In this document: positions 1-64,000 of the stretch, one piece after another
Numbering within the stretch: the first letter of the stretch is position 1
How the letters are laid out: each line of letters opens with the position of its first letter
From: Methyloversatilis thermotolerans
Lineage (GTDB): Bacteria > Pseudomonadota > Gammaproteobacteria > Burkholderiales > Rhodocyclaceae
DNA length: 64,000 bases
Assembly: GCF_000372885.1 (NCBI RefSeq)
Contig: NZ_KB889967.1
Coordinates: 1 to 64,000 of the forward strand
Reading direction: 5' to 3'
Program-made: the position numbers and the translations under genes
Notes under the pieces: model-generated
The model's input: the letters and a program-made list of their open reading frames with translations, nothing else
Databases searched by the model: none
What the model was told of the DNA's origin: nothing

Positions 1-7
1 ACCTCAG

Positions 8-217
8 GTGAGAACTTCGATGATTTCTTCATGGCTCCATCTTCTCAAGACTTGGAGCCTCCGCAAAATCCGGGGCGGTTCACTCCAAACACCCTCACAG
101 CAAAACACACCCCCTCGCGCCTTCTCCGCAATCGAACGACTCCACGGCAACGGATCCCACCAAATAATCAGAAAATCAACCCTACTCATCGCAGGCATCG
201 GCGGCGTAGGTTCGTGA
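8..217 (+). pseudogene. Remnant of a ThiF/TcdA-type (tRNA t6A dehydratase) gene, N-terminal fragment
   Basis: The reading frame ends in a stretch that aligns without gaps to the start of TcdA/CsdL-family proteins as I remember them: R-x-F, then an RL-x-G motif, then the adenylation loop GIGGVGS. The stop codon TGA sits exactly where the family has the Trp of GGVGSW. After the stop the homology is not clearly recovered in any frame before tig begins, so the E1-like catalytic region is missing. The block is visibly richer in A/T than the rest of the window. I infer a decayed gene fragment; the first half of the frame (before about position 110) is not recognisable. Confidence 0.5.
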
Positions 218-319
218 AGTCTCCTCAGCTTGCCTGTGCTATCCTTGTGGGCTATCCGTTTAGCGGTGGTTTGCATACAAGCCGCGCATTTTTTCCTTTC
301 AAGTCAAGGACTTTCGCCA

Positions 320-1621
320 ATGGCGCAGAACACTTCAACCGGGAACACTCTTGAGCGGAAGATCAGCATGTCCGTGGTCGCTGCGGATGTGGAAAAAAAC
401 GTCGCGGTGCGGCTTGCCCGAATGGCGCGCACCGTGAAGATGCCGGGGTTCCGGCCCGGCAAGGTGCCGATGAAGATCGTCGAACAGCAGTATTCGGCTC
501 AGGCGCGATCCGAGGCATTTACCGAAGCGGTACAGCAAGCCTTCGGGCACGCCGTCCGTGAACAGAATCTGCGCGTGGCTGGTTTTCCCAGGATCGAGCC
601 GGCGGAATCGACCGAGCCCGGCAAGGTCTTCTTCAGTGCCACGTTCGAGGTCTATCCGGAGATCGAACCTGCCGACCTCTCGGGCAAGACGGTAGAGCGC
701 GCAACCATGAATGTTGGCGACGCGGAGATCGAGAAAACGCTTCAGGTGCTGCAGAAGCAGCGAGTACAGTTCGTGTCCGCGGACAAGGCGGCAGCCAAGG
801 ATGATCGTGTCATCATCGATTTCCGTGGAACGCGAGAGGGCGAAGCATTCGATGGTGGAACTGCGGAAGACTTTCCGGTTGTGCTTGGGGCAGGCGCCCT
901 TCTGGCGGATTTCGAGTCAAACGTCGAGGGATTGAAGGCCGGTGAATCGAAGACCTTCTCGCTGACCTTCCCTGAAAATTATCAGTCGAAGGAACTTGCG
1001 GGAACTACCGTGCAGTTCGAGGTCAAGGTCAAAGCAGTCGAGGCGCCGGTTCTGCCGGAGATCAATGCGGACTTCGCAAAGGCGCTTGGCGTGCCGTCCG
1101 GAGACGTGGATCAGCTGAAAACCGATGTTCGTACCAACCTTGAACGCGAAGTGAAGAAGCGGTTGCAGGCGCGGGTCAAGAACGAGGTGATGAACCTGCT
1201 CGTCGAGGCGCACACCTTTGATGTTCCGACCGCGCTTGTAGAGCAGGAAGCTGAGCGTATGGCGGAAGAAGCAAAGGCCAACCTCGCGTCGCGCGGGATG
1301 AGTGTCAAGGATATTCCGGTCGAGGCGGCATGGTTCAACGATCAGGCAGTCCGCCGCGTTCGATTGGGTCTTCTGGTTGCCGAACTGGTCAAGAAGAACG
1401 AACTGTTCGCGAAGCCGGAACAAATCCGCGCGGTAGTGGAAGAGCAGGCTCAAAGTTACGAGGATCCCGCCGATGTGATCCGTTGGTACTACAGTGATAC
1501 TCAGCGGCTGGCACAGGTTGAAGCACTGGTCGTGGAAGACAATGTCGTCAACTGGGTGCTGAGTGTCGCGAATGTTGCCGACAAGACGGTGGAGTTCGAC
1601 GAGCTGATGGCAAGCAATTGA
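320..1621 (+). CDS. tig: Trigger factor, ribosome-associated chaperone and prolyl isomerase
   Basis: Trigger factor binds the ribosome exit tunnel and shields nascent chains. The product has 433 residues, the usual family length. The ribosome-docking signature GFRPGKVP lies at residues 43-50, an FKBP-type isomerase domain follows around residues 150-240, and the C-terminal arms form the rest. I choose the ATG at 320 because it gives the standard N-terminus and follows AAGGA; the frame is open back to 230 but that part does not look like protein. It heads the classic tig-clpP-clpX-lon order and acts in the same proteostasis network as those proteases. Confidence 0.96.
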   Translation: MAQNTSTGNTLERKISMSVVAADVEKNVAVRLARMARTVKMPGFRPGKVPMKIVEQQYSAQARSEAFTEAVQQAFGHAVREQNLRVAGFPRIEPAESTEPGKVFFSATFEVYPEIEPADLSGKTVERATMNVGDAEIEKTLQVLQKQRVQFVSADKAAAKDDRVIIDFRGTREGEAFDGGTAEDFPVVLGAGALLADFESNVEGLKAGESKTFSLTFPENYQSKELAGTTVQFEVKVKAVEAPVLPEINADFAKALGVPSGDVDQLKTDVRTNLEREVKKRLQARVKNEVMNLLVEAHTFDVPTALVEQEAERMAEEAKANLASRGMSVKDIPVEAAWFNDQAVRRVRLGLLVAELVKKNELFAKPEQIRAVVEEQAQSYEDPADVIRWYYSDTQRLAQVEALVVEDNVVNWVLSVANVADKTVEFDELMASN

Positions 1622-1700
1622 GCGGGTCCGTTCGGGTCCGATGTTTGCTTTGATATGTGTGTCGGAGCTGCGCGGGCGGCTCCAACCCGGAGAGTAAGGA

Positions 1701-2318
1701 ATGATGTCGGAAACCGTCGGTCTGGGCATGGTGCCCATGGTGATCGAGCAGAGTGGTCGGGGCGAGCGAGCCTACGACATCTACTCGCGTCTGCTGCGTG
1801 AGCGTGTGGTCTTTCTGGTTGGCCCGGTGAACGATTCAACGGCCAATCTCATCGTTGCACAGCTTTTGTTCCTCGAGTCCGAGAACCCGGACAAGGATAT
1901 TTTCTTCTACATAAATTCTCCTGGGGGCTCCGTCACTGCGGGTCTGTCTATCTACGACACCATGCAGTTCATCAAACCTGACGTGTCGACCCTGTGTATC
2001 GGGCAAGCGGCAAGCATGGGGGCATTCCTGCTGTCGGCGGGTGCGAAAGGCAAGCGCTTCTGCCTTCCGAATTCGCGTGTGATGATCCATCAACCCATGG
2101 GCGGATTCCAGGGGCAGGCCTCTGACATTGAAATCCACGCAAGGGAGATCCTCACGTTGCGCGCCAAGCTGAACAGCATCATGGCTCACCACACTGGCCA
2201 ACCGATAGAGACCATCGAACGCGACACGGATCGCGACAACTTCCTGTCGGCAGAGCAGGCGCACGAGTACGGAATTATTGATAAGGTACTCACCACTCGG
2301 GCGGAAAGTTCGAGCTGA
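1701..2318 (+). CDS. clpP: ATP-dependent Clp protease proteolytic subunit ClpP
   Basis: ClpP is the serine peptidase chamber that degrades proteins fed by ClpX or ClpA in the cytoplasm. The catalytic triad is visible: Ser105 in GQAASMGAF, His130 in MIHQP and Asp179 in the RDTDRDNF segment, with the same spacing as in E. coli ClpP. There are two adjacent ATG codons at 1701 and 1704; AGTAAGGA directly precedes them, so the second or a slightly later start is also possible. The gene lies 79 bases after tig and 54 bases before clpX, consistent with one transcript. Confidence 0.96.
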
Positions 2319-2372
2319 CGAATGGCGGGGCGCCCCGTGCGCCCTTCCTGCCTAAATGTTTGGAGTCTAGTC

Positions 2373-3638
2373 ATGACCGACAAGAAATCGGGTTCGGAGA
2401 AGCTGCTCTACTGCTCGTTCTGCGGAAAGAGTCAGCATGAGGTCAAGAAGCTGATCGCGGGTCCGTCGGTCTTCATCTGCGACGAGTGCATCGATCTGTG
2501 CAATGACATCATTCGCGACGAGATCAGCAACGAGCAGGCAGGCAAAAGCGCGCGCGGGGATCTCCCGTCGCCGAAGGAAATCTGCGATATCCTCGACCAG
2601 TATGTGATCGGTCAAGGGCCCGCGAAGCGCATTCTCGCCGTGGCCGTATACAACCATTACAAGCGCCTGCGGCATATGTCGCGCAAGGACGATGTCGAGC
2701 TGGCAAAGAGCAACATCCTGCTCGTCGGCCCGACGGGTTCCGGCAAGACCTTGCTCGCCCAGACGCTGGCGCGACTGCTCAACGTCCCATTCGTGATGGC
2801 CGACGCCACCACGCTGACGGAGGCTGGCTATGTCGGTGAGGACGTCGAGAACATCATCCAGAAGCTGCTGCAAAAGTGCGACTACGAGGTCGAGCGCGCC
2901 CAGCAGGGCATCGTTTATATCGACGAAATCGACAAGATTTCGCGCAAATCTGACAATCCGTCCATCACCAGAGATGTGTCTGGTGAGGGGGTCCAGCAGG
3001 CTCTGCTGAAGCTGATCGAAGGTACCGTCGCCAGCGTACCGCCGCAAGGTGGACGCAAGCACCCGAATCAGGATTTCGTCCAGGTCGACACCACAAACAT
3101 CCTCTTCATCTGCGGTGGCGCGTTTGACGGGCTGGAGAAGGTGATTCGCAATCGCACCGAGCAGGTAGGCATCGGGTTCGGCGCCGAAGTGAGGAGCCGC
3201 GATAACCGCAGCACCGGCGAGGCGCTGCGGAGCGTCGAGCCGGAAGATCTGATCAAGTTCGGCCTCATACCGGAGTTCGTGGGCCGGCTTCCTGTTGTCG
3301 CCACCCTTCAGGAGCTGGACGAACCGGCCTTGATAGAGATTCTGATCGAACCGAAGAACGCGCTCATCAAGCAGTATCAGAAACTCTTCCAGATGGAAGG
3401 TGTGGAGCTCGAAGTGCGGCCAGACGCTCTGCAGGCGATTGCCCGCAAGGCGCTCAAGCGCAAGACGGGGGCACGAGGTTTGCGCAGCATCATCGAATCG
3501 GCCCTGTTGGATACGATGTACGAACTGCCGGGCATCGAAAATGTCGCAAAGGTCGTGATCGACGAAGGTGTGATCAACGGCGAAACCAAGCCCATCATGC
3601 TCTACGCCGATCAAGCCAAGGTGTCCGGTTCGAATTGA
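2373..3638 (+). CDS. clpX: ATP-dependent Clp protease ATP-binding subunit ClpX
   Basis: ClpX is the AAA+ unfoldase that recognises and threads substrates into ClpP. The 421-residue protein carries the N-terminal zinc finger (Cys14, Cys17, Cys36, Cys39), Walker A GPTGSGKT at 119-126, the pore loop GYVG, a Walker B IDEID and the ClpP-docking tripeptide IGF in VGIGFGAE. The ATG at 2373 is chosen over the open upstream frame (to 2322) because it gives the standard MTDKK start and follows GGAGT. It is the third gene of the tig-clpP-clpX-lon series. Confidence 0.96.
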
Positions 3639-3639
3639 T

Positions 3640-3709
3640 ACCCGCGCGTCGGTTGGCGCGCTGCGCGGGTGCCGGAGCCGGGGCGGCTTGATTCGGGAAG
3701 TGCCGCCCC
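3640..3709 (+). other. Two tandem GC-rich hairpins between clpX and lon
   Basis: ACCCGCGC (3640-3647) pairs with GCGCGGGT (3663-3670), and GGGGCGGC (3680-3687) pairs with GCCGCCCC (3702-3709). Neither is followed by a T-run. They may weaken read-through from clpX or protect the upstream mRNA end. The second hairpin overlaps the predicted sigma-32 promoter of lon. Confidence 0.5.
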
Positions 3710-3714
3710 AATCT
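3687..3714 (+). promoter_or_regulatory. Predicted sigma-32 (heat shock) promoter of lon
   Basis: CTTGAT at 3687-3692 and CCCCAATCT at 3706-3714, separated by 13 bases, match the RpoH consensus (CTTGAA, spacer 13-15, CCCCATnT) closely. The start site would be near 3720, about 25 bases before the lon ATG at 3744. lon is a classical heat-shock gene, which supports the reading. Confidence 0.55.
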
Positions 3715-3743
3715 GTCTGACACTGTCGCGTTAAGGAATAGCC

Positions 3744-6152
3744 ATGTCCAGCCTACAAACCGTTCCCGAGCAGCTCGAACTTCCTCTCTTGCCGTTGCGG
3801 GACGTTGTCGTTTTCCCTCACATGGTGATCCCGCTGTTCGTTGGACGCCCCAAGTCCATCAAGGCGCTTGAGTCGGCGATGGAGTCGGGCAAGAGCATTC
3901 TGCTGGTTGCCCAGAAATCTGCAGCCAAGGATGAGCCCAGTCCCGAGGATCTTTATCGCATCGGCTGCGTGGCCAACATCCTGCAGATGTTGAAGCTGCC
4001 AGACGGAACCGTGAAGGTTCTGGTCGAAGGTACGCAGCGGGCTACCGTCGAAGAAATTGCTGACATCAAGACGCTGTTCATGGCTCAGGTCACGACGGTG
4101 CCCGCGCTTGAGCAGACATCGCATGAGATCGAAGCCATGCGTCGAGCCCTGATCGGCCAGTTCGATCAGTACGTTAAGCTCAACAAGAAGATTCCGCCTG
4201 AGATTCTTACCTCCCTTTCGAGCATCGAAGAAGCGGGGCGTCTGGCGGATACCGTCGCGGCTCATCTGCCGTTGAAGCTCGAGCAGAAGCAGGACATCCT
4301 CGAGTTGTTCGGTACCTCCGAGCGCATCGAACGTTTGCTTTCGCAGCTCGAGACCGAACTCGACATCCTGCAGGTCGAGAAGCGCATTCGCGGTCGCGTG
4401 AAGCGGCAGATGGAGAAGAGCCAGCGGGAGTACTACCTCAACGAGCAAGTCAAGGCGATCCAGAAGGAACTGGGCGAGGGTGAGGATGGGGCCGATCTCG
4501 AGGAGATTGAAAAGAAGATCAAGGCTGCCGGAATGACCAAGGAGGCGGTTGCGAAAGCCCAGTCCGAACTGAAGAAGCTCCGCCAGATGTCGCCGATGTC
4601 CGCCGAGGCCACGGTGGTGCGCAACTTCATCGAAACGCTGGTTGGTCTGCCTTGGCGCAAGAAGTCGCGCATATCGAAGGATCTGGCCGAAGCGGAGAAG
4701 ATTCTCGACAAGGATCACTATGGCCTTGAGAAGGTCAAGGAACGCATTCTGGAATATCTCGCGGTGCAACAGCGTGTCGACAAGCTGAAGGCGCCGATTC
4801 TTTGCCTCGTTGGCCCTCCGGGCGTGGGCAAGACCTCGCTCGGGCAATCGATCGCCAAGGCGACCAATCGCAAGTTTGTCCGGATGGCACTGGGCGGCGT
4901 ACGCGACGAGGCGGAAATTCGCGGTCACCGCCGGACCTATATCGGTTCCATGCCGGGCAAGATCCTGCAGAACATGACCAAGGTCGCGGTGAAGAACCCG
5001 CTCTTCCTGCTCGACGAAGTGGACAAGATGGGACAGGATTTCCGTGGCGACCCGTCGTCGGCGTTGCTGGAAGTGCTCGATCCGGAACAGAACTCGACTT
5101 TCGTCGATCACTATGTCGAGGTCGAGTACGATCTTTCGGACGTCATGTTCGTTGCGACGGCCAATTCGCTGAACATTCCGGCGCCATTGCTCGATCGTAT
5201 GGAAGTGATCCGCCTGTCCGGATACACCGAGGAAGAGAAGGTCAACATCTGTCAGCGCTATCTGGTGCCCAAGCAGATGAAGAACAACGGACTCAGGAAG
5301 GAAGAGCTGTCGGTTACCGAAGACGCCCTGCGCGATATTGTCCGCTACTACACCCGCGAAGCAGGTGTGCGTGCGCTGGAGCGCGAGGTGTCCAAGATCT
5401 GCCGCAAGGTTGTCAAGAGCATCGTACTGAAGAAGCGTTCGTCCAAGGTGGTGGTGAATGCCAAGAACCTGGACAAGTTCTTGGGTGTGCGGCGCTATAC
5501 CTTTGGCATTGCCGAGAAGGACAACCAGATCGGTCAGGTGACTGGTCTTGCATGGACTGAAGTGGGGGGCGAGCTGCTTACCATCGAAGTGGCGACCATG
5601 CCCGGCAAAGGCAATGTGCAGCGTACCGGTTCGCTCGGGGACGTGATGAAGGAATCGGTCGAGGCTGCGCGTTCCGTCGTGCGCTCGCGCGCACGACGCT
5701 TGGGCATCAAGGACGAGGTATTCGAAAAAACCGATCTACATGTGCATTTCCCCGAAGGGGCGACGCCCAAGGACGGCCCGTCGGCCGGTATCGCGATCAC
5801 GACCGCCATCGTGTCCGCGCTCACCGGTATTCCGGTTCGGGCCGACGTCGCCATGACGGGCGAAATCACGTTGCGGGGCGAAGTGCTGGCCATCGGTGGT
5901 CTCAAGGAGAAGCTGCTTGCCGCGGTTCGCGGCGGCATACGTACGGCGCTCATTCCGCACGAGAACGTCAAGGACCTCGCCGAAATGCCGGATACCCTGA
6001 AGAACGCGATCGAAATCGTCGCGGTCAAGTGGATCGACGAGGTGCTCGAGCGGGCGCTCGAGCGCAAGCCGGATTCGTTGCCCGAGGTCGATGCGCCTGC
6101 CATCCCGCCTGTCGAGGATGGAAGCGTCGCCGGGCAAGTTGTCACTCACTGA
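3744..6152 (+). CDS. lon: ATP-dependent protease La (Lon)
   Basis: Lon degrades misfolded and regulatory proteins. The 802-residue LonA-type protein has an N-terminal substrate-binding domain (starting LPLLPLRDVVVFP), an AAA+ module with Walker A GPPGVGKT near residue 357, and a C-terminal protease domain. The catalytic Ser is Ser680 in KDGPSAG and the partner Lys is in GGLKEK (Lys723, 43 residues on, as in E. coli). It lies 105 bases after clpX, behind its own probable heat-shock promoter, and is closed by a strong terminator. Confidence 0.96.
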   Translation: MSSLQTVPEQLELPLLPLRDVVVFPHMVIPLFVGRPKSIKALESAMESGKSILLVAQKSAAKDEPSPEDLYRIGCVANILQMLKLPDGTVKVLVEGTQRATVEEIADIKTLFMAQVTTVPALEQTSHEIEAMRRALIGQFDQYVKLNKKIPPEILTSLSSIEEAGRLADTVAAHLPLKLEQKQDILELFGTSERIERLLSQLETELDILQVEKRIRGRVKRQMEKSQREYYLNEQVKAIQKELGEGEDGADLEEIEKKIKAAGMTKEAVAKAQSELKKLRQMSPMSAEATVVRNFIETLVGLPWRKKSRISKDLAEAEKILDKDHYGLEKVKERILEYLAVQQRVDKLKAPILCLVGPPGVGKTSLGQSIAKATNRKFVRMALGGVRDEAEIRGHRRTYIGSMPGKILQNMTKVAVKNPLFLLDEVDKMGQDFRGDPSSALLEVLDPEQNSTFVDHYVEVEYDLSDVMFVATANSLNIPAPLLDRMEVIRLSGYTEEEKVNICQRYLVPKQMKNNGLRKEELSVTEDALRDIVRYYTREAGVRALEREVSKICRKVVKSIVLKKRSSKVVVNAKNLDKFLGVRRYTFGIAEKDNQIGQVTGLAWTEVGGELLTIEVATMPGKGNVQRTGSLGDVMKESVEAARSVVRSRARRLGIKDEVFEKTDLHVHFPEGATPKDGPSAGIAITTAIVSALTGIPVRADVAMTGEITLRGEVLAIGGLKEKLLAAVRGGIRTALIPHENVKDLAEMPDTLKNAIEIVAVKWIDEVLERALERKPDSLPEVDAPAIPPVEDGSVAGQVVTH

Positions 6153-6167
6153 CCGACGCGCACCGGC

Positions 6168-6201
6168 AGCCCGCGATGAGGTATCATCGCGGGCTGTTTT
6201 T
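6168..6201 (+). terminator. Rho-independent terminator after lon
   Basis: A perfect 12-bp stem (6168-6179 with 6184-6195) closes a four-base loop and is followed by a T-rich run. Confidence 0.88.
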
Positions 6202-6220
6202 CGTGGCGCGTCCGGAAACC

Positions 6221-6296
6221 GGGTGCTTAGCTCAGTTGGTAGAGCGTCGCCCTTACAAGGCGAATGTCGGCGGTTCGAGCCCGTCAGCACCCACCA
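6221..6296 (+). tRNA. tRNA-Val (anticodon TAC)
   Basis: Cloverleaf of 76 bases with encoded CCA. The acceptor stem GGGTGCT pairs with AGCACCC, the D-loop reads AGCTCAGTTGGTAGAGC, the anticodon loop is CTTACAA with TAC, and the T-arm contains GGTTCGAGCC. Confidence 0.95.
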
Positions 6297-6320
6297 AGAC
6301 CCGCACCGTCCGTACGAAAT

Positions 6321-6397
6321 GGAGTGGTAGTTCAGTTGGTTAGAATACCGGCCTGTCACGCCGGGGGTCGCGGGTTCGAGTCCCGTCCACTCCGCCA
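6321..6397 (+). tRNA. tRNA-Asp (anticodon GTC)
   Basis: 77 bases including CCA. The acceptor GGAGTGG pairs with CCACTCC, the anticodon loop is CTGTCAC with GTC, and the T-arm is GGGTTCGAGTCCC. It lies 24 bases after tRNA-Val and probably shares its transcript. Confidence 0.95.
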
Positions 6398-6409
6398 AAT
6401 CCGACAGCG

Positions 6410-6433
6410 GGCGAACGACAGTTCGCCTTTTTC
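6410..6433 (+). terminator. Terminator of the tRNA-Val/tRNA-Asp transcript
   Basis: GGCGAAC (6410-6416) pairs with GTTCGCC (6421-6427) around a GACA loop and is followed by TTTTT. Confidence 0.8.
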
Positions 6434-6474
6434 ATTTCATGCGCCCGAAATGTTCGGGTCCGCGAAAGGTGCTT

Positions 6475-8379
6475 ATGTTTGATGCAGTCCGGAACAACAA
6501 GCGCGCGGTCCAGATAGTGCTCCTCCTGATGGTCCTGCCCTTCGCTTTTTTCGGCGTCGAGTCATACATGGACAGGGATGCCGCGCGCGAGGACGCGGCG
6601 GTGGTCGGTGACATGAAGGTGCCTCCAGAAGAGTTCGAGCAGGCGCTGCGCGCGCAGGCGGATCGCATGCGCGAGGCGGCCGGTGACCAGTTCGACCCCA
6701 AGATGATGGAAACGCCCGAGGCACGTGCGCAAGTCCTGGAAGGACTGGTGAGTCAGCGGCTCATGCTGCTGGAAGCGCAGCGTCAACATCTCACCGTGCC
6801 CGATGGGCGGCTGAGTCAGATCATTGCCGGCATCCCCGGTTTCCAGGTCGATGGCAAGTTCTCTGAAGCTCGCTTTGATCAGGTCGCGCAAGCGCGTGGT
6901 TACAGCCGAGACGGCCTGCTTGCACGCATCCGTCAGGACATGGTGATGCGGCAGCTCTTTACCGGCATTGCCGGAAGCTCCTTCGTACCCGCTTCGCTGG
7001 CTCGCCGCTGGGCGCAGATGCAGCAGGAACAGCGCGAGGTCAGCGAAGCAGTCATCACACCCTTCGAGTTCATCGAACAGGTGAAAGTGACGCCGGAGGA
7101 CGTGCGCAAGTACTACGACGATAACCAGCAGGAGTTCGCGGTTCCCGAGCAAGTCAAGGTCGAATATCTCGTACTGAGCGAGGCCACTCTCGCGCCCACC
7201 GTGCAGATTCCGGAGGAAGAGGTGCGCAAGACCTTCGAGGCCAATCAGTCGAAGTACATGCAGGGCGAAGAACGCAAGGCGCGTCACATACTGCTGACTG
7301 TGGACAAGGATGCATCACCGGAACAGCGCAAGGCCGTCCGCGCCAAGGCCGAAGAGCTCTTGAAGGCAGTCAAGGCAAATCCCGCGAGGTTTGCCGAGGT
7401 GGCGAAGGCAAACTCGCAGGACCCGGGGTCCAAGGACAGTGGTGGCGAGCTGGGATTCTTCGGTCGCGGTACCATGGTCAAATCGTTCGAGGACGCCGCA
7501 TTCGCTCTCAAGAAGGGCGAAATCAGCGGCATCGTGGAGACCGATTTCGGCTTTCACATCATCCAGGTCGAGGATGTACGCGGCGGCCAGGGCAAGACTC
7601 TCGAAGAGGCTCGCCCGGAAATCACCGAGGAATTGCGCAAGGTCGCGGCGCGCAGGAAGTTTGCGGAACTTGCGGAGAGCTTCAGCAACACGGTCTACGA
7701 GCAGGCGGACAGTCTCGCCCCTGCAGCCGAGAAGTTCGGCCTGACCGTGAAGACCAGCCCGTTGATTGCGAAGGGGCTGCTGATGCCGGCGCCATTCGAT
7801 AACGAGAAGCTGCGTGATGCCATCTTTTCCGACGATGCGGTGAAGAACCGTCGCAACACCCAGGCTATCGAAACTGCACCGAATACGCTGGTATCCGCGC
7901 GCGTGATTGATCAGCTTCCTCCGTCGGTGCGCTCGTTCGAGGAGGTGCAGGCCGATATCGAGAAGAAGCTGCGCTTCGAGCAAGGCCGCAAGATGGCTCA
8001 GGAGCGTGGTGAAGCGGCACTGGCGAAGCTGAAGGCCGGAGAATCGGCGCCCTTGACCTGGTCACCCGCGCAGGACGTATCGCGTTCGCAGGGGCAGGGA
8101 CCGGCCGCGGTGATGGTGCGAGCCATCTTCAATGCACCGGCCAACCAGTTGCCGGCCTATCTCGGTTTCCAGATGGACAACGGCGGTTATGCGGTATTCC
8201 GTATTTCTGCGGTGAAGCAGCCCAAGGAGGCGCTTGACCAGGGGCGTGTCGATGCCATCAAAGCTCAGCTGGAGCAAACGGTGTCCCAGGATGACTTTGC
8301 AGCCTACTTGAGCGGCCTGCGTCGTGAATTCCCGGTCAAGCTGAATACCCGCGTGCTGGAGGCAAACAAGACGCCTTGA
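6475..8379 (+). CDS. ppiD: PpiD-type periplasmic folding chaperone with SurA_N and parvulin domains
   Basis: PpiD is an inner-membrane anchored periplasmic chaperone near the Sec translocon. The 634-residue product has one N-terminal membrane helix (about residues 13-35), a SurA-like helical region, a single parvulin domain (about 269-365, starting [11 protein letters not shown] and containing [13 protein letters not shown]) and a C-terminal helical part. The start at 6475 gives the typical [11 protein letters not shown]-terminus; an in-frame ATG at 6439 lies upstream without a better ribosome site. It follows lon across the tRNA pair, as in many proteobacteria where ppiD is near lon. Confidence 0.92.
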
Positions 8380-8422
8380 GGGCCTGCGTCGGAATGATCG
8401 GGGCCGACGCTCGCCCTCGCAG

Positions 8423-8450
8423 AAAAAGGCCACCGCAAGGTGGCCTTTTT
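8423..8450. terminator. Bidirectional terminator between ppiD and the TetR gene
   Basis: AAAAAGGCCACC (8423-8434), a GCAA tetraloop and GGTGGCCTTTTT (8439-8450) form a perfect 12-bp stem flanked by A and T runs, so it works for both converging genes. Its last base touches the stop codon of the repressor. Confidence 0.88.
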
Positions 8451-9094
8451 CATTCGTATTCCGCGCTTTGCAAGCCCGGCGGGACGTTCTTCAGGCCTTC
8501 TATGAACACATCAATCAGCCACGGGGCCATCGACCGCAGATCGAAGCTGCGGCGTTCGACCCATGAGCGCATCAGTCCACTGAAGTAGGCATGCATGGCT
8601 TCTGCCACCTCGCGCGGAATGAGGTGAGGGGGCAGTTGTCCGCGTTCGATCGCGGCGGCAAACACCACCGCCAGCATGTTTACGCATCGTGTGTCGTCTT
8701 CAACCTCGCGCTGGCGCAGCAGAGTGAAGTCCGGCCCACCATCGAGCTTGCAGAACTGGATCTCGAACACCGCCTGGACACGTTCGCAGTCGGTGAGCAT
8801 GCGCAGTACGCGAATGGCGTCCTTGCGCAGGAAGCCGAGCGGGTCGTCACCGGGGGCTGCGGCCAGATCGGAAAGCATGGTCTGGAGTGGCGTATGCACT
8901 CGCTCGCAGACCGCCTGGAAGATGTCTGCCTTGTTCTCGAAATGCCAATACACGGCTCCGCGCGTATGCCCGGCGGAACGTGCAATGTCGTCCAGCGTCG
9001 TGCTCGCAACGCCTTTTTCGCGAAAGCACTTCTCTGCAGCGTCAAGAAGCTGGATCCGTGTTGCTTCCGCTTCTTCCTTGGTCCTTCTAACCAT
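8450..9094 (-). CDS. TetR-family repressor of the AcrR/TtgR multidrug-efflux type
   Basis: The 214-residue protein begins MVRRTKEEAEATR, like AcrR, TtgR and MexR-type TetR regulators, and has the canonical helix-turn-helix (about residues 28-52, GAVYWHFENKADIF following). The C-terminal part would bind hydrophobic ligands. I take the ATG at 9094 by family resemblance; an in-frame ATG at 9118 adds eight residues but lies inside the putative operator. No RND pump gene is next to it, although such repressors normally sit divergent to acrAB-like genes. Function as repressor is well supported; the target is unknown. Confidence 0.85.
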   Translation of the reverse strand: MVRRTKEEAEATRIQLLDAAEKCFREKGVASTTLDDIARSAGHTRGAVYWHFENKADIFQAVCERVHTPLQTMLSDLAAAPGDDPLGFLRKDAIRVLRMLTDCERVQAVFEIQFCKLDGGPDFTLLRQREVEDDTRCVNMLAVVFAAAIERGQLPPHLIPREVAEAMHAYFSGLMRSWVERRSFDLRSMAPWLIDVFIEGLKNVPPGLQSAEYE

Positions 9095-9114
9095 GGCTTG
9101 AGTAGGGGTATTAA

Positions 9115-9140
9115 ACAAACAAACGTGAATGTATATTTGT
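9115..9140. promoter_or_regulatory. Putative AcrR/TtgR-type operator
   Basis: A 26-base imperfect palindrome begins ACAAAC and ends ATTTGT, with ACAAA/TTTGT as perfect outer arms and 18 of 26 positions symmetric. Its composition and length resemble AcrR-type operators, and it lies immediately upstream of the repressor gene, so autoregulation is likely. Confidence 0.5.
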
Positions 9141-9241
9141 CACTCTAGCGCGTAATCGTCAGGAGGTCAAAATTGCCGTGCGGAGCGCGAGCGGATGGCG
9201 CTGCCGCTGGACCAGACCGACAAGGTAAAGAATGGCGACGC
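9141..9241 (+). other. Gene-free stretch with a strong orphan Shine-Dalgarno
   Basis: AGGAGG at 9161-9166 is followed by TTG (9173) and GTG (9178), placed as a divergent gene would begin, but the GTG frame stops after about 16 codons and the TTG frame runs into the tRNA terminator. I see no recognisable protein. It may be the scar of a lost divergent gene or a leader peptide. Confidence 0.3.
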
Positions 9242-9271
9242 AAAAAAAAACCCGGGCTAGTACCCGGGTTT
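9242..9271 (-). terminator. Terminator of tRNA-Val(CAC)
   Basis: On the minus strand AACCCGGG and CCCGGGTT (9263-9270 and 9249-9256) form a stem with a six-base loop, followed by a run of T (A-run on the plus strand at 9242-9250). Confidence 0.8.
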
Positions 9272-9279
9272 CAAGTGTT

Positions 9280-9354
9280 TGGTGGGCAGTAGTGGGATCG
9301 AACCACTGACCCCCGCCGTGTGAAGGCGGTGCTCTACCGCTGAGCTAACTGCCC
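9280..9354 (-). tRNA. tRNA-Val (anticodon CAC)
   Basis: 75 bases with encoded CCA on the minus strand. The acceptor GGGCAGT pairs with ACTGCCC, the anticodon stem CCGCC/GGCGG closes the loop TTCACAC with CAC, and the T-arm is GTGGTTCGATCCCAC. Confidence 0.94.
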
Positions 9355-9458
9355 TGCATTCGTGACAGGGCGCGCATAGTAGCTGTTCCTTGCCGTGTCG
9401 TCAAATGCCCCGGTGTGACGCGCTACAATCGCGGGCTCGTTTCCTGTTCCGATCCGCC

Positions 9459-10856
9459 ATGTCCGCGTCTGTCCGTACCCGATTTGCTCCCAGTCCCACC
9501 GGCTATCTCCATATCGGCGGCGCCCGCACCGCACTCTTTTCCTGGGCTTTCGCGCGGCATCACGGCGGCCAGTTCATTCTGCGCATCGAGGACACGGATG
9601 TAGCGCGTTCCACACCCGAGGCGGTGCAGGCCATCCTCGATGGCATGAAGTGGCTGGATCTGCGGCATGACGAGGGGCCGTTCTACCAGATGCAGCGCAT
9701 GGACCGTTACAAGCAGGTGATTGCGCACCTGCTGGCAGACGGGCTTGCTTATTACTGCTACACGACACCGGACGAACTCGATGCCTTGCGCGAGCATCAG
9801 CGCGCGAACAACGAAAAACCTCGCTACGACGGACGCTGGCGTCCGGCCGCCGGCAAGACGCTGCCATCGCCGCCGTCAGGCGTTCAGCCGGTGGTGCGTT
9901 TCTGCAATCCTCTGGACGGTACGGTCGCCTGGGACGATCTGGTCAAGGGGCGTATAGCGATCGCCAACGAAGAACTGGATGACCTGATCATCGCGCGTGC
10001 CGATGGCACGCCCACCTACAATTTCTGCGTGTGCGTCGACGATTGGGATATGGGCATCACGCATGTCATTCGCGGCGACGACCACGTGAACAACACGCCG
10101 AGGCAGATCAACATATTGCGCGCGCTCGGCGCGACCGTGCCACAGTACGCGCATCTGTCGATGATTCTTGGCGATGATGGCCAGAAGCTGTCCAAGCGCC
10201 ACGGCGCCGTGAGCGTCACGCAGTACGACGACGACGGCTATCTGCCCGAGGCGGTGGTGAACTATCTGGCCCGGCTCGGCTGGAGCCACGGCGACGACGA
10301 AATCTTCTCGCGCGAGCAGTTCGTACAGTGGTTCGACCTCGACCACATTACGCCGTCAGCAGCGCAGTTCAACACCGAAAAGTTGCGCTGGCTGAACGCC
10401 CATTACATGAAGCAGGCTGACAACAGCCGGCTCGCTGCCGAAGTGGCGAGCCGGCTTGCGCGTCGCGGCGTCGATCCCGAAAGCGGTCCGGCAGTCGAAC
10501 CGCTGGTCGCTCTCTACAAGGACCGGGCAAGCACGCTGGTCGAACTGACCGATGCGCTGGAAGCCTTCTTCATCGACCTGCACGTCGCGCCGGAATTGCT
10601 CGCCCAGCACTTGAACGAACCGGTGCGCGATGCCCTCGGCCGGCTGGCGACCCGGCTCGACTCGGTGGTCTGGGAGAAGGCGGCGCTGTCCGCCGCGATC
10701 AAGGACACCTGCACGGAGTGCGGTCTCAAGATGCCCCAGGTCGCCATTCCGTTGCGCGTCGTGCTGCTTGGCCAGCCTCAGACGCCATCGATCGACGCGG
10801 TGCTGGAGGCTTTCGGGCAGGAACGGGTACTCGCGCGGCTGAAGCGCGCACTCTGA
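9459..10856 (+). CDS. gltX: Glutamyl-tRNA synthetase
   Basis: Class I aminoacyl-tRNA synthetase that charges tRNA-Glu (and often tRNA-Gln in organisms with GatCAB). The 465-residue product has the HIGH-type motif in [11 protein letters not shown] (residues 12-21) and the KMSKS-type motif KLSKR at 243-247, the usual family length, and the C-terminal anticodon-binding domain. I choose the ATG at 9459, giving [12 protein letters not shown], over an upstream in-frame ATG at 9390. It stands alone between tRNA-Val (opposite strand) and the TIR gene. Confidence 0.96.
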
Positions 10857-10991
10857 ACACGTGCGACCGCATGGCCGTGGCGGTCGCACGGAATCCATCC
10901 CCATCTGTCCCCGTCCTGCCGATCGGCATAGACTTGGCTTCCAGCGGGACTGTGCGCAGCGGGCTGCGCCACCCGATAACGGACATGTCGG

Positions 10992-12026
10992 ATGAACCGG
11001 ATTTTCATCAGCTACCGGACGGTCGACGGTGCAAAGGACGCGAGTCGGCTCGCGGCCGATCTCGGGCGTGTCTTCGGTGATGGGCATGTTTTCATCGACA
11101 GACAGGACCTGCGCGGGGGCAAGCGGTGGCGAGAGGAAATCAGCCGCACCCTTGGCGTAAGGCCAGTCGTGCTCGTGCTGGTGACGCCAGGGTTCGCCGG
11201 TGCTCGCCATGCCGATGGTCGCCTGCGCATGGACGACCTCGACGACCCTGTGCGGATGGAGATCGAGTCCGCAATAGAGGCCGGGGCCACACTGCTTCCG
11301 CTGCGGGTGGATGGCACGCCCATGCCGGATGCAGCGATGTTGCCCGCATCCCTGCGTCGTCTCACGACCTATCACGCGCTGCCCCTGCGCACGGATGACT
11401 GGAGCGAAACCGACCTGCCGCGCATCGTCGATGACCTGGTGACGCTGGGTGTGCCGCGTGTCGACATTGCCCGCAGCCTCTTCCCCATGCCTTGGCTTGG
11501 CATCGCGCGCGGCTTTGGCGTCGCCGGGGTATCAGCCATTGCCGCGGTGCTGATCCTTGCGTGGCTGCAGCGGGGATCGGGCGCCGATGGCGAGGTCGTG
11601 CTGCCAGCGACGGCGAGCGGGCCGCTGCGCGAGGCAAGGTTGCCTTCGCCAGACCTGTCCGGTCCCTGGCTGCTCGACACGGCGACCGGGCAGCGCATTG
11701 CTGTCTCGATCCATCAGACCGAATCCCGGCTCGAGCTGCGTTCCGATCCGGTACGCATCGATCACGACCCGGCTTGGCGCACCTATCTCGACACCATTTC
11801 CGCGCAGGACGGGGAACGCCTGACTCATGTCATCTACAGCGCGCGCGGCGAGTTGATCACCGATGCCGCCAGTCTGGCGCTCACCGTGGCCAGCGCCGAC
11901 GAGCGATTCGTCGTCGACACCGGCGCCCTGAAATTGCGCATCGGCCCCAAGGGCCAGGTGATCGCCGGCCAGCTTGTCCTGAACAGCGGCGAGCAGACCA
12001 CTGTCGTGCTGTCGCGCCGACCTTGA
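10992..12026 (+). CDS. TIR-domain protein with one membrane helix and a C-terminal extracytoplasmic domain
   Basis: Residues 1 to about 155 form a bacterial TIR domain: the start IFISYRT, then VFIDRQDLRGGKRW, VVLVLVTPGFAG and DDPVRMEIESA, in which Glu90 is the best candidate for the catalytic glutamate of TIR NADases. A hydrophobic helix spans about 171-192, followed by about 150 residues without a recognised family. The TIR domain would face the cytoplasm. TIR proteins in bacteria can cleave NAD+ or make cyclic ADP-ribose signals, often in phage defence, but no second defence gene is visible here. It precedes the signalling cluster by about 380 bases. Confidence 0.75.
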   Translation: MNRIFISYRTVDGAKDASRLAADLGRVFGDGHVFIDRQDLRGGKRWREEISRTLGVRPVVLVLVTPGFAGARHADGRLRMDDLDDPVRMEIESAIEAGATLLPLRVDGTPMPDAAMLPASLRRLTTYHALPLRTDDWSETDLPRIVDDLVTLGVPRVDIARSLFPMPWLGIARGFGVAGVSAIAAVLILAWLQRGSGADGEVVLPATASGPLREARLPSPDLSGPWLLDTATGQRIAVSIHQTESRLELRSDPVRIDHDPAWRTYLDTISAQDGERLTHVIYSARGELITDAASLALTVASADERFVVDTGALKLRIGPKGQVIAGQLVLNSGEQTTVVLSRRP

Positions 12027-12405
12027 ACGGCCGAAGTTGCGGCCGCGGGTCCGAGGTTCCGCTTCGTGTCTGACACAAGCCCGACACCGACTAAAAGAAC
12101 TGTGTCGCCTCCTCAAGCGCCCGTATCCAGTCCCGTAAGAGCTGCTGAAGGTGTGAACGACTTCACCCCTTGACCACGGGCTGGCGTTTGTTGCGGTCCG
12201 ATCGGGAATGGCGGGGACAACCGACCGTTGCTCGAAATGCGCAATGCTGGATTCGTCTCTGCGTGACGCCTGCGCAGGCGGCTGGCGGATATCGAATCGC
12301 GTTACGTCATGCTTGGGCAATGCGCGGATCATGAGAGCGCACTCAAGCGGATGGCGCGCGACGGTGAGGGGCGCGCATCCAGCTTTTCTGACCGAGGGGG
12401 CGATC
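12027..12405. other. Intergenic region without a recognisable gene
   Basis: I see no protein, tRNA or terminator with a T-run. It holds a short palindrome GTGTCTGACAC near 12066-12076 and a weak GC hairpin just after the TIR gene. It must contain the promoter of the signalling cluster, but I cannot place it. Confidence 0.4.
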
Positions 12406-13518
12406 ATGATGCGGGAAGCAAACGTCCAGGGCAGCGGGGCACTGGCCTGGGATGCTCTGGCGCTGTACCGTGATGCGGCGACGCTGTGGTCGAACGATCT
12501 GTGGCGCGCGGCGGCCGCGGCGGGTAGCTGCTGGCATCCGGCCGAGCCCGGTTGGCGAGGCGACCCCGGACATCTCGATCTGTGGGTGCAGCAATGTCTG
12601 CGCGGCGGTGCCTCGCTGCTGCTGCGCTCGGTGAGCTGGGTCGAGGCCGTCTGGCGCCTTTCGGTCGAGCCGCTGTGCGAAGGGCGTGACGGCTGGATGG
12701 TGCACCTTCAGCCCGAGGTCTTCTCGCCGCGCCATGCCCAGGACCGGGCGGTTTCACTGCTGGCCGTCGATGACGAGGCCTATATCCTGAATGCGCTGCG
12801 CCGATTGCTGCGCCGGTCGGGCTTCGATCTGCGCACGGCAGGCAGCGCCGACGAAGCGTGGGACATGCTGCAACAGCAGCCGGCGGACATCGTGCTGTCG
12901 GATCAGCGCATGCCGGGTACGACCGGCGTGCAGCTGCTGGCGCGCGTGCGTGATCACGCACCGGATACCGTGCGCATCATCCTCTCTGGCTACAGCGATG
13001 CGCAGTCCATCACCGACGCCATCAATGAAGGCGCCGTCTACAAGTTCATCGCCAAGCCGTGGGATGACGCACAGTTGCTGCTCACGCTGAACGAGGCGGC
13101 TGACGTGTTCCGTACCCGCATGCAGACGCGTCAACTGCAGCTCGCGCTGGCCACGGCGAACGCGGAATTGGGTTCGGCCAACCAGCGGCTGAAGACCTTG
13201 CTGTCGGAACAGGACCACCACATTTCTATCGGCGACTACGCGCTGCGGCTGGCGCAGGACCTGAACGATGCCTTGCCCTTTCCGGTGATCGGCCTGGACG
13301 CCGAGGGCCAGCTCGTGACTGCGAACGATGCGGCGGCGCGCTATCTGGGCGTGAGCGCTGCGGATGGCTCGCTCGCCGCCCTGGTCAGGGGACAGCAGGA
13401 CAGCTTCCGCCGGGGATTCGAGTTCGCCGGACGGCAGTGGTGCCTGTGCATCGGATTGCTCGGCGGTGGCGCCGGACGCGTGATCGCCCTGATGCCGGAG
13501 AGCGGCCATGAACTCTGA
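12406..13518 (+). CDS. Response regulator with a Trp-rich N-terminal domain, REC and a PAS-like C-terminus
   Basis: The REC domain spans about residues 117-235, with acidic pocket VDDE and phospho-acceptor Asp166 in SDQRMPG and the conserved Lys in KPWDD. Residues 1-110 hold many tryptophans and match no family I know. A coiled-coil linker (about 245-275) leads to a short PAS-like segment reading PVIGLDAEGQLV. I use the ATG at 12406 because GAGGGGG precedes it by a good distance; the frame is open to 12208. The REC sequence is close to that of the HD-GYP protein downstream. First gene of the seven-gene signalling run; overlaps the next ORF by 11 bases. Confidence 0.75.
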   Translation: MMREANVQGSGALAWDALALYRDAATLWSNDLWRAAAAAGSCWHPAEPGWRGDPGHLDLWVQQCLRGGASLLLRSVSWVEAVWRLSVEPLCEGRDGWMVHLQPEVFSPRHAQDRAVSLLAVDDEAYILNALRRLLRRSGFDLRTAGSADEAWDMLQQQPADIVLSDQRMPGTTGVQLLARVRDHAPDTVRIILSGYSDAQSITDAINEGAVYKFIAKPWDDAQLLLTLNEAADVFRTRMQTRQLQLALATANAELGSANQRLKTLLSEQDHHISIGDYALRLAQDLNDALPFPVIGLDAEGQLVTANDAAARYLGVSAADGSLAALVRGQQDSFRRGFEFAGRQWCLCIGLLGGGAGRVIALMPESGHEL

Positions 13519-13681
13519 TGCGGACATGATCGCGGACAAGGCCGCAGACGAGCTGCGACTGCGCCAGCGGATCGGAGAGGTGCTGATGGACAATGATCAG
13601 GACGACCCACGCATCCGCCTGCTGACCGAAGTCGTCCTGCGCTGCATGATCCTGGAGCAGTGCGATGAACAGCCCGAGTGA
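13508..13681 (+). CDS. 57-residue acidic/helical protein nested between regulator and HDOD genes
   Basis: The ATG at 13508 lies inside the end of the preceding regulator gene (11-base overlap), and its stop at 13681 lies 17 bases inside the following HDOD gene. The product begins MNSDADMIADKAADELRLRQ and is rich in charged residues, with predicted helix through most of its length. I do not recognise a family. The double overlap suggests translational coupling and a role with its neighbours, such as an adaptor. Confidence 0.5.
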   Translation: MNSDADMIADKAADELRLRQRIGEVLMDNDQDDPRIRLLTEVVLRCMILEQCDEQPE

Positions 13682-14507
13682 CGCGCTCGCCGACGACGTC
13701 GTGCTGCCGCCGTTGCCAGAGGTGGTGGCCGAGCTCATTCCCATGCTGGGACAGGAGCAGGTACATGGTGCGCAACTCGCCCGGACCGTCGGACGCGATC
13801 CGGCTCTGGCCGGTGCGACGCTGAAGCTGGCCAATTCCTCCTTCTTCGGACTGACCGGACGTGTCGCCAGCATGCAGGACGCGATCACGCTGATCGGCGT
13901 CAATGCAGTGCGCAACATGCTGCTGATACTTGGCATGCGCGATGCGTTGAAGCCGGCCTGCGGCACGGTCGATGTCCATGACTTCTGGCTGCATGCGCTC
14001 GAGACCGGAGCGGCTGCGCGTGCGCTGGCACGTCCCCACGATGCCTGCGGGGACGAGGCATTTCTCGCCGGCCTGCTGCACGACCTGGGCAAGCTGGTGC
14101 AGGTATGCAGCTACCCGGACGGTTTTGCGCGCATCAGCGCACAGGTCGCGCAGAGCCGGTGCAGTTGGCGGCAGGCCGAGAGCGAGACCGATTGCCCCGG
14201 GCACGAGGCGTGCGGTGCCATGCTGGCGCATGCCTGGCGGCTGCCGCCCGTGCTCGCCCTGGTGATGTCCGGGCATCACATGCCTGATGGCGACGCACCG
14301 CTGTTGGTGCACCGCGTGCACCTGGCCAATCTGATCGCACATGTCGCGATTGCCGATCAGCCGGGCGCGGAGCCGGCCGCACGCCTGCAAGCCATGAGCT
14401 GGCAGAGGCTGGCACCGGCCGAGTCGGACATCGAGCGCGCAGTAACCGCCGTCCGCCGCCTGCGCGCCCGGGCAGGCGAATGGCGCGCCCTTCTGCGCGA
14501 CACCTGA
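13665..14507 (+). CDS. HDOD-domain signalling protein
   Basis: The 280-residue protein is an HDOD domain: PLPEVVAELIPMLGQEQ, then KLANSSFFGL, ITLIGVNAVRNMLL, and the HD-like LLHDLGK, which HDOD proteins keep while lacking enzyme activity. Such proteins act as scaffolds or output modules in chemotaxis, c-di-GMP and twitching systems. The start ATG overlaps the small upstream ORF. It lies between a REC-PAS regulator and a REC-HD-GYP regulator, so it probably receives a signal from one of them. Confidence 0.85.
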   Translation: MNSPSDALADDVVLPPLPEVVAELIPMLGQEQVHGAQLARTVGRDPALAGATLKLANSSFFGLTGRVASMQDAITLIGVNAVRNMLLILGMRDALKPACGTVDVHDFWLHALETGAAARALARPHDACGDEAFLAGLLHDLGKLVQVCSYPDGFARISAQVAQSRCSWRQAESETDCPGHEACGAMLAHAWRLPPVLALVMSGHHMPDGDAPLLVHRVHLANLIAHVAIADQPGAEPAARLQAMSWQRLAPAESDIERAVTAVRRLRARAGEWRALLRDT

Positions 14508-14623
14508 CGGCGGTTCGCGGATACCCGATGTGGCAGCGCACAAGTTGAACTAAGGTTAAATGCATAAAGACATGCGCAGGCGAGGACGTGAACCGTGAAC
14601 AGATTCACGCCCTGGAAACTGGC

Positions 14624-15955
14624 ATGAACATGAACGACACCTCGCAGTTGCAGCCCGCCTCGACGGGCGACGCCATCGCACCGCTGGCGGTGCTGTGTGT
14701 CGATGACGAGCGCGGCATCCTGTCCTCGCTCCGTCGCCTGCTCCGGCCGCTGGGACACCAGGTCCATGTGGCGGAGAGTGCCGCCGAGGCCCTCGGCCTG
14801 CTCGAAACCACCCCGGTCGATCTGGTCATTTCCGACATGCGCATGCCCGAGATGGATGGCGCGGAGTTCCTTGCGCGCGTGCGCGCACGCTGGCCGCAGC
14901 CGGTACGGGTGCTGCTCACCGGCTACTCGGACCTGTCTTCGACGATAGACGCGATCAACCGCGGCGAGATCCATCGCTTCGTGTCCAAGCCGTGGGACGA
15001 CGAACATCTGCTGTCCGTGGTGCGGGACGGACTGTCCCGCCGCATGCTGGAGCGCGAGCGCGAGCAACTGCGCCGGCGCATCGAGGAACAGAACCAGGAA
15101 CTGCTGCAGATGAATGTGCTGCTCGAGGAGAAGGTCGAGGCGCGCACAGCGGAGCTTGCGCTCGCCAACGATCATCTCAAGCAGAACTTCCTCACGTCGA
15201 TCAAGGTGTTCTCCAATCTGATCGAGATTCGCCATCCGGTGCTCAAGGGCCATTCGCGCCGCGTGTCGGAACTCGCGCGTACCATGGCGCGGCTGTTGAA
15301 TCTGCCGCAGGCGCAGATCAACGAGGTGTTCGCGGCGTCCCTGCTGCACGACATCGGCAAGATCGGCCTCAGTGACGAGGTCATCGCGCAGCCCAGCGAC
15401 CGGCTGGTGGGAGAGCCGCTGAAGGCGTGGCGCGCGCATGCGGCTCTCGGCGAGTCGGCGCTGCTGGCGCTCGATTCACTGCGCGCATCGGCCCGCATCA
15501 TCCGTCACCACCACGAGCGCTACGACGGAAAGGGATTCCCGGACGGGCTCCAGGGCGAGGCGATTCCGCTTGGCGCGCGCATCCTCGCCGTCGCCAATGA
15601 TTTCGACAGCTACATGCACGGCCTGGTCTGCGGCACGCGGCACAGCGAGGACGAGTCCTTCGACTACATCGCGCGTGGCCGCGGTTCACGCTATGACGCG
15701 GCCGTGGTCGAGGCACTGTCGGCGGCGCTGGCCGAGGAGGCGAACGCGCGTCTGCGCGACGACGCCCTGCCGGTGGACAAGCTGGAACCCGGCATGGTGC
15801 TCTCGCGCGATCTGGTCGATCGCGACGGCCGCCTGCTGCTTGCGGCCGATTTCCGAATGGATGGTGTCGTGATCCGCCAGATCCGCGACTATGCGTCCCG
15901 GGTCAATCCCACCATGAAGGTCCACGTCCACCCCCCTGTGTCGAAAGCGAGCTGA
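14624..15955 (+). CDS. RpfG-like response regulator with REC and HD-GYP domains
   Basis: Residues about 20-135 form a REC domain (Asp71 in SDMRMPEMDG); a coiled coil of about 50 residues follows, then an HD-GYP domain with His242-Asp243 in LLHDIGKIG. The signature reads HHERYDGKGFPDG, with GFP in place of GYP. HD-GYP enzymes hydrolyse cyclic-di-GMP; whether this one is active is uncertain. A C-terminal tail contains KLEPGMVLSRDL, common after such domains. The start at 14624 is preferred over the GTG at 14588 because of the GGAAA upstream. Next gene follows after three bases. Confidence 0.85.
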   Translation: MNMNDTSQLQPASTGDAIAPLAVLCVDDERGILSSLRRLLRPLGHQVHVAESAAEALGLLETTPVDLVISDMRMPEMDGAEFLARVRARWPQPVRVLLTGYSDLSSTIDAINRGEIHRFVSKPWDDEHLLSVVRDGLSRRMLEREREQLRRRIEEQNQELLQMNVLLEEKVEARTAELALANDHLKQNFLTSIKVFSNLIEIRHPVLKGHSRRVSELARTMARLLNLPQAQINEVFAASLLHDIGKIGLSDEVIAQPSDRLVGEPLKAWRAHAALGESALLALDSLRASARIIRHHHERYDGKGFPDGLQGEAIPLGARILAVANDFDSYMHGLVCGTRHSEDESFDYIARGRGSRYDAAVVEALSAALAEEANARLRDDALPVDKLEPGMVLSRDLVDRDGRLLLAADFRMDGVVIRQIRDYASRVNPTMKVHVHPPVSKAS

Positions 15956-15958
15956 ACC

Positions 15959-16327
15959 ATGGCACTGTCCGTACTTGTCGTCGATGACTCGCCGATGGCG
16001 AGAAAGATGCTGATCAAGTCCCTGCCGCCGGACTGGGACATCGACATCCGTCAGGCCGGCAACGGCCATGAGGCGCTGGCCGCCTATCGCGAGGGCCGGG
16101 CCGACGTGATTTTCCTCGACCTCAACATGCCGGGGCTCGACGGCTACGGCGTGCTGGAGACGCTGCAGCGCGAGGATCTGAACTGCTTCGTCATCGTCGT
16201 GTCGGCGGACGTGCAGCCCCAAGCGCGCGAGCGCGTGATGCAGATGGGCGCCATCGCCTTCGTGCAGAAGCCGGTGGATGCCGCCAAGCTGGAGCCGGTG
16301 CTGCGCGAGTACGGGGTGGTGGTATGA
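15959..16327 (+). CDS. CheY-like single-domain response regulator
   Basis: 122 residues forming one REC domain: acidic pair Asp9-Asp10 in VVDDS, phospho-acceptor Asp54 in FLDLNMPG, a Ser/Thr switch in VIVVSAD and the Lys in QKPVD. It follows the HD-GYP gene by three bases and overlaps the CheC-like gene by four (ATGA), so the two products are very likely made together. The adjacent CheC-like phosphatase probably acts on it. Confidence 0.88.
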   Translation: MALSVLVVDDSPMARKMLIKSLPPDWDIDIRQAGNGHEALAAYREGRADVIFLDLNMPGLDGYGVLETLQREDLNCFVIVVSADVQPQARERVMQMGAIAFVQKPVDAAKLEPVLREYGVVV

Positions 16328-16941
16328 ACGCCGCGCTGCTGACCGAGGAGCAGAACGAGGCGCTGCAGGAGATCGCCAATATCGGCATGGGGCGGGCCGG
16401 GCGCTCGATCGCCGGCGTGTTCGACGAATTCGTCGAACTGTCGGTGCCTCGTGTGCGGGAGGCTCGGCTTGACAGCCTGACCGAGGCAGTCGCCGGCCTG
16501 ATTCCGGAAGAGACGCTCACCGCGGTACGCCAGGGCTTCTTCGGACGGGTGCGTGGCGAGGTGATCGTCGTGTTCGGCATGAATGGCTGCCGTGATCTTG
16601 CCGGACTCATGGGCTATGGCGATTCCCTGGTCGCAGCCGATGAGGACGAACTGCTGCTGGATGTGGCGAACGTGATCGTGAGTGCCTGCCTGGGCGGCAT
16701 TGCCGAACAGCTGTCGACCGAACTGTCGGTGTCCGCCCCCTCGGTGTTGGCCAGCCACGTGCCGCCCGCCGGCCTGTTCGGCGCGACGCGCGAGGCTCCC
16801 GACGGCAGCGGCGCCCTCATCGTCGAGGTGAATTTCCGGCTGGAACGGCACAGCTTTGCGTGTTCGTTGCTCATGATGCTGCCGGCCGATGGCGTCGGCG
16901 CGATAAGGCAGGCGCTGGATGACTTCCTCGCCAGTTTCTGA
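16324..16941 (+). CDS. CheC-like protein phosphatase of a response regulator
   Basis: 205 residues with the two repeated CheC active-site elements: E-x2-N in EALQEIANIGMGRA near residue 15, and D-x3-D-x2-N in DELLLDVANVIVS near residue 115. CheC enzymes dephosphorylate CheY-like proteins. No CheA, CheW, CheB or CheR is present in the window, so this is a CheC used outside a standard chemotaxis operon. It overlaps the CheY-like gene by four bases. Confidence 0.85.
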   Translation: MNAALLTEEQNEALQEIANIGMGRAGRSIAGVFDEFVELSVPRVREARLDSLTEAVAGLIPEETLTAVRQGFFGRVRGEVIVVFGMNGCRDLAGLMGYGDSLVAADEDELLLDVANVIVSACLGGIAEQLSTELSVSAPSVLASHVPPAGLFGATREAPDGSGALIVEVNFRLERHSFACSLLMMLPADGVGAIRQALDDFLASF

Positions 16942-16981
16942 AGCGCACCGGTCGTCACCGGCCTTGACGGAGGAATCTGCC

Positions 16982-18307
16982 GTGGATCGCAACGAATCCT
17001 GCTTGAGCGCCACCGATCGCATGATCGACATGATGGACGTCGGCGTGTTCGCGGTGGATCGCGAACTGCATGTACGGAGCTGGAATGCCTTCATGGTGGC
17101 GCATGCCGGCAAGGGGCGGCGAGAGGTGCTCGGGCGCTCTATCTTCGAGGTGTTTCCCGAACTGCCGCGTTCCTGGCTGCAGAAGAAATTCGATCGCGTA
17201 TTCGCGCTCGGGGCGCCGTCCTTCACGTCGTGGGAACAGAGACCCTGGCTGTTCCGGCTGCCGCACAACCGCCCGATCACCGGCGGCGTCGACTGCATGC
17301 AGCAGGACACGCGTCTGGTGCCGCTGAAGAATGGCGATGGCGAGGTCGCCCTGGTGCTGGTGTGCGTTTTCGACGTGACCGACGCGGCGATGCTGCAGCG
17401 CCGCCTGGCGGAAACCGTAACCGCCCTGGAGGCCGAGCGGGCCGAACAGCAGAAGCTGATTGCGCGTCTGGCGGAGGCGCAGGAACAGCTTGTCCAGTCG
17501 GAAAAGCTCGCCGCCATCGGCCAACTCGCGGCCGGCGTCGCGCACGAGATCAACAATCCGGTCGGCTTCGTCATGTCGAACTTCCGTTCGCTTGAACAGT
17601 ACCTGGATGGCGCGTTCGCCCTGGTCGAAGCGTTCGACCGCCACATCGATCTGCTTCCCGACGCGGCGCGGACGGCGATCGAGAAGCTCAAGAGCGACAT
17701 GGACTACGAATTTGTCGCCGACGATGCGCGCAGTCTGGTGGCGGAAAGCCGCGACGGACTGGAGCGCGTCAAGCGCATCGTGGCCGATCTGCGCGATTTC
17801 TCCCGGGTCGGCGAAACCGACTGGCAGTGGGCCAGCGTGCATGGCTGCCTGGACAGCACGCTCAATGTGGTCATGAACGAAATCAAGTACAAGGCTCAGG
17901 TGGTCAAGGATTATGGCGAACTGCCGCAGATCGAGTGCATGCCGTTCCAGCTTAACCAGGTGTTCCTGAATCTGCTGGTGAATGCGGCGCAGGCCATAGA
18001 GGGGCAGGGCAGCATCACGCTGCGCACACGCGCCGAGGCCGAGCAGGTCGTGATCCAGATCGCCGATACCGGCTGCGGCATGCCGCCGGACGTGCTGCGG
18101 CGCATCTTCGATCCCTTCTTCACCACCAAGCCGGTCGGCAAGGGAACGGGTCTGGGATTGTCGGTCACGCACAGCATCATCGGTCGCCATCACGGCAGCA
18201 TCGCGGTGGACAGCACGCCCGGACAGGGCACCACCTTCACCTTGCGCCTGCCCGTGCGGCAGGCGGCCGCGCAGTCGACGGCGGACCGCGAGGTGCAGGC
18301 CGCCTGA
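16982..18307 (+). CDS. PAS-domain histidine kinase
   Basis: A soluble 441-residue kinase: a PAS domain (about residues 15-130, DVGVFAVDRELHVRSWN), a coiled coil with KLIARLAEAQEQL, a HisKA-type helix with His188 in GVAHEINNPVGF, and an ATPase domain with NAAQAIEG and the G2 box GTGLGLS. The start is the GTG at 16982, which has a very good GGAGGA seven bases upstream; an in-frame ATG at 16919 inside the CheC-like gene lacks one. It ends the signalling cluster and is the likely phosphate donor for the three REC proteins. Confidence 0.88.
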   Translation: MDRNESCLSATDRMIDMMDVGVFAVDRELHVRSWNAFMVAHAGKGRREVLGRSIFEVFPELPRSWLQKKFDRVFALGAPSFTSWEQRPWLFRLPHNRPITGGVDCMQQDTRLVPLKNGDGEVALVLVCVFDVTDAAMLQRRLAETVTALEAERAEQQKLIARLAEAQEQLVQSEKLAAIGQLAAGVAHEINNPVGFVMSNFRSLEQYLDGAFALVEAFDRHIDLLPDAARTAIEKLKSDMDYEFVADDARSLVAESRDGLERVKRIVADLRDFSRVGETDWQWASVHGCLDSTLNVVMNEIKYKAQVVKDYGELPQIECMPFQLNQVFLNLLVNAAQAIEGQGSITLRTRAEAEQVVIQIADTGCGMPPDVLRRIFDPFFTTKPVGKGTGLGLSVTHSIIGRHHGSIAVDSTPGQGTTFTLRLPVRQAAAQSTADREVQAA

Positions 18308-18399
18308 TCCGCCGGTGCAGCACGTCCGGACGGCAGGCGCCGGTCGCTGCCTGTTGTAACGGATTTATCGCCGACGCGCGTCGCGGCTCGCTTAAACTC

Positions 18400-18425
18400 G
18401 GGAACTTCCGATTTTTCAGGTTCCC
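18400..18425 (+). promoter_or_regulatory. Hairpin covering the manC leader
   Basis: GGGAAC (18400-18405) pairs with GTTCCC (18420-18425), ending three bases before the ATG at 18429. It could hide the ribosome binding site and control translation. Confidence 0.3.
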
Positions 18426-18428
18426 GTC

Positions 18429-19862
18429 ATGACCTTGCAGCCCGTCATTCTCTGCGGAGGCTCAGGCACCCGTCTGTGGCCGCTGTCGCGCGAGCGCTAT
18501 CCGAAGCAGCTTCTGCCGCTCGATGGCGAGCGTACCCTGCTGCAGGATACCGCGCTGCGCGCCGGTGCCCGCGATCTGGAACTGGCGCCGCCACTGGTGG
18601 TGTGCAACGAGGAATACCGCTTCCTGACCGCCGAACAACTGCGCCAGATCGGCGTGCATCCAGCCGCATTGCTGCTCGAGCCGGTCGGCCGCAATACCGC
18701 GCCGGCACTGGCGCTGGCCGCACTGGCGGCAAACAGCCCGGACACCGTGCTGCTGGTCATGCCCTCGGATCACGTGATCCGCGACACGGCCGCGTTCCAG
18801 GATGCGGTCGCGATCGGCGCCGCGCAGGCCGCGCAGGGTGCCGTGGTCACCTTCGGCATCACGCCGGACCGGGCGGAAACCGGCTATGGCTACATCAAGG
18901 TAGGGGCGGTGCAGGCGGGCGGTCCGTCGCGCGTGCTCGAGCGCTTCGTCGAGAAGCCGGATGCGCAGACCGCCGCCGCCTATCTGGAAAGCGGCGACTA
19001 CCTGTGGAACGCCGGCATCTTCATGATGAAGGCCGGCGTCGCGCTCGATCTGCTCAAGCGCTTCCGGCCCGACATCGAAGCGGCCAGCCGGGCGGCTTAT
19101 CAGGGGGGGGCGGCCGATCGCGACTTCTATCGCGTGGACAAGGCCGCGTTCGCCGCCTGCCCGTCCGATTCGATCGACTATGCGGTGATGGAACCGCTGG
19201 CGGCCGGCGAGCCGCGGCTGGCGCCGGCCGTCGTGGTGCCGCTGGACGCCGGCTGGTCCGACGTCGGTGCGTGGGACGCGCTGTGGCAGGTGGCCGACAA
19301 GGATGAGGCCGGCAATGTCGCGCGCGGCGACGTGCTGCTGCAGGACACGCAGGACAGTCTGGTGTTCGCCGAAACGCGCATGGTGAGCTGCCTGGGCCTG
19401 AAGGATGTGGTGGTGGTGGAAACCAGCGACGCCGTCATGGTAGCGGCCAAGGACCGCACGCAGGACGTCAAGCGCATCGTGACCGAACTGAAGGCGAGGA
19501 AGCGTCCGGAAGCGGAAAACCATCGCAAGGTGTACCGTCCCTGGGGCTACTACGACTCGATCGACGCCGGGGCGCGTTTCCAGGTCAAGCGCATCGTGGT
19601 CAATCCGGGAGCCGCGCTGTCGCTGCAGATGCATCACCATCGTGCCGAACACTGGATCGTGGTCAGCGGCACCGCACGCGTGACCTGCGGCGACAAGGTG
19701 CTGCTGCTGTCCGAGAACCAGTCCACCTATATCCCGCTGGGCACCACGCACCGGCTGGAGAACCCGGGCAAACTGCCGCTGGAAATGATAGAGGTGCAGT
19801 CCGGCAGCTATCTGGGCGAGGACGACATCGTGCGCTTCGAGGATACCTACGGCCGCGCCTGA
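18429..19862 (+). CDS. manC: Mannose-1-phosphate guanylyltransferase / mannose-6-phosphate isomerase
   Basis: Bifunctional enzyme of 477 residues giving GDP-mannose for polysaccharides. The N-terminal nucleotidyltransferase has ILCGGSGTRLWPLSRERYPKQ-type start and FVEKPD; the C-terminal cupin isomerase domain contains QMHHHRAEHW and YIPLGTTHRLENPG. It is also called algA, xanB or cpsB in other bacteria. No other polysaccharide gene is adjacent. It ends convergent with the chemoreceptor gene, 30 bases away. Confidence 0.93.
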   Translation: MTLQPVILCGGSGTRLWPLSRERYPKQLLPLDGERTLLQDTALRAGARDLELAPPLVVCNEEYRFLTAEQLRQIGVHPAALLLEPVGRNTAPALALAALAANSPDTVLLVMPSDHVIRDTAAFQDAVAIGAAQAAQGAVVTFGITPDRAETGYGYIKVGAVQAGGPSRVLERFVEKPDAQTAAAYLESGDYLWNAGIFMMKAGVALDLLKRFRPDIEAASRAAYQGGAADRDFYRVDKAAFAACPSDSIDYAVMEPLAAGEPRLAPAVVVPLDAGWSDVGAWDALWQVADKDEAGNVARGDVLLQDTQDSLVFAETRMVSCLGLKDVVVVETSDAVMVAAKDRTQDVKRIVTELKARKRPEAENHRKVYRPWGYYDSIDAGARFQVKRIVVNPGAALSLQMHHHRAEHWIVVSGTARVTCGDKVLLLSENQSTYIPLGTTHRLENPGKLPLEMIEVQSGSYLGEDDIVRFEDTYGRA

Positions 19863-19892
19863 TGCCGATCGGGGCATGGCACCGCCCGTGCC

Positions 19893-21545
19893 CTAGACCG
19901 TGAAGCAGTCCAGCCGTTGGCGCATGGACTGCGACAGCGCATTCATCGCGTCCGCCGCGGCGCTGACGCCGGTCACCGCCTGACTGTTGCGTTCCCCCAT
20001 GTCGGCGATGCGTTCCACCTGGCGTGCGATGCTTTCGCTGGCGGCCGTCTGCTCCGACAGTGCCTCCGAAATTTCGTCGCTGGCCACCACGGCCTCATGC
20101 GATGCCGCGCGCATGGAAGCGATCGAATCCGACACTTCGCGCGTGGAGGCCGTGATGCCCTCGAACTGATGCACCAGCGCCTGCATGCTGGCCAGAGTAT
20201 CGGCCGTCACCGTCTGCACCGCGCTCACCACGCCATCGATCTGGCGTGTCGCCTCCGACGTGCGCTCGGCCAGCTTGCGCACTTCGTCGGCCACGACCGC
20301 GAAGCCGCGGCCCTGTTCGCCGGCCCGTGCCGCTTCGATCGCGGCATTCAGTGCCAGCAGATTGGTCTGGTCCGCGATGCCCTTGATCGTCGCCGCGATG
20401 TCGCGGATGCCCTCGACCTGGGCGTTCAGCGTTTCCATGCCGGCCGCCGTGCTCTGCACCTCCTGGCTTGCGCCAAGTACGGCATGGGTTGCCGAACCGA
20501 TGATGTTGCCGCCCATGTCGGCCTGTTCCATCGAGCGATGCGAAACGTTGCGCGCCTGGCCAGCGCTGTCGCTGACGTGTGCGACGCTGACCGCGAGTTC
20601 CTCGGCGGCGGCGGCCATGCCTGATGTGGCGTCCTTCTGTTCGGTCACCGCGCCGGCCAGGGTATCCACCGAGCCGTACAGCACGGATGAATGCTCCGCG
20701 ACATGGGCGGCGGTGTCCTTCATCACATGCAAGGTTTTCTGCAGTTCGGCGAACAGTGCGTTGATCGATGCCCCGGCTTCGGAAAGTTCGTCGCCGCGGT
20801 TGTCCGGCGCGCGTACCGTGAGATCCAGTCGGGCGCGTGCCGTGCCGAGCGCGCTGCGCAGAGAACCCATGCTCTGGCTCAGACGACGTACCGTGAGCAC
20901 GATGCCGACGACAAGGACGACCGAAAGTACGGCCACCGTCGATCCGAGCGCCCACAGGCCGGTGCGGTAAAGACCCGCCGTGCGGTCGCGCGTCTGCTGG
21001 TCCAGCGCCTGCAGATCCTGTTCGATGTCGCGCGTCAGTGCGCTCATTGCCTCGGTGGCGGCGCGGTCCATGCCCTTTACTGCGCGATCGACCTGCTTGC
21101 CGGTGTCCGGGTCACCGATGTCGAAGGACAGCAGAGCCGCGCGATAGCGCTCGAGCATGCCGTGGTGTGCCTGCAGCAGCGCATCCACCTCCCCGGCGCG
21201 CGCAGAGCCGGCACCGCGCAGCCGTTCTCCGATGTCCTGCAGCCGACTGCTCACCTGGCCTGCATGTTTCTCGAAACTGTCCCGGTGCTTCTTCAACTGT
21301 TCCGGATCGTTGCCTCGGATCAGGATGTTCTTCCACTCCTGAACCTGGGTCTTGAAATCCACGCTGGCGGTCTGCACGTCGAGCCCGATGCGGGTCATGG
21401 CATGCAGGTGAGCGAGATCCTGTCCGACGCCGCTGTCCAGCCGGTAGAGCTGGAACAGGCCGAATCCGCCTGCGGCAAGCAGGCCGGCGAGCGCCACGAC
21501 GCCCAGCGCGAGCAGTCGCCCGCGCAATGTCACGAAAACTCGCAT
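19893..21545 (-). CDS. Methyl-accepting chemotaxis protein
   Basis: 550 residues with an N-terminal membrane helix (about 10-34), a periplasmic four-helix sensor of about 160 residues, a second helix (about 205-228), HAMP and a cytoplasmic signalling domain whose tip reads [20 protein letters not shown]. The ATG at 21545 follows GAGGGG; an in-frame ATG at 21578 lies upstream. No chemotaxis operon is in the window, so it would feed one located elsewhere. Confidence 0.92.
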
Positions 21546-21617
21546 GCTCAGCCCCTCGAAGGCAAGAAGCTGTTTCAACGGAGGAAAACCGGAAAAACTT
21601 TAAGGCGCTCCCGGGCC

Positions 21618-21773
21618 TCAGCGTTTGCGGATCAGTCCGGCCACTCCGGCCGCGATGAGCAGGGCTGGCCACCAGGTGCCGAACAGATGCGCCAGTTCGC
21701 GCAGGGAGAAAAGGTCGAGATTGGCGGCAAGCAGCAGCGCGCCGATGACGATGAGGCCTATGGATCCGATCAT
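21618..21773 (-). CDS. 51-residue membrane protein, LiaF-like transmembrane segment
   Basis: The product starts MIGSIGLIVIGALLLAANLD and has a second hydrophobic stretch (TWWPALLIAAGVAGLI) before a basic end RKR. The pattern of two helices with NLD and WPALLIAAG between resembles the LiaF/DUF5668 membrane unit. It lies 15 bases downstream of a diguanylate cyclase gene and before the MCP gene on the same strand. No clear ribosome site precedes the ATG, so the start is uncertain. Confidence 0.5.
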   Translation of the reverse strand: MIGSIGLIVIGALLLAANLDLFSLRELAHLFGTWWPALLIAAGVAGLIRKR

Positions 21774-21788
21774 GGGGGATGGGGTGGG

Positions 21789-23762
21789 TTATCGCTCGTC
21801 CATGGCAGACGCGTTCCAGACCGCGATGGTATTCCTGCCGTCGGCTTTTGCGGCATACATGGCGCAGTCGGCTCTTCCCACCAGCGTGTCCACATCGTCC
21901 CCGTCATCGGGACAGAGTGTGATGCCCACGCTGGCCGATATGTGTGCCGTGCCGTCGCGTGTCAGGAAAGGCTCGCCGAGCCGGGCGCGTATTTTCTCCG
22001 CGACTGCACGCGCGGCGTCGACCGAACGTGTTTCCGGCAACAGAGCGACGAATTCGTCGCCGCCGTAGCGCGCGAGCGTATCCGCCGCGCGCAGGCAGCC
22101 CTGCATGCGACGCGTGGCCTCGACGAGAAGGGCATCGCCAGCGCCATGGCCCAGTCGGTCATTGACCGCCTTGAAATGGTCCAGGTCGATGAACATGAGG
22201 CAGAAGCTGCGTCCGTAGCGCCGGGCCGTCACCAGGGTGCGGTTCAGCCTGTCCGCCAGCAGGGCGCGGTTGGGCAGGCCGGTCAGGCCGTCGTGGGTGG
22301 CCAGCCAGGCAATCCGCGCCTCGTCCGCCTTGCGATCACTGATGTCGGCCATCACGATAATGGCGCCCGCCGCCTGACCCGCTTCATTGCTTCGCGACAC
22401 GCCAGACGCCAGCACGGTGACTTCGCCGCGGGCGCGCCCGTCCAGCGTGAGCTCCATGCGCACCGACTCTCCGGCCATGAGCGCTGCCGCCATCGATGCT
22501 GCCGCGTGGCGACCATTCGCAGCCGCGAGCTCGTCCAGCGAAAGTCCTTCGATGTCGGACGCCGATCGGGTCAGCATGCGCTGCAGTCCCGGGTTGACGA
22601 ATTCGATGCGACCCTGCTCATCAAGCGAAAGAATGCCTTCGCCGGACAGGTTCACCAGGGTCGAGTACAGGCGGTTGCTTGCTGCAAGGGACGCGCCCAG
22701 TTCAGCCAGACGGGCGTTGTTCAGGCGCGCGTTCCCGAGGCCGGTCGCGAGCGTGAGCGCGAGCGCGCCGAACAATCCCACCAGCGCGAGCTCGGTGTAC
22801 CAGAGATCGATGTCGGATGCCGCTTCTTCGCGCTGTTCGACCAGAAGTCGCCAACGCCGTCCTTCCATGCCGATGGATTGCGTGTGCGAGGGCGCATCGA
22901 ACCGGACCGGATCGCCATCGTGACTGTCGAAAATCAGCCGTTCCGGTCTGGCCTCTTCGCCGTCGAAAATGCGCAGACGCACGCCGTCAAGATGATCTCC
23001 CAGCGTTCCGCGCATCAGGTCCTTCATGCGGAACGGGCTGTATACCCAGCCTCGCAGCGCGGCTCTGCGCTGCTCGACCGTGTCGGTCGCCATGCCCGGA
23101 TGATAGCTCGGCAGGTAGAGCAGCACGCCCGACTGGATATCATGTTCGGTTTCCTGCACCAGGACGACGCGACCGCTCAGGGCGGGTTCGCCGCTGTCAC
23201 GTGCGCGATGCATCGCCTCCCGCCTGACCGGCTCGGACATCATGTCGAACGCGAAGGCGCGCTGGTTTCGCCAGTCCATCGGTTCGAGAAACACGATGCT
23301 GCTGTATTCGTCGCGCACGCTGGGGGGACGCACCACATAGTCCGCATATCCCGCCCGTCGCATCGATGCCTGATGCACCTCGAGCTGACCGGCCGGAATG
23401 TAGAGCGCGAAGCCGACGCCCTGAATACCCGGGAAGTCGGTTTGCAGCGACAGCGCCGATGTGTAGCGGCGCCAGTCCTGTTCGGTGACCTCGTCGGAAG
23501 CGTCGAACAGCGCGCGTGCGCCGCGCAGAATCTGGCAATAGGCCTGCATGCGCTGTTCGATGCGCTGTCCGAGGTCCCGCGTAATGAACTGCAGCCGTTC
23601 CTGGGTGCGCTCATGGTGGCGTTTGCCCACCATGAACCACGCGACCAGACAGCCTGCCAGCACAAGGACGGCTGCGAGCAGGAGCGGGTGGACATGTGCC
23701 CCGACAGGAGACTTCTCGACTGACCCGGCGGGGGCTTGGGGCGGGTGGGAGCCGTCGCTCAT
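21789..23762 (-). CDS. CHASE-PAS-GGDEF diguanylate cyclase
   Basis: 657 residues. A membrane helix (about 27-46) precedes a CHASE sensor domain (about 90-280) facing the periplasm, a second helix (about 325-345), a PAS domain (about 365-480, with GILSLDEQGRIEFVNP) and a GGDEF domain (about 490-650). The active site YGGDEF is intact and an inhibitory RxxD site (RAAD) lies five residues before it, so an active, product-inhibited cyclase is expected. It is divergent to ettA across 136 bases. Confidence 0.92.
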   Translation of the reverse strand: MSDGSHPPQAPAGSVEKSPVGAHVHPLLLAAVLVLAGCLVAWFMVGKRHHERTQERLQFITRDLGQRIEQRMQAYCQILRGARALFDASDEVTEQDWRRYTSALSLQTDFPGIQGVGFALYIPAGQLEVHQASMRRAGYADYVVRPPSVRDEYSSIVFLEPMDWRNQRAFAFDMMSEPVRREAMHRARDSGEPALSGRVVLVQETEHDIQSGVLLYLPSYHPGMATDTVEQRRAALRGWVYSPFRMKDLMRGTLGDHLDGVRLRIFDGEEARPERLIFDSHDGDPVRFDAPSHTQSIGMEGRRWRLLVEQREEAASDIDLWYTELALVGLFGALALTLATGLGNARLNNARLAELGASLAASNRLYSTLVNLSGEGILSLDEQGRIEFVNPGLQRMLTRSASDIEGLSLDELAAANGRHAAASMAAALMAGESVRMELTLDGRARGEVTVLASGVSRSNEAGQAAGAIIVMADISDRKADEARIAWLATHDGLTGLPNRALLADRLNRTLVTARRYGRSFCLMFIDLDHFKAVNDRLGHGAGDALLVEATRRMQGCLRAADTLARYGGDEFVALLPETRSVDAARAVAEKIRARLGEPFLTRDGTAHISASVGITLCPDDGDDVDTLVGRADCAMYAAKADGRNTIAVWNASAMDER

Positions 23763-23898
23763 GTCCGCATTGAACGCCGAATTTCATCGCCTGTCATCCG
23801 ACGAATGGCGGATGTCCGGTTCACCCCGCCCGTTGCCGCACGCGCAGCCCGCTTGGGGCATACTTGCCGACTTGCCCTGTCGTGACTGCATCAGAAAA

Positions 23899-25552
<1,654 letters not shown>

Positions 25553-25563
<11 letters not shown>

Positions 25564-26758
25564 TCACGCAGCGGTTGCGTCCGTCCGACTTCGCGCGGTA
25601 AAGGGCGAAGTCGGCTCGCTCGAGCACGTGTTCCATCGATTCTCCCGGGCGGAACCGTACCAGTCCCGCCGAGAAAGTGACCCCCCCGCCCTCCGGCGCG
25701 GCGATCAGCCGCACGCCGGCCAGTGCCTCACGCACTCGCGCCATCGTGGTCGTGGCCTGTCGCGCGTCGGTGTCAGGCAGCAGAACCAGGAATTCCTCAC
25801 CGCCCCAGCGCGCGAACACGTCGGATTCGCGCAGCGCCGCCAGCGCGATGGTCGCGAACCGCTTCAGCACCTCGTCACCGGCGCCGTGGCCGAAGCTGTC
25901 ATTGATCCGCTTGAAGTGGTCGAGATCGAGCAGGCACAGCGTCAGCGGCGCGCCGTTGCGTTCTGCCTGCCGGGCCAGTTGCATGAACAGCTCGTGCGCG
26001 TGGCGGCGGTTGGGCAGACCGGTCAGTTCGTCGCGGGTGGCCAGTTGCCGTATGCGATCCAGCGCTGCCTCGAGTGCATTGCGCTGCGCGCGCAGTCGCG
26101 ACCGTATGCCCATGAGCTGCCCGCTCAGCATGGACATGATGGGCAGGATGGTGGCCATCAGGACGAAATGCACCCATTCCACATCCGGAGGATAGTCGTC
26201 CGGGCGCAGGCGCGACATGACATGCATGGTCAGGCCGGTGCCGACCAGCGCGGTCGCGTTGTAGATGCGCCGGCCGAGGCGGTTCAGGTTGAATATGCCG
26301 AAAACCAGGGTCAGCACAAGCAGCATCAGCAGCGCCCCGCGCACCGGCGCGAACAGCGCATAGGCCAGCGTGATCCACGCGCCGGCCGCCATGATCTGCA
26401 GGAAAGTGAGTGAAGGATCGGCGAAGCGCATGTTAAGACCGCTGCGAACCACGCCGAATACGATGCCCATCCAGAGCAGCATGCCGGCCTGCATCGTGCG
26501 CCCGGTGGCCGCGGCAACCATGCCCCGGAGCGTGCAGTACTCGATCAACGCCAGACAGATCACATACACCAGCATCGACATCAGCGTGCGCTGCAGTCGC
26601 AGCCGCTGGAAGCGATCCTCACCGAACAGCAGCCTGTCCGCCCAGGACGGGATGTGCAGGTGAGGCGGGGAGACGCCGCTGTCCTCCGCCGCATCGGGAA
26701 CCGGCAGGTTTGGCTTCTGTTTCACGTCTGGTATCGTCCGGGCGGAAAACAGCCACAT
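25553..26758 (-). CDS. Membrane-bound GGDEF diguanylate cyclase
   Basis: About 401 residues: five or six membrane helices in the N-terminal half (about 55-215), a short coiled coil, and a C-terminal GGDEF domain with WGGEEF and an I-site RESD five residues before it. I use the ATG at 26758 (MWLFSART) because the sequence upstream looks non-coding, but ATGs up to 26836 remain possible. The stop overlaps ettA. The membrane domain resembles MASE2-type sensors in being a helical bundle without loops, but I cannot assign it firmly. Confidence 0.85.
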
Positions 26759-26945
26759 TATCCAATCTATCCTGAGCCGTTCCGCGACAGTGTGCAAGGC
26801 GCCATGGATTTGCGCGGCGGAGACCGCAAATGTCACACGGCCGGTGCAGTGTCGACTGGCGCGCGGCGCGCTATCGCGGCATCGTTCGCCTGTTCATGCC
26901 CGGACGCTTCCTTGCCGCCGGGGCGCTCCATCCACGAGGTCCATC

Positions 26946-27893
26946 ATGCGTCTTGCCCCTTATCTGTTCGCCGCGGCTGCTATCGTGCCCGCCACCGCAT
27001 CGGCGGTTGATGTCGTTTTCGACTACCGCTACGACAGCGCAGGTTTCTTCGATGCCGACAAGCGGGCCGTGCTCGATCAGGTCGCCAGTCTGTTCAGTAC
27101 CAACCTCACCGACACGCTGCTTGCCATACAGTCGGCCGGAAGCAACCGCTTCAATGCGCAGTTCTTCGATCCGCTCGACCCGATGAGCAGCGAGATCGAG
27201 CAGATCAGCAATTTTTCGGTGGCGGGCGACGAAATCCGCATCTTTGTCGGCAGCACCCAGTTCGCCGGCAATATTCTCGCGGTGGGTGGACCTGGCGCCT
27301 ATTCAGCCCAGGGCTCGCAGGCCTTCCTCAATACCGTGGAGGCGCGCGGCCAGGCCGGCGCGCTTGCCGCGGAACCCAGCGACTTCGCTCCCTGGGGCGG
27401 CATCGTCAGTTTCAGCAGCACGGTGAACTGGTATGCCGATACCGACGTCACGACGCTGGAAAGCTTTGGCGGGCGCTTCGACCTGTACACGGTGGCGGTG
27501 CACGAAACCGCCCATGTGCTCGGCTTCGGCACGTCCGACAGCTGGACGGCACTGCTGCAGGGGCTGGTGTTCACCGGTGAATTGGCCACGCAGGTCAACG
27601 AGGGCTCGGCGGTGGGCATCGCCAACGATGGCAGCGAAGCCCATCTCGCCGCCTCCCTGCGCGGCATCGCGAATGGCGTCGAGCAATCTCCGTTGCTGGC
27701 GCCGCAGATCGCGGCCGGCCAGCGCAAGTACATGACGGATCTGGACTGGGCCGTGCTGTCCGACATCGGCTGGGAGGTTGCCAGCCTGCAGGCCACCGTG
27801 CCGCTGGCGGCCATTCCGGAGCCGGCGAGCTGGGCCATGCTGACCGGAGGCCTGCTGCTGCTTGCCGGGATGACCCGATCGCGCCGCGCCTGA
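26946..27893 (+). CDS. PEP-CTERM anchored protein with a matrixin-like HExxH motif
   Basis: 315 residues. A signal peptide ends near residue 19 (ATASA). A zinc-protease-like motif HETAHVLGFG starts at His186; the third matrixin ligand His, three residues after the Gly, is replaced by Thr. LDWAVLSDIGWEV further on is common in secreted matrixin-like proteins. The C-terminus is a PEP-CTERM sorting signal: PEP at 291-293, a hydrophobic helix and RSRRA. It would be exported and processed by an exosortase encoded elsewhere. Start ATG at 26946 is supported by the signal peptide. Confidence 0.85.
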   Translation: MRLAPYLFAAAAIVPATASAVDVVFDYRYDSAGFFDADKRAVLDQVASLFSTNLTDTLLAIQSAGSNRFNAQFFDPLDPMSSEIEQISNFSVAGDEIRIFVGSTQFAGNILAVGGPGAYSAQGSQAFLNTVEARGQAGALAAEPSDFAPWGGIVSFSSTVNWYADTDVTTLESFGGRFDLYTVAVHETAHVLGFGTSDSWTALLQGLVFTGELATQVNEGSAVGIANDGSEAHLAASLRGIANGVEQSPLLAPQIAAGQRKYMTDLDWAVLSDIGWEVASLQATVPLAAIPEPASWAMLTGGLLLLAGMTRSRRA

Positions 27894-27903
27894 GAACGGG
27901 CCT

Positions 27904-27945
27904 GCACAAGTCCTTGCACGTGAGGCTGCCTGCAAGGATTTGTGC
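27904..27945. terminator. Long hairpin after the PEP-CTERM gene
   Basis: A 15-bp stem (27904-27918 with 27931-27945, one G-U pair) encloses a 12-base loop. There is no T-run, so termination may be incomplete or Rho-dependent. Confidence 0.45.
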
Positions 27946-28046
27946 GCCGCGTCATCAAGTTGTCGCGTGTGCGGCCGAAATTCCCTGCACCTTCATTCTT
28001 CCTGCGCAGCCGGCTGCCGCGATTCGTGGCGCGGGTTGGGCACTTC

Positions 28047-29588
28047 ATGAGCAAGAGCAGCCCTCTACCGGCCGGGCAGGCCGTGCAATCCACGCATGCA
28101 TCCGCCGCACCCGCCCAGGCCCCGGCGACCGCGGCCCGCGCCGCGCCGGAAGTGACCGGCGGGCGCCGGTTGGTGCTTGTGCTCGCAATCATGCTGGCGA
28201 TCGGCTTCCTGGCAAACACGTTGATCAGTTACAGCGTGTCCTCGCGCGAAATCCGCCGTTCCATCGTCGAGAACGAACTGCCGCTCACTTCCGATACCCT
28301 GTATTCGGAAATCCAGAAGGATCTGGTACGCCCGATCTTCGTGTCCTCGGTCATGGCCGGGGACACCTTCCTGCGCGACTGGGTGCTGCGCGGAGAGCGC
28401 GATGTCCAGGCCATGACCCGCTTCCTGGCGGAAATCCGATCGCGCTACGACACCTTCACCAGCTTTTTCGTCTCGGAAACGTCGCGCAACTACTACCATC
28501 CTGACGGTGTGTTGCGTCGCGTACGACAGGGCGATCCACAGGACCAGTGGTATTTCCGCGCGCGCGGCCTGAGCGCGCCGTACGAGATCAATGTCGATGT
28601 CGACACCTCGGCGCCCGACACGATGACCGTGTTCGTGAACTACCGGGTGCTCGACTATTCCGGCAATACCCTGGGTGTGACCGGCGTCGGGCTGTCGGTC
28701 GATACCGTGCGCCGGCTGCTGTCCGGCTACCAGCAGCGCTACCACCGTGGTGTCTACTTCGTGGATCGCCAGGGGAATATCGTGTTGTTCGGTGACAAGC
28801 CGGCGCACGGCAGTCTGCAGATACGGGACATCAACGGATTGCGCGATATCGCGGATCAGGTGCTCGGCAGTGAAGCGGGCTCCTATCGCTACAGCGACCG
28901 CAGCGGCGATTACCTGCTGAACGTGCGCTATGTGCCCGAGCTGGAGTGGTACCTGTTCGTCGAGAAGGAAGAGGGCGAGGCGCTGGCCGACCTTCGCCGC
29001 ACGCTCTATCTCAATCTGACCATCTGTGCGCTGGTGACACTGGCCGTGCTGGCCTTGAGCGGTTTCACGCTGGCGCGATATCAGAGGCGGCTGGAGCAGA
29101 TGGCGACCACTGACCGACTGACCGGTCTGCTCAATCGCCATGCTTTCGAAACCATGCTGGAACAGACGCTGGCCGATGTGCAGCGCAGTCACCGGCCGGT
29201 ATCGGTGTTGCTGTTCGACATCGACCATTTCAAGAACATCAATGACCAGCGGGGACATCTGGCCGGAGATGAGGTCATCCGCAAGGTGAGCGAGCGCCTG
29301 CGTGGCGGGCTGCGCGCTTCCGACATGGCCTGCCGCTGGGGCGGCGAGGAATTCATGGTCGTACTCAAGGACTGTTCGTCGGGGGACGCATCACGGCGGG
29401 CGGAGGCGCTCCGGGCACTGATCGCGGCTCATCCGGTCCGGGTGGATGATGTCGAACTGGGCACAACCGTGAGTGCCGGCGTGTCGCAGATGCGGATCGA
29501 TGACACGCCGGTCAGCCTGGTCGGTCGCGTCGATGAGGCGCTGTACGCGGCCAAGAATGCCGGACGCGACCGCGTCGAGTCGGCTTGA
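28047..29588 (+). CDS. Cache-GGDEF diguanylate cyclase
   Basis: 513 residues with a membrane helix (about 46-66), a periplasmic double-Cache sensor (about 70-325), a second helix (about 330-350) and a GGDEF domain with WGGEEF and an intact RxxD I-site (RASD). The ATG at 28047 (MSKSSPLPAG) is preferred because the upstream frame (to 27942) overlaps the hairpin and looks non-coding. Third GGDEF gene within 8 kb. Confidence 0.9.
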   Translation: MSKSSPLPAGQAVQSTHASAAPAQAPATAARAAPEVTGGRRLVLVLAIMLAIGFLANTLISYSVSSREIRRSIVENELPLTSDTLYSEIQKDLVRPIFVSSVMAGDTFLRDWVLRGERDVQAMTRFLAEIRSRYDTFTSFFVSETSRNYYHPDGVLRRVRQGDPQDQWYFRARGLSAPYEINVDVDTSAPDTMTVFVNYRVLDYSGNTLGVTGVGLSVDTVRRLLSGYQQRYHRGVYFVDRQGNIVLFGDKPAHGSLQIRDINGLRDIADQVLGSEAGSYRYSDRSGDYLLNVRYVPELEWYLFVEKEEGEALADLRRTLYLNLTICALVTLAVLALSGFTLARYQRRLEQMATTDRLTGLLNRHAFETMLEQTLADVQRSHRPVSVLLFDIDHFKNINDQRGHLAGDEVIRKVSERLRGGLRASDMACRWGGEEFMVVLKDCSSGDASRRAEALRALIAAHPVRVDDVELGTTVSAGVSQMRIDDTPVSLVGRVDEALYAAKNAGRDRVESA

Positions 29589-29642
29589 TGGCCTGCCGTC
29601 AGGATCGGCGATAATCCGGTCTTTGTCGCTTCCGCCGCACCC

Positions 29643-31577
29643 ATGTCCGCCGACCGCAGCACGCTTGAACTTCTTGCTCCTGCCCGCGATGCCGAAATCG
29701 GCATCGAAGCCATCAATCATGGTGCCGACGCGGTCTACATCGGCGGCCCGTCGTTCGGGGCGCGCAAGGGCGCGGACAACGAGGTGTCCGACATCGCCCG
29801 CCTGTGCGCACACGCACACCGCTTCCACGCGCGCGTGTTCGCGACCATGAACACGATATTGCGCGACGATGAACTCGAGCCCGCACGCCGTACGATCTGG
29901 CAGCTTTACGACGCAGGGGTGGATGCCCTCATCGTGCAGGACATGGCGCTGTGCGAAATGGACCTGCCACCGATACAGCTGCACGCTTCGACCCAGACCG
30001 ACATCCGCGACGAACGCAAGGCGCGCTTCCTGCAGGACGTCGGTTTCACCCAGATCGTGCTGGCGCGCGAAATGACGATAGAGGACATCCGCAAGGTCGC
30101 CGCCCACACGTCCTGCGTGCTCGAGTACTTCGTGCATGGGGCGCTCTGTGTCGCCTATTCCGGGCAGTGCTACATCAGCCACGCGCACACCGGCCGCAGC
30201 GCGAACCGCGGCGAGTGTTCGCAAGCCTGTCGTCTGCCCTACACGCTGACCGACGCGCAGGGGCGTGTCGTGGCGCACGACAAGCATCTGCTGTCGATGA
30301 AGGACAACGACCAGTCGGCCAACCTGCGCGCGCTGATAGACGCTGGCATCTCGTCTTTCAAGATCGAGGGCCGTCTGAAGGACATGGCCTATGTCAAGAA
30401 CATCACCGCGTACTACCGGACGCTGCTCGATGGCATCCTGGACGAGCGTCCGGCACTGCGGCGCGCTTCGAGTGGGCGATCCACCTTCACCTTCACGCCG
30501 CAACCCGAGAAAACCTTCAATCGCGGCCTGACCGATTATTTCGCCAACGGGCGTCAGCACGGCATCGAGGCCTTCGAGTCGCCGGCTTTCGTCGGCGAGG
30601 AGGCGGCCACGATCACGCGTGTGGGCAGCGATCACATCGAGGTCGAGGCGGCCGTGGACATCCATAACGGCGACGGGCTGAGCTATTACGACAGTCACCG
30701 GGAAGTTTCCGGTCTGCGCATCAATGTTGCGCAGGGGCGACGTCTTTACCCCAATGCGATGCCGGACGATCTGAAGCCCGGCATGACCTTGTACCGCAAC
30801 CGTGACCAGGCCTTCGAGCGCGCGCTTGAGCGCAAGTCCGCGGAGCGACGCGTACGCATCGATCTGCAACTGGACGAGGTGGCGCAGGGCTATGCCCTGA
30901 CGCTGTGCGACGAGGACGGGGTGAGCGCGCGTGCCGAACTCGCCCATGACCGTCAGCCGGCGCGCGACCCGGCGCGTGCGCTCGCGGCGATGCGCGACAG
31001 TCTGGCCAAGCTCGGCAACACCATGTTCGAGGCGGGTGAAATCGCTTTCGGTTTCGCGCAGCCCGCCTTCCTGCCCGCGTCGGTGCTGAACGGCTTGCGG
31101 CGCGACGCGGTGGCCCTTCTGGAGCAGAACAGGCTCAAGGCCCATGTGCGGCCGCGGCCCGGGGTGCCGGTGCAGCCGCCGGTGCGCTTCACCGATAGCG
31201 AGCTGTCCTATCTCGCCAATGTCTACAACGAGAAGGCGCGCGCCTTCTATCGCAAGCATGGTGTGGAACTGATTGCCGATGCCTACGAAGCCAACCAGAC
31301 CTTGGGCGAGGCGTCACTCATGATCACCAAGCACTGTCTGCGCTTCAGTCACAACCTCTGTCCGAAGGAACTGAAGGAGTACGATCTGCGCGGCATGGTC
31401 AAGGCGGAGCCGATGACGCTCATCAATGGCAATGACACGCTCACGCTGCGCTTCGACTGCAAGAAGTGCGAAATGCACGTGGTGGGACGCATCCGGCCGA
31501 ATGTTCTCAAGGCGCAGGCGGTGCCGGTCACATTCCATCGCAGGATGCCGGAGGGCATCGGCCGAACGAAGGCATGA
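29643..31577 (+). CDS. rlhA: 23S rRNA 5-hydroxycytidine C2501 synthase (U32 family)
   Basis: A U32 peptidase-family protein of 644 residues, the length of RlhA (YdcP, 653) rather than TrhP (YegQ, about 450). The U32 signature EYFVHGALCVAYSGQCYIS is present, followed by NRGECSQACRLPY, and the long C-terminal part with CLRFSHNLCPKE and CKKCEMH may hold metal or Fe-S ligands. RlhA hydroxylates C2501 of 23S rRNA in E. coli; I infer the same here from length and architecture. Confidence 0.85.
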   Translation: MSADRSTLELLAPARDAEIGIEAINHGADAVYIGGPSFGARKGADNEVSDIARLCAHAHRFHARVFATMNTILRDDELEPARRTIWQLYDAGVDALIVQDMALCEMDLPPIQLHASTQTDIRDERKARFLQDVGFTQIVLAREMTIEDIRKVAAHTSCVLEYFVHGALCVAYSGQCYISHAHTGRSANRGECSQACRLPYTLTDAQGRVVAHDKHLLSMKDNDQSANLRALIDAGISSFKIEGRLKDMAYVKNITAYYRTLLDGILDERPALRRASSGRSTFTFTPQPEKTFNRGLTDYFANGRQHGIEAFESPAFVGEEAATITRVGSDHIEVEAAVDIHNGDGLSYYDSHREVSGLRINVAQGRRLYPNAMPDDLKPGMTLYRNRDQAFERALERKSAERRVRIDLQLDEVAQGYALTLCDEDGVSARAELAHDRQPARDPARALAAMRDSLAKLGNTMFEAGEIAFGFAQPAFLPASVLNGLRRDAVALLEQNRLKAHVRPRPGVPVQPPVRFTDSELSYLANVYNEKARAFYRKHGVELIADAYEANQTLGEASLMITKHCLRFSHNLCPKELKEYDLRGMVKAEPMTLINGNDTLTLRFDCKKCEMHVVGRIRPNVLKAQAVPVTFHRRMPEGIGRTKA

Positions 31578-31638
31578 CTGGATCATCGACGCGACGCAGG
31601 GCATCATTCCGGCGAAAGCGAGCCCTTGCCGACCGAGA

Positions 31639-32361
31639 ATGAACAGCCATCCGCACTGTCCTTCCTGTAGCCTGCCGATGCAGGCCCATGCCTTCGTCAA
31701 TCACCGCGGGCTTTCGCTGGAACTCGACATCTGCTGGCCCTGCCAGGGCATCTGGTTCGATCATCGCGAAAGCCTGCAACTGTCTCCGGGCTCGGTGAAT
31801 GACCTGTTCCGGCTGCTGCACGCGCATCGCAATGAAATGCGGCATCCGGTCGCGGACGTCATGCGCTGTCCGCGCTGTGTCAGCAGACTGGACAAGGGGT
31901 TCGATCTGGTGCGCAGCGGTCGTTACATCACCTGGCGCTGTCCACAGGATCATGGTCGCTACAGCAGCTTTTCGTCATTCATGATCGAAAAGGGTTTCGT
32001 GCAGCAGATGAGCCCGGCCGAGATCGCCGATCTTTCGAAGCGCGTGGGGGCGGTGTATTGCACCAGTTGCGGAGCGCCGGTGGATATCCGGCGCGATCAC
32101 GCCTGCCCGCACTGCCGCTCGGCCTTTTCGCTGCTCGACCCCGATGCGGTCGCGCGTGCGCTGCAGAACTTCCACACGGCCGAAGTCAAGCGCACGACGC
32201 AGGATGCCGGAAGCATCGCCGACGCGCTGATCGAAAGCGAGCGGCTGAACGCACGGGCACAACGGGAACGATCGCTCGCGCGGGCGCGCGGGGATGAATC
32301 CGAGGCGGCCGACTTGCTGGTGGCCGGCCTCGGACTGCTGTGGGGCGCGCTGTCCCGTTGA
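31639..32361 (+). CDS. Zinc-ribbon protein with several CxxC motifs
   Basis: 240 residues. The N-terminus holds CPSCS at 7-11 and CWPCQGIWFD, typical of the zf-TFIIB zinc-ribbon group; further pairs are CPRC, CTSCG and CPHCRSAFS. A C-terminal hydrophobic stretch (about 220-238) may touch the membrane. The function is unknown; proteins of this type are common as single genes in betaproteobacteria. The start at 31639 lies 62 bases after rlhA. Convergent with the next small gene. Confidence 0.7.
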   Translation: MNSHPHCPSCSLPMQAHAFVNHRGLSLELDICWPCQGIWFDHRESLQLSPGSVNDLFRLLHAHRNEMRHPVADVMRCPRCVSRLDKGFDLVRSGRYITWRCPQDHGRYSSFSSFMIEKGFVQQMSPAEIADLSKRVGAVYCTSCGAPVDIRRDHACPHCRSAFSLLDPDAVARALQNFHTAEVKRTTQDAGSIADALIESERLNARAQRERSLARARGDESEAADLLVAGLGLLWGALSR

Positions 32362-32367
32362 ACGTCT

Positions 32368-32538
32368 TCAGGTGCCGGGCTTCACGCTGTTGTCGTTGCG
32401 TGCGGCAGCCGCTGCATCCTCATCCATGTGACGCTTGAAGAAGCGTGCATACCAGATGAGCATATAGATCACCACGGCAATCACTACCAGACTCATCAGA
32501 CCGTAGTCGGTCGACAGCAGATCGCTCCATGCCTTCAT
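32368..32538 (-). CDS. DUF3149-family small membrane protein
   Basis: 56 residues starting MKAWSDLLSTDYGLMSLVVI, one hydrophobic helix, then FFKRHMDED and an Ala-rich tail. This fits the DUF3149 family of small betaproteobacterial membrane proteins. A strong GAGGAG precedes the ATG on the minus strand. It ends seven bases from the convergent zinc-ribbon gene. Confidence 0.8.
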   Translation of the reverse strand: MKAWSDLLSTDYGLMSLVVIAVVIYMLIWYARFFKRHMDEDAAAAARNDNSVKPGT

Positions 32539-32604
32539 CACAGTCTCCTCGTCATCAGGTAGGGCTATTGGAACGCCGACGAGGCCGGACCGATCTGATC
32601 GAGG

Positions 32605-33213
32605 TCAACCGGTTGCTTGCTTGCCGGAAACCCAGGACAACAATCCGGTCAGGAAGCGCCACATCCGTGGCAGCAGCCACCAGAGCATGATGACGAACAG
32701 CGCGAGCAGGATCAGGAATGCCAGTGGATAGACGAAAGCCAGCCACAGGCCGGTCAGGGCCAGACCGTCCTCACCGGCGGACAGGAGCAGATTGCTGAGC
32801 GGCTCGGGCGAAGCATTGACGGCCAGTCGACCGCCCGCCTTGGTCAGATGAGTGGCGCCGCTGAGGGTTCCGCCCAGCAAGGCGCCAGCGAACATGCCCG
32901 CGCTGCCCTGGTCCGCGAGCGCCCACGCGGCGAGCAGGGCGCCGACCGGAATGCGGATGAAGGTGTGCAGCGCGTCCCACAGGCTGTCCAGCGCCGGCAT
33001 CTTGTCGGCGAGGAATTCCACGCACATGAGCAGGCCGGCCACGCCCATGACCACCGGATGTTCCAGCACATCCAGCTCGCCCGGCAGCGCGAACCATTCC
33101 ATGCGCCCGGCCAGTCCGGCAAGGAAAACGACCGCATACGGGCGCAGGCCGCTGGCCCAGGCCAGCCCTGCCGCAGCCGCCACTGCTTCCGTCACGTCCA
33201 TTGCCGTCTCCAC
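32605..33213 (-). CDS. DUF4126-family membrane protein
   Basis: 202 residues with about five membrane helices, starting METAMDVTEAVAAAAGLAWA, and with GLRPYAVVFLAGLAGR and HPVVMGVAGLLMCVEFLADK as DUF4126 features. GGTLSGATHLTKAGGRLAVN matches the family. The function is unknown. It sits 66 bases upstream of the DUF3149 gene on the same strand and may be cotranscribed with it. Confidence 0.75.
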   Translation of the reverse strand: METAMDVTEAVAAAAGLAWASGLRPYAVVFLAGLAGRMEWFALPGELDVLEHPVVMGVAGLLMCVEFLADKMPALDSLWDALHTFIRIPVGALLAAWALADQGSAGMFAGALLGGTLSGATHLTKAGGRLAVNASPEPLSNLLLSAGEDGLALTGLWLAFVYPLAFLILLALFVIMLWWLLPRMWRFLTGLLSWVSGKQATG

Positions 33214-33323
33214 GTGCTCCCTGTATTGATTCTAGGGCGTATACGGAAGAAGTTCAGGTGCGGCTGCGCCGCGTCAGTCCTGGTCCGGTGACGCGCTTCA
33301 CGCGCTGTGCGTTGCCTGCCGGC

Positions 33324-33671
33324 TCAGGCCAGCAGCGCGGTCAGCGTCAGCAGCAAGCCTGCCAGTCCGATGGCGCCGCCGGCGCGCAGAGTACGGCGTG
33401 GCCAGGCATTGATCGCGGCAACGAACAGGCTGCCTGCCACCATCCAGCCGGCGAGTACCGTGCCCGGGCCGGCAAGCGCGCCGATCTGCCATACCGCCAG
33501 TGCGAGCTGCAGCAACAGGCCGATGGCCGCGATGCGGTGACCATGGCACAGAAGCCAGCCCGGGATGTCGGCCTGCATGCGCATGCGGGATTCCCGGCTG
33601 CCGCAGAACAGGGCGGCAACCAGGGGTGCGGACATCAATGCACTGCCCAGTGCGGCCATCCCGGTGCTCAT
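33324..33671 (-). CDS. DUF3325-like small membrane protein of the iron-uptake operon
   Basis: 115 residues with three hydrophobic helices and a central PGWLLCHGHRIAAIG segment. It resembles the DUF3325 proteins found behind PepSY membrane proteins and TonB-dependent siderophore receptors (FpvH-like in the pseudomonad ferripyoverdine reductase cluster), but the match is by pattern only. The ATG overlaps the stop of the upstream gene by four bases (ATGA). Confidence 0.55.
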   Translation of the reverse strand: MSTGMAALGSALMSAPLVAALFCGSRESRMRMQADIPGWLLCHGHRIAAIGLLLQLALAVWQIGALAGPGTVLAGWMVAGSLFVAAINAWPRRTLRAGGAIGLAGLLLTLTALLA

Positions 33672-34411
33672 GCGCGCACGCCTCTGCCGGCACTTGCTTG
33701 CGGGCGTGGCAGATGCCAGGTACCCGCCGCGGCCAGCAGAGCCAGTAAGGCCAGCACAGGACGGTCAGCATGAAGTGCCAGGGCGCCCAGCAGCGCGCAT
33801 CCGGCGAGCCAGGCGATGGCGGTGGCGCCGCGGAACCAGAACGACAGCGATACCGCCGGCAGCATCAGGAAAAAGGTGATCAGCATGCCGGCATGACCGG
33901 TGCCGCGTTGGTCGCCGCTGGTCATGCCGATGCGGAAGCTGTCGATGAAACAGGCGGACAGCGCGAGCCAGGGCAGCGCTGCACGCAGGATGTCCAGTGC
34001 CCGGCGCTGTCGGGGCGGCCGGGGCAGGCCTCGCGGCGCAGCCGCTGACGAGGGCGGCGTGCCTGCGCTCGCGAGCGAGCGCCAGCAAGCCGCCAGCAGC
34101 AGTGCGAGCACGCCGCCGCAGAGGGCGACCGGGGCAGCCAGCGGGGCGTGCGACAGCAGGCCGGATGCGGCGACGCTTGCCGCTGTCATGGCGGCAATCA
34201 GCAGTCCTGTCCGCCACACCTGCAACGGGGTGCGGCGCAGCGCGCTCGCGGTCGCGATCAGCAGCCAGAGTGTCAGGTAGAGCCAGGGGCCGATGCCGTG
34301 ATTGCCCTGCAGCCACTCGATGCGCTGGCCGGCCGCCACGGCCAGTGCGCAGCACAGCAGCAATGCACTGCAGGATGCGGTGATGAAGGCGGCCATGAGG
34401 CGTTCAAACAT
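33668..34411 (-). CDS. Membrane protein with an N-terminal DUF3649-like part, iron-uptake operon
   Basis: 247 residues. The first ~90 residues (FERLMAAFITASCSALLL, WLYLTLWLLIATASALRRTP) look like DUF3649, normally a separate ~90-residue protein. About 130 further residues carry four more hydrophobic helices, including IDSFRIGMTSGDQRGTGHAG, so this looks like a fusion of two small membrane proteins. It overlaps the PepSY gene by eight bases and the DUF3325-like gene by four. A role in ferric-siderophore handling at the inner membrane is inferred from context. Confidence 0.6.
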   Translation of the reverse strand: MFERLMAAFITASCSALLLCCALAVAAGQRIEWLQGNHGIGPWLYLTLWLLIATASALRRTPLQVWRTGLLIAAMTAASVAASGLLSHAPLAAPVALCGGVLALLLAACWRSLASAGTPPSSAAAPRGLPRPPRQRRALDILRAALPWLALSACFIDSFRIGMTSGDQRGTGHAGMLITFFLMLPAVSLSFWFRGATAIAWLAGCALLGALALHADRPVLALLALLAAAGTWHLPRPQASAGRGVRA

Positions 34412-35525
34412 GGGCGACTCCGCTTTCGTTCGCAGGCGCCTCGTGCGTCGAGCGCTTCATCTGTCGGCGGCGGTCGGCCCAGATGAGGGTGCCACTGACG
34501 GAAAGTCCCGCCGCGCTCACGCCCAGCAGGGCGTACAGCGCCTTCAGGGTGATGCCGCCGAAATGGCCGAAGTGCAGCGGCTCCATCCAGCCATTGAAGC
34601 GGCTCCAGAAGCCCCTCTCGCGTGGATCGAAGCGCTCGATCCGATGACCGTCACTGCCGGAATAGGTCAGGCGCGCGGTGCTGATGAGCGCATCGGGCAG
34701 ATCCCCGGTCAGGATCACCACGGCGTCGGCACGCCCCGCGTTGCGCAGGGTGATCACTTCCGGCGAGAAGCCGGGCAGGTCCTCGCGCGCGCGTTGCAAT
34801 AGCGTGTCGACCGACACCAGCGGCGCCTTGGTCTTGTCCGTCGGCAGGCTCTTCAGCGGATCCTGGATGCCGGCGAAGTATTCGTAGCTGCCGATGAACA
34901 AGGGGGCGAGACCCAGCCACGCGCCGGTGAAGGCGATCAGCACATGGAAGGGCAGGCCCCAGATCGCCGTAGCCTTGTGCGTATCCGACATGGCCAGTCG
35001 CGGGCTGCGCCCCCAGCGCAGCGTGAACAGCTCGCGCAGGATCTTGCGGTGGATCACGAAACCGGTCAGTGCCAGCACCAGCATCAGCACGCCGAGAAAG
35101 CCCACGATCCAGCGCGGGCCGAAGAACAGGAAGACATGCAGCATGCGGATGAACTGACCGAGCTGGCTGTCCACCTGGCCCTTCACCTCACCGGTCCGCG
35201 CGTCCACCGCGACCTTGGTGCGCATGCTGCCTTCCTTTTCCCGCACGAACACGTAGTAGGCGGGCGAGCTGCCGTCGGGCAGCACGATCTGCTCGGCGCG
35301 CCCTTTCGGATAGGCCGAGCGCACTGCCGCAAGAACGGCATCGGGTCCGACCGCCGGTGCGCCCGGCGCCCGTGCATGGAGCGACGGGTTGGCCCAGTAG
35401 TCGATCTCGTGCTTGAACACCACCAGCCCACCCGACAGGCAGACGATGAACAGCAGCAGGCCGGTGATGATGCCGACCCATGAATGCACGGAAAACAGCA
35501 GGGTGAGAGTGCGCTGCGACGGCAT
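34404..35525 (-). CDS. PepSY-associated membrane protein (FpvG/PiuB-like)
   Basis: 373 residues with four membrane helices (about 8-35, 138-160, 192-215, 325-348) and PepSY-type periplasmic regions between them. Conserved histidines (VHSW, MLHVFLFF, HKATAIWGLPFH, LHFGHFGG) resemble those of FpvG, which reduces ferric siderophore complexes. It follows the TonB-dependent receptor after three bases, so the operon probably imports and reduces an iron chelate. Confidence 0.85.
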   Translation of the reverse strand: MPSQRTLTLLFSVHSWVGIITGLLLFIVCLSGGLVVFKHEIDYWANPSLHARAPGAPAVGPDAVLAAVRSAYPKGRAEQIVLPDGSSPAYYVFVREKEGSMRTKVAVDARTGEVKGQVDSQLGQFIRMLHVFLFFGPRWIVGFLGVLMLVLALTGFVIHRKILRELFTLRWGRSPRLAMSDTHKATAIWGLPFHVLIAFTGAWLGLAPLFIGSYEYFAGIQDPLKSLPTDKTKAPLVSVDTLLQRAREDLPGFSPEVITLRNAGRADAVVILTGDLPDALISTARLTYSGSDGHRIERFDPRERGFWSRFNGWMEPLHFGHFGGITLKALYALLGVSAAGLSVSGTLIWADRRRQMKRSTHEAPANESGVAHV

Positions 35526-35528
35526 CGA

Positions 35529-37664
35529 TTACAGGTCCAGCGTGACCGTGGCCAGGATGCGGCGCGGGTCGCCGAGTGGAATCACGTTGTTGTTCAGGCC
35601 GCCGGCAAAGTAGTCGCGGTCGAACAGGTTCTTGACCACCAGAGCGAGCCGATAGCCGTTGCCGATATAGCTCACGCTGGCATCGAATACCGTGTAGCCG
35701 GGAATCACATAGTTGAAGGAATAGCCCGCCTTCTCACTTTCGTAGCGAAGTCCTCCGCCCAGACCCAATCCGGTCAGCATTCCTTTCCGCTCCCGGTATT
35801 CGGCCCACAGCGAAGCAGCGTGACGCGGCAGGTTATCGAGCGGCTTGCCGACATTTGCCAGCGTATTGTCGCGTACCACCTCGCCGTCCGTGTTTGCGTA
35901 GCTGCCCGATACGTTCCACCCGCTCGCGAGATCGGCCTTCACCTCCAATTCATATCCTCGGGTACGTTGCTCGCCTATCGTGATGTAGAAGCCGGTGTTG
36001 TTCGGATCACTGGCACGCACGTTCTGCCGTTCCAGGTCGAAATAGGCGACGGTCCCCTGGATGCGGCCGTTGGCTGACGATAGTTTCACTCCGACCTCGT
36101 TCTGCTTGCCGGTCTCCGGCGCTGCCGCTGAACCATCGACCCTGGAACCGCCCTGTGGCAGGAAGGATTCGGCATAGCTCAGATAGGGCGATATGCCTGG
36201 TAGCAGTTCGTACATGAAACCAAAGGAACTTGTCGTGGTGGCGTAATCTTCCTTCGTTGCATAGTTTGCGGTCAGCTCGTTGAAGGAATCCAGCGAAGAC
36301 CAGTCGCGTCGCGTGGTGAGACTCAGGGTCGCCCGGTCCGCGATGCGGATCTGGTCCCGCAGATAGACACCGGTATAGTGGATTTCCTCGCTGATGTCGG
36401 TCAGCGGTGTAGCGCCGCAGGAAGCGCTGGCGCCATACACCGGGCGGTAGATGTTCAGTGCCGCCACGGTGCAGCGCGTCGTGATTTCCCGCTTGTTGAA
36501 CCTGTTCATGTCGACCCCGAGCATGACGTGATGGGCAAAGTTGCCGGCGACAAGGGTCGTGCCGAGCTGGGTGTCAAGTGAGGTGCTGTAGCCGCTGAAG
36601 TCCTGCACCGTTCCTTGCCGGTTCAGCAGCACATTGTTCGCCTGCAGTCCGGAAATGGAAATGAGGCGCCCATCCATATTGAAGTCCTGCCAGCGGAAGT
36701 TCTGGCGCAAGGTCCAGCCGGAATCAAAACGGTGTTCGAGCGCATACCCTATCCTGGACTGGTCGGATTCATACGGACCGAACGAGGGTTCGCCAATGAA
36801 CAGGCTGCGGTCAACCTTGCCATTCGGGTTGGGCCGCACGGATCCGGTGGCGGGAAGTCCCTGCTGCCGGATGTACTCGCGCGTCTGGAAGCTGGTCAGT
36901 ATCGTGAGATCGGTGCGCGTGCCCAGATCCAGCGACAGCGCGGGGGCGATCCAGCGGTTCTTGTAGTACACGAAATCGGTCGGATCGTCGCTGTTCATCA
37001 GCAGGCCATTGATGCGCAGCGCGGCGCGGCCGGTTTCCGACAGCGGCCGGCCGAAGTCGAAGGTGGCCTGGCGGAAGTTGTCGCTGCCGCCAGTGAAGCT
37101 GAATTCGGTGAAGGCCTCCGCGCGCGGGCGCTTGCTCACCATGTTCACCATGCCGCCGGGCTGGGTCAGGCCGAAGTTCACCGAAGCCGGTCCCTTCAGC
37201 ACTTCGATGCGTTCGGCGCCGAAAGTCTCCTGTCCGATGCGGCTGTCCATCTCTATCCGCAATCCGTCCAGGAACACCGATTCGGTTGCCCGCTGGCCGC
37301 GGAGGATGAAGTCGTCCCAACCGCGCCGGCCATAGTAGCCGGACACCACGCCGGCTACGCCCTGCAGCGCGTCGGTGAGCGACTGCACGCCGCGTGCATC
37401 CATCTGGTCCCGCGTCAGCACGGTGACCGATTGCGGCAGCTTGTCCAGCGGCAGGTCGGATTTCACGGTGGTCTGGCTGGCCTTGCGTACTGCAAAGCCA
37501 TTATCGCTTTCGTCCTTGACGGTGACCGCGGGCAGGCTGGGTACCGCCGTTCCTTCTTCCGTGGAGGAGGCCGCGTGTAGCTGCGCATGGAGAGAGAAGC
37601 CGGTTGTGAACAGGGCAATCGACAGCGTCAGGGGGCGGTGCTGGAAGGGGGCGCGGGCGGACAT
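35529..37664 (-). CDS. TonB-dependent siderophore receptor
   Basis: About 711 residues. A signal peptide ends near residue 32 (HAQLHAA), followed by the TonB-box region, a plug domain with LPQSVTVLTRDQMD and LKGPASVNFG, and a 22-strand barrel ending in ATVTLDL with a terminal aromatic/leucine pattern usual for outer-membrane proteins. I choose the ATG at 37664 (MSARAPFQH) since the upstream part contains the Fur box. First gene of the four-gene iron operon. The ligand cannot be told from sequence; the FhuA/FpvA-type subgroup is likely. Confidence 0.9.
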   Translation of the reverse strand: MSARAPFQHRPLTLSIALFTTGFSLHAQLHAASSTEEGTAVPSLPAVTVKDESDNGFAVRKASQTTVKSDLPLDKLPQSVTVLTRDQMDARGVQSLTDALQGVAGVVSGYYGRRGWDDFILRGQRATESVFLDGLRIEMDSRIGQETFGAERIEVLKGPASVNFGLTQPGGMVNMVSKRPRAEAFTEFSFTGGSDNFRQATFDFGRPLSETGRAALRINGLLMNSDDPTDFVYYKNRWIAPALSLDLGTRTDLTILTSFQTREYIRQQGLPATGSVRPNPNGKVDRSLFIGEPSFGPYESDQSRIGYALEHRFDSGWTLRQNFRWQDFNMDGRLISISGLQANNVLLNRQGTVQDFSGYSTSLDTQLGTTLVAGNFAHHVMLGVDMNRFNKREITTRCTVAALNIYRPVYGASASCGATPLTDISEEIHYTGVYLRDQIRIADRATLSLTTRRDWSSLDSFNELTANYATKEDYATTTSSFGFMYELLPGISPYLSYAESFLPQGGSRVDGSAAAPETGKQNEVGVKLSSANGRIQGTVAYFDLERQNVRASDPNNTGFYITIGEQRTRGYELEVKADLASGWNVSGSYANTDGEVVRDNTLANVGKPLDNLPRHAASLWAEYRERKGMLTGLGLGGGLRYESEKAGYSFNYVIPGYTVFDASVSYIGNGYRLALVVKNLFDRDYFAGGLNNNVIPLGDPRRILATVTLDL

Positions 37665-37694
37665 GGCTTCGAATGACGGAGTTATAATAAAAAG

Positions 37695-37713
37695 AATGAT
37701 TCTCGTTATTATC
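37695..37713 (-). promoter_or_regulatory. Fur box upstream of the siderophore operon
   Basis: On the minus strand GATAATAACGAGAATCATT agrees at 12 of 19 positions with the consensus Fur box GATAATGATAATCATTATC. It lies 31 bases upstream of the receptor start, so the operon should be repressed by iron. Confidence 0.65.
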
Positions 37714-37803
37714 ACGCAACATGACCCCGCTCCGATGCGCCGTCTTCAATCCGAGCCCCGGAGCGGGGTACGTGAGCCGGATACGGAACATATGTTGACA
37801 GGT

Positions 37804-37817
37804 TAGTTAGCTAACTA
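37804..37817. promoter_or_regulatory. Palindromic MarR operator
   Basis: TAGTTAGCTAACTA is a perfect 14-bp palindrome ending 13 bases before the MarR ATG at 37831. It is the likely binding site of that protein. Confidence 0.65.
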
Positions 37818-37830
37818 TAAGGTTCCGTAC

Positions 37831-38334
37831 ATGCTTCAAGTCAAAGAACTGCCCACGCCGGACATCCTCCGTCGCTTCGCCCAGCGCTACCCCGATGCCG
37901 ACACGAGCGCGGTCAGCACCTTGCTCGTGCTGTTGCGGGCGGCGACCGAACTGTCGCAGGCGCTGGATACCTTCCTGCTGCGCCATGGCTTGCTGCAGGG
38001 GCGCTGGTGGGTGCTCATCCTGCTGTTCCGCGAGGAGTCCTTGCAGTCGTCTCCCTCGGAACTAGCCGGCAAGGCAGGCGTCACCCGGGCAACCATGACC
38101 GGTCTGCTTGACGGGCTCGAGCGCGACGGTCTGGTGCAGCGCAGCTTCGAGGCGGCGGACCGCCGCCGCGTGACCGTGCGATTGACTGATGCGGGCCAGG
38201 CCGCACTGGATCAGGTGATGCCCGATTACTACCGGCGAGTGCGCGCGCTGATGGTCGAGCTGGACGAGCCGCAGCGCGAACAGCTGCAAACCCTGCTCGG
38301 CGTATTGCGCAAGGGCACCCAGGCGTTCGCCTGA
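37831..38334 (+). CDS. MarR-family transcriptional regulator
   Basis: 167 residues with the winged helix of MarR proteins: SPSELAGKAGVTRATMTGLLDGLERDGLVQR followed by the wing DRRRVTVRLT (given here in short pieces; region about residues 75-125). It is divergent to the siderophore operon and lies behind a perfect palindrome. A GTTAGC half site recurs at about 38373 before the next gene, which may also be a target. Confidence 0.88.
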   Translation: MLQVKELPTPDILRRFAQRYPDADTSAVSTLLVLLRAATELSQALDTFLLRHGLLQGRWWVLILLFREESLQSSPSELAGKAGVTRATMTGLLDGLERDGLVQRSFEAADRRRVTVRLTDAGQAALDQVMPDYYRRVRALMVELDEPQREQLQTLLGVLRKGTQAFA

Positions 38335-38342
38335 TCTTTCGG

Positions 38343-38364
38343 CGCCCGTTCCGCGGGCGTTTTT
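38343..38364 (+). terminator. Terminator after the MarR gene
   Basis: CGCCCG (38343-38348) pairs with CGGGCG (38354-38359) around a five-base loop, followed by TTTTT. Confidence 0.75.
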
Positions 38365-38427
38365 GTTGCCAGGATCGTTAGCTTCCTTATCAACTGTGCA
38401 TCCCTCCCGATCTGAAAGGACAAGACC

Positions 38428-38805
38428 ATGAATGACGCACTGAAGACCGAAATCGCCGCCATCAACGCCCGCTGGGACGAGGCGTTCAACCGCGGCGACG
38501 CGGCGGCCGTCGCCGCGCTGTACGACGCCGAGAGCGCGGTGCTGCCGGCCGGAGGCGACGCGGCACTCGGTCTGCCGGCCATCCAGGCCCTGTTCGCCGG
38601 AGCCATTGCCGGCGGTGTGCACGATCACCGCATCGAGATGCACGCGGTGGCGGGCGATGGCGGCTATGCCACCCAGCGCGGCCGCTGGAGCGCACGGGCC
38701 AAGGGCGCCGATGGCGCGGTGCAGACCTTCTCCGGCCATATCACTGTGGTGTATCGCCGGCAGCCCGATGGCAGCCTGCGCGCGCTCACCCACATCTGGA
38801 ACTGA
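38428..38805 (+). CDS. SnoaL/DUF4440-like small protein
   Basis: 125 residues with the NTF2-like cone-fold pattern: an N-terminal helix with INARWDEAFNRGDAAAVAALYD, then YDAESAVLPAGGD and late strands ending THIWN. This is the SgcJ/EcaC-like or DUF4440 group; the substrate is unknown. AAAGGA precedes the ATG. Between the MarR gene and an EamA exporter, it may be part of a small stress-response set. Confidence 0.75.
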   Translation: MNDALKTEIAAINARWDEAFNRGDAAAVAALYDAESAVLPAGGDAALGLPAIQALFAGAIAGGVHDHRIEMHAVAGDGGYATQRGRWSARAKGADGAVQTFSGHITVVYRRQPDGSLRALTHIWN

Positions 38806-38876
38806 TCCGTGGCGCATCGGGGGCCGTTCGCAACTCGCACGCCGGCACGCATCGCGCGGGCCGGGCGCTGCCCGCG

Positions 38877-39773
38877 ATGAGCGCGCCGGGGCAGGCCCCC
38901 CGGGCGCTGGCGGCACTCGGCCTGCTGGCCATCATCTGGGGCTACAACTGGGTGGTGATGAAGATCGCGCTGCACGACATGCACGCGGTTCAGTTCGGAG
39001 CCTGGCGCACCTTCGGTGGCGCCCTCTGCCTGTTCGTGCTGATGGCCGTGCTGCGCCGGCCGCTGCGTCCACGCAAGCCGCTGTGGCTGCTCGTGCTCGG
39101 CCTGCTGCAGACCGCGGGCTTCACCGGCCTCATCATCATCGCGCTGGTGAGTGGCGGCGCCGGAAAGACCGCCGTGCTCACCTACACCATGCCGTTCTGG
39201 GTCATGGTGTTCGCCTGGCCCATGCTGGGTGAGACGCTGCGCGGATGGCAGTGGCCGTCGGCGCTGGCCACGCTGTGCGGCCTGCTGCTCATCCTGGATC
39301 CGCTGCATCTGGGCAGCGACCGGTCGAGCATGATGCTGGCCACCCTCGCCGGGGCGTTCTGGGCACTGTCGGTCATCCTGGTCAAGAAGCTGCAGGCGCG
39401 CGCGCCGGACATCGATCTGCTGTCCATGACCGCCTGGCAGATGCTCTTCGGATCCTTGCCGCTGCTGGCCTGCGCGCTGCTGTGGCCGGCACCGCCGGTG
39501 CGCTGGACGCCGGCACTGCTGGGTGCGATCGCTTTCAACATCCTGCTGGCGAACGCGCTGGCCTGGCTGTTGTGGCTGTACGCCCTGCGACGTCTGTCCG
39601 CAGGCACCACCAGCATGGTGTCATTGCTGACGCCGGTCATCGGTGTCGTCGCTGCCGCGATGCAACTGGCAGAGCGCCCGAGCGTGCACGAGATGGCAGG
39701 CATGCTGCTGATCGGCGTCGGTCTGTGCATGCTTCCGCTCGAGGCACGCCGACGACGAGCGCTCGCCGGCTGA
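38877..39773 (+). CDS. EamA/DMT-family exporter
   Basis: 298 residues with ten hydrophobic helices and two EamA repeats (first about 12-140, second about 155-290). The repeats carry the usual starting pattern IIWGYNWVVMK and the second-half ALSVILVKK. Such proteins export metabolites or drugs; the substrate is unknown. It starts 72 bases after the SnoaL-like gene and ends convergent with the phosphatase gene. Confidence 0.88.
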   Translation: MSAPGQAPRALAALGLLAIIWGYNWVVMKIALHDMHAVQFGAWRTFGGALCLFVLMAVLRRPLRPRKPLWLLVLGLLQTAGFTGLIIIALVSGGAGKTAVLTYTMPFWVMVFAWPMLGETLRGWQWPSALATLCGLLLILDPLHLGSDRSSMMLATLAGAFWALSVILVKKLQARAPDIDLLSMTAWQMLFGSLPLLACALLWPAPPVRWTPALLGAIAFNILLANALAWLLWLYALRRLSAGTTSMVSLLTPVIGVVAAAMQLAERPSVHEMAGMLLIGVGLCMLPLEARRRRALAG

Positions 39774-39811
39774 TCGCGCATCCGCTGCGCCCCCTGGTTA
39801 ACGGGTGAAGC

Positions 39812-39894
39812 CCGCTGCGACACTTGCTGCAACGGCCATGCTCCGCTCGACGACAAGGGCTTCGTCGCCCGTGACGACGAGCATTTCGCAGCGG
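39812..39894. other. Nested hairpin structure in a convergent intergenic region
   Basis: Three inverted pairs nest around one centre: CCGCTGCGA (39812-39820) with TCGCAGCGG (39886-39894), ATGCTC (39838-39843) with GAGCAT (39879-39884), and CGACGA (39848-39853) with TCGTCG (39862-39867). There is no T-run. It may be a bidirectional terminator, a repeat element or a structured RNA. Confidence 0.4.
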
Positions 39895-39938
39895 CGAAGC
39901 GAACAAGGCGGGCGGCAGTCAGCCGCGCCGCCGCGCGC

Positions 39939-40499
39939 TCACAGTGTCAGCCTGCCGATCACGCGTGTCGTGCCGTCCTGCCCACCTCCGAGTACGACCG
40001 CCTCACCCATCGCGAGGTCCTCGCCGCACAGCGCGAGAATGTTCACCTGATGCGTGACGGCCAGCACGCGGTGACCGACCGGCAGACTTGTGATGAGGCC
40101 GCGCAGCGCGCGTGTCTGGCTCTCGCGGTCGCCCTGTCCGGCGAAGAAGGAATTCAGCTCGGGCCGGATGACGACCTGTTGCTGCGGCACCATCAGGCGT
40201 GCGGTATCGATGCAGCGGCACCAGGCGCTGCTCCACACCGCGTCGAAGCGGATGCCGTGCTCGACCAGCGCCTCGCCGGACCGTTTTGCCTGCTGCCGAC
40301 CTTCGGCCGACAGATTGCGCTGTGTCGCACAGTCATCGATGCGAAAGCCCGGTGGATCGCCGATTCCGGGATCCGTGCGCGCGTGACGCAGCAGCAGCAC
40401 GCCGCCGCCGCGCAGCGACTGCAGCGCCGGTTGTGCCGCGCGGGCCGCGGGAAGCAGCGGCAGGGTGACGAACGTCAGGCAGAAACGGCGCTTGTCCAT
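39939..40499 (-). CDS. Histidine phosphatase-family protein with a signal sequence
   Basis: 186 residues. The start MDKRRFCLTFVTLPLLPAARA looks like a signal peptide, possibly Tat-type from the RR. The catalytic His is in LLLRHART (RHA instead of the usual RHG), and the second His is in VTHQVNILAL. A periplasmic phosphoesterase is likely; the substrate is unknown. It is transcribed in the same direction as the downstream-lying genes on this strand, 47 bases after the mmsA stop. Confidence 0.8.
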   Translation of the reverse strand: MDKRRFCLTFVTLPLLPAARAAQPALQSLRGGGVLLLRHARTDPGIGDPPGFRIDDCATQRNLSAEGRQQAKRSGEALVEHGIRFDAVWSSAWCRCIDTARLMVPQQQVVIRPELNSFFAGQGDRESQTRALRGLITSLPVGHRVLAVTHQVNILALCGEDLAMGEAVVLGGGQDGTTRVIGRLTL

Positions 40500-40546
40500 G
40501 TGCGGGACCTCATGTCAGACCCGCGCATTGACCGCTGCCGCCGCCT

Positions 40547-42055
40547 TCAGTTCACCGGCATCACGAATTCCGGCCCGCGCGAACCGCTGTCGGGCCAGCG
40601 CTGCATGATGCTCTTGTAGCGGGTGTAGAAACGCACGCCTTCCTCGCCATAGGCATGCAGGTCACCGAACAGGCTCTGCTTCCATCCGCCGAAGGAATGC
40701 CAGGCCATCGGCACCGGTATCGGCACATTGATGCCCACCATGCCGGCTTCGATGCGCTGGCCGAATTCGCGTGCGGCTGCCCCATCCCGCGTATAGAGCG
40801 ACACGCCATTGCCGTACTCGTGACGGTTCACGAGGGTGATCGCCTCGGCCAGGCTGGCTGCCCGCACGACGCACAGCACAGGCCCGAATATCTCCTCGCG
40901 CCAGATGCGCATGCCGGGCGTCACATGATCGAACAGGGTGGCACCGAGGAAGAATCCCTGCTCGTGTCCGGCGACCACATGCCGGCGTCCGTCGAGCACC
41001 AGCGTCGCGCCTTCGGTCACGCCGGCATCGATCAGTGACACGATGCGTTCGCGATGTGCTGCCGTCACCACCGGTCCCATGTCGACGCCTTCGCCTTCGC
41101 CATCGCCGATGTTCAGCTTCTGTGCGCGCATGCGCACTGCCTCGACCAGCGCGTCGCCGATGTCGCCTACCGCGACCGCGACCGATATCGCCATGCAGCG
41201 CTCTCCTGCCGAGCCATAGGCGGCGCCGATCAGCGCATCCGCCGCCTGGCCGATGTCCGCGTCCGGCATCACCACCATGTGGTTCTTCGCCCCGCCCAGC
41301 GCCTGTGCGCGCTTGCCTTGACGCGACGCGGTTTCGTGGATGTGGCGTGCGACCGGTGTGGAGCCGACGAAGCTCACCGCGCGCACCTCGGGGTGGGCGA
41401 GCAGGGCATCCACCGCGACGCGATCGCCTTGTATGACAGAGAACACCCCGTCGGGCAGACCGGCTTCACGGAACAGTTCGGCGGTCAGCAGCGAGGGCGA
41501 CGGATCCCGTTCCGAAGGCTTCAGGATGAAGCTGTTACCGCAGGCTAACGCGACCGGCGCCATCCACATCGGCACCATGAAGGGAAAGTTGAACGGGGTG
41601 ATGCCGGCGACCACACCCAGCGGCATGCGCTGGCTCCAGTTGGCGATGCCGCCGCCGACGTGGTCGGAATACTGGCCCTGCAGCAGATGCGGGATGCCGC
41701 AGGCGAACTCGATCACCTCCAGCCCGCGCTGCACTTCGCCCTGTGCGTCGGGCAGCGTCTTGCCGTGTTCGCGCGTGATCAGCCGCGCCAGATCGAGGCT
41801 GTATCGCTCCACCAGTTCCTTCATCCGGAACAGCACGCGCGCCCGGCGCTGCGGCGCCGTTGCGGCCCACGCCACTTGCGCCGAGCTTGCGCTGGCAACC
41901 GCCCGGTCGACGAGGGCGGCGTCCGCGAGGCAGACTTCGCGGGCGATCCGACCGTGGGCCGGGTCGAACACCGGCGCGCGCTCGTGTCCGCCGTGGGCCG
42001 CTTGTCCGTCTATCCAGTGCGGAATCAGATCCGAGGGGAGGGTATGCCGGGTCAT
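40547..42055 (-). CDS. mmsA: CoA-acylating methylmalonate-semialdehyde dehydrogenase
   Basis: 502 residues. MmsA converts (methyl)malonate semialdehyde to propionyl- or acetyl-CoA in valine, inositol or beta-alanine breakdown. It has the aldehyde dehydrogenase fold with the catalytic Cys in [11 protein letters not shown], the cofactor-binding [10 protein letters not shown], and the MmsA-type end [17 protein letters not shown]. Start: ATG at 42055 after AGGA; an upstream ATG at 42064 is also possible, and the frame is open much further, but that part has no family match. No other valine-pathway gene is adjacent. Confidence 0.9.
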
Positions 42056-42306
42056 GGCGTGCATCCTGCTGCATGAACAGGCCACCATTGTGCCGCTTCG
42101 CTGTCGCCGGTGCAGGATTGCGAAGGCTTCGTCCGGCGAGGCCGACCGGTCTGCGACACGTCGGCAAGGCGGCCGGTGCGAGCGTCCCGCGCGGAGCCGG
42201 TCACCGCCGGCAGGCAACGCGAACGCGGGCATTCTCAAGGACCGGCGCCGGTTTGCCCGCAGCCTGCATGGGTCGTAGCGACAGGGCTTGCGCGCGGTGG
42301 ATGCGC
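42056..42306. other. Intergenic stretch between clsB and mmsA
   Basis: About 250 GC-rich bases with no recognisable gene, tRNA or strong terminator. It should hold the mmsA promoter and the end of the clsB transcript. Confidence 0.4.
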
Positions 42307-43482
42307 TCAGCGGTCCTCGAGCATGTGGCGGCTCATCTTCTCGCCGGCCAGACCGATCATGAACCGTATCAGGCCATACGCCATCCAGCGCAGCAGCCTT
42401 TCGTGCAGCGGGCGGCTGCGCCACTGGCGGTGCCGCAGTTCCCGGCCTCCGTGCTGCGCTGCGGCAAGGAGGCTCTGTTCCAGAGTCGCCGCAAACGCGT
42501 GGTCATGGATCACCACATTTGCTTCGCGCGCCAGCATGAGACTGAACGGATCGATATTGCTCGATCCCACGGTGGCCCATTCGCCGTCGATGACCGCTGC
42601 CTTGGCGTGCAGGAAGCTGCGCCGGTACTCGAATATGCGCACCCCTTCCGAAAGCAGTGAGCCGTAGAGCGCCTGCGATGCGTAATGCAGCAGCGCATAC
42701 TCGACCCGTCCCTGCAGCACCAGCGTGACCGTCACGCCGCGCCCGGCGGCGGCGATCAGTGCCTGGCGGAAGCGGCGGCCCGGCAGGAAGTAGGCGTTGG
42801 CGATGACGATGTGCTGGCGGGCTCGCGCGATCGCATCGAGATAGGCGTTCTCGATGTCGTGCCGGTGTCTCACATTGTCGCGGGTGAGCAGCGATGCTTC
42901 CACGGTGCCCGCCGGCGCGATGCGGTGCGTGAAGATGCGCCCGAGACGTGGACGGAACTGCAGTGTCGCCCAGGCGACGCGCTCCCACAGCTTGACGCAT
43001 TCGGCATGGATGCGCGCCACGAGCGGTCCGCGCACGCTGACCGCGTAGTCGAAGCGGGGCGGCTTCTGGCGGGGCGTATCCATGTCATCGATGATGTTGA
43101 TGCCACCGACGAAGCCGGTGTCGGCATCGATCACCGCCATCTTTCGGTGCATGCGTCTGAGTCGCCGACGGCTGAGGTTGATGCGCGCGAGCTCCGGCCG
43201 GAAGGTGAGCACCTGTACACCTGCGGCCTCAAGGCCGGGCTGCAGCGTGTGTTCGAAATCGCGGGCGCCGAAGCCATCGACCAGCACCCGCACCCGCACC
43301 CCGCGCAGCGCGGCCCGCGCGAGTGCCGACGCCATCCGGCGACCCGTTTCGTCGTCCGCGAAGATGTAGGTTTCCAGGAAGATTTCGGTTCGCGCCTCCT
43401 CGATGCAGCGCTCCAGCGCCGGGAAGTACTGCGTCCCGCACACCAGAAGCTTCACGTCATTGCCTCCGAGGCGGCGCGTCAT
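42307..43482 (-). CDS. clsB: Cardiolipin synthase B-type phospholipase D family protein
   Basis: 391 residues with two HKD motifs, HRKMAVID (about residue 110) and [11 protein letters not shown] (about residue 285), plus GGINI and GSSNID after them, as in ClsB of E. coli (413 residues). The start ATG at 43482 overlaps the stop of the ybhP gene by four bases (ATGA), as in E. coli where ybhP and clsB (ybhO) adjoin. It makes cardiolipin from phosphatidylglycerol, or a related lipid. Confidence 0.88.
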
Positions 43483-44234
43483 GACCGCTCTTGCAGGCTG
43501 AGCAGCGCCGTCAGCGCGGCGTGGTCGGAAATGCGGGCCCAGGGATTGCCGGCATGTCGCGCCACCTCGCGCACGCGCAGCCCGCGCACATAGATGCGGT
43601 CCAGCCGCAGGATGGGAAAGGCGGCCGGAAAACTGCGCGCCGGACGACCGTGCAACTGGCTGTGTGCCTCGTGCAGTCCGAGCGCATGCGCCCATTGGTC
43701 TTCGGCGCGGTTGTGCCAGTCGTTGAAGTCGCCGGCGACGATCAGTGCTTCGTCGCCAGGTATCGCACTGCGGATATGTTCGGACAGCATGGCGTACTGA
43801 CGTTCCCGTCCGCGCGCGGTCAGCCCCAGGTGCACGCACAGCGCATGCACACGCGTATGACCGTCAGGTTCGATCACGCAATGCAGCAGGCCGCGCTGTT
43901 CGAAGCGATGGGCGGATACGTCGCGATTGACCGACTGCGCGATCGGATGTCTGGACAGGATGGCGTTGCCATGGTGGCCGTGATCATAGATGGCATTGCG
44001 GCCATAGGCGGTCGCCGGCCACATGCGGTCGGCCAGGAACTCGTACTGGGGTTCCGCCGGCCAGTCGGCGTGGCGTTGCGCGTGGCCGTGATGCTGGCCC
44101 TGCACCTCCTGCAGGAACACCAGATCGGCGCCGAGCGCCTGCAGGCGTTCCCGCAGTTCGTGTATCACCATCCGGCGATTGAACTGCGAGAAGCCCTTGT
44201 GGATGTTCCAGGTGCAGATGCGCAGTTCGGTCAT
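43479..44234 (-). CDS. ybhP: Endonuclease/exonuclease/phosphatase-family protein YbhP
   Basis: 251 residues of the EEP fold with TWNIHKG, FLQEVQG, GNAILSR, the metal-binding GDFND and the C-terminal SDHAAL. It is homologous to YbhP, paired with clsB in E. coli. The exact substrate is unknown. It starts 34 bases after nadA and ends in an ATGA overlap with clsB. Confidence 0.85.
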   Translation of the reverse strand: MTELRICTWNIHKGFSQFNRRMVIHELRERLQALGADLVFLQEVQGQHHGHAQRHADWPAEPQYEFLADRMWPATAYGRNAIYDHGHHGNAILSRHPIAQSVNRDVSAHRFEQRGLLHCVIEPDGHTRVHALCVHLGLTARGRERQYAMLSEHIRSAIPGDEALIVAGDFNDWHNRAEDQWAHALGLHEAHSQLHGRPARSFPAAFPILRLDRIYVRGLRVREVARHAGNPWARISDHAALTALLSLQERS

Positions 44235-44268
44235 GCGCCGTGGATCTTCGGCGGGCGCCCGGGCGCGC

Positions 44269-45375
44269 TCAGGGCGAAGCCGCCAGCATGCGGTCCATCG
44301 CCACCCTGGCGCCGGCTGCCTCGTGCGCAGGCACGCTGATGCGGTTCACGACGTTTCCTTCGGCGAGGTTCTCCAGCGTCCATGCCAGATGCTGAGGATC
44401 GATGCGCTGCATGGTCGAACACATGCACACCGTGGGCGCCATGAACTGCACGGTCTTGCCTTCGTGCTTCACTTCGTCCGCCAGCCGGTTCACCAGGTTC
44501 AGCTCGGTGCCTACCAGCCACTTCGTACCCGGTGCGCCGGCCTTCACCGTCTTCAGGATGTACTCGGTCGAACCGACGTAGTCGGACTGGCGGCACACCT
44601 CGAACGCGCTTTCGGGATGGGAAATGACGATGCCGTCCGGATTCTGGTTGCGCCAGCGCAGGATGTGCGAGGGCTGGAACATCTGGTGCACCGAACAGTG
44701 CCCCTTCCACAGCAGGATTTTCGCCTTCGCCACCTGTTCCGCGCTCAGTCCGCCATTTTCCAGATCGGGGTCCCACACCAGCATGTCCTCGAGCGCGATC
44801 CCCATGTTGTAGCCTGTCCAGCGACCGAGATGCTGATCGGGGAAGAACAGCACTTTCTCGCGCCGCGCCAGCGACCACTCGAGAATGCTGCCGCAGTTCG
44901 ACGAGGTGCAGACGATGCCGCCGTGCTCGCCGCAGAAAGCCTTCAGATCGGCGGCGGAATTGATATAGGTGACCGGCGTGAACACCTGGTCCGGATCGCC
45001 GCCGAGCAGTGCGCGCAGTTCGCGCCAGCAGCGCTCCACCTTGGCGAGGTTGGCCATGTCGGCCATCGAACAGCCGGCGGCAAGGTCGGGCAGGATGGCG
45101 GTCTGTTCCGGCCTGGACATGATGTCCGCCACCTCGGCCATGAAATGCACGCCGCAGAATACGATGAACTCGGCATCGGTCTGGCTGGCAAGGCGCGACA
45201 GCTTGAGCGAGTCGCCGGTCAGGTCGGCGTGGCGATACACGTCTTCACGCTGATAGTGGTGACCGAGAATGACCGCGCGCTGTCCGAGTTGTGCGCGGGC
45301 AGCGCGTATGCGTACCTGTGCCTGTTCGTCGGCCAGGACATTGAAACGATCGAAGCTGATGGGGGCGACTTGCAT
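44269..45375 (-). CDS. nadA: Quinolinate synthase A
   Basis: 368 residues. NadA condenses iminoaspartate with dihydroxyacetone phosphate to quinolinate in NAD synthesis using a [4Fe-4S] cluster. The likely cluster cysteines are in AAGCSMAD, SSNCGSIL and TVCMCSTM. Other motifs are GHHYQREDVY and FCGVHFMAE. It is 22 bases after a rhodanese-like gene and 34 before ybhP, so the four genes rhodanese-nadA-ybhP-clsB may form one transcript. Confidence 0.94.
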   Translation of the reverse strand: MQVAPISFDRFNVLADEQAQVRIRAARAQLGQRAVILGHHYQREDVYRHADLTGDSLKLSRLASQTDAEFIVFCGVHFMAEVADIMSRPEQTAILPDLAAGCSMADMANLAKVERCWRELRALLGGDPDQVFTPVTYINSAADLKAFCGEHGGIVCTSSNCGSILEWSLARREKVLFFPDQHLGRWTGYNMGIALEDMLVWDPDLENGGLSAEQVAKAKILLWKGHCSVHQMFQPSHILRWRNQNPDGIVISHPESAFEVCRQSDYVGSTEYILKTVKAGAPGTKWLVGTELNLVNRLADEVKHEGKTVQFMAPTVCMCSTMQRIDPQHLAWTLENLAEGNVVNRISVPAHEAAGARVAMDRMLAASP

Positions 45376-45396
45376 CGGAAATCCTCGTGCGGCGAA

Positions 45397-45846
45397 TCAG
45401 CTCTGGCGCCAGGGAAGACCCGCCTGTCGCCAGCCGCCTACCGTGCTGCGATGGCCGTTCGCATCGAGATCACCCTCGAAGCCTTCGAGTATGTTGTAGG
45501 CGTTGCCGTAACCTGCCTCGGCCGCCGCCGTGGCGGCACCGTGCGAACGACCACCACTGCGGCACAGGAACATGACCAGACCTTCCGGATCGACCTGACG
45601 CTTGAGCTGCGCGATGAAATCCGGATTGCGCTGGCCGCTGGACATATTCCACTCGATCTGCACCGAATCCGGTACCTCGCCCACCCACTGCCATTCTGCG
45701 GATGTACGTACGTCCACAATGCGGGCACCGGGCGCCAGTTTCAACAGTTCGTAAGCCTCGGCGGGGGTGACTGCGCCCGCGTAGGGCAGTTGCAGTTGCT
45801 GGGCGCGCTCGCGTGCGAGGCCGAGTATCTGTCCCAATGTGGCCAT
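45397..45846 (-). CDS. Rhodanese-like sulfurtransferase
   Basis: 149 residues forming a single rhodanese domain, with the CH2A-type VDVRTSAEWQWVGEVP and the active-site loop CRSGGRS. A persulfide carrier is likely. It lies upstream of nadA on the same strand, divergent to glnA. It may supply or repair sulfur for Fe-S assembly, but this is only context. Confidence 0.85.
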   Translation of the reverse strand: MATLGQILGLARERAQQLQLPYAGAVTPAEAYELLKLAPGARIVDVRTSAEWQWVGEVPDSVQIEWNMSSGQRNPDFIAQLKRQVDPEGLVMFLCRSGGRSHGAATAAAEAGYGNAYNILEGFEGDLDANGHRSTVGGWRQAGLPWRQS

Positions 45847-45938
45847 GACGTTTCCGGGTAGAAAGGTGAAGAGGCAAAAGTATACAGCGCGCCGTGCTCC
45901 TGCGTCCGCCCCGAAACGGTGCGCTTTCAGTCAAAACC

Positions 45939-45953
45939 GCACCTGGGTGGTGC
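45939..45953 (+). promoter_or_regulatory. NtrC enhancer site 1 of glnA
   Basis: GCACC-TGGGT-GGTGC is an exact inverted pair with the NtrC consensus core (GCACC-N5-GGTGC). Its centre is about 109 bases upstream of the predicted start site, matching the position of a strong site in the enteric glnA promoter. Confidence 0.75.
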
Positions 45954-45958
45954 TGTGT

Positions 45959-45975
45959 TGCGCCGCTTTTGTGCA
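45959..45975 (+). promoter_or_regulatory. NtrC enhancer site 2 of glnA
   Basis: TGCGCC-GCTTT-TGTGCA matches the consensus TGCACC-N5-GGTGCA at 10 of 12 defined positions. It lies 21 bases (two helical turns) from site 1, giving a cooperative pair. Confidence 0.65.
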
Positions 45976-46028
45976 TGCTGTGTAGGCCACGGGCGCTGTG
46001 GCACAATCATCAGGCTGAACCCGACGCG

Positions 46029-46044
46029 TGGCACAGCTTCTGCT
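46029..46044 (+). promoter_or_regulatory. Sigma-54 promoter of glnA
   Basis: TGGCACAGCTTCTGCT has the GG and GC pairs at the correct 12-base spacing, and matches consensus TGGCAC-N5-TTGCT with one change. The start site would be near 46055, leaving a leader of about 220 bases before glnA. Confidence 0.75.
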
Positions 46045-46055
46045 TAGGCTCGTGC

Positions 46056-46275
46056 GGCATCGACTCCACCGTACTGCACCGGACGCATGAGTCCGGACGC
46101 GGCGCTGAGGGAATGCCCACAGACCACGGCGCTGCGCATCAGGAAAAAACGTGATCCGAAGGGCGGCTGAAGGCCGTCCGCCCTGATTGCGCCGAAGCAG
46201 ACCCGGACGTGTGCGAGCTTGCTCACCCCAAAAACAAGCCGAACCCGTTGCACATATACCTCGTAGGAGAAACTA
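46056..46275 (+). other. Long glnA leader with a hairpin
   Basis: The predicted leader of about 220 bases holds AGGGCGG (46160-46166) pairing with CCGCCCT (46178-46184). It matches no riboswitch class that I can recognise. I see no gene in it. Confidence 0.35.
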
Positions 46276-47688
46276 ATGACGACCGCGAAGCAGGTTCTCG
46301 ACATCATCAAGGAAAACGAAGTCAAGTTCGTCGACTTCCGTTTCACCGACACCCGTGGCAAGGAGCAGCACGTCGGTGTGCCGGTCAGCGCCTTCAGCGA
46401 AGACAAGTTCACCGAAGGTCACGCTTTTGATGGTTCGTCGATCGCCGGCTGGAAGGGCATCCAGGCGTCCGACATGCTGTTGATGCCGGATCCCGCAACC
46501 GCCTATCTCGACCCGTTCTTTGATGAAACCACGCTGGTGATCACGTGTGATGTGGTCGAACCGTCCGACGGCAAGGGTTACGACCGTGACCCGCGTTCCA
46601 TCGCCAAGCGCGCCGAAGCCTATCTGAAGTCCACCGGCCTGGGCGATACCGCCTACTTCGGCCCGGAACCCGAATTCTTCATCTTTGACAGTGTCGAGTG
46701 GAAGGTGGACATGTCGGGTTGCCGCGTGCAGATCTTCTCGGAAGAGGCTGCATGGGCCACCGGCGAGAAGTTCGAGAGCGGCAATACCGGTCACCGTCCG
46801 ATGGTGAAGGGCGGTTACTTCCCGGTCCCGCCGGTCGATTCGCACAATGACATCCGTGCCTCCATGGTGCTGGCGCTGGAAGCCATCGGCATCCCGGTCG
46901 AAGTGCACCACCACGAAGTGGCGACCGCCGGCCAGAACGAGATCGGCACCAAGTTCAACACCCTGGTCCGCCGCGCCGACTGGACTCAGGCTCTGAAGTA
47001 CGTCGTGCACAACGTGGCGCACAGCTACGGCAAGACGGCGACCTTCATGCCCAAGCCCATCGTTGGCGACAACGGTTCTGGCATGCACGTGCACCAGTCG
47101 ATCTGGAAGGACGGCAAGAACCTGTTCGCCGGCAGCGGCTATGCCGGTCTGTCCGAGTTCGCGCTGTATTACATCGGCGGCATCATCAAGCACGCCAAGG
47201 CGCTGAATGCGATCACCAACCCGGGTACCAATTCGTACAAGCGTCTGGTTCCGCACTTCGAGGCACCGGTCAAGATGGCCTACTCGGCCCGCAACCGTTC
47301 GGCGTCCGTGCGCATCCCGCACGTTGCCAGCGACAAGGCCCGCCGCATCGAAACCCGCTTCCCGGATCCGCTTGCCAACCCGTACCTGGCTTTCGCCGCG
47401 CTGATGATGGCCGGTCTGGACGGTGTGCAGAACAAGATCCACCCGGGCGATCCGGCGGACAAGAACCTGTACGACCTGCCGCCGGAAGAGGACAAGCTCA
47501 TCCCGACCGTGGCAGGCAGCCTGGACGAAGCGCTGGCCGCGCTGGAAGCCGATCACGCTTTCCTGACCAAGGGTGGTGTGTTCTCGGAAGACTTCATTTC
47601 GGCCTATATCGACCTGAAGCAGCAGGAAGTGAATCGCCTGCGCGTGACCACCCATCCGGTCGAGTTCGACATGTACTACAGCCTCTGA
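46276..47688 (+). CDS. glnA: Glutamine synthetase, type I
   Basis: 470 residues. GlnA joins ammonia to glutamate using ATP and is the main entry point for nitrogen. It has the GSI active-site motifs [22 protein letters not shown], and [12 protein letters not shown]. The adenylylation site is Tyr399 in [10 protein letters not shown], so the enzyme is of the GlnE-regulated type. GTAGGAGA precedes the ATG. The NtrC/sigma-54 promoter upstream and ntrBC downstream form a closed nitrogen-control unit. Confidence 0.97.
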
Positions 47689-47772
47689 TCCACGCGCGCG
47701 TGGAGCGCGTGCCGCTTGCTGCGGCATGCGCGGCAGACCTTCGCTCCCGGCGCTTTCCCGGCCCGGAGCGAG

Positions 47773-47803
47773 AAAAAGGACGGCAACTTGCCGTCCTTTT
47801 TTG
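47773..47803 (+). terminator. Terminator after glnA
   Basis: AAAAAGGACGGC (47773-47784) and GCCGTCCTTTTT (47790-47801) form a strong stem with a five-base loop followed by T. It separates glnA from the genes downstream. Confidence 0.88.
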
Positions 47804-47865
47804 TTGTCTGTCTGCGGGCAGGCAACCTACACTCGGACCACCATCACAGGTATCAGGTGACGTAC

Positions 47866-48354
47866 ATGCTTCAGGGGTCTTCCCGCGTGGCCGTACTCGT
47901 CGCACTACTGACCGCCGCGTCGGCCCACGCGGATGTGTACAAGTGCATCGATGAGGACGGTCATGTCACGTATACCAATGACAAGTCGCGCGCGCGTGGC
48001 TGCAAGCAGTTGTCGAGCGATGTGCCGGTCAGTTCGGTTCCGGGGCCCGCCTCTACAACGTCCAGACCCGCCGCCGGCCCGTCGTCTTCTGCCGGTTTTC
48101 CGAATGTGAGCAACGATCAGCAGAAGACACGGGATGGCGAGCGCCGGCGCATTCTCGAGGCCGAGCTCGCGGCGGAACAGAAGAGCCTGGACGAGGCGCG
48201 CAAGGCGCTGGTCGAGGGTGAGGCCGTCCGGCTGGGCGATGAGCGCAATTACCAGAAGTATCTCGATCGCATCCAGGCGCTGAAGGACAATGTGGCTCTG
48301 CACGAGCGCAATGTGGATGCACTGCGCAAGGAGATCGGAAAGCTGCAGCAGTGA
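47866..48354 (+). CDS. DUF4124-domain secreted protein
   Basis: 162 residues. A signal peptide ends near residue 22 (ASAHA), then comes the DUF4124 start DVYKCIDEDGHVTYTND with two cysteines. After a low-complexity Ser/Pro segment the C-terminal half is a coiled coil. The start at 47866 follows CAGGTGA and gives the signal peptide; an upstream ATG at 47716 is not convincing. Between glnA and ntrB; the function is unknown. Confidence 0.8.
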   Translation: MLQGSSRVAVLVALLTAASAHADVYKCIDEDGHVTYTNDKSRARGCKQLSSDVPVSSVPGPASTTSRPAAGPSSSAGFPNVSNDQQKTRDGERRRILEAELAAEQKSLDEARKALVEGEAVRLGDERNYQKYLDRIQALKDNVALHERNVDALRKEIGKLQQ

Positions 48355-48406
48355 GCCCCGCGGCCCTGCCGCACCACCTGGCGCGTTTTTTGCCTAGAAA
48401 GCCGCC

Positions 48407-49506
48407 ATGAGCTCGAAGTCAGCCCGTTCCAATGCAGCACCCTCCACGCGTCAGTGGCCCGACCGGTTTCTCGGGCTCGAACTGCTCGCCAGCGCAGTGG
48501 CCCTGCTCGACGCGGAACGCAACATTGTCTATCTCAATCCCGCCGCGGAGAACCTGTTTGCCTCGAGTGCGGCAAAGCTGGTCGGCCAGCGCTGCGAGCG
48601 GCTCATCGGCAGCGAGCACGGCCTGGACCTTGCGCTCGAGAACGCGCTGGCCAAGGACTGGAGCTATACCGGGCACAATCTCAGTGTTGATCGTCTCCTC
48701 GGCGGTCCGCTGCAACTGGACTGCACGGTGTCGCCGGTGCACGCGGACGGTGCACGCATCCTGCTCGAGTTCCGTCCGATCGACCAGCAGTTGCGTGTCG
48801 CGCGCGAGGAGCAGTTGCTGCAGCAGCAGCAGGCGAATCGCGAGCTCATCCGCAATCTCGCGCACGAAATCAAGAATCCGCTGGGCGGCATACGCGGTGC
48901 GGCGCAGTTGCTTGAAGGCGAGCTTGATCGTCCCGAACTGCGCGAATACACCCAGGTCATCATCAAGGAATCCGACCGCCTGCAGGACCTGATGAACAGG
49001 CTGCTGCATTCGCATCGCAGCATGCAGGTCACCACCGTGAGCGTGCACGAAGTGCTCGAACGCGTGCGGCTGCTCATCGCGTCGGAGTTTCCCAAGGTGG
49101 CGGTGCAGCGGGACTATGACACCAGCCTGCCCGATCTTGTGGCTGATCGCGAACAGCTCATACAGGTGGTGCTCAATATCGCGCGCAACGCCGCGCAGGC
49201 GATGAGCGGCGACGGCGTGATCCGGTTGCGCACGCGCGCCTACCGGCAGGCCACGCTGGCCAAGCGCCGTCACAAGCTGGCACTCGAATTGCAAGTGATC
49301 GACAACGGCCCGGGCATTCCCGAGGAGCTGCTCGATCGCATCTTCTATCCACTGGTGTCGGGTCGCGATGGCGGGACCGGTCTCGGTCTGACGCTCGCAC
49401 AGAGTTTCGTGCATCAGCACCACGGCACCATCGAGGTGCAGAGCCGGCCCGGCAATACAGTCTTCACAATCTTGCTGCCCTTTAAACAGGGCGCGACGGA
49501 GAAAAC

Positions 49507-49510
<4 letters not shown>
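48407..49510 (+). CDS. ntrB: Nitrogen regulation histidine kinase NtrB (GlnL)
   Basis: 367 residues: a PAS domain (about 25-140), a HisKA helix with His153 in NLAHEIKNPLGG, and an ATPase with NIARNAAQAM and GGTGLGL. NtrB phosphorylates or dephosphorylates NtrC under control of PII. The stop overlaps ntrC by four bases (ATGA), so the two are translationally coupled. Confidence 0.95.
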
Positions 49511-50922
<1,412 letters not shown>

Positions 50923-50950
50923 TCGGCCCGCCGCGGCTACAATCCGCGGC

Positions 50951-51748
50951 ATGACCGATCCCGAGCAGCTCACCCGGGCGTTGTGCGCCCGGCTTCGCAC
51001 CGTGTCCGATGGCTGGCACATCGACGTGTGCCAGCGCACCGGCAGTACCAATTCCGACCTGCTTGCGCTGCGCGGCGACGACAGGCGCGTGCTGTGTGCG
51101 CTCGAACAGACCGCCGGTCGCGGCCGGCGCGGTCGGGACTGGACATCCGCGGCCGGCGACAGCCTCACTTTTTCGCTGCGCATCCGTTTTTCCGGACGGG
51201 CAGACCGGCTCGCAGGGCTCAGCCTTGCGGTCGGCGTGGTGCTCGCCGAGGCCCTGCAGCAGCGGGGCGTGGACGGGCTCGCACTCAAGTGGCCGAACGA
51301 CCTGATGCGCGTGCGCGACGGCGTGCCGGGCAAGCTGGGAGGGGTACTGATCGAACTGTTGCCGGCAAGCACCCATGTCGACGTGGTGATTGGCGTCGGC
51401 CTCAATCTGGCGCCGCCGCCGCCCGGCGACTATGCACATCCGCCAGTCGCGCTGTTCGCCGGTCCTCCCGCCGAGGACGACTGGCTGGCCACCGCAGGCG
51501 ATCTGATTGCCGCGCTGATCGAGGCCCTGCCGCGCTTTGCCGACAGCGGCTTCGCCGGCTTTGCCACCCGCTGGGAAGGTTTCAATCTGCATGCCGGCCG
51601 GCAGGTGCTTGTCCTGGGCGAACAGACGACAAGTGAAGGTCGTTGCGTCGGCGTGGATGTCGATGGGGCGCTCAGGCTGGAACGCGATGGCGTGGTCAGC
51701 CGCGTGCTCAGCGGCGACGTCACCCTGCGTGCGGCGAATCCGGCATGA
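50951..51748 (+). CDS. birA: Biotin-acetyl-CoA-carboxylase ligase
   Basis: 265 residues. It joins biotin to the carrier protein of acetyl-CoA carboxylase. The biotin-binding GRGRRGRDW, KWPNDL and GVLIEL motifs are present, and a C-terminal SH3-like domain follows. There is no N-terminal helix-turn-helix, so unlike E. coli BirA it is not a repressor (group I ligase). It overlaps coaX by four bases (ATGA). Confidence 0.93.
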   Translation: MTDPEQLTRALCARLRTVSDGWHIDVCQRTGSTNSDLLALRGDDRRVLCALEQTAGRGRRGRDWTSAAGDSLTFSLRIRFSGRADRLAGLSLAVGVVLAEALQQRGVDGLALKWPNDLMRVRDGVPGKLGGVLIELLPASTHVDVVIGVGLNLAPPPPGDYAHPPVALFAGPPAEDDWLATAGDLIAALIEALPRFADSGFAGFATRWEGFNLHAGRQVLVLGEQTTSEGRCVGVDVDGALRLERDGVVSRVLSGDVTLRAANPA

Positions 51749-52470
51749 GCGTGCGCGTGCTGTTGATCGATGTCGGCAACAGCCGCATCAAGTGGGGGTG
51801 GCGCGATGCCGACGGTCGACTGGCGGCCGACGTGGAAGGCGTCGATACCGCGCTTGCCGACCGGACGACGCTGTCCGCTGCCTGGCAGCGGGCGCAGCAC
51901 TGCGTCTACTGTTGCGTCGCTGGCGAAGCGGCCGATCGGGTGCTGCGCGCGGCCTTGCCGGCCGGATGCCGGAGCCACCGTATCCGCGCCGCGGCAAACG
52001 CATGCGGCATCGACAACCTGTACCACGATCCTGTGCGGCTGGGTGCCGACCGCTGGGCGGCGCTCATCGGTGCGCGCACGCTGCTCGACGGCGCGCTGGT
52101 CGTCGTATGCGCAGGTACCGCGACCACCGTGGACGCGCTGGATGCCGGGGACCGCTTCCTCGGCGGCTACATCCTGCCCGGTGTGGATCTGATGATGGAG
52201 TCGCTGGCGCGCCGTACCGCGGATCTTCCGCTTGCGCGCGGTCAGGCGACGCAGTGGCCCCGTAACACCGACGATGCGATATTCAATGGCTGCGTCGGCG
52301 CCCAGGTGGCGCTGATAGAACGGGTCCGGCAACGCATGGGCGATGCGCGCATCGTGCTGTCCGGAGGCGGCAGCGAGGCACTGTGGCCGCAGTTCGCCGA
52401 TCCGCCGGCGCGCATCGATCACCTCGTGCTGCACGGACTCGCCCGCATGGCGGGCGATGTGCTGAAATGA
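51745..52470 (+). CDS. coaX: Type III pantothenate kinase
   Basis: 241 residues. CoaX phosphorylates pantothenate, the first step of CoA synthesis. ASKHA-fold motifs: DVGNSRIKW near the start, GADRW and GTATTVDAL. The pair with birA is common in betaproteobacteria. Starts inside the birA stop (ATGA). Confidence 0.93.
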   Translation: MSVRVLLIDVGNSRIKWGWRDADGRLAADVEGVDTALADRTTLSAAWQRAQHCVYCCVAGEAADRVLRAALPAGCRSHRIRAAANACGIDNLYHDPVRLGADRWAALIGARTLLDGALVVVCAGTATTVDALDAGDRFLGGYILPGVDLMMESLARRTADLPLARGQATQWPRNTDDAIFNGCVGAQVALIERVRQRMGDARIVLSGGGSEALWPQFADPPARIDHLVLHGLARMAGDVLK

Positions 52471-52504
52471 CCGGATTCTCCGCTTCCACCGCGATACGAT
52501 CGTC

Positions 52505-53188
52505 ATGCGTCTTGCCTGCCTGCTGTTCCTGCTGATCAATCTCGTGCTGCTGCCATGGACGGCCGGACTGGTGTCGCCGGCGGTTCCGCGCGGCGAGGCC
52601 GACCGGCTGGCGCGCCAGCTCGACGCCGAGCGCATTCGCGTGCTGCCGGTCGAAGCGGATGCGCAGCCGGTGGTCAGCGCGACCGAGGCACCGCCGGCAG
52701 ACGCCACCCTGGCCGAACCGCCGGTCGGCACGCGCAGTTGTCGTGCCCTGCTGGGCCTGAGCCGCGAACAGGTGGATCAGCTCGCCGTGCGCGTGCGCGA
52801 CAGCGGGACTGCGCTCGAACTGACGGAATCCGAACAGGGCGCGACCTCGTCCTGGTGGGTGCACATTCCGGATCTGGCGACACGGGCGCTGGCCGATCGC
52901 AAACAGGCGGAACTGCGCGCACTCGGGGTGAACGAAATGGCACTCATGCCCGATCAGGATGGCCAGAAGTTCGCGATATCCCTTGGTCTGTTCCGTACCG
53001 AGGCCGGTGCGCGCGAACTGCTCGACAGGCTGAACACCCAGGGGGTGCGCAGCGCGCGCATCGCCGAGCGCGAGGGGCGCGGGCAACGCTGGCGTGTCGA
53101 GCTGCGCGGCAGCGAACAGGCGTTGACCAGCGTGCTCGAGGGTGCAGCGGAACTGCTGGCGGCCGGCGAGCAGGCGGCGTGTCAGTGA
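52505..53188 (+). CDS. Membrane protein with a SPOR domain
   Basis: 227 residues with an N-terminal membrane helix (about 5-24), a poorly conserved linker and a C-terminal SPOR domain (about 150-215, with ISLGLFRTEAGARELLDRL). SPOR domains bind denuded peptidoglycan at the division site. It is between coaX and coaE; the last bases overlap the coaE start. A link to cell division is inferred from the domain. Confidence 0.75.
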   Translation: MRLACLLFLLINLVLLPWTAGLVSPAVPRGEADRLARQLDAERIRVLPVEADAQPVVSATEAPPADATLAEPPVGTRSCRALLGLSREQVDQLAVRVRDSGTALELTESEQGATSSWWVHIPDLATRALADRKQAELRALGVNEMALMPDQDGQKFAISLGLFRTEAGARELLDRLNTQGVRSARIAEREGRGQRWRVELRGSEQALTSVLEGAAELLAAGEQAACQ

Positions 53189-53811
53189 GGCATTTCGTGG
53201 TCGGCCTCACCGGCGGCATAGGCAGCGGCAAGTCCACGGTGGCCGCGCTGTTCGGCGCTCATGGCGCGGCACTGGTCGATACCGACGCCATCGCGCACCG
53301 ACTGACCGGTTCCGGCGGCGCGGCCATGCCCGTGTTGCGCGCAGCCTTCGGCGAAGACATCGCCACCACTGAGGGCGCGCTTGATCGGGTACGCATGCGC
53401 GAGCGGGTGTTTGCCGATGCATCGCTGCGGCGGCAACTCGAGGACCTGCTGCACCCCTTGATTCGCGAGACTGCGCGCAGGCAGATCGATGCGGCGTTTG
53501 CGGCGGGGGCGCCTTATGTCGTGCTGGCGGTGCCGCTGCTGGTCGAAGCGGGCGACTGGGCGTCGCGCTGCGACCGCGTGCTGCTGGTCGACTGTCCGGT
53601 CGAGCTGCAGCGTCGGCGCGTCATTGCACGCAGCGGACTGAGCGGGGAACAGGTCGACCGCATCATTGCCGCCCAGGCGACGCGCGAAGCGAGGCGGGCG
53701 GTGGCGCACGACGTGATCGACAACGACGGAGACGAGACGGCGCTTGCAGCGGCTGTTTCCCGGTTGCACACCCGCTACATGGCGCTTGCCGGCTCAGAAA
53801 AGCCCGGTTGA
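53179..53811 (+). CDS. coaE: Dephospho-CoA kinase
   Basis: 210 residues. CoaE makes CoA from dephospho-CoA. The P-loop is GLTGGIGSGKST near the N-terminus and the family motif is LLHPLIR. The start is GTG at 53179 or 53185; both follow AGGCGGC-type sites and the second lies in a GTGA overlap with the SPOR gene. No ATG is available in frame near there. First of the conserved coaE-zapD-yacG string. Confidence 0.93.
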   Translation: MSVRHFVVGLTGGIGSGKSTVAALFGAHGAALVDTDAIAHRLTGSGGAAMPVLRAAFGEDIATTEGALDRVRMRERVFADASLRRQLEDLLHPLIRETARRQIDAAFAAGAPYVVLAVPLLVEAGDWASRCDRVLLVDCPVELQRRRVIARSGLSGEQVDRIIAAQATREARRAVAHDVIDNDGDETALAAAVSRLHTRYMALAGSEKPG

Positions 53812-53814
53812 ACA

Positions 53815-53843
53815 TTGTGACTGCGCGGGTTTTCCGTCAGAAT
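53815..53843 (+). promoter_or_regulatory. Possible sigma-70 promoter of zapD-yacG
   Basis: TTGTGA (53815-53820), a 17-base spacer and CAGAAT (53838-53843) fit a housekeeping promoter moderately well, about 40 bases before zapD. Confidence 0.3.
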
Positions 53844-53881
53844 CATGAGAATTTGCTTGAATTTGCGCCGGACAAGCCCCT

Positions 53882-54637
53882 GTGATCACGTACGAATATC
53901 CTCTGAACGAGCGCATCCGCACACTGTTGCGCCTTGAGGATCTGTTCGAGCGTACGCAATATTTCATGCGCGCCGAAGGTCCGCACGAACATCATGTTGC
54001 GCTGGTGAGCCTGTTCGAGATACTTGAAGTCGCTTCGCGCGCCGATCTCAAGGTTGATCTTGTGCAGGAACTCGAGCGGCAACGGCAGACGCTCATGTCC
54101 TTCCGCAACAACCCTGACATTTCCGAAGAGGCGCTGTCCGGCGCGCTCTACGAGATCGAGCAGGCAAGTGCGGCGCTGCTGGCGATGGCCGGCAAGATCG
54201 GCCAGTACCTGCGCGAGAACGAGTGGCTCATGAGCATCAAGAGCCGTGCCGCCATCCCCGGCGGCCTGTGCGAATTCGATCTGCCGTCCTACCACTACTG
54301 GCGCCATCGCGATGCCGCATCACGCCAGAGCGATCTGGCCGGCTGGCTCACACCGATGCTGCCCATCCGCGACGGACTGACCATCGTGCTGCGCCTGCTG
54401 CGCGCCAGCGGACGGCCCGAGCGCCAGATCGCCGGCAACGGTGCCTTCCAGATGATGATGGGGGGCAAGTCGGCGCAGATGCTGCGCCTGCGGGTGCCGG
54501 TGAACGAGCCGTTCACGCCGGAAATCAGTGCCAACAAGTACGCACTGAACATCCGCTTCATCGCCCCGGGCGGCCACGCCCGCCCGCGCGTCGCCGAATC
54601 CGACGTCGCTTTCGAACTGACCTTCTGCAATCTGTGA
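53882..54637 (+). CDS. zapD: Cell division protein ZapD (FtsZ-bundling)
   Basis: 251 residues starting at GTG with [19 protein letters not shown], the family N-terminus. ZapD cross-links FtsZ filaments in the division ring. Other features are RAEGPHEH and LPSYHYWRH. Member of the conserved coaE-zapD-yacG cluster; overlaps yacG by four bases (GTGA). Confidence 0.93.
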
Positions 54638-54837
54638 ACAGGCCGGCAGCACCGTCCGCGGGTCGTACCGTGTCCTGTCCGCGCTGTGGCGCGCCGGCTC
54701 TGTTCTCGCCCGCCAATCCCTGGCGACCGTTCTGCAGCGAACGTTGCAAGCAGATCGACCTCGGTGCGTGGGCGAACGAGGAATACCGCGTGCCGGACGA
54801 AGGTCAGGAAGCGCCGGACGACGCGCCGGACGCCTGA
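54634..54837 (+). CDS. yacG: DNA gyrase inhibitor YacG
   Basis: 67 residues with the four-Cys zinc site CPRCG and CSERCK, then the typical [14 protein letters not shown]. YacG inhibits gyrase by binding GyrB. The GTG start lies in a GTGA overlap with zapD. The acidic C-terminal tail ends just before the 31-bp repeats. Confidence 0.92.
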
Positions 54838-54838
54838 G

Positions 54839-54993
54839 GCGGCCGCGTCGCGGTCCGCCGGCCTTCCTCGCGGCCGCGTCGCGGTCCGCCGGCCTTCCTC
54901 GCGGCCGCGTCCCGGTCCGCCGACCCTCCTCGCGGCCGCGTCGCGGTCCGCCGACCTTCCCCGCGGCCGCGTCGCGGTCCGCCGGCCTGTCCG
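54839..54993. repeat. Five tandem copies of a 31-bp GC-rich repeat
   Basis: Copies start at 54839, 54870, 54901, 54932 and 54963. Each begins GCGGCCGCGTC and contains the palindrome CCGCGTCGCGG (with one C variant in copy three). Thirty-one is not a multiple of three, so this is unlikely to be coding, although reading frames stay open by composition. It lies between yacG and the end of the convergent tonB-like gene. Confidence 0.9.
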
Positions 54994-54997
54994 GCGC

Positions 54998-55606
54998 CTA
55001 TTCGAGGCGGAACAGCACCGGCAGCATCAGTTCGCGAGCGCCGCCCGCGTCGATGCGGCCGATGTGTCGCGCGGCCTGCAGCGCCGCCTGGTCGAGCAGG
55101 GCATGTCCACTGCTCGCGAGGATGCCGGCATCGAGCACCCGCCCGTCCGCTGCAAGCGTGAGCCGCAGGCGCACTTCGCCTTCCAGTCCGCGGTCTATCG
55201 CCTCCTGCGGATAGAACACGTGGCGGTTGAGTATGCGCTGGGCGCGCTCCTGAGCGTGCTCCTGTGCCCGGCGCGAGGGCCGCTTTTCCGGTGGCGCGGG
55301 TTGACGCGCAGCGGGCGCCTCGTTGGTGTTTTCGCTGCGCGTGTCCTTCAGCACCGGCTCGGTCGGCGCCGGTTCCGCGGGGCGGTCGGCCGCAGGCGCC
55401 GGCCGCAGGCGAGCCTGCAGCAGCGCTGCGGCGGGCGGCGGCGCATCGGTCTGCGGCGCTGGCCACAGCAGCACGGCAAGGTGCAGCAGCAGCGAAATGG
55501 CAAGTGCGAAATGAAGTTTCAGTCGGGACAAACGGACGGTGCGGATCGGTACACTCCGGTGCGCATTGTGCCGCAGCGCACCTCCCGGGTGCGAAACGCG
55601 GTGCAT
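54998..55606 (-). CDS. TonB-family energy transducer
   Basis: About 202 residues, with a membrane helix (about 30-50), a Pro/Ala-rich linker and a TonB C-terminal domain (about 120-200, HVFYPQEAIDRGLEGEVRLRL). It links the proton motive force to outer-membrane transporters. No exbB or exbD is in the window. The N-terminus is uncertain: the ATG at 55606 adds about 25 residues before the membrane helix, and a TTG closer to it is possible. Divergent to the ankyrin gene. Confidence 0.8.
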   Translation of the reverse strand: MHRVSHPGGALRHNAHRSVPIRTVRLSRLKLHFALAISLLLHLAVLLWPAPQTDAPPPAAALLQARLRPAPAADRPAEPAPTEPVLKDTRSENTNEAPAARQPAPPEKRPSRRAQEHAQERAQRILNRHVFYPQEAIDRGLEGEVRLRLTLAADGRVLDAGILASSGHALLDQAALQAARHIGRIDAGGARELMLPVLFRLE

Positions 55607-55626
55607 GGATCACGAGGAACCATGAC

Positions 55627-56703
55627 TTGAACGCTGCGTCACGTGCGCTGATCGCCATCAGCGCCGCTTTCTTCTTCAGTTCGGCCCGGGCCGAACTGCC
55701 CGACCCGTCACGTTTCGGACGTGCGATGGAAATGGGCGACATCCGCGCCGCAGCCCGCTGGCTCGACGAGGGACTGCCCCCCGACTTCGAAGCCGACGTG
55801 GTCGGCACCGGACTGATGATCGGTGCCTGGGACGGCAACATTCCACTCATGGAGCTGTTCGTCGAGCGCGGCGCCAACCTCGATTACGTGAGCCGTATCG
55901 GCGAGCAGGCGATCGCCCTCGCGGCGTGGCGCGGCAAACGCAAGGCGGTCGAATGGCTGATCGAGCGCGGTGCATCGATCGACCCGCCGGACAAGACCTG
56001 GGGGGCTCTGCATTACGCGGCATTTGCCGGTCAGCGCGATATCGTCGACCTGCTGATCGCGCGCGGTGCGAAGCTGGACGCGCGTGCGCCCAATCTGGCC
56101 ACGCCACTCATGATGGCGGTGCGCGAGGGCCATGAATCGATCGCCCGCAGCCTGGTCGCCGCCGGCGCCAGTACCATCGCCGTTTCCGATCGTGGAGAGA
56201 ACGCGCTGGCCTGGGCGCTGCGCTACAACCGCCTGAAGATCGCGACGCTGGTCGCACCGCCGGAGAATGTCGCGGAGGCGGTCAGTGCGGCACCCGTTGC
56301 CGCTCCGCCGCCACCGCCCCCGGTGTCGGTGCCGGCGCCGCCGGAAGTCGGAGAACTGCTGCGCAAGCTCAGGCAGGCGGAAGCCGAGGGCCGACCGACC
56401 GATGCGCTGAGGCGCCAGTTCATGGCGGCCGTGGACAGGCACCGCCGCAGTTCGGCACAACAGACCGTGCGCGCGGCACCTTCGGCCCTGGTCATTTCCG
56501 CCCGTCGCGGCAAGCAGGGCGCGGAACGCGCCGAACTGGTCGGCGCCGGCGCCACGCCGGCCACCCAGACGCTGGCTGCCGATGCCGGCGCAGCCGACAT
56601 CCTGCGCGCCCTGCAGGAGGCGCAGGAGCGAGGCCAGCCGACGGAGGAACTGCGCCGCCGTTTCAGGGAGGCGGTGGACCGTCTGCGGCAGTCAGCGCCC
56701 TGA
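55627..56703 (+). CDS. Exported ankyrin-repeat protein with a duplicated C-terminal motif
   Basis: 358 residues starting at TTG, with GAGGA at good distance upstream. The N-terminus MNAASRALIAISAAFFF is a signal peptide, followed by about five ankyrin repeats (residues about 25-215, with GEQAIALAAWRGKRKAVEWLI and GALHYAAFAGQRDIVDLLI). After a Pro-rich linker a 35-residue motif occurs twice (about 242-276 and 322-357): LLRKLRQAEAEGRPTDALRR and ILRALQEAQERGQPTEELRR. The function is unknown. The end overlaps the SulP gene (opposite strand) by 41 bases. Confidence 0.75.
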   Translation: MNAASRALIAISAAFFFSSARAELPDPSRFGRAMEMGDIRAAARWLDEGLPPDFEADVVGTGLMIGAWDGNIPLMELFVERGANLDYVSRIGEQAIALAAWRGKRKAVEWLIERGASIDPPDKTWGALHYAAFAGQRDIVDLLIARGAKLDARAPNLATPLMMAVREGHESIARSLVAAGASTIAVSDRGENALAWALRYNRLKIATLVAPPENVAEAVSAAPVAAPPPPPPVSVPAPPEVGELLRKLRQAEAEGRPTDALRRQFMAAVDRHRRSSAQQTVRAAPSALVISARRGKQGAERAELVGAGATPATQTLAADAGAADILRALQEAQERGQPTEELRRRFREAVDRLRQSAP

Positions 56704-58462
56704 CCGCGGCATGGTGGGACAGGAAGACCTGTCCTCCCAGATGTTTCAGCAGCGCCGAGCGTTCGAGTCTGTCCATCACCGGGCCCTTCACTTCGGACAG
56801 ATGCAGCAGCACCCCCATGTGCGCCAGACGGTGCGCCAGGTGCTCCAGCATTTCCAGCGCACTGGCGTCGATGTCGTTCACCGCCGAACACAGCAGCACC
56901 ACGTGGCGTGCCGCAGGCTGCTCCGCCACCAGAGCCAGTATGCGGTCCTCGACCTGACGCGCATTCATGAAATTGAGTCCTTCGTCGACGCGCAGACCGA
57001 TCAGCGACGGATGGGTTTCCACTGCATGCCGGTCGACATTGCGGAAGTGTTCGCTGCCCGGCACGCGTCCCACCACCGCCATGTGCGGCCGGCTGGCACG
57101 CCACAGATGGCTCAGCAGCGTGAGCGCGACACCGGCGCTCACGCCGTGCTCCACCCCGAACAGCAAGGTGACCGCCAGAGTGGTCAGCGCAGCGGCGAAA
57201 TCGGAGCGTGAACAGCGCCAGGTCGTACGCAGCGTGTCGACATCGACCAGCGTCAGGATGGCCACCACGATGGTGGCCGCCAGTGTCGCCTGCGGCAGGT
57301 AATGGAGCGCGGGGGTGAGCGTCAGCGACGCCAGCGCGATGCCCACCGCGGTGAAGGCGCCGGCCGCCGGCGTGGCGGCGCCGGCGTCGAAACTCACCAC
57401 CGAACGCGACAGGCCACCGGTGACCGGATAGCCGCCGGTGGCCGAGGCAGCGAGGTTGGCCACACCCAGTCCGACCAGTTCCTGGTTCGGATCGATGCGC
57501 AGCCGCCGGCGTGCCGCGAAGTTCTGTGCCACCGACACCGACTCGACAAAGCCGATCAGACTGATGAGAAAGGCGGGCAGCAGGCACTGCAGCAACAGAT
57601 CCGGGGCGAGCGAGGGCAGGGTGAGCGGCGGCAGCCCGGCGGGTATGTCTCCCACCTTGCGCACACCCGCTTCATCCAGCTTCAGCGCCCACATCAGCGC
57701 GGTACTGCCGATCACTGCCAGCACCGGGCCTGCCTTCGCGCACATGCCCGCCATCTGCGGCTCCATGCCCAGCCGCAGCAGCAGCGGCTTGAGCCGGCTG
57801 CGCGTCCAGTAGAGGAAAGCCAGCACGCCGGCACCGAGCGCGGCAGTCGGCCAGTGGACGTGCGGCAGCCCGGCGATCAGTGGCGGCAGCAACTCGGGCA
57901 GGGTGTCGCCGTCGGCGCGTATGCCCAGCAGGTGCTTGAGCTGGCTCAGCGTGATGAGCAGGGACGAGGCGGTCAGGAAGCCGGATATGACCGGATGGCT
58001 CAGGAAACTGGCGAGAAAGCCGAGCCGCAGCACACCCATCAGCAGCAGCATGACGCCCGACAGCGCGGCCAGCGTGAGCGCCGCCTGCAGACGCGCGGCC
58101 TCGTCCACGATGCCCAGGCCGCTGATCGCGGCCGCTGTCATCAGCGACACCACGGCCACCGGTCCGACCGCAAGTGCGTGGCTGCTGCCGAACACCGCGT
58201 ACACCACCAGCGGCGCGATGCTCGCATACAGGCCGATATGGGGCGGCAGGTTGGCGAGCTGGGCATAGGCCAGGCTCTGCGGGATGAGCATGAGCGTGAC
58301 GATGAGCGCCGCCAGAAGGTCGGCGCTCAAGGTCGCGCGGTCATAGCGCGCGCCCCAGTCGAGTATCGGGAGCCAGCGCGCAAGTCCGCGTGCCGCACCA
58401 GCGGGCGCGCGCGTGGGCAGTGCGTTCGCGCTCAGTTCGCCGTTTCCGGTCGGGCCAGCCAT
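56663..58462 (-). CDS. SulP-family anion transporter with a STAS domain
   Basis: 599 residues. The transmembrane part has the SulP motif PQSLAYAQLANLPPHIGLYA and about a dozen helices, and the C-terminal STAS domain (about 475-585) reads VVLLCSAVNDIDASALEML. The start follows AAAGGA and overlaps the oxidoreductase gene by 31 bases, so it is likely co-translated. Known family substrates include sulfate and bicarbonate; here sulfate or sulfite is suggested by the adjoining sulfide-oxidation genes. Confidence 0.9.
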   Translation of the reverse strand: MAGPTGNGELSANALPTRAPAGAARGLARWLPILDWGARYDRATLSADLLAALIVTLMLIPQSLAYAQLANLPPHIGLYASIAPLVVYAVFGSSHALAVGPVAVVSLMTAAAISGLGIVDEAARLQAALTLAALSGVMLLLMGVLRLGFLASFLSHPVISGFLTASSLLITLSQLKHLLGIRADGDTLPELLPPLIAGLPHVHWPTAALGAGVLAFLYWTRSRLKPLLLRLGMEPQMAGMCAKAGPVLAVIGSTALMWALKLDEAGVRKVGDIPAGLPPLTLPSLAPDLLLQCLLPAFLISLIGFVESVSVAQNFAARRRLRIDPNQELVGLGVANLAASATGGYPVTGGLSRSVVSFDAGAATPAAGAFTAVGIALASLTLTPALHYLPQATLAATIVVAILTLVDVDTLRTTWRCSRSDFAAALTTLAVTLLFGVEHGVSAGVALTLLSHLWRASRPHMAVVGRVPGSEHFRNVDRHAVETHPSLIGLRVDEGLNFMNARQVEDRILALVAEQPAARHVVLLCSAVNDIDASALEMLEHLAHRLAHMGVLLHLSEVKGPVMDRLERSALLKHLGGQVFLSHHAAVRALTAADGPPPP

Positions 58463-60099
58463 TCACGTCCTTTCAACATGCCTTCCCAGTAGAGGGGCGG
58501 CAGTATGCGTTCCTTGAGATACCAGGCGAGGCAGGACGGCCGCGTGCCGTCGATGAACCACGACGGGAAGCTGGGCGCGGTCCTGCCGCCATAGGTGAAT
58601 TCCGCGAGCACGATCTTTCCGCGCTCGACGGTGAGCGGGCACGAGCCATAGCCATCGTACCGGGCCGGCAGAGGCCGGCCGGCCAGCGAGGCGATCAGGT
58701 TTTCGGCCACCACCGGCGCTTGTTTGCGCGCGGCTGCGGCGGTCTTGGCATTCGGCGTGCAGGTGACATCGCCGAGCGAGAAAATTTCGGGGTACCGCAC
58801 ATGCTGCAGTGAGCCGTGATCGACCTCCACCCAGCCTGCCGCGTCGGCAAGCGGACTGGCGCGCACGAAATCCGGCGCCTTCTGTGGCGGGCACACATGG
58901 ATCATATCGAATTCACAGATCCGCGATTCCTTGCTGCCGTCGGCACGCGTGACCGTGAAAGTGGCCTGTTTCGCGTCGCCATCGATCGCGGTGAGCGTGG
59001 AGCCGAAGTTCAGCGCGATGTCGTAGCGCTTCACGTACTCCATCAAGGCCGGCACATAGTCGGCCACGCCGAACAGCACCGCGCCCGCCGTGTGGAAGGA
59101 CACGTCGATATCCGCGAGCACGCCCTCGCGCAACCAGTGATCGCACGAAAGGTACATTGCCTTCTGCGGCGCGCCGGCGCACTTGATCGGCATGGGCGGC
59201 TGGGTGAACAGCGCCCGGCCGCCGCGCAGTTGCTGCACCCGTTGCCAGGTGTACGGAGCCAGGTCGTAGCGGTAGTTCGAGGTGACGCCGTTGCGCCCCA
59301 GGGTATCGACCAGGCCCTCGATGCCGTGCCAGTCCAGCTTGAGGCCCGGACACACGACAAGCCTTCGGTACTTCACGATGCGACATCCATCCAGCAGCAC
59401 GCTGCGTCGCTCGGGCTCGAAGGCGGCCACGGCGCCCTTGATCCAGCGTACGCCCCGGGGCAGCACCGTGCCGAGCGTGCGCACCGTGTGTTCGGGCTTG
59501 AACACGCCGCCGCCGACCAGAGTCCAGCCGGGCTGGTAGTAATGCACATCGGCCGGATCGATCACTGCGATGTCCAGCTCCGGTTTGCGGGCAAGCAGAC
59601 TGGATGCCACGGCAATGCCGGCGGAGCCGGCACCGACGATCACGACGTCGTGGCTGGCATCGGCAGTATCGGCCGGCATCCGCCCGCCGCTTGCGATCCG
59701 TCGGACCACGCCGCCCAGGTCGTAGCCGGCCGCGCGCGCGCTCTGCAGGATGTCGGGCAGGGGCCGGGTGCCCGCGCAGGACAGCGCCCACAGCGTGGCC
59801 GAGCGGGTACCCGTGCGGCAGTAGGCGAGTATGGGCCTGGGTACGTGCGCCACCAGTTCGCCGAACATGCGCGCATCCAGATCGCTTACCTTGCCCGATT
59901 CCACCGGCAGGTAGTAGGCCTCCATGCCCAGTGCACGCGCGGCGCTCTCGATTTCACCGAAATTGGGCTGATCCGGACCTTCGCCGTCGGGGCGATTGCA
60001 GATGAGGGTACGGAAACCGGCCTCGCGCAGCGGCGCAAGGTCGGCAAGCACCAGTTGCGCGCTGACGGACAGACTCGGGTCGAGCGGTTTTGCATTCAT
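58432..60099 (-). CDS. Fusion of a tyrosine-phosphatase-like domain and sulfide:quinone oxidoreductase
   Basis: 555 residues. The N-terminal ~110 residues belong to the DUF442 (BLH) phosphatase-like domain with the CxxxxxR loop YCRTGTRS. The C-terminal ~430 residues are an SQR-type flavoprotein: FAD motif VVIVGAGSAGIAVA, cysteines in VVCPGLKLDW and HVCPPQKAPDF, and GLxxxx near YEVTYGGRT-type ends. Such fusions are known in proteobacteria. SQR oxidises sulfide to persulfide with quinone. It follows the persulfide dioxygenase by 113 bases and overlaps the SulP gene. Confidence 0.85.
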   Translation of the reverse strand: MNAKPLDPSLSVSAQLVLADLAPLREAGFRTLICNRPDGEGPDQPNFGEIESAARALGMEAYYLPVESGKVSDLDARMFGELVAHVPRPILAYCRTGTRSATLWALSCAGTRPLPDILQSARAAGYDLGGVVRRIASGGRMPADTADASHDVVIVGAGSAGIAVASSLLARKPELDIAVIDPADVHYYQPGWTLVGGGVFKPEHTVRTLGTVLPRGVRWIKGAVAAFEPERRSVLLDGCRIVKYRRLVVCPGLKLDWHGIEGLVDTLGRNGVTSNYRYDLAPYTWQRVQQLRGGRALFTQPPMPIKCAGAPQKAMYLSCDHWLREGVLADIDVSFHTAGAVLFGVADYVPALMEYVKRYDIALNFGSTLTAIDGDAKQATFTVTRADGSKESRICEFDMIHVCPPQKAPDFVRASPLADAAGWVEVDHGSLQHVRYPEIFSLGDVTCTPNAKTAAAARKQAPVVAENLIASLAGRPLPARYDGYGSCPLTVERGKIVLAEFTYGGRTAPSFPSWFIDGTRPSCLAWYLKERILPPLYWEGMLKGREWLARPETAN

Positions 60100-60212
60100 G
60101 GTTCTCCTCCTTGTGTGGACGCCGGTATGTGTCCGGCTTTCCGACAGGGCGCGCCGCCGGCCCGCTTCCCCGGGGCAGGCCGACGAGGGGTCGCTGTCCG
60201 TGCGTGGCGCGT

Positions 60213-61094
60213 TCAGATCGCGTTGAGCGGAATCTTCAGGTAATGGGTGCCGTTGTCCTCCGCCGGCGGGAACGCTCCGGCGCGCATGTTCACTTGCACG
60301 GAGGGCAGGATGAGCACCGGCATTTCCAGCGTGGCGTCGCGCGCCGTGCGCATGGCGACGAAATCCTCTTCCGCGATGCCGTCATGCACATGAATGTTGT
60401 GGGCACGTTCTTCGCCGACCGTGGTTTCCCAGCGCGGCGCGCGCCCTCCGGGCATGTAGTCGTGACACAGGAAGAGCCGTGTGTGCGCAGGCAGGGAGAG
60501 CAGCCTGCGGATCGAGCGGTAGAGGATGCGCGCGTCTCCGCCCGGGAAGTCGCAGCGCGCCGTGCCATAGTCGGGCATGAACAGCGTGTCGCCGACGAAA
60601 GCCGCATCCTCCACCAGATAGGACATGCAGGCGGGCGTATGGCCGGGCGTGTGCAGCGCCTGCGCCTGCAGGGAACCGATCGCGAAACGCTCGCCGTCGC
60701 GGAACAGATGGTCGAACTGGCTGCCGTCGCGCTGGAATTCGGTGCCGGCATTGAACAGCTTGCCGAACACGTTCTGTACGGTGACGATGTGTTCGCCTAT
60801 GCCGAGCTTGCCGCCGAGGTGCTGGCGGATCCACGGCGCGGCCGACAGGTGGTCGGCATGGACATGGGTTTCCAGTATCCACTCCACCGTGGCACCCAGC
60901 TCGCGCACCCGCTGGATGATGAGGTCCGCGGACGCCGTGCCGGTGCGGCCCGATTTCGGATCATAGTCGAGCACGCTGTCGACGATGGCGCAGCGCAGCG
61001 TTGTCGGGTCGAGCACGAGGTAGCTGACCGTGTTGGTGGCCGGGTCGAAGAAGGATTCGATGGTGGGGGTGCTGGCGGACATGGCGGGATCCAT
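60213..61094 (-). CDS. Persulfide dioxygenase, metallo-beta-lactamase fold (BLH type)
   Basis: 293 residues with the metal site HVHADH (in ETHVHADHLSA), further ligand His in HTPGHTPACM and Asp in FVGDTLFMPDYG. This is the ETHE1/BLH persulfide dioxygenase family, which oxidises glutathione persulfide to sulfite. The start is the ATG at 61094; a second ATG at 61082 is possible. First gene of the sulfide operon, behind inverted repeats. Confidence 0.88.
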   Translation of the reverse strand: MDPAMSASTPTIESFFDPATNTVSYLVLDPTTLRCAIVDSVLDYDPKSGRTGTASADLIIQRVRELGATVEWILETHVHADHLSAAPWIRQHLGGKLGIGEHIVTVQNVFGKLFNAGTEFQRDGSQFDHLFRDGERFAIGSLQAQALHTPGHTPACMSYLVEDAAFVGDTLFMPDYGTARCDFPGGDARILYRSIRRLLSLPAHTRLFLCHDYMPGGRAPRWETTVGEERAHNIHVHDGIAEEDFVAMRTARDATLEMPVLILPSVQVNMRAGAFPPAEDNGTHYLKIPLNAI

Positions 61095-61137
61095 CCGTGA
61101 AAGATTTCAAGTACACGACACAATCGGCCGTCAACCT

Positions 61138-61157
61138 CTAGGGTCAACAGACCCTAG
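61138..61157. promoter_or_regulatory. Inverted repeat upstream of the sulfide operon
   Basis: CTAGGGTC and GACCCTAG are a perfect 8+8 pair with a four-base spacer, 44 bases upstream of the dioxygenase gene. It looks like an operator for a dimeric regulator. Confidence 0.55.
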
Positions 61158-61176
61158 CCTGTGCGTGACCGGATAA

Positions 61177-61222
61177 TGACTGAGTTCGCGGGTGCCTATC
61201 GGTAACCTAGGTCACTCAGTCA
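61177..61222. promoter_or_regulatory. Second inverted repeat in the divergent region
   Basis: TGACTGAGT (61177-61185) and ACTCAGTCA (61214-61222) are a perfect 9-bp inverted pair 28 bases apart, ending just before the sensor kinase gene. Confidence 0.45.
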
Positions 61223-61229
61223 CCACTAC

Positions 61230-64000
61230 ATGACGTCCAACGATTTTCTCACTCGCGCCAACACCCTTCAGCGCCGCCTGCGGCTGATCGCCGCGCTGTG
61301 GGGGCTGATCGTGATCGCAGCCACGGTGCTGATCGCGCAGCGTGCCGACGACGACTACCGGCTGCGCATGCGGCTGGAGGCGGCGCTGCGGCTGGATGGT
61401 CTGTCCACGGGCCTGGATGCGGCGTTCCGCCAGTTGTCGGCGATGCCGGTTGCGCTGGCGAGGCTGGAATCCATTCAGGGCTATCTCGCGGACATGCGCG
61501 TGCCGGACGGCGACGAGGCGCAGCGTGGCAACTTCCTCATCCAGGACGCGCGCGCGCGCCAGAAAAGCATGCTGCTGGCCGCCGTGGCCCAGGATTTCAA
61601 CCTGTCCCGGCTCTACCTGACCGACGCCCGCGGCATCGTCCTGGCGGACAATCAGGCGCTGACCGAACTTCCGCTGCTCGGACGCGACTACTCGCACCGC
61701 ACCTATTTCACCGAGGCGATCGCCACCGGACGCGGCAGCCAGTTCGCGGTCGGGCGCCCGAGCGGCGTACCGGGCTTCTTCTTCTCTGCCGCGGTGGGCG
61801 AACCGGGATCCGCATCGGGCGTCATCGTGATCAAGCAGGAGCCACGCGATTTCGAGCACTTGTTCGGTGGCTATGACCGACGGGCCTTCGTGACCGACGC
61901 GGAAGGCGTGATCGTGCTGTCGGCCGATCCGGATCGAGTGCTGTCGCGCTTTCCCCATGCCGCCGACGGGACGGTTCCGGACCGCGACGCCTACATGGCC
62001 CGCTATCTGCGCGTGCCGGTCGACCTGCCCTGGCAGATATCGGAAAGGGTGATCGATGGCCGTGTGATCCGGCAGGTGTCCATGGACGGCCAGCCGCATG
62101 TGCTGCTGGGACGGGATATCCCGGGTCATCCCTTCGCGGCCTGGGTCATGGTGCCGCTGGACGGGGCGGCGGGTCTGTGGCTGCGCCATCTTGCCGGCGG
62201 TTCCACCGTGCTCATGGCCGGTCTGCTGCTGCTGTCCTTCTTCGCGCGCAGGGAGCAGCAGGGACTGGAGGCCGACCGCAGCCAGCGCGAACTGAAGGAA
62301 CTGACCGACACCTTGCCGATGACGGTTTTCCGCTACCACGTACCGAAGGACGCTCCTCCGCGCTTCGTCTATCTGGGGCGCGGCGTCGACGCCATTTTCG
62401 GGGTGGCGGCGGAACAGTTGCAGGACGATGCGCAACTGCCCTGGCGCATGACCGGTCTGGATGATCATGAACCGCCGGTCGGTTTCCGCGAAGTCCAGTT
62501 CAAGGTGGATGGCATGGTGCGCTGGCTGCGGGTGGACAGTGCACCCAGTCCGGATGGCGCCGGCGGTGTGCTGTACAGCGGCTACTGGCTGGACATCACC
62601 ACGCGCAAGCTCAACGATGCGAAGTTCCGCGCCGTGTTCGAGAACTCATTCGACAGCTATGTGTTCTTCAGCGGCGACGAAGGCATGGTCGACTGCAATG
62701 CGGTCACGCTGGACATGTTCGGCGTGACTTCGCTGCAGACGCTGCTCGGCCGTGAACCCTGGATGCCGCCCATGTCTCCCGAGCGACAGGCGGACGGCGC
62801 CGACAGTCTGGCCGAGGGGCAGCGCCTGCTGGCGCTTTCGCGCGAATCCGGCCGGCCGCAGTCGCGCGAATGGCAGTTCCTGAAGGGCGACGGCCAACCC
62901 TTCACGGTGGATCTCACGGTCATTCCCATCCTGCAGGGCACGCGCCAGTTGTACTGTCTGGTGGCGCACGACGTGACGCTGAAGAAACAGGCGGAAGAGG
63001 CGATGGTGAAGGCGCGCGACGCGGCGGAAATGGCGGCGCACATGAAGTCCACCTTCCTTGCCAACATGTCGCATGAAATCCGCACGCCGATGAATGCCAT
63101 TCTGGGCATGACGCATCTGGCGCTGCGCGACGAAATGCCTCCGCGCCAGCGCAATTACGTGGAGAAGGCCCACCGTGCCGCGCGCGGCCTGCTGGCCATC
63201 CTGAACGACATCCTCGACCTGTCCAAGATCGAATCCGGCAAGCTGGATATCGAACACATCGATTTCCGGCTCGACAGCGTGATCGACCACATGGTCGACG
63301 TGATAGGGGTCAAGGCGGAGGAGAAGAACCTCGAACTGCTGTTCAGCGCCGAGCCCGACATCCCGACCGCTCTGGTCGGCGATCCCGGCCGCCTCGGCCA
63401 GGTGCTGATCAATCTGTGCGGCAATGCCATCAAGTTCACCGAGCGCGGCGAGGTGACCGTCGGCGTGCGGGCGCTCGCGGTCGACGAGCACGGCGTCGAA
63501 CTGCAGTTTTCGGTCAGCGATTCCGGCATCGGCATGGACGAGGCGCAGGTCGCCCGCCTGTTCAAGCCCTTCGTGCAGGCCGACAGTTCGATTACCCGCC
63601 GCTACGGAGGCACCGGCCTGGGGCTGACCATTTCAAGACAACTGGTCGAACTGATGGGCGGGCGCATCTGGGTGGACAGCGACCCCGGCAAGGGCTCGAC
63701 CTTCAACTTCACCGCGCGCTTCGGTCGTCAGCTTGGCGCGGATGCGCAGGCACGTTCCGTATCCAGCGATCTGTCCGGTTCGCGCGTGCTGGTGGTGGAC
63801 GACCATGTCGGCGCGCGCGATGTGCTGGCTGCGCTGTGTCGTGGCCTGGGGCTGGCAGTGGACGCGGTGCCCGGCGGCGAGCAGGCGCTCGAAGCGCTCG
63901 CCCGCGACACCGGCGCCTACGGACTCATGCTGGTGGACTGGAAGATGCCGGGCATGGATGGCGTGCAGCTTGCCGACGAGGTGCGACGTCGCTGGCCCGG
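61230..64000 (+). CDS. Hybrid sensor histidine kinase, partial (runs off the window)
   Basis: The ATG at 61230 opens a frame with no stop up to the window end (923 codons). A membrane helix (about 20-40) and a periplasmic dCache sensor (about 45-310) come first, with a second helix (about 315-335). Two PAS-like segments follow (about 350-590), then HisKA with His615 in [16 protein letters not shown], an ATPase with GTGLGLT, and a REC domain with Asp903 in [10 protein letters not shown]. More receiver or Hpt domains may lie outside. Divergent to the sulfide operon, which it may control. Confidence 0.88.

What the first reader, a model, noticed from the sequence alone, without database searches (positions are those of the whole stretch)
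12406..18307. Seven-gene signalling module: REC-PAS, 57-aa ORF, HDOD, REC-HD-GYP, CheY, CheC, PAS kinase
All genes are co-oriented, and four of the six junctions overlap or abut within three bases. It pairs a CheC-type phosphatase and a CheY-like receiver with a soluble HisKA kinase instead of CheA, and adds an HDOD and a cyclic-di-GMP domain. I know of HDOD, HD-GYP and CheC parts separately; this combination as one unit is not a system I can name. The kinase may drive three receivers, with CheC resetting at least the CheY-like one.
Basis: partly seen in the sequence, partly recalled or inferred. Interest (0 to 1): 0.72.

Follow-up and report, generated by a model that had tools for sequence, protein, structure and literature searches.

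The report
Signalling operon with CheY-CheC-PAS cassette
Seven neighbouring bacterial genes form a signalling operon predicted to adjust the messenger cyclic-di-GMP; three of them belong to a widespread cassette, for which I found no name, in which a chemotaxis-type CheY and CheC pair sits beside one kind of sensor domain whose attached output part has been swapped repeatedly in evolution.

Summary
In detail: seven co-oriented genes at 12406-18307 (REC-PAS, small ORF, HDOD, REC-HD-GYP, CheY, CheC/CheX, PAS-HisKA kinase). A congener (G007) has the same operon upstream of manC without CheY-CheC; its junction keeps a CheY-start remnant (26 of 31 nt), so the pair was probably deleted there. CheY-CheC plus the downstream PAS form a cassette of beta- and gammaproteobacteria: over 369 class genomes, 47 of 48 strong hits to this PAS subfamily lie directly downstream of CheC. 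The PAS carries GGDEF most often, a kinase less often, sometimes nothing; these outputs change 16 times by parsimony on a quick CheC tree of 85 rows. REC-HD-GYP lies within 8.5 kb of 11 of 36 kinase versions and 0 of 112 GGDEF versions. A Vibrio coralliilyticus plasmid holds HDOD, CheY, CheC, PAS-kinase, REC-EAL and a REC-HD-GYP relative together. Most likely the kinase drives REC-HD-GYP, and CheC dephosphorylates CheY, the pair tuning the PAS protein rather than serving a kinase in general. I found no name for the set in the held literature, though single members are mentioned (B. cenocepacia, P. syringae). Function is inferred throughout.

The parts
12406..13518 (+). Gene 1: unknown N-terminal ~112 aa, receiver (REC), weak PAS-like C-terminus
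   Evidence: 62% identical full-length homologue in congener G007; N-terminus found no other homologue among the 167 loci; AlphaFold model unusable (pLDDT 42.6)
13508..13681 (+). Gene 2: 57-aa small ORF
   Evidence: No family; syntenic 63-aa ORF in G007 with the same 11-nt overlap with gene 1; 5 of 2000 shuffles as similar; BLASTP no alignment
13665..14507 (+). Gene 3: HDOD-domain protein
   Evidence: Pfam HDOD 160.8 bits; solved HDOD relatives, best 3m1t; 58% identical in G007
14588..15955 (+). Gene 4: REC-HD-GYP response regulator, predicted c-di-GMP phosphodiesterase (start may be ATG 14624)
   Evidence: NCBIfam NF053512 NosR family 528.8 bits, cut-off 400; keeps HDIGK and HHExxDGxGFP, GFP as in 4r8z
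15959..16327 (+). Gene 5: CheY-like single-domain receiver
   Evidence: cassette signature [ST][AG][DN]-x-Q, Gln in 161 of 161 cassette rows
16324..16941 (+). Gene 6: CheC/CheX-type CheY-P phosphatase homologue
   Evidence: Pfam CheX 33.9 bits; T. maritima CheC 1xkr E=3.5e-11 over residues 6-190; E16/N19 invariant in 13 rows
16919..18307 (+). Gene 7: soluble PAS-HisKA-HATPase kinase (start may be GTG 16982)
   Evidence: HEINN H-box; 71% identical to G007 kinase; 41% to V. coralliilyticus p319 kinase
15953..15983 (+). Stretch (gene 4 stop plus CheY start) that survives as a 26-of-31-nt remnant at the G007 REC-HD-GYP/kinase junction
   Evidence: best match of the G007 junction in the 63 of 64 kb scanned, both strands, in 3-kb blocks (score 21, next 15)

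Best explanation
A soluble two-component operon that adjusts c-di-GMP and carries a reset cassette. (1) The PAS-HisKA kinase senses an unknown cytoplasmic signal and phosphorylates the REC-HD-GYP of the same operon (and perhaps REC-PAS), changing c-di-GMP hydrolysis: inferred from operon pairing and from NosK to NosR phosphotransfer shown elsewhere. (2) CheC dephosphorylates the adjacent CheY: inferred from kept active-site residues. (3) CheY-CheC acts on, or together with, this PAS subfamily whatever its output, because the PAS-CheC pairing is nearly strict while the output swaps; so CheY-CheC is probably a timer or allosteric adaptor of the PAS protein rather than a substrate pair of the kinase. 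(4) Where the PAS carries GGDEF it would make c-di-GMP directly; where it carries a kinase a neighbouring REC-HD-GYP can supply the c-di-GMP output. Recurrence of parts and order is shown; every biochemical step is inferred.
For: PAS directly downstream of CheC in 47 of 48 hits over 369 genomes. Outputs at 169 CheC hits in fetched loci: GGDEF 112, kinase 36, PAS alone 8 (two of them cut by contig ends), no such PAS 13; REC-HD-GYP within 8.5 kb in 11 of 36 kinase cases, 0 of 112 GGDEF cases. Outputs change 16 times by parsimony on a quick CheC tree of 85 rows. The congener operon keeps kinase and REC-HD-GYP at 70-71% identity with CheY-CheC gone. Ferrovum, Ralstonia-group and Vibrio versions. 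HD-GYP catalytic residues kept. B. pseudomallei NosK phosphorylates NosR and has the same H-E-I-N-N motif (PMC12570481, passages). B. cenocepacia: deleting the DGC gene bcam2836 raises swimming by up to 18% (PMC6335245, passages); deleting BCAM2837 (CheC plus CheY domains) leaves swimming but impairs swarming (PMC3296584, passages).
Against: No biochemistry. CheY-CheC is dispensable to the operon in G007. REC-HD-GYP is near only 11 of 36 kinase versions, and in five of these (Aquabacterium x2, Accumulibacter x3) it is near, not contiguous; HD-GYP ORFs without REC also lie within 8.5 kb of three GGDEF versions (L111, L117, L138) and one PAS-only version (L125). The Ralstonia-group (L044) and Vibrio HD-GYP relatives look degenerate, so output may be regulatory. 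The Fisher tests ignore phylogeny. The PAS profile came from CheC-adjacent loci, and only up to 12 first-look candidates per genome were scored, so the pairing may be less strict than 47 of 48. The PAS signal is unknown, and contact between CheC and PAS is unproven.
Confidence: 0.5

Rival explanations
1. One reading: the PAS kinase phosphorylates all three receivers (REC-PAS, REC-HD-GYP, CheY); CheY is a phosphate sink or second output, and CheC drains it.
For: Same operon; all three RECs keep the acceptor Asp (read); a kinase is attached to the PAS at 36 of 169 CheC hits; kinase, CheY and CheC are also contiguous in the Ralstonia group and V. coralliilyticus.
Against: CheY-CheC occurs mostly without a cassette kinase (112 GGDEF versions; 66 of 112 such loci show no HATPase ORF within 8.5 kb). 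In G007 the kinase and the other receivers persist without CheY-CheC.
Confidence: 0.25
2. Link to the flagellar pathway: CheY is phosphorylated by a CheA encoded elsewhere and reports chemotaxis state to the PAS protein; CheC belongs to chemotaxis.
For: CheA lies beside CheY-CheX-PAS kinase in Agrobacterium vitis and beside CheC-PAS-RR in Azospirillum thermophilum; this genome has three CheA-type genes and two CheD genes; swarming defect of the BCAM2837 deletion.
Against: The Agrobacterium PAS gene is not of this subfamily by my profile (L012 scored 'none'). No che gene other than CheY and CheC lies in the window operon. I did not search the other loci systematically for CheA.
Confidence: 0.15
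3. CheY-CheC is a passenger in this operon with no functional tie to REC-PAS, HDOD, REC-HD-GYP and kinase.
For: Clean loss in G007 with the other genes kept.
Against: Recurrent contiguity with the same kind of PAS-kinase and with REC-HD-GYP or HDOD in Ferrovum, the Ralstonia group and Vibrio and near-strict CheC-PAS pairing.
Confidence: 0.1

Closest known systems
NosP-NosK-NosR of B. pseudomallei (PMC12570481, passages read)
   Same: Soluble kinase with HEINN motif plus a REC-HD-GYP; the window's REC-HD-GYP exceeds the cut-off of NCBIfam's NosR-family model
   Different: The passages describe a three-gene operon (nosRPK) without CheY, CheC, HDOD or REC-PAS; NosR HD-GYP degenerate (HG-GTP), window's intact; no FIST/NosP gene in the window operon (FIST matches lie far away)
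BCAM2837/BCAM2836 locus of B. cenocepacia (PMC3296584 and PMC6335245, passages)
   Same: CheC plus CheY domains predicted to be cotranscribed with a diguanylate cyclase and a kinase; my B. cenocepacia hit shows CheC followed by PAS-GGDEF. That this is BCAM2837/2836 is inferred, not checked by locus tag
   Different: GGDEF output; no HDOD, REC-HD-GYP or REC-PAS mentioned in the passages
CheC/CheX/FliY phosphatases (T. maritima 1xkr, 2f9z)
   Same: Fold and E-x-x-N sites
   Different: Not in a CheA operon; paired with a PAS gene
Psyr_0886 REC-CheC of P. syringae (PMC2222644, PMC5654926, passages)
   Same: REC plus CheC in one protein, listed as an orphan 'CheC-like' response regulator; resembles the fused form of the pair (not aligned here)
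   Different: No operon or PAS partner mentioned in the passages read
Vibrio coralliilyticus p319 cluster, record 12470-19223, annotated but unnamed
   Same: HDOD, CheY (44%), CheC (27%), PAS-kinase (41%) and REC-HD-GYP relative (34%) in one run of genes
   Different: HDOD carries its own REC; adds REC-EAL and Hpt; HD-GYP residues degenerate; no REC-PAS or small ORF annotated

Membership tests
CheC/CheX phosphatase family | Homology over the full CheC fold | tested here: met
   Pfam CheX 33.9 bits, cut-off 27; T. maritima CheC E=3.5e-11 over residues 6-190. AlphaFold of a natural REC-CheC fusion relative (not the window protein) hits 2f9z and 1xkr first. The Pfam CheC model itself is below cut-off (18.9, cut-off 22)
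CheC/CheX phosphatase family | E-x-x-N active-site motif(s) (recalled as defining) | tested here: met
   Site 1 E 161/163 and N 161/163; site 2 D 118 or E 44 of 164, N 136/164; the window has E..N and D..N
CheC/CheX phosphatase family | CheY~P dephosphorylation | not testable with these tools
   Needs biochemistry
NosR (NCBIfam family of REC-HD-GYP regulators) | NCBIfam NF053512 above cut-off | tested here: met
   528.8 bits, cut-off 400; five relatives 505-559 bits
NosPKR NO-sensing system | FIST-domain NosP in the operon | tested here: not met
   Three FIST matches, at C1:609-610 kb and 2,802 kb; an HK-REC ORF lies in the latter region
HD-GYP phosphodiesterase | HD and HHE..DG.GYP catalytic residues | tested here: met
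   HDIGK, HHERYDGKGFP; GFP also in 4r8z
HD-GYP phosphodiesterase | c-di-GMP hydrolysis | not testable with these tools
   Needs biochemistry
CheA chemotaxis pathway | CheA/CheW/MCP in the operon | tested here: not met
   None among the seven proteins; CheA-type matches at C1:164, 184 and 1,543 kb; one MCP at 19893-21578 on the - strand, beyond manC
CheY-CheC-PAS cassette (defined in this report) | CheY signature with Gln, CheC, and the PAS subfamily immediately downstream | tested here: met

The most novel reading that the evidence does not exclude
CheY-CheC-PAS is a general, previously unnamed plug-in sensor and reset device: CheY~P, through CheC, gates one dedicated PAS subfamily, and evolution has repeatedly exchanged the PAS output (diguanylate cyclase, histidine kinase with REC-HD-GYP, or none) while keeping the gate. 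Chemotaxis-style phosphatase control would thus be re-used for c-di-GMP signalling without CheA.
Probability: 0.4. Interest if true: 0.75.

Novelty: new variant of a known kind. Interest (0 to 1): 0.57.

Why it matters
If right, a CheC phosphatase (a chemotaxis part) has been re-used as a dedicated partner of a PAS sensor controlling c-di-GMP in beta- and gammaproteobacteria. The congener that lost only CheY-CheC, and the repeated swaps of output domain, make the question 'what does CheC do outside chemotaxis?' directly testable by comparing paired operons and paired GGDEF/kinase versions.

Tried and rejected
Chemotaxis operon: rejected, no CheA/CheW/MCP inside. NosPKR NO system: the REC-HD-GYP fits the model family but there is no NosP in the operon. 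'G007 has no CheC at all': corrected, since all 13 genus genomes hold a weak CheX-like paralogue elsewhere; only the operon copy is missing. Gene 1: structure prediction failed (pLDDT 42.6), not used. PDB search with CheY at E <= 1e-12 gave only a designed protein.

Literature: ten searches gave no name for the gene set; 'chec' also matches 'check', so hit counts are inflated, and EmbRS was such a false lead. Of the 15 papers opened I read only the passages found by search terms, none in whole; other papers were seen as listings only.

Limits and corrections. My one search used the kinase one base out of frame (start 16983), so its silence on the kinase means nothing; that the 11 congener regions beside manC hold no hit to the PAS, CheC, HDOD or HD-GYP models rests. 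The 169-hit set contains some loci twice (reached from two collections); at 70% dereplication REC-HD-GYP is near 4 or 5 of 20 kinase and 0 of 59 GGDEF rows. One search kept the best 80 of 253 matches, mostly Burkholderiaceae. Of 80 class-survey CheC hits, 76 were read in fetched regions. In some searches only part of the first-look candidates per genome was scored. The first tree (87 rows, 18 changes) included two rows, L028 and L121, whose PAS-only label comes from contig ends; without them it is 85 rows and 16 changes, of which starred branches alone force 7 for GGDEF and 4 for kinase. Both are quick trees with long branches, and rows of different output were kept even when over 70% alike, which favours counting changes. 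That PDB 3mxq (E=6.4e-30 to the PAS profile, named only 'Sensor protein') comes from V. cholerae, and that VC1086 lies in a similar cluster, is recall and unchecked.
Full report
WHAT IS THERE. Two corrections. The PAS of gene 1 is only weakly recognisable (20.5 bits against a cut-off of 21.8), and its first ~112 residues match no family. Two starts are uncertain: REC-HD-GYP at GTG 14588 or ATG 14624, and the kinase at ATG 16919 or GTG 16982 behind a GGAGG. Junctions are -11, -17, +80, +3, -4 and -23 nt with the ORF starts. One weak terminator-like site lies at 18398-18411, before manC, and no sigma-70-like promoter was found (both counts are below the shuffle mean).

THE CONGENER WITHOUT CheY-CheC. 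The window's CheC protein has no match at E <= 0.001 in any of the 12 other genus genomes; it matches 4 of 41 genomes in all, own included. The REC-HD-GYP (E <= 1e-40) is in one of those 12 congeners, G007. There, REC-PAS (62%), HDOD (58%), REC-HD-GYP (70-71%) and PAS-kinase (71%) lie in the same order, with a 63-aa ORF between the first two, directly upstream of manC (89%) as in the window. CheY and CheC are missing there; a weak CheX-like paralogue present in all 13 genus genomes lies elsewhere. The G007 junction holds 31 nt of which 26 equal the window's REC-HD-GYP stop and CheY start. This is the best match of that junction in the 63 of 64 kb scanned (score 21, next 15), and the CheY codons run in frame into the kinase. 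The simplest reading is that a seven-gene ancestor lost CheY-CheC by a deletion that fused the CheY start to the kinase. It rests on two genomes. In four congeners nearer by manC identity (93-94%) about 6.7 kb of other DNA lies between a TIR-domain gene and manC; in the two I opened, L199 and L201, it holds an ORF of ~1,800 aa, in L199 with a CHAT domain. So the operon sits at a variable place.

THE CASSETTE. A profile of 13 CheC rows (A1) hits 70 of 369 class genomes, 80 places. A profile of the PAS domain, made from the window and 26 other loci (A4), hits 48 places in 45 of the same 369 genomes at E <= 1e-20. In 47 of 48 the PAS lies directly downstream of a CheC hit on the same strand, 21-103 nt between domain matches. 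The exception (G092:C224) is a partial match; conversely 47 of 80 CheC hits have such a strong PAS downstream. A4 was built from CheC-adjacent loci and at most 12 candidates per genome were scored, so the result says that strong relatives elsewhere in these genomes are rare, not that they are absent. Of 169 CheC hits in the fetched loci, 161 have CheY upstream or fused. The PAS gene carries GGDEF in 112, a kinase in 36 and nothing more in 8 (two cut by contig ends); 13 have no such PAS. On a quick CheC tree of 85 rows the output changes 16 times by parsimony (shuffled mean 23.6); starred branches alone force 7 changes for GGDEF and 4 for kinase. Cassette CheYs carry a signature after the switch residue, [ST][AG][DN]-x-Q, with Gln in 161 of 161 rows; the stricter motif [ST][AG]D[VI]Q is in 126 of 161 and in 0 of 120 other REC domains of the same loci. 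CheC keeps E and N of site 1 in 161 of 163 rows each. An AlphaFold model of a natural REC-CheC fusion (28 rows, pLDDT 88.5, pTM 0.82) matches solved CheC best; I could not read its coordinates, so the docking of REC on the CheC site is untested.

THE c-di-GMP SIDE. REC-HD-GYP lies within 8.5 kb of CheC in 11 of 36 kinase cases (window, Ferrovum, Ralstonia group x4, Aquabacterium x2, Accumulibacter x3) and in 0 of 112 GGDEF cases. After 70% dereplication it is 4 or 5 of 20 against 0 of 59; the Fisher values there ignore phylogeny, and the class survey alone shows no significant difference (1 of 10 against 0 of 53). HD-GYP ORFs without REC lie near three GGDEF, three kinase and one PAS-only locus. 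Ferrovum L038 has REC-HD-GYP, CheY, CheC, PAS-kinase, REC-PAS-like and HDOD in a row, six of the seven kinds (its 'PAS' part is homologous to gene 1's C-terminus but not called by Pfam). V. coralliilyticus p319 has REC-HDOD, CheY, CheC, PAS-kinase, REC-EAL, a REC-HD-GYP relative and Hpt, with kinase 41% and REC-HD-GYP 34% identical. The window's HD-GYP keeps catalytic residues. The Ralstonia-group protein L044 has HG and GTP at the two motifs, the change reported for B. pseudomallei NosR, and the Vibrio one is also altered. REC, HDOD and REC-HD-GYP also cluster, with a kinase in the region and no CheC beside them, in relatives G016, G017, G023, G024, G037 and G038, so that part is a second recurrent set.

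HOW IT MOST LIKELY WORKS. Shown: recurrence of parts, order, loss and swapping. Inferred: the kinase phosphorylates REC-HD-GYP, as NosK does NosR (PMC12570481, passages); CheC dephosphorylates CheY; CheY-CheC acts on the PAS protein, because it is the PAS and not the output that stays with CheC. Weak outside support: in B. cenocepacia deletion of the DGC gene bcam2836 raises swimming (PMC6335245, passages), and deletion of BCAM2837, described as CheC plus CheY domains and predicted to be cotranscribed with a diguanylate cyclase and a kinase, leaves swimming but impairs swarming (PMC3296584, passages). That these are the cassette seen in my B. cenocepacia hit (CheC 148014-148595, PAS-GGDEF 148655-149584) is inferred from order.

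WHAT IS KNOWN. Ten searches of the held library (listed under Tried and rejected) gave single members but no name or description of CheY-CheC-PAS, nor of the seven-gene set. The library lacks most subscription papers, so this is weak evidence of novelty.

VERDICT. A real operon; a new variant of a known kind (two-component c-di-GMP signalling plus a CheC-type phosphatase), more interesting for the cassette it exposes than for its own gene count.

Noticed in passing
window 10992-12026 (+); L199-L202: TIR-domain gene upstream of the operon. In four congeners a 56-58% relative lies about 6.7 kb from manC; in the two opened (L199, L201) an ORF of ~1,800 aa follows it, in L199 with CHAT, TPR-S and abhydrolase-type domains. 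It takes the slot filled by the seven-gene operon here and may be a defence-type site; PADLOC gave only a weak ThsB match for the TIR gene.
   Followed up: partly
G000:C1:3192101-3192619 (L094 9376-10056): Second, weak CheX-like paralogue, with a match in all 13 genus genomes; in this genome's copy the first E-x-x-N site is not evident, so it may not be a phosphatase.
   Followed up: partly
window 19893-21578 (-) and 21789-23762 (-): A methyl-accepting chemotaxis protein and a GGDEF protein lie just beyond manC on the other strand.
   Followed up: no
L012 (Agrobacterium vitis plasmid) and L212 (Azospirillum thermophilum plasmid): CheC/CheX with a PAS protein and a response regulator next to CheA chemotaxis genes, so an alphaproteobacterial form may be wired to CheA.
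   Followed up: no
L175-L180: A separate recurrent cluster of REC (or GGDEF-EAL-REC), HDOD and REC-HD-GYP with a kinase in the region, without CheC beside it.
   Followed up: partly
PDB 3mxq: A solved 'Sensor protein' PAS domain matches the cassette PAS profile at E=6.4e-30, so a structure of this PAS subfamily already exists.
   Followed up: no
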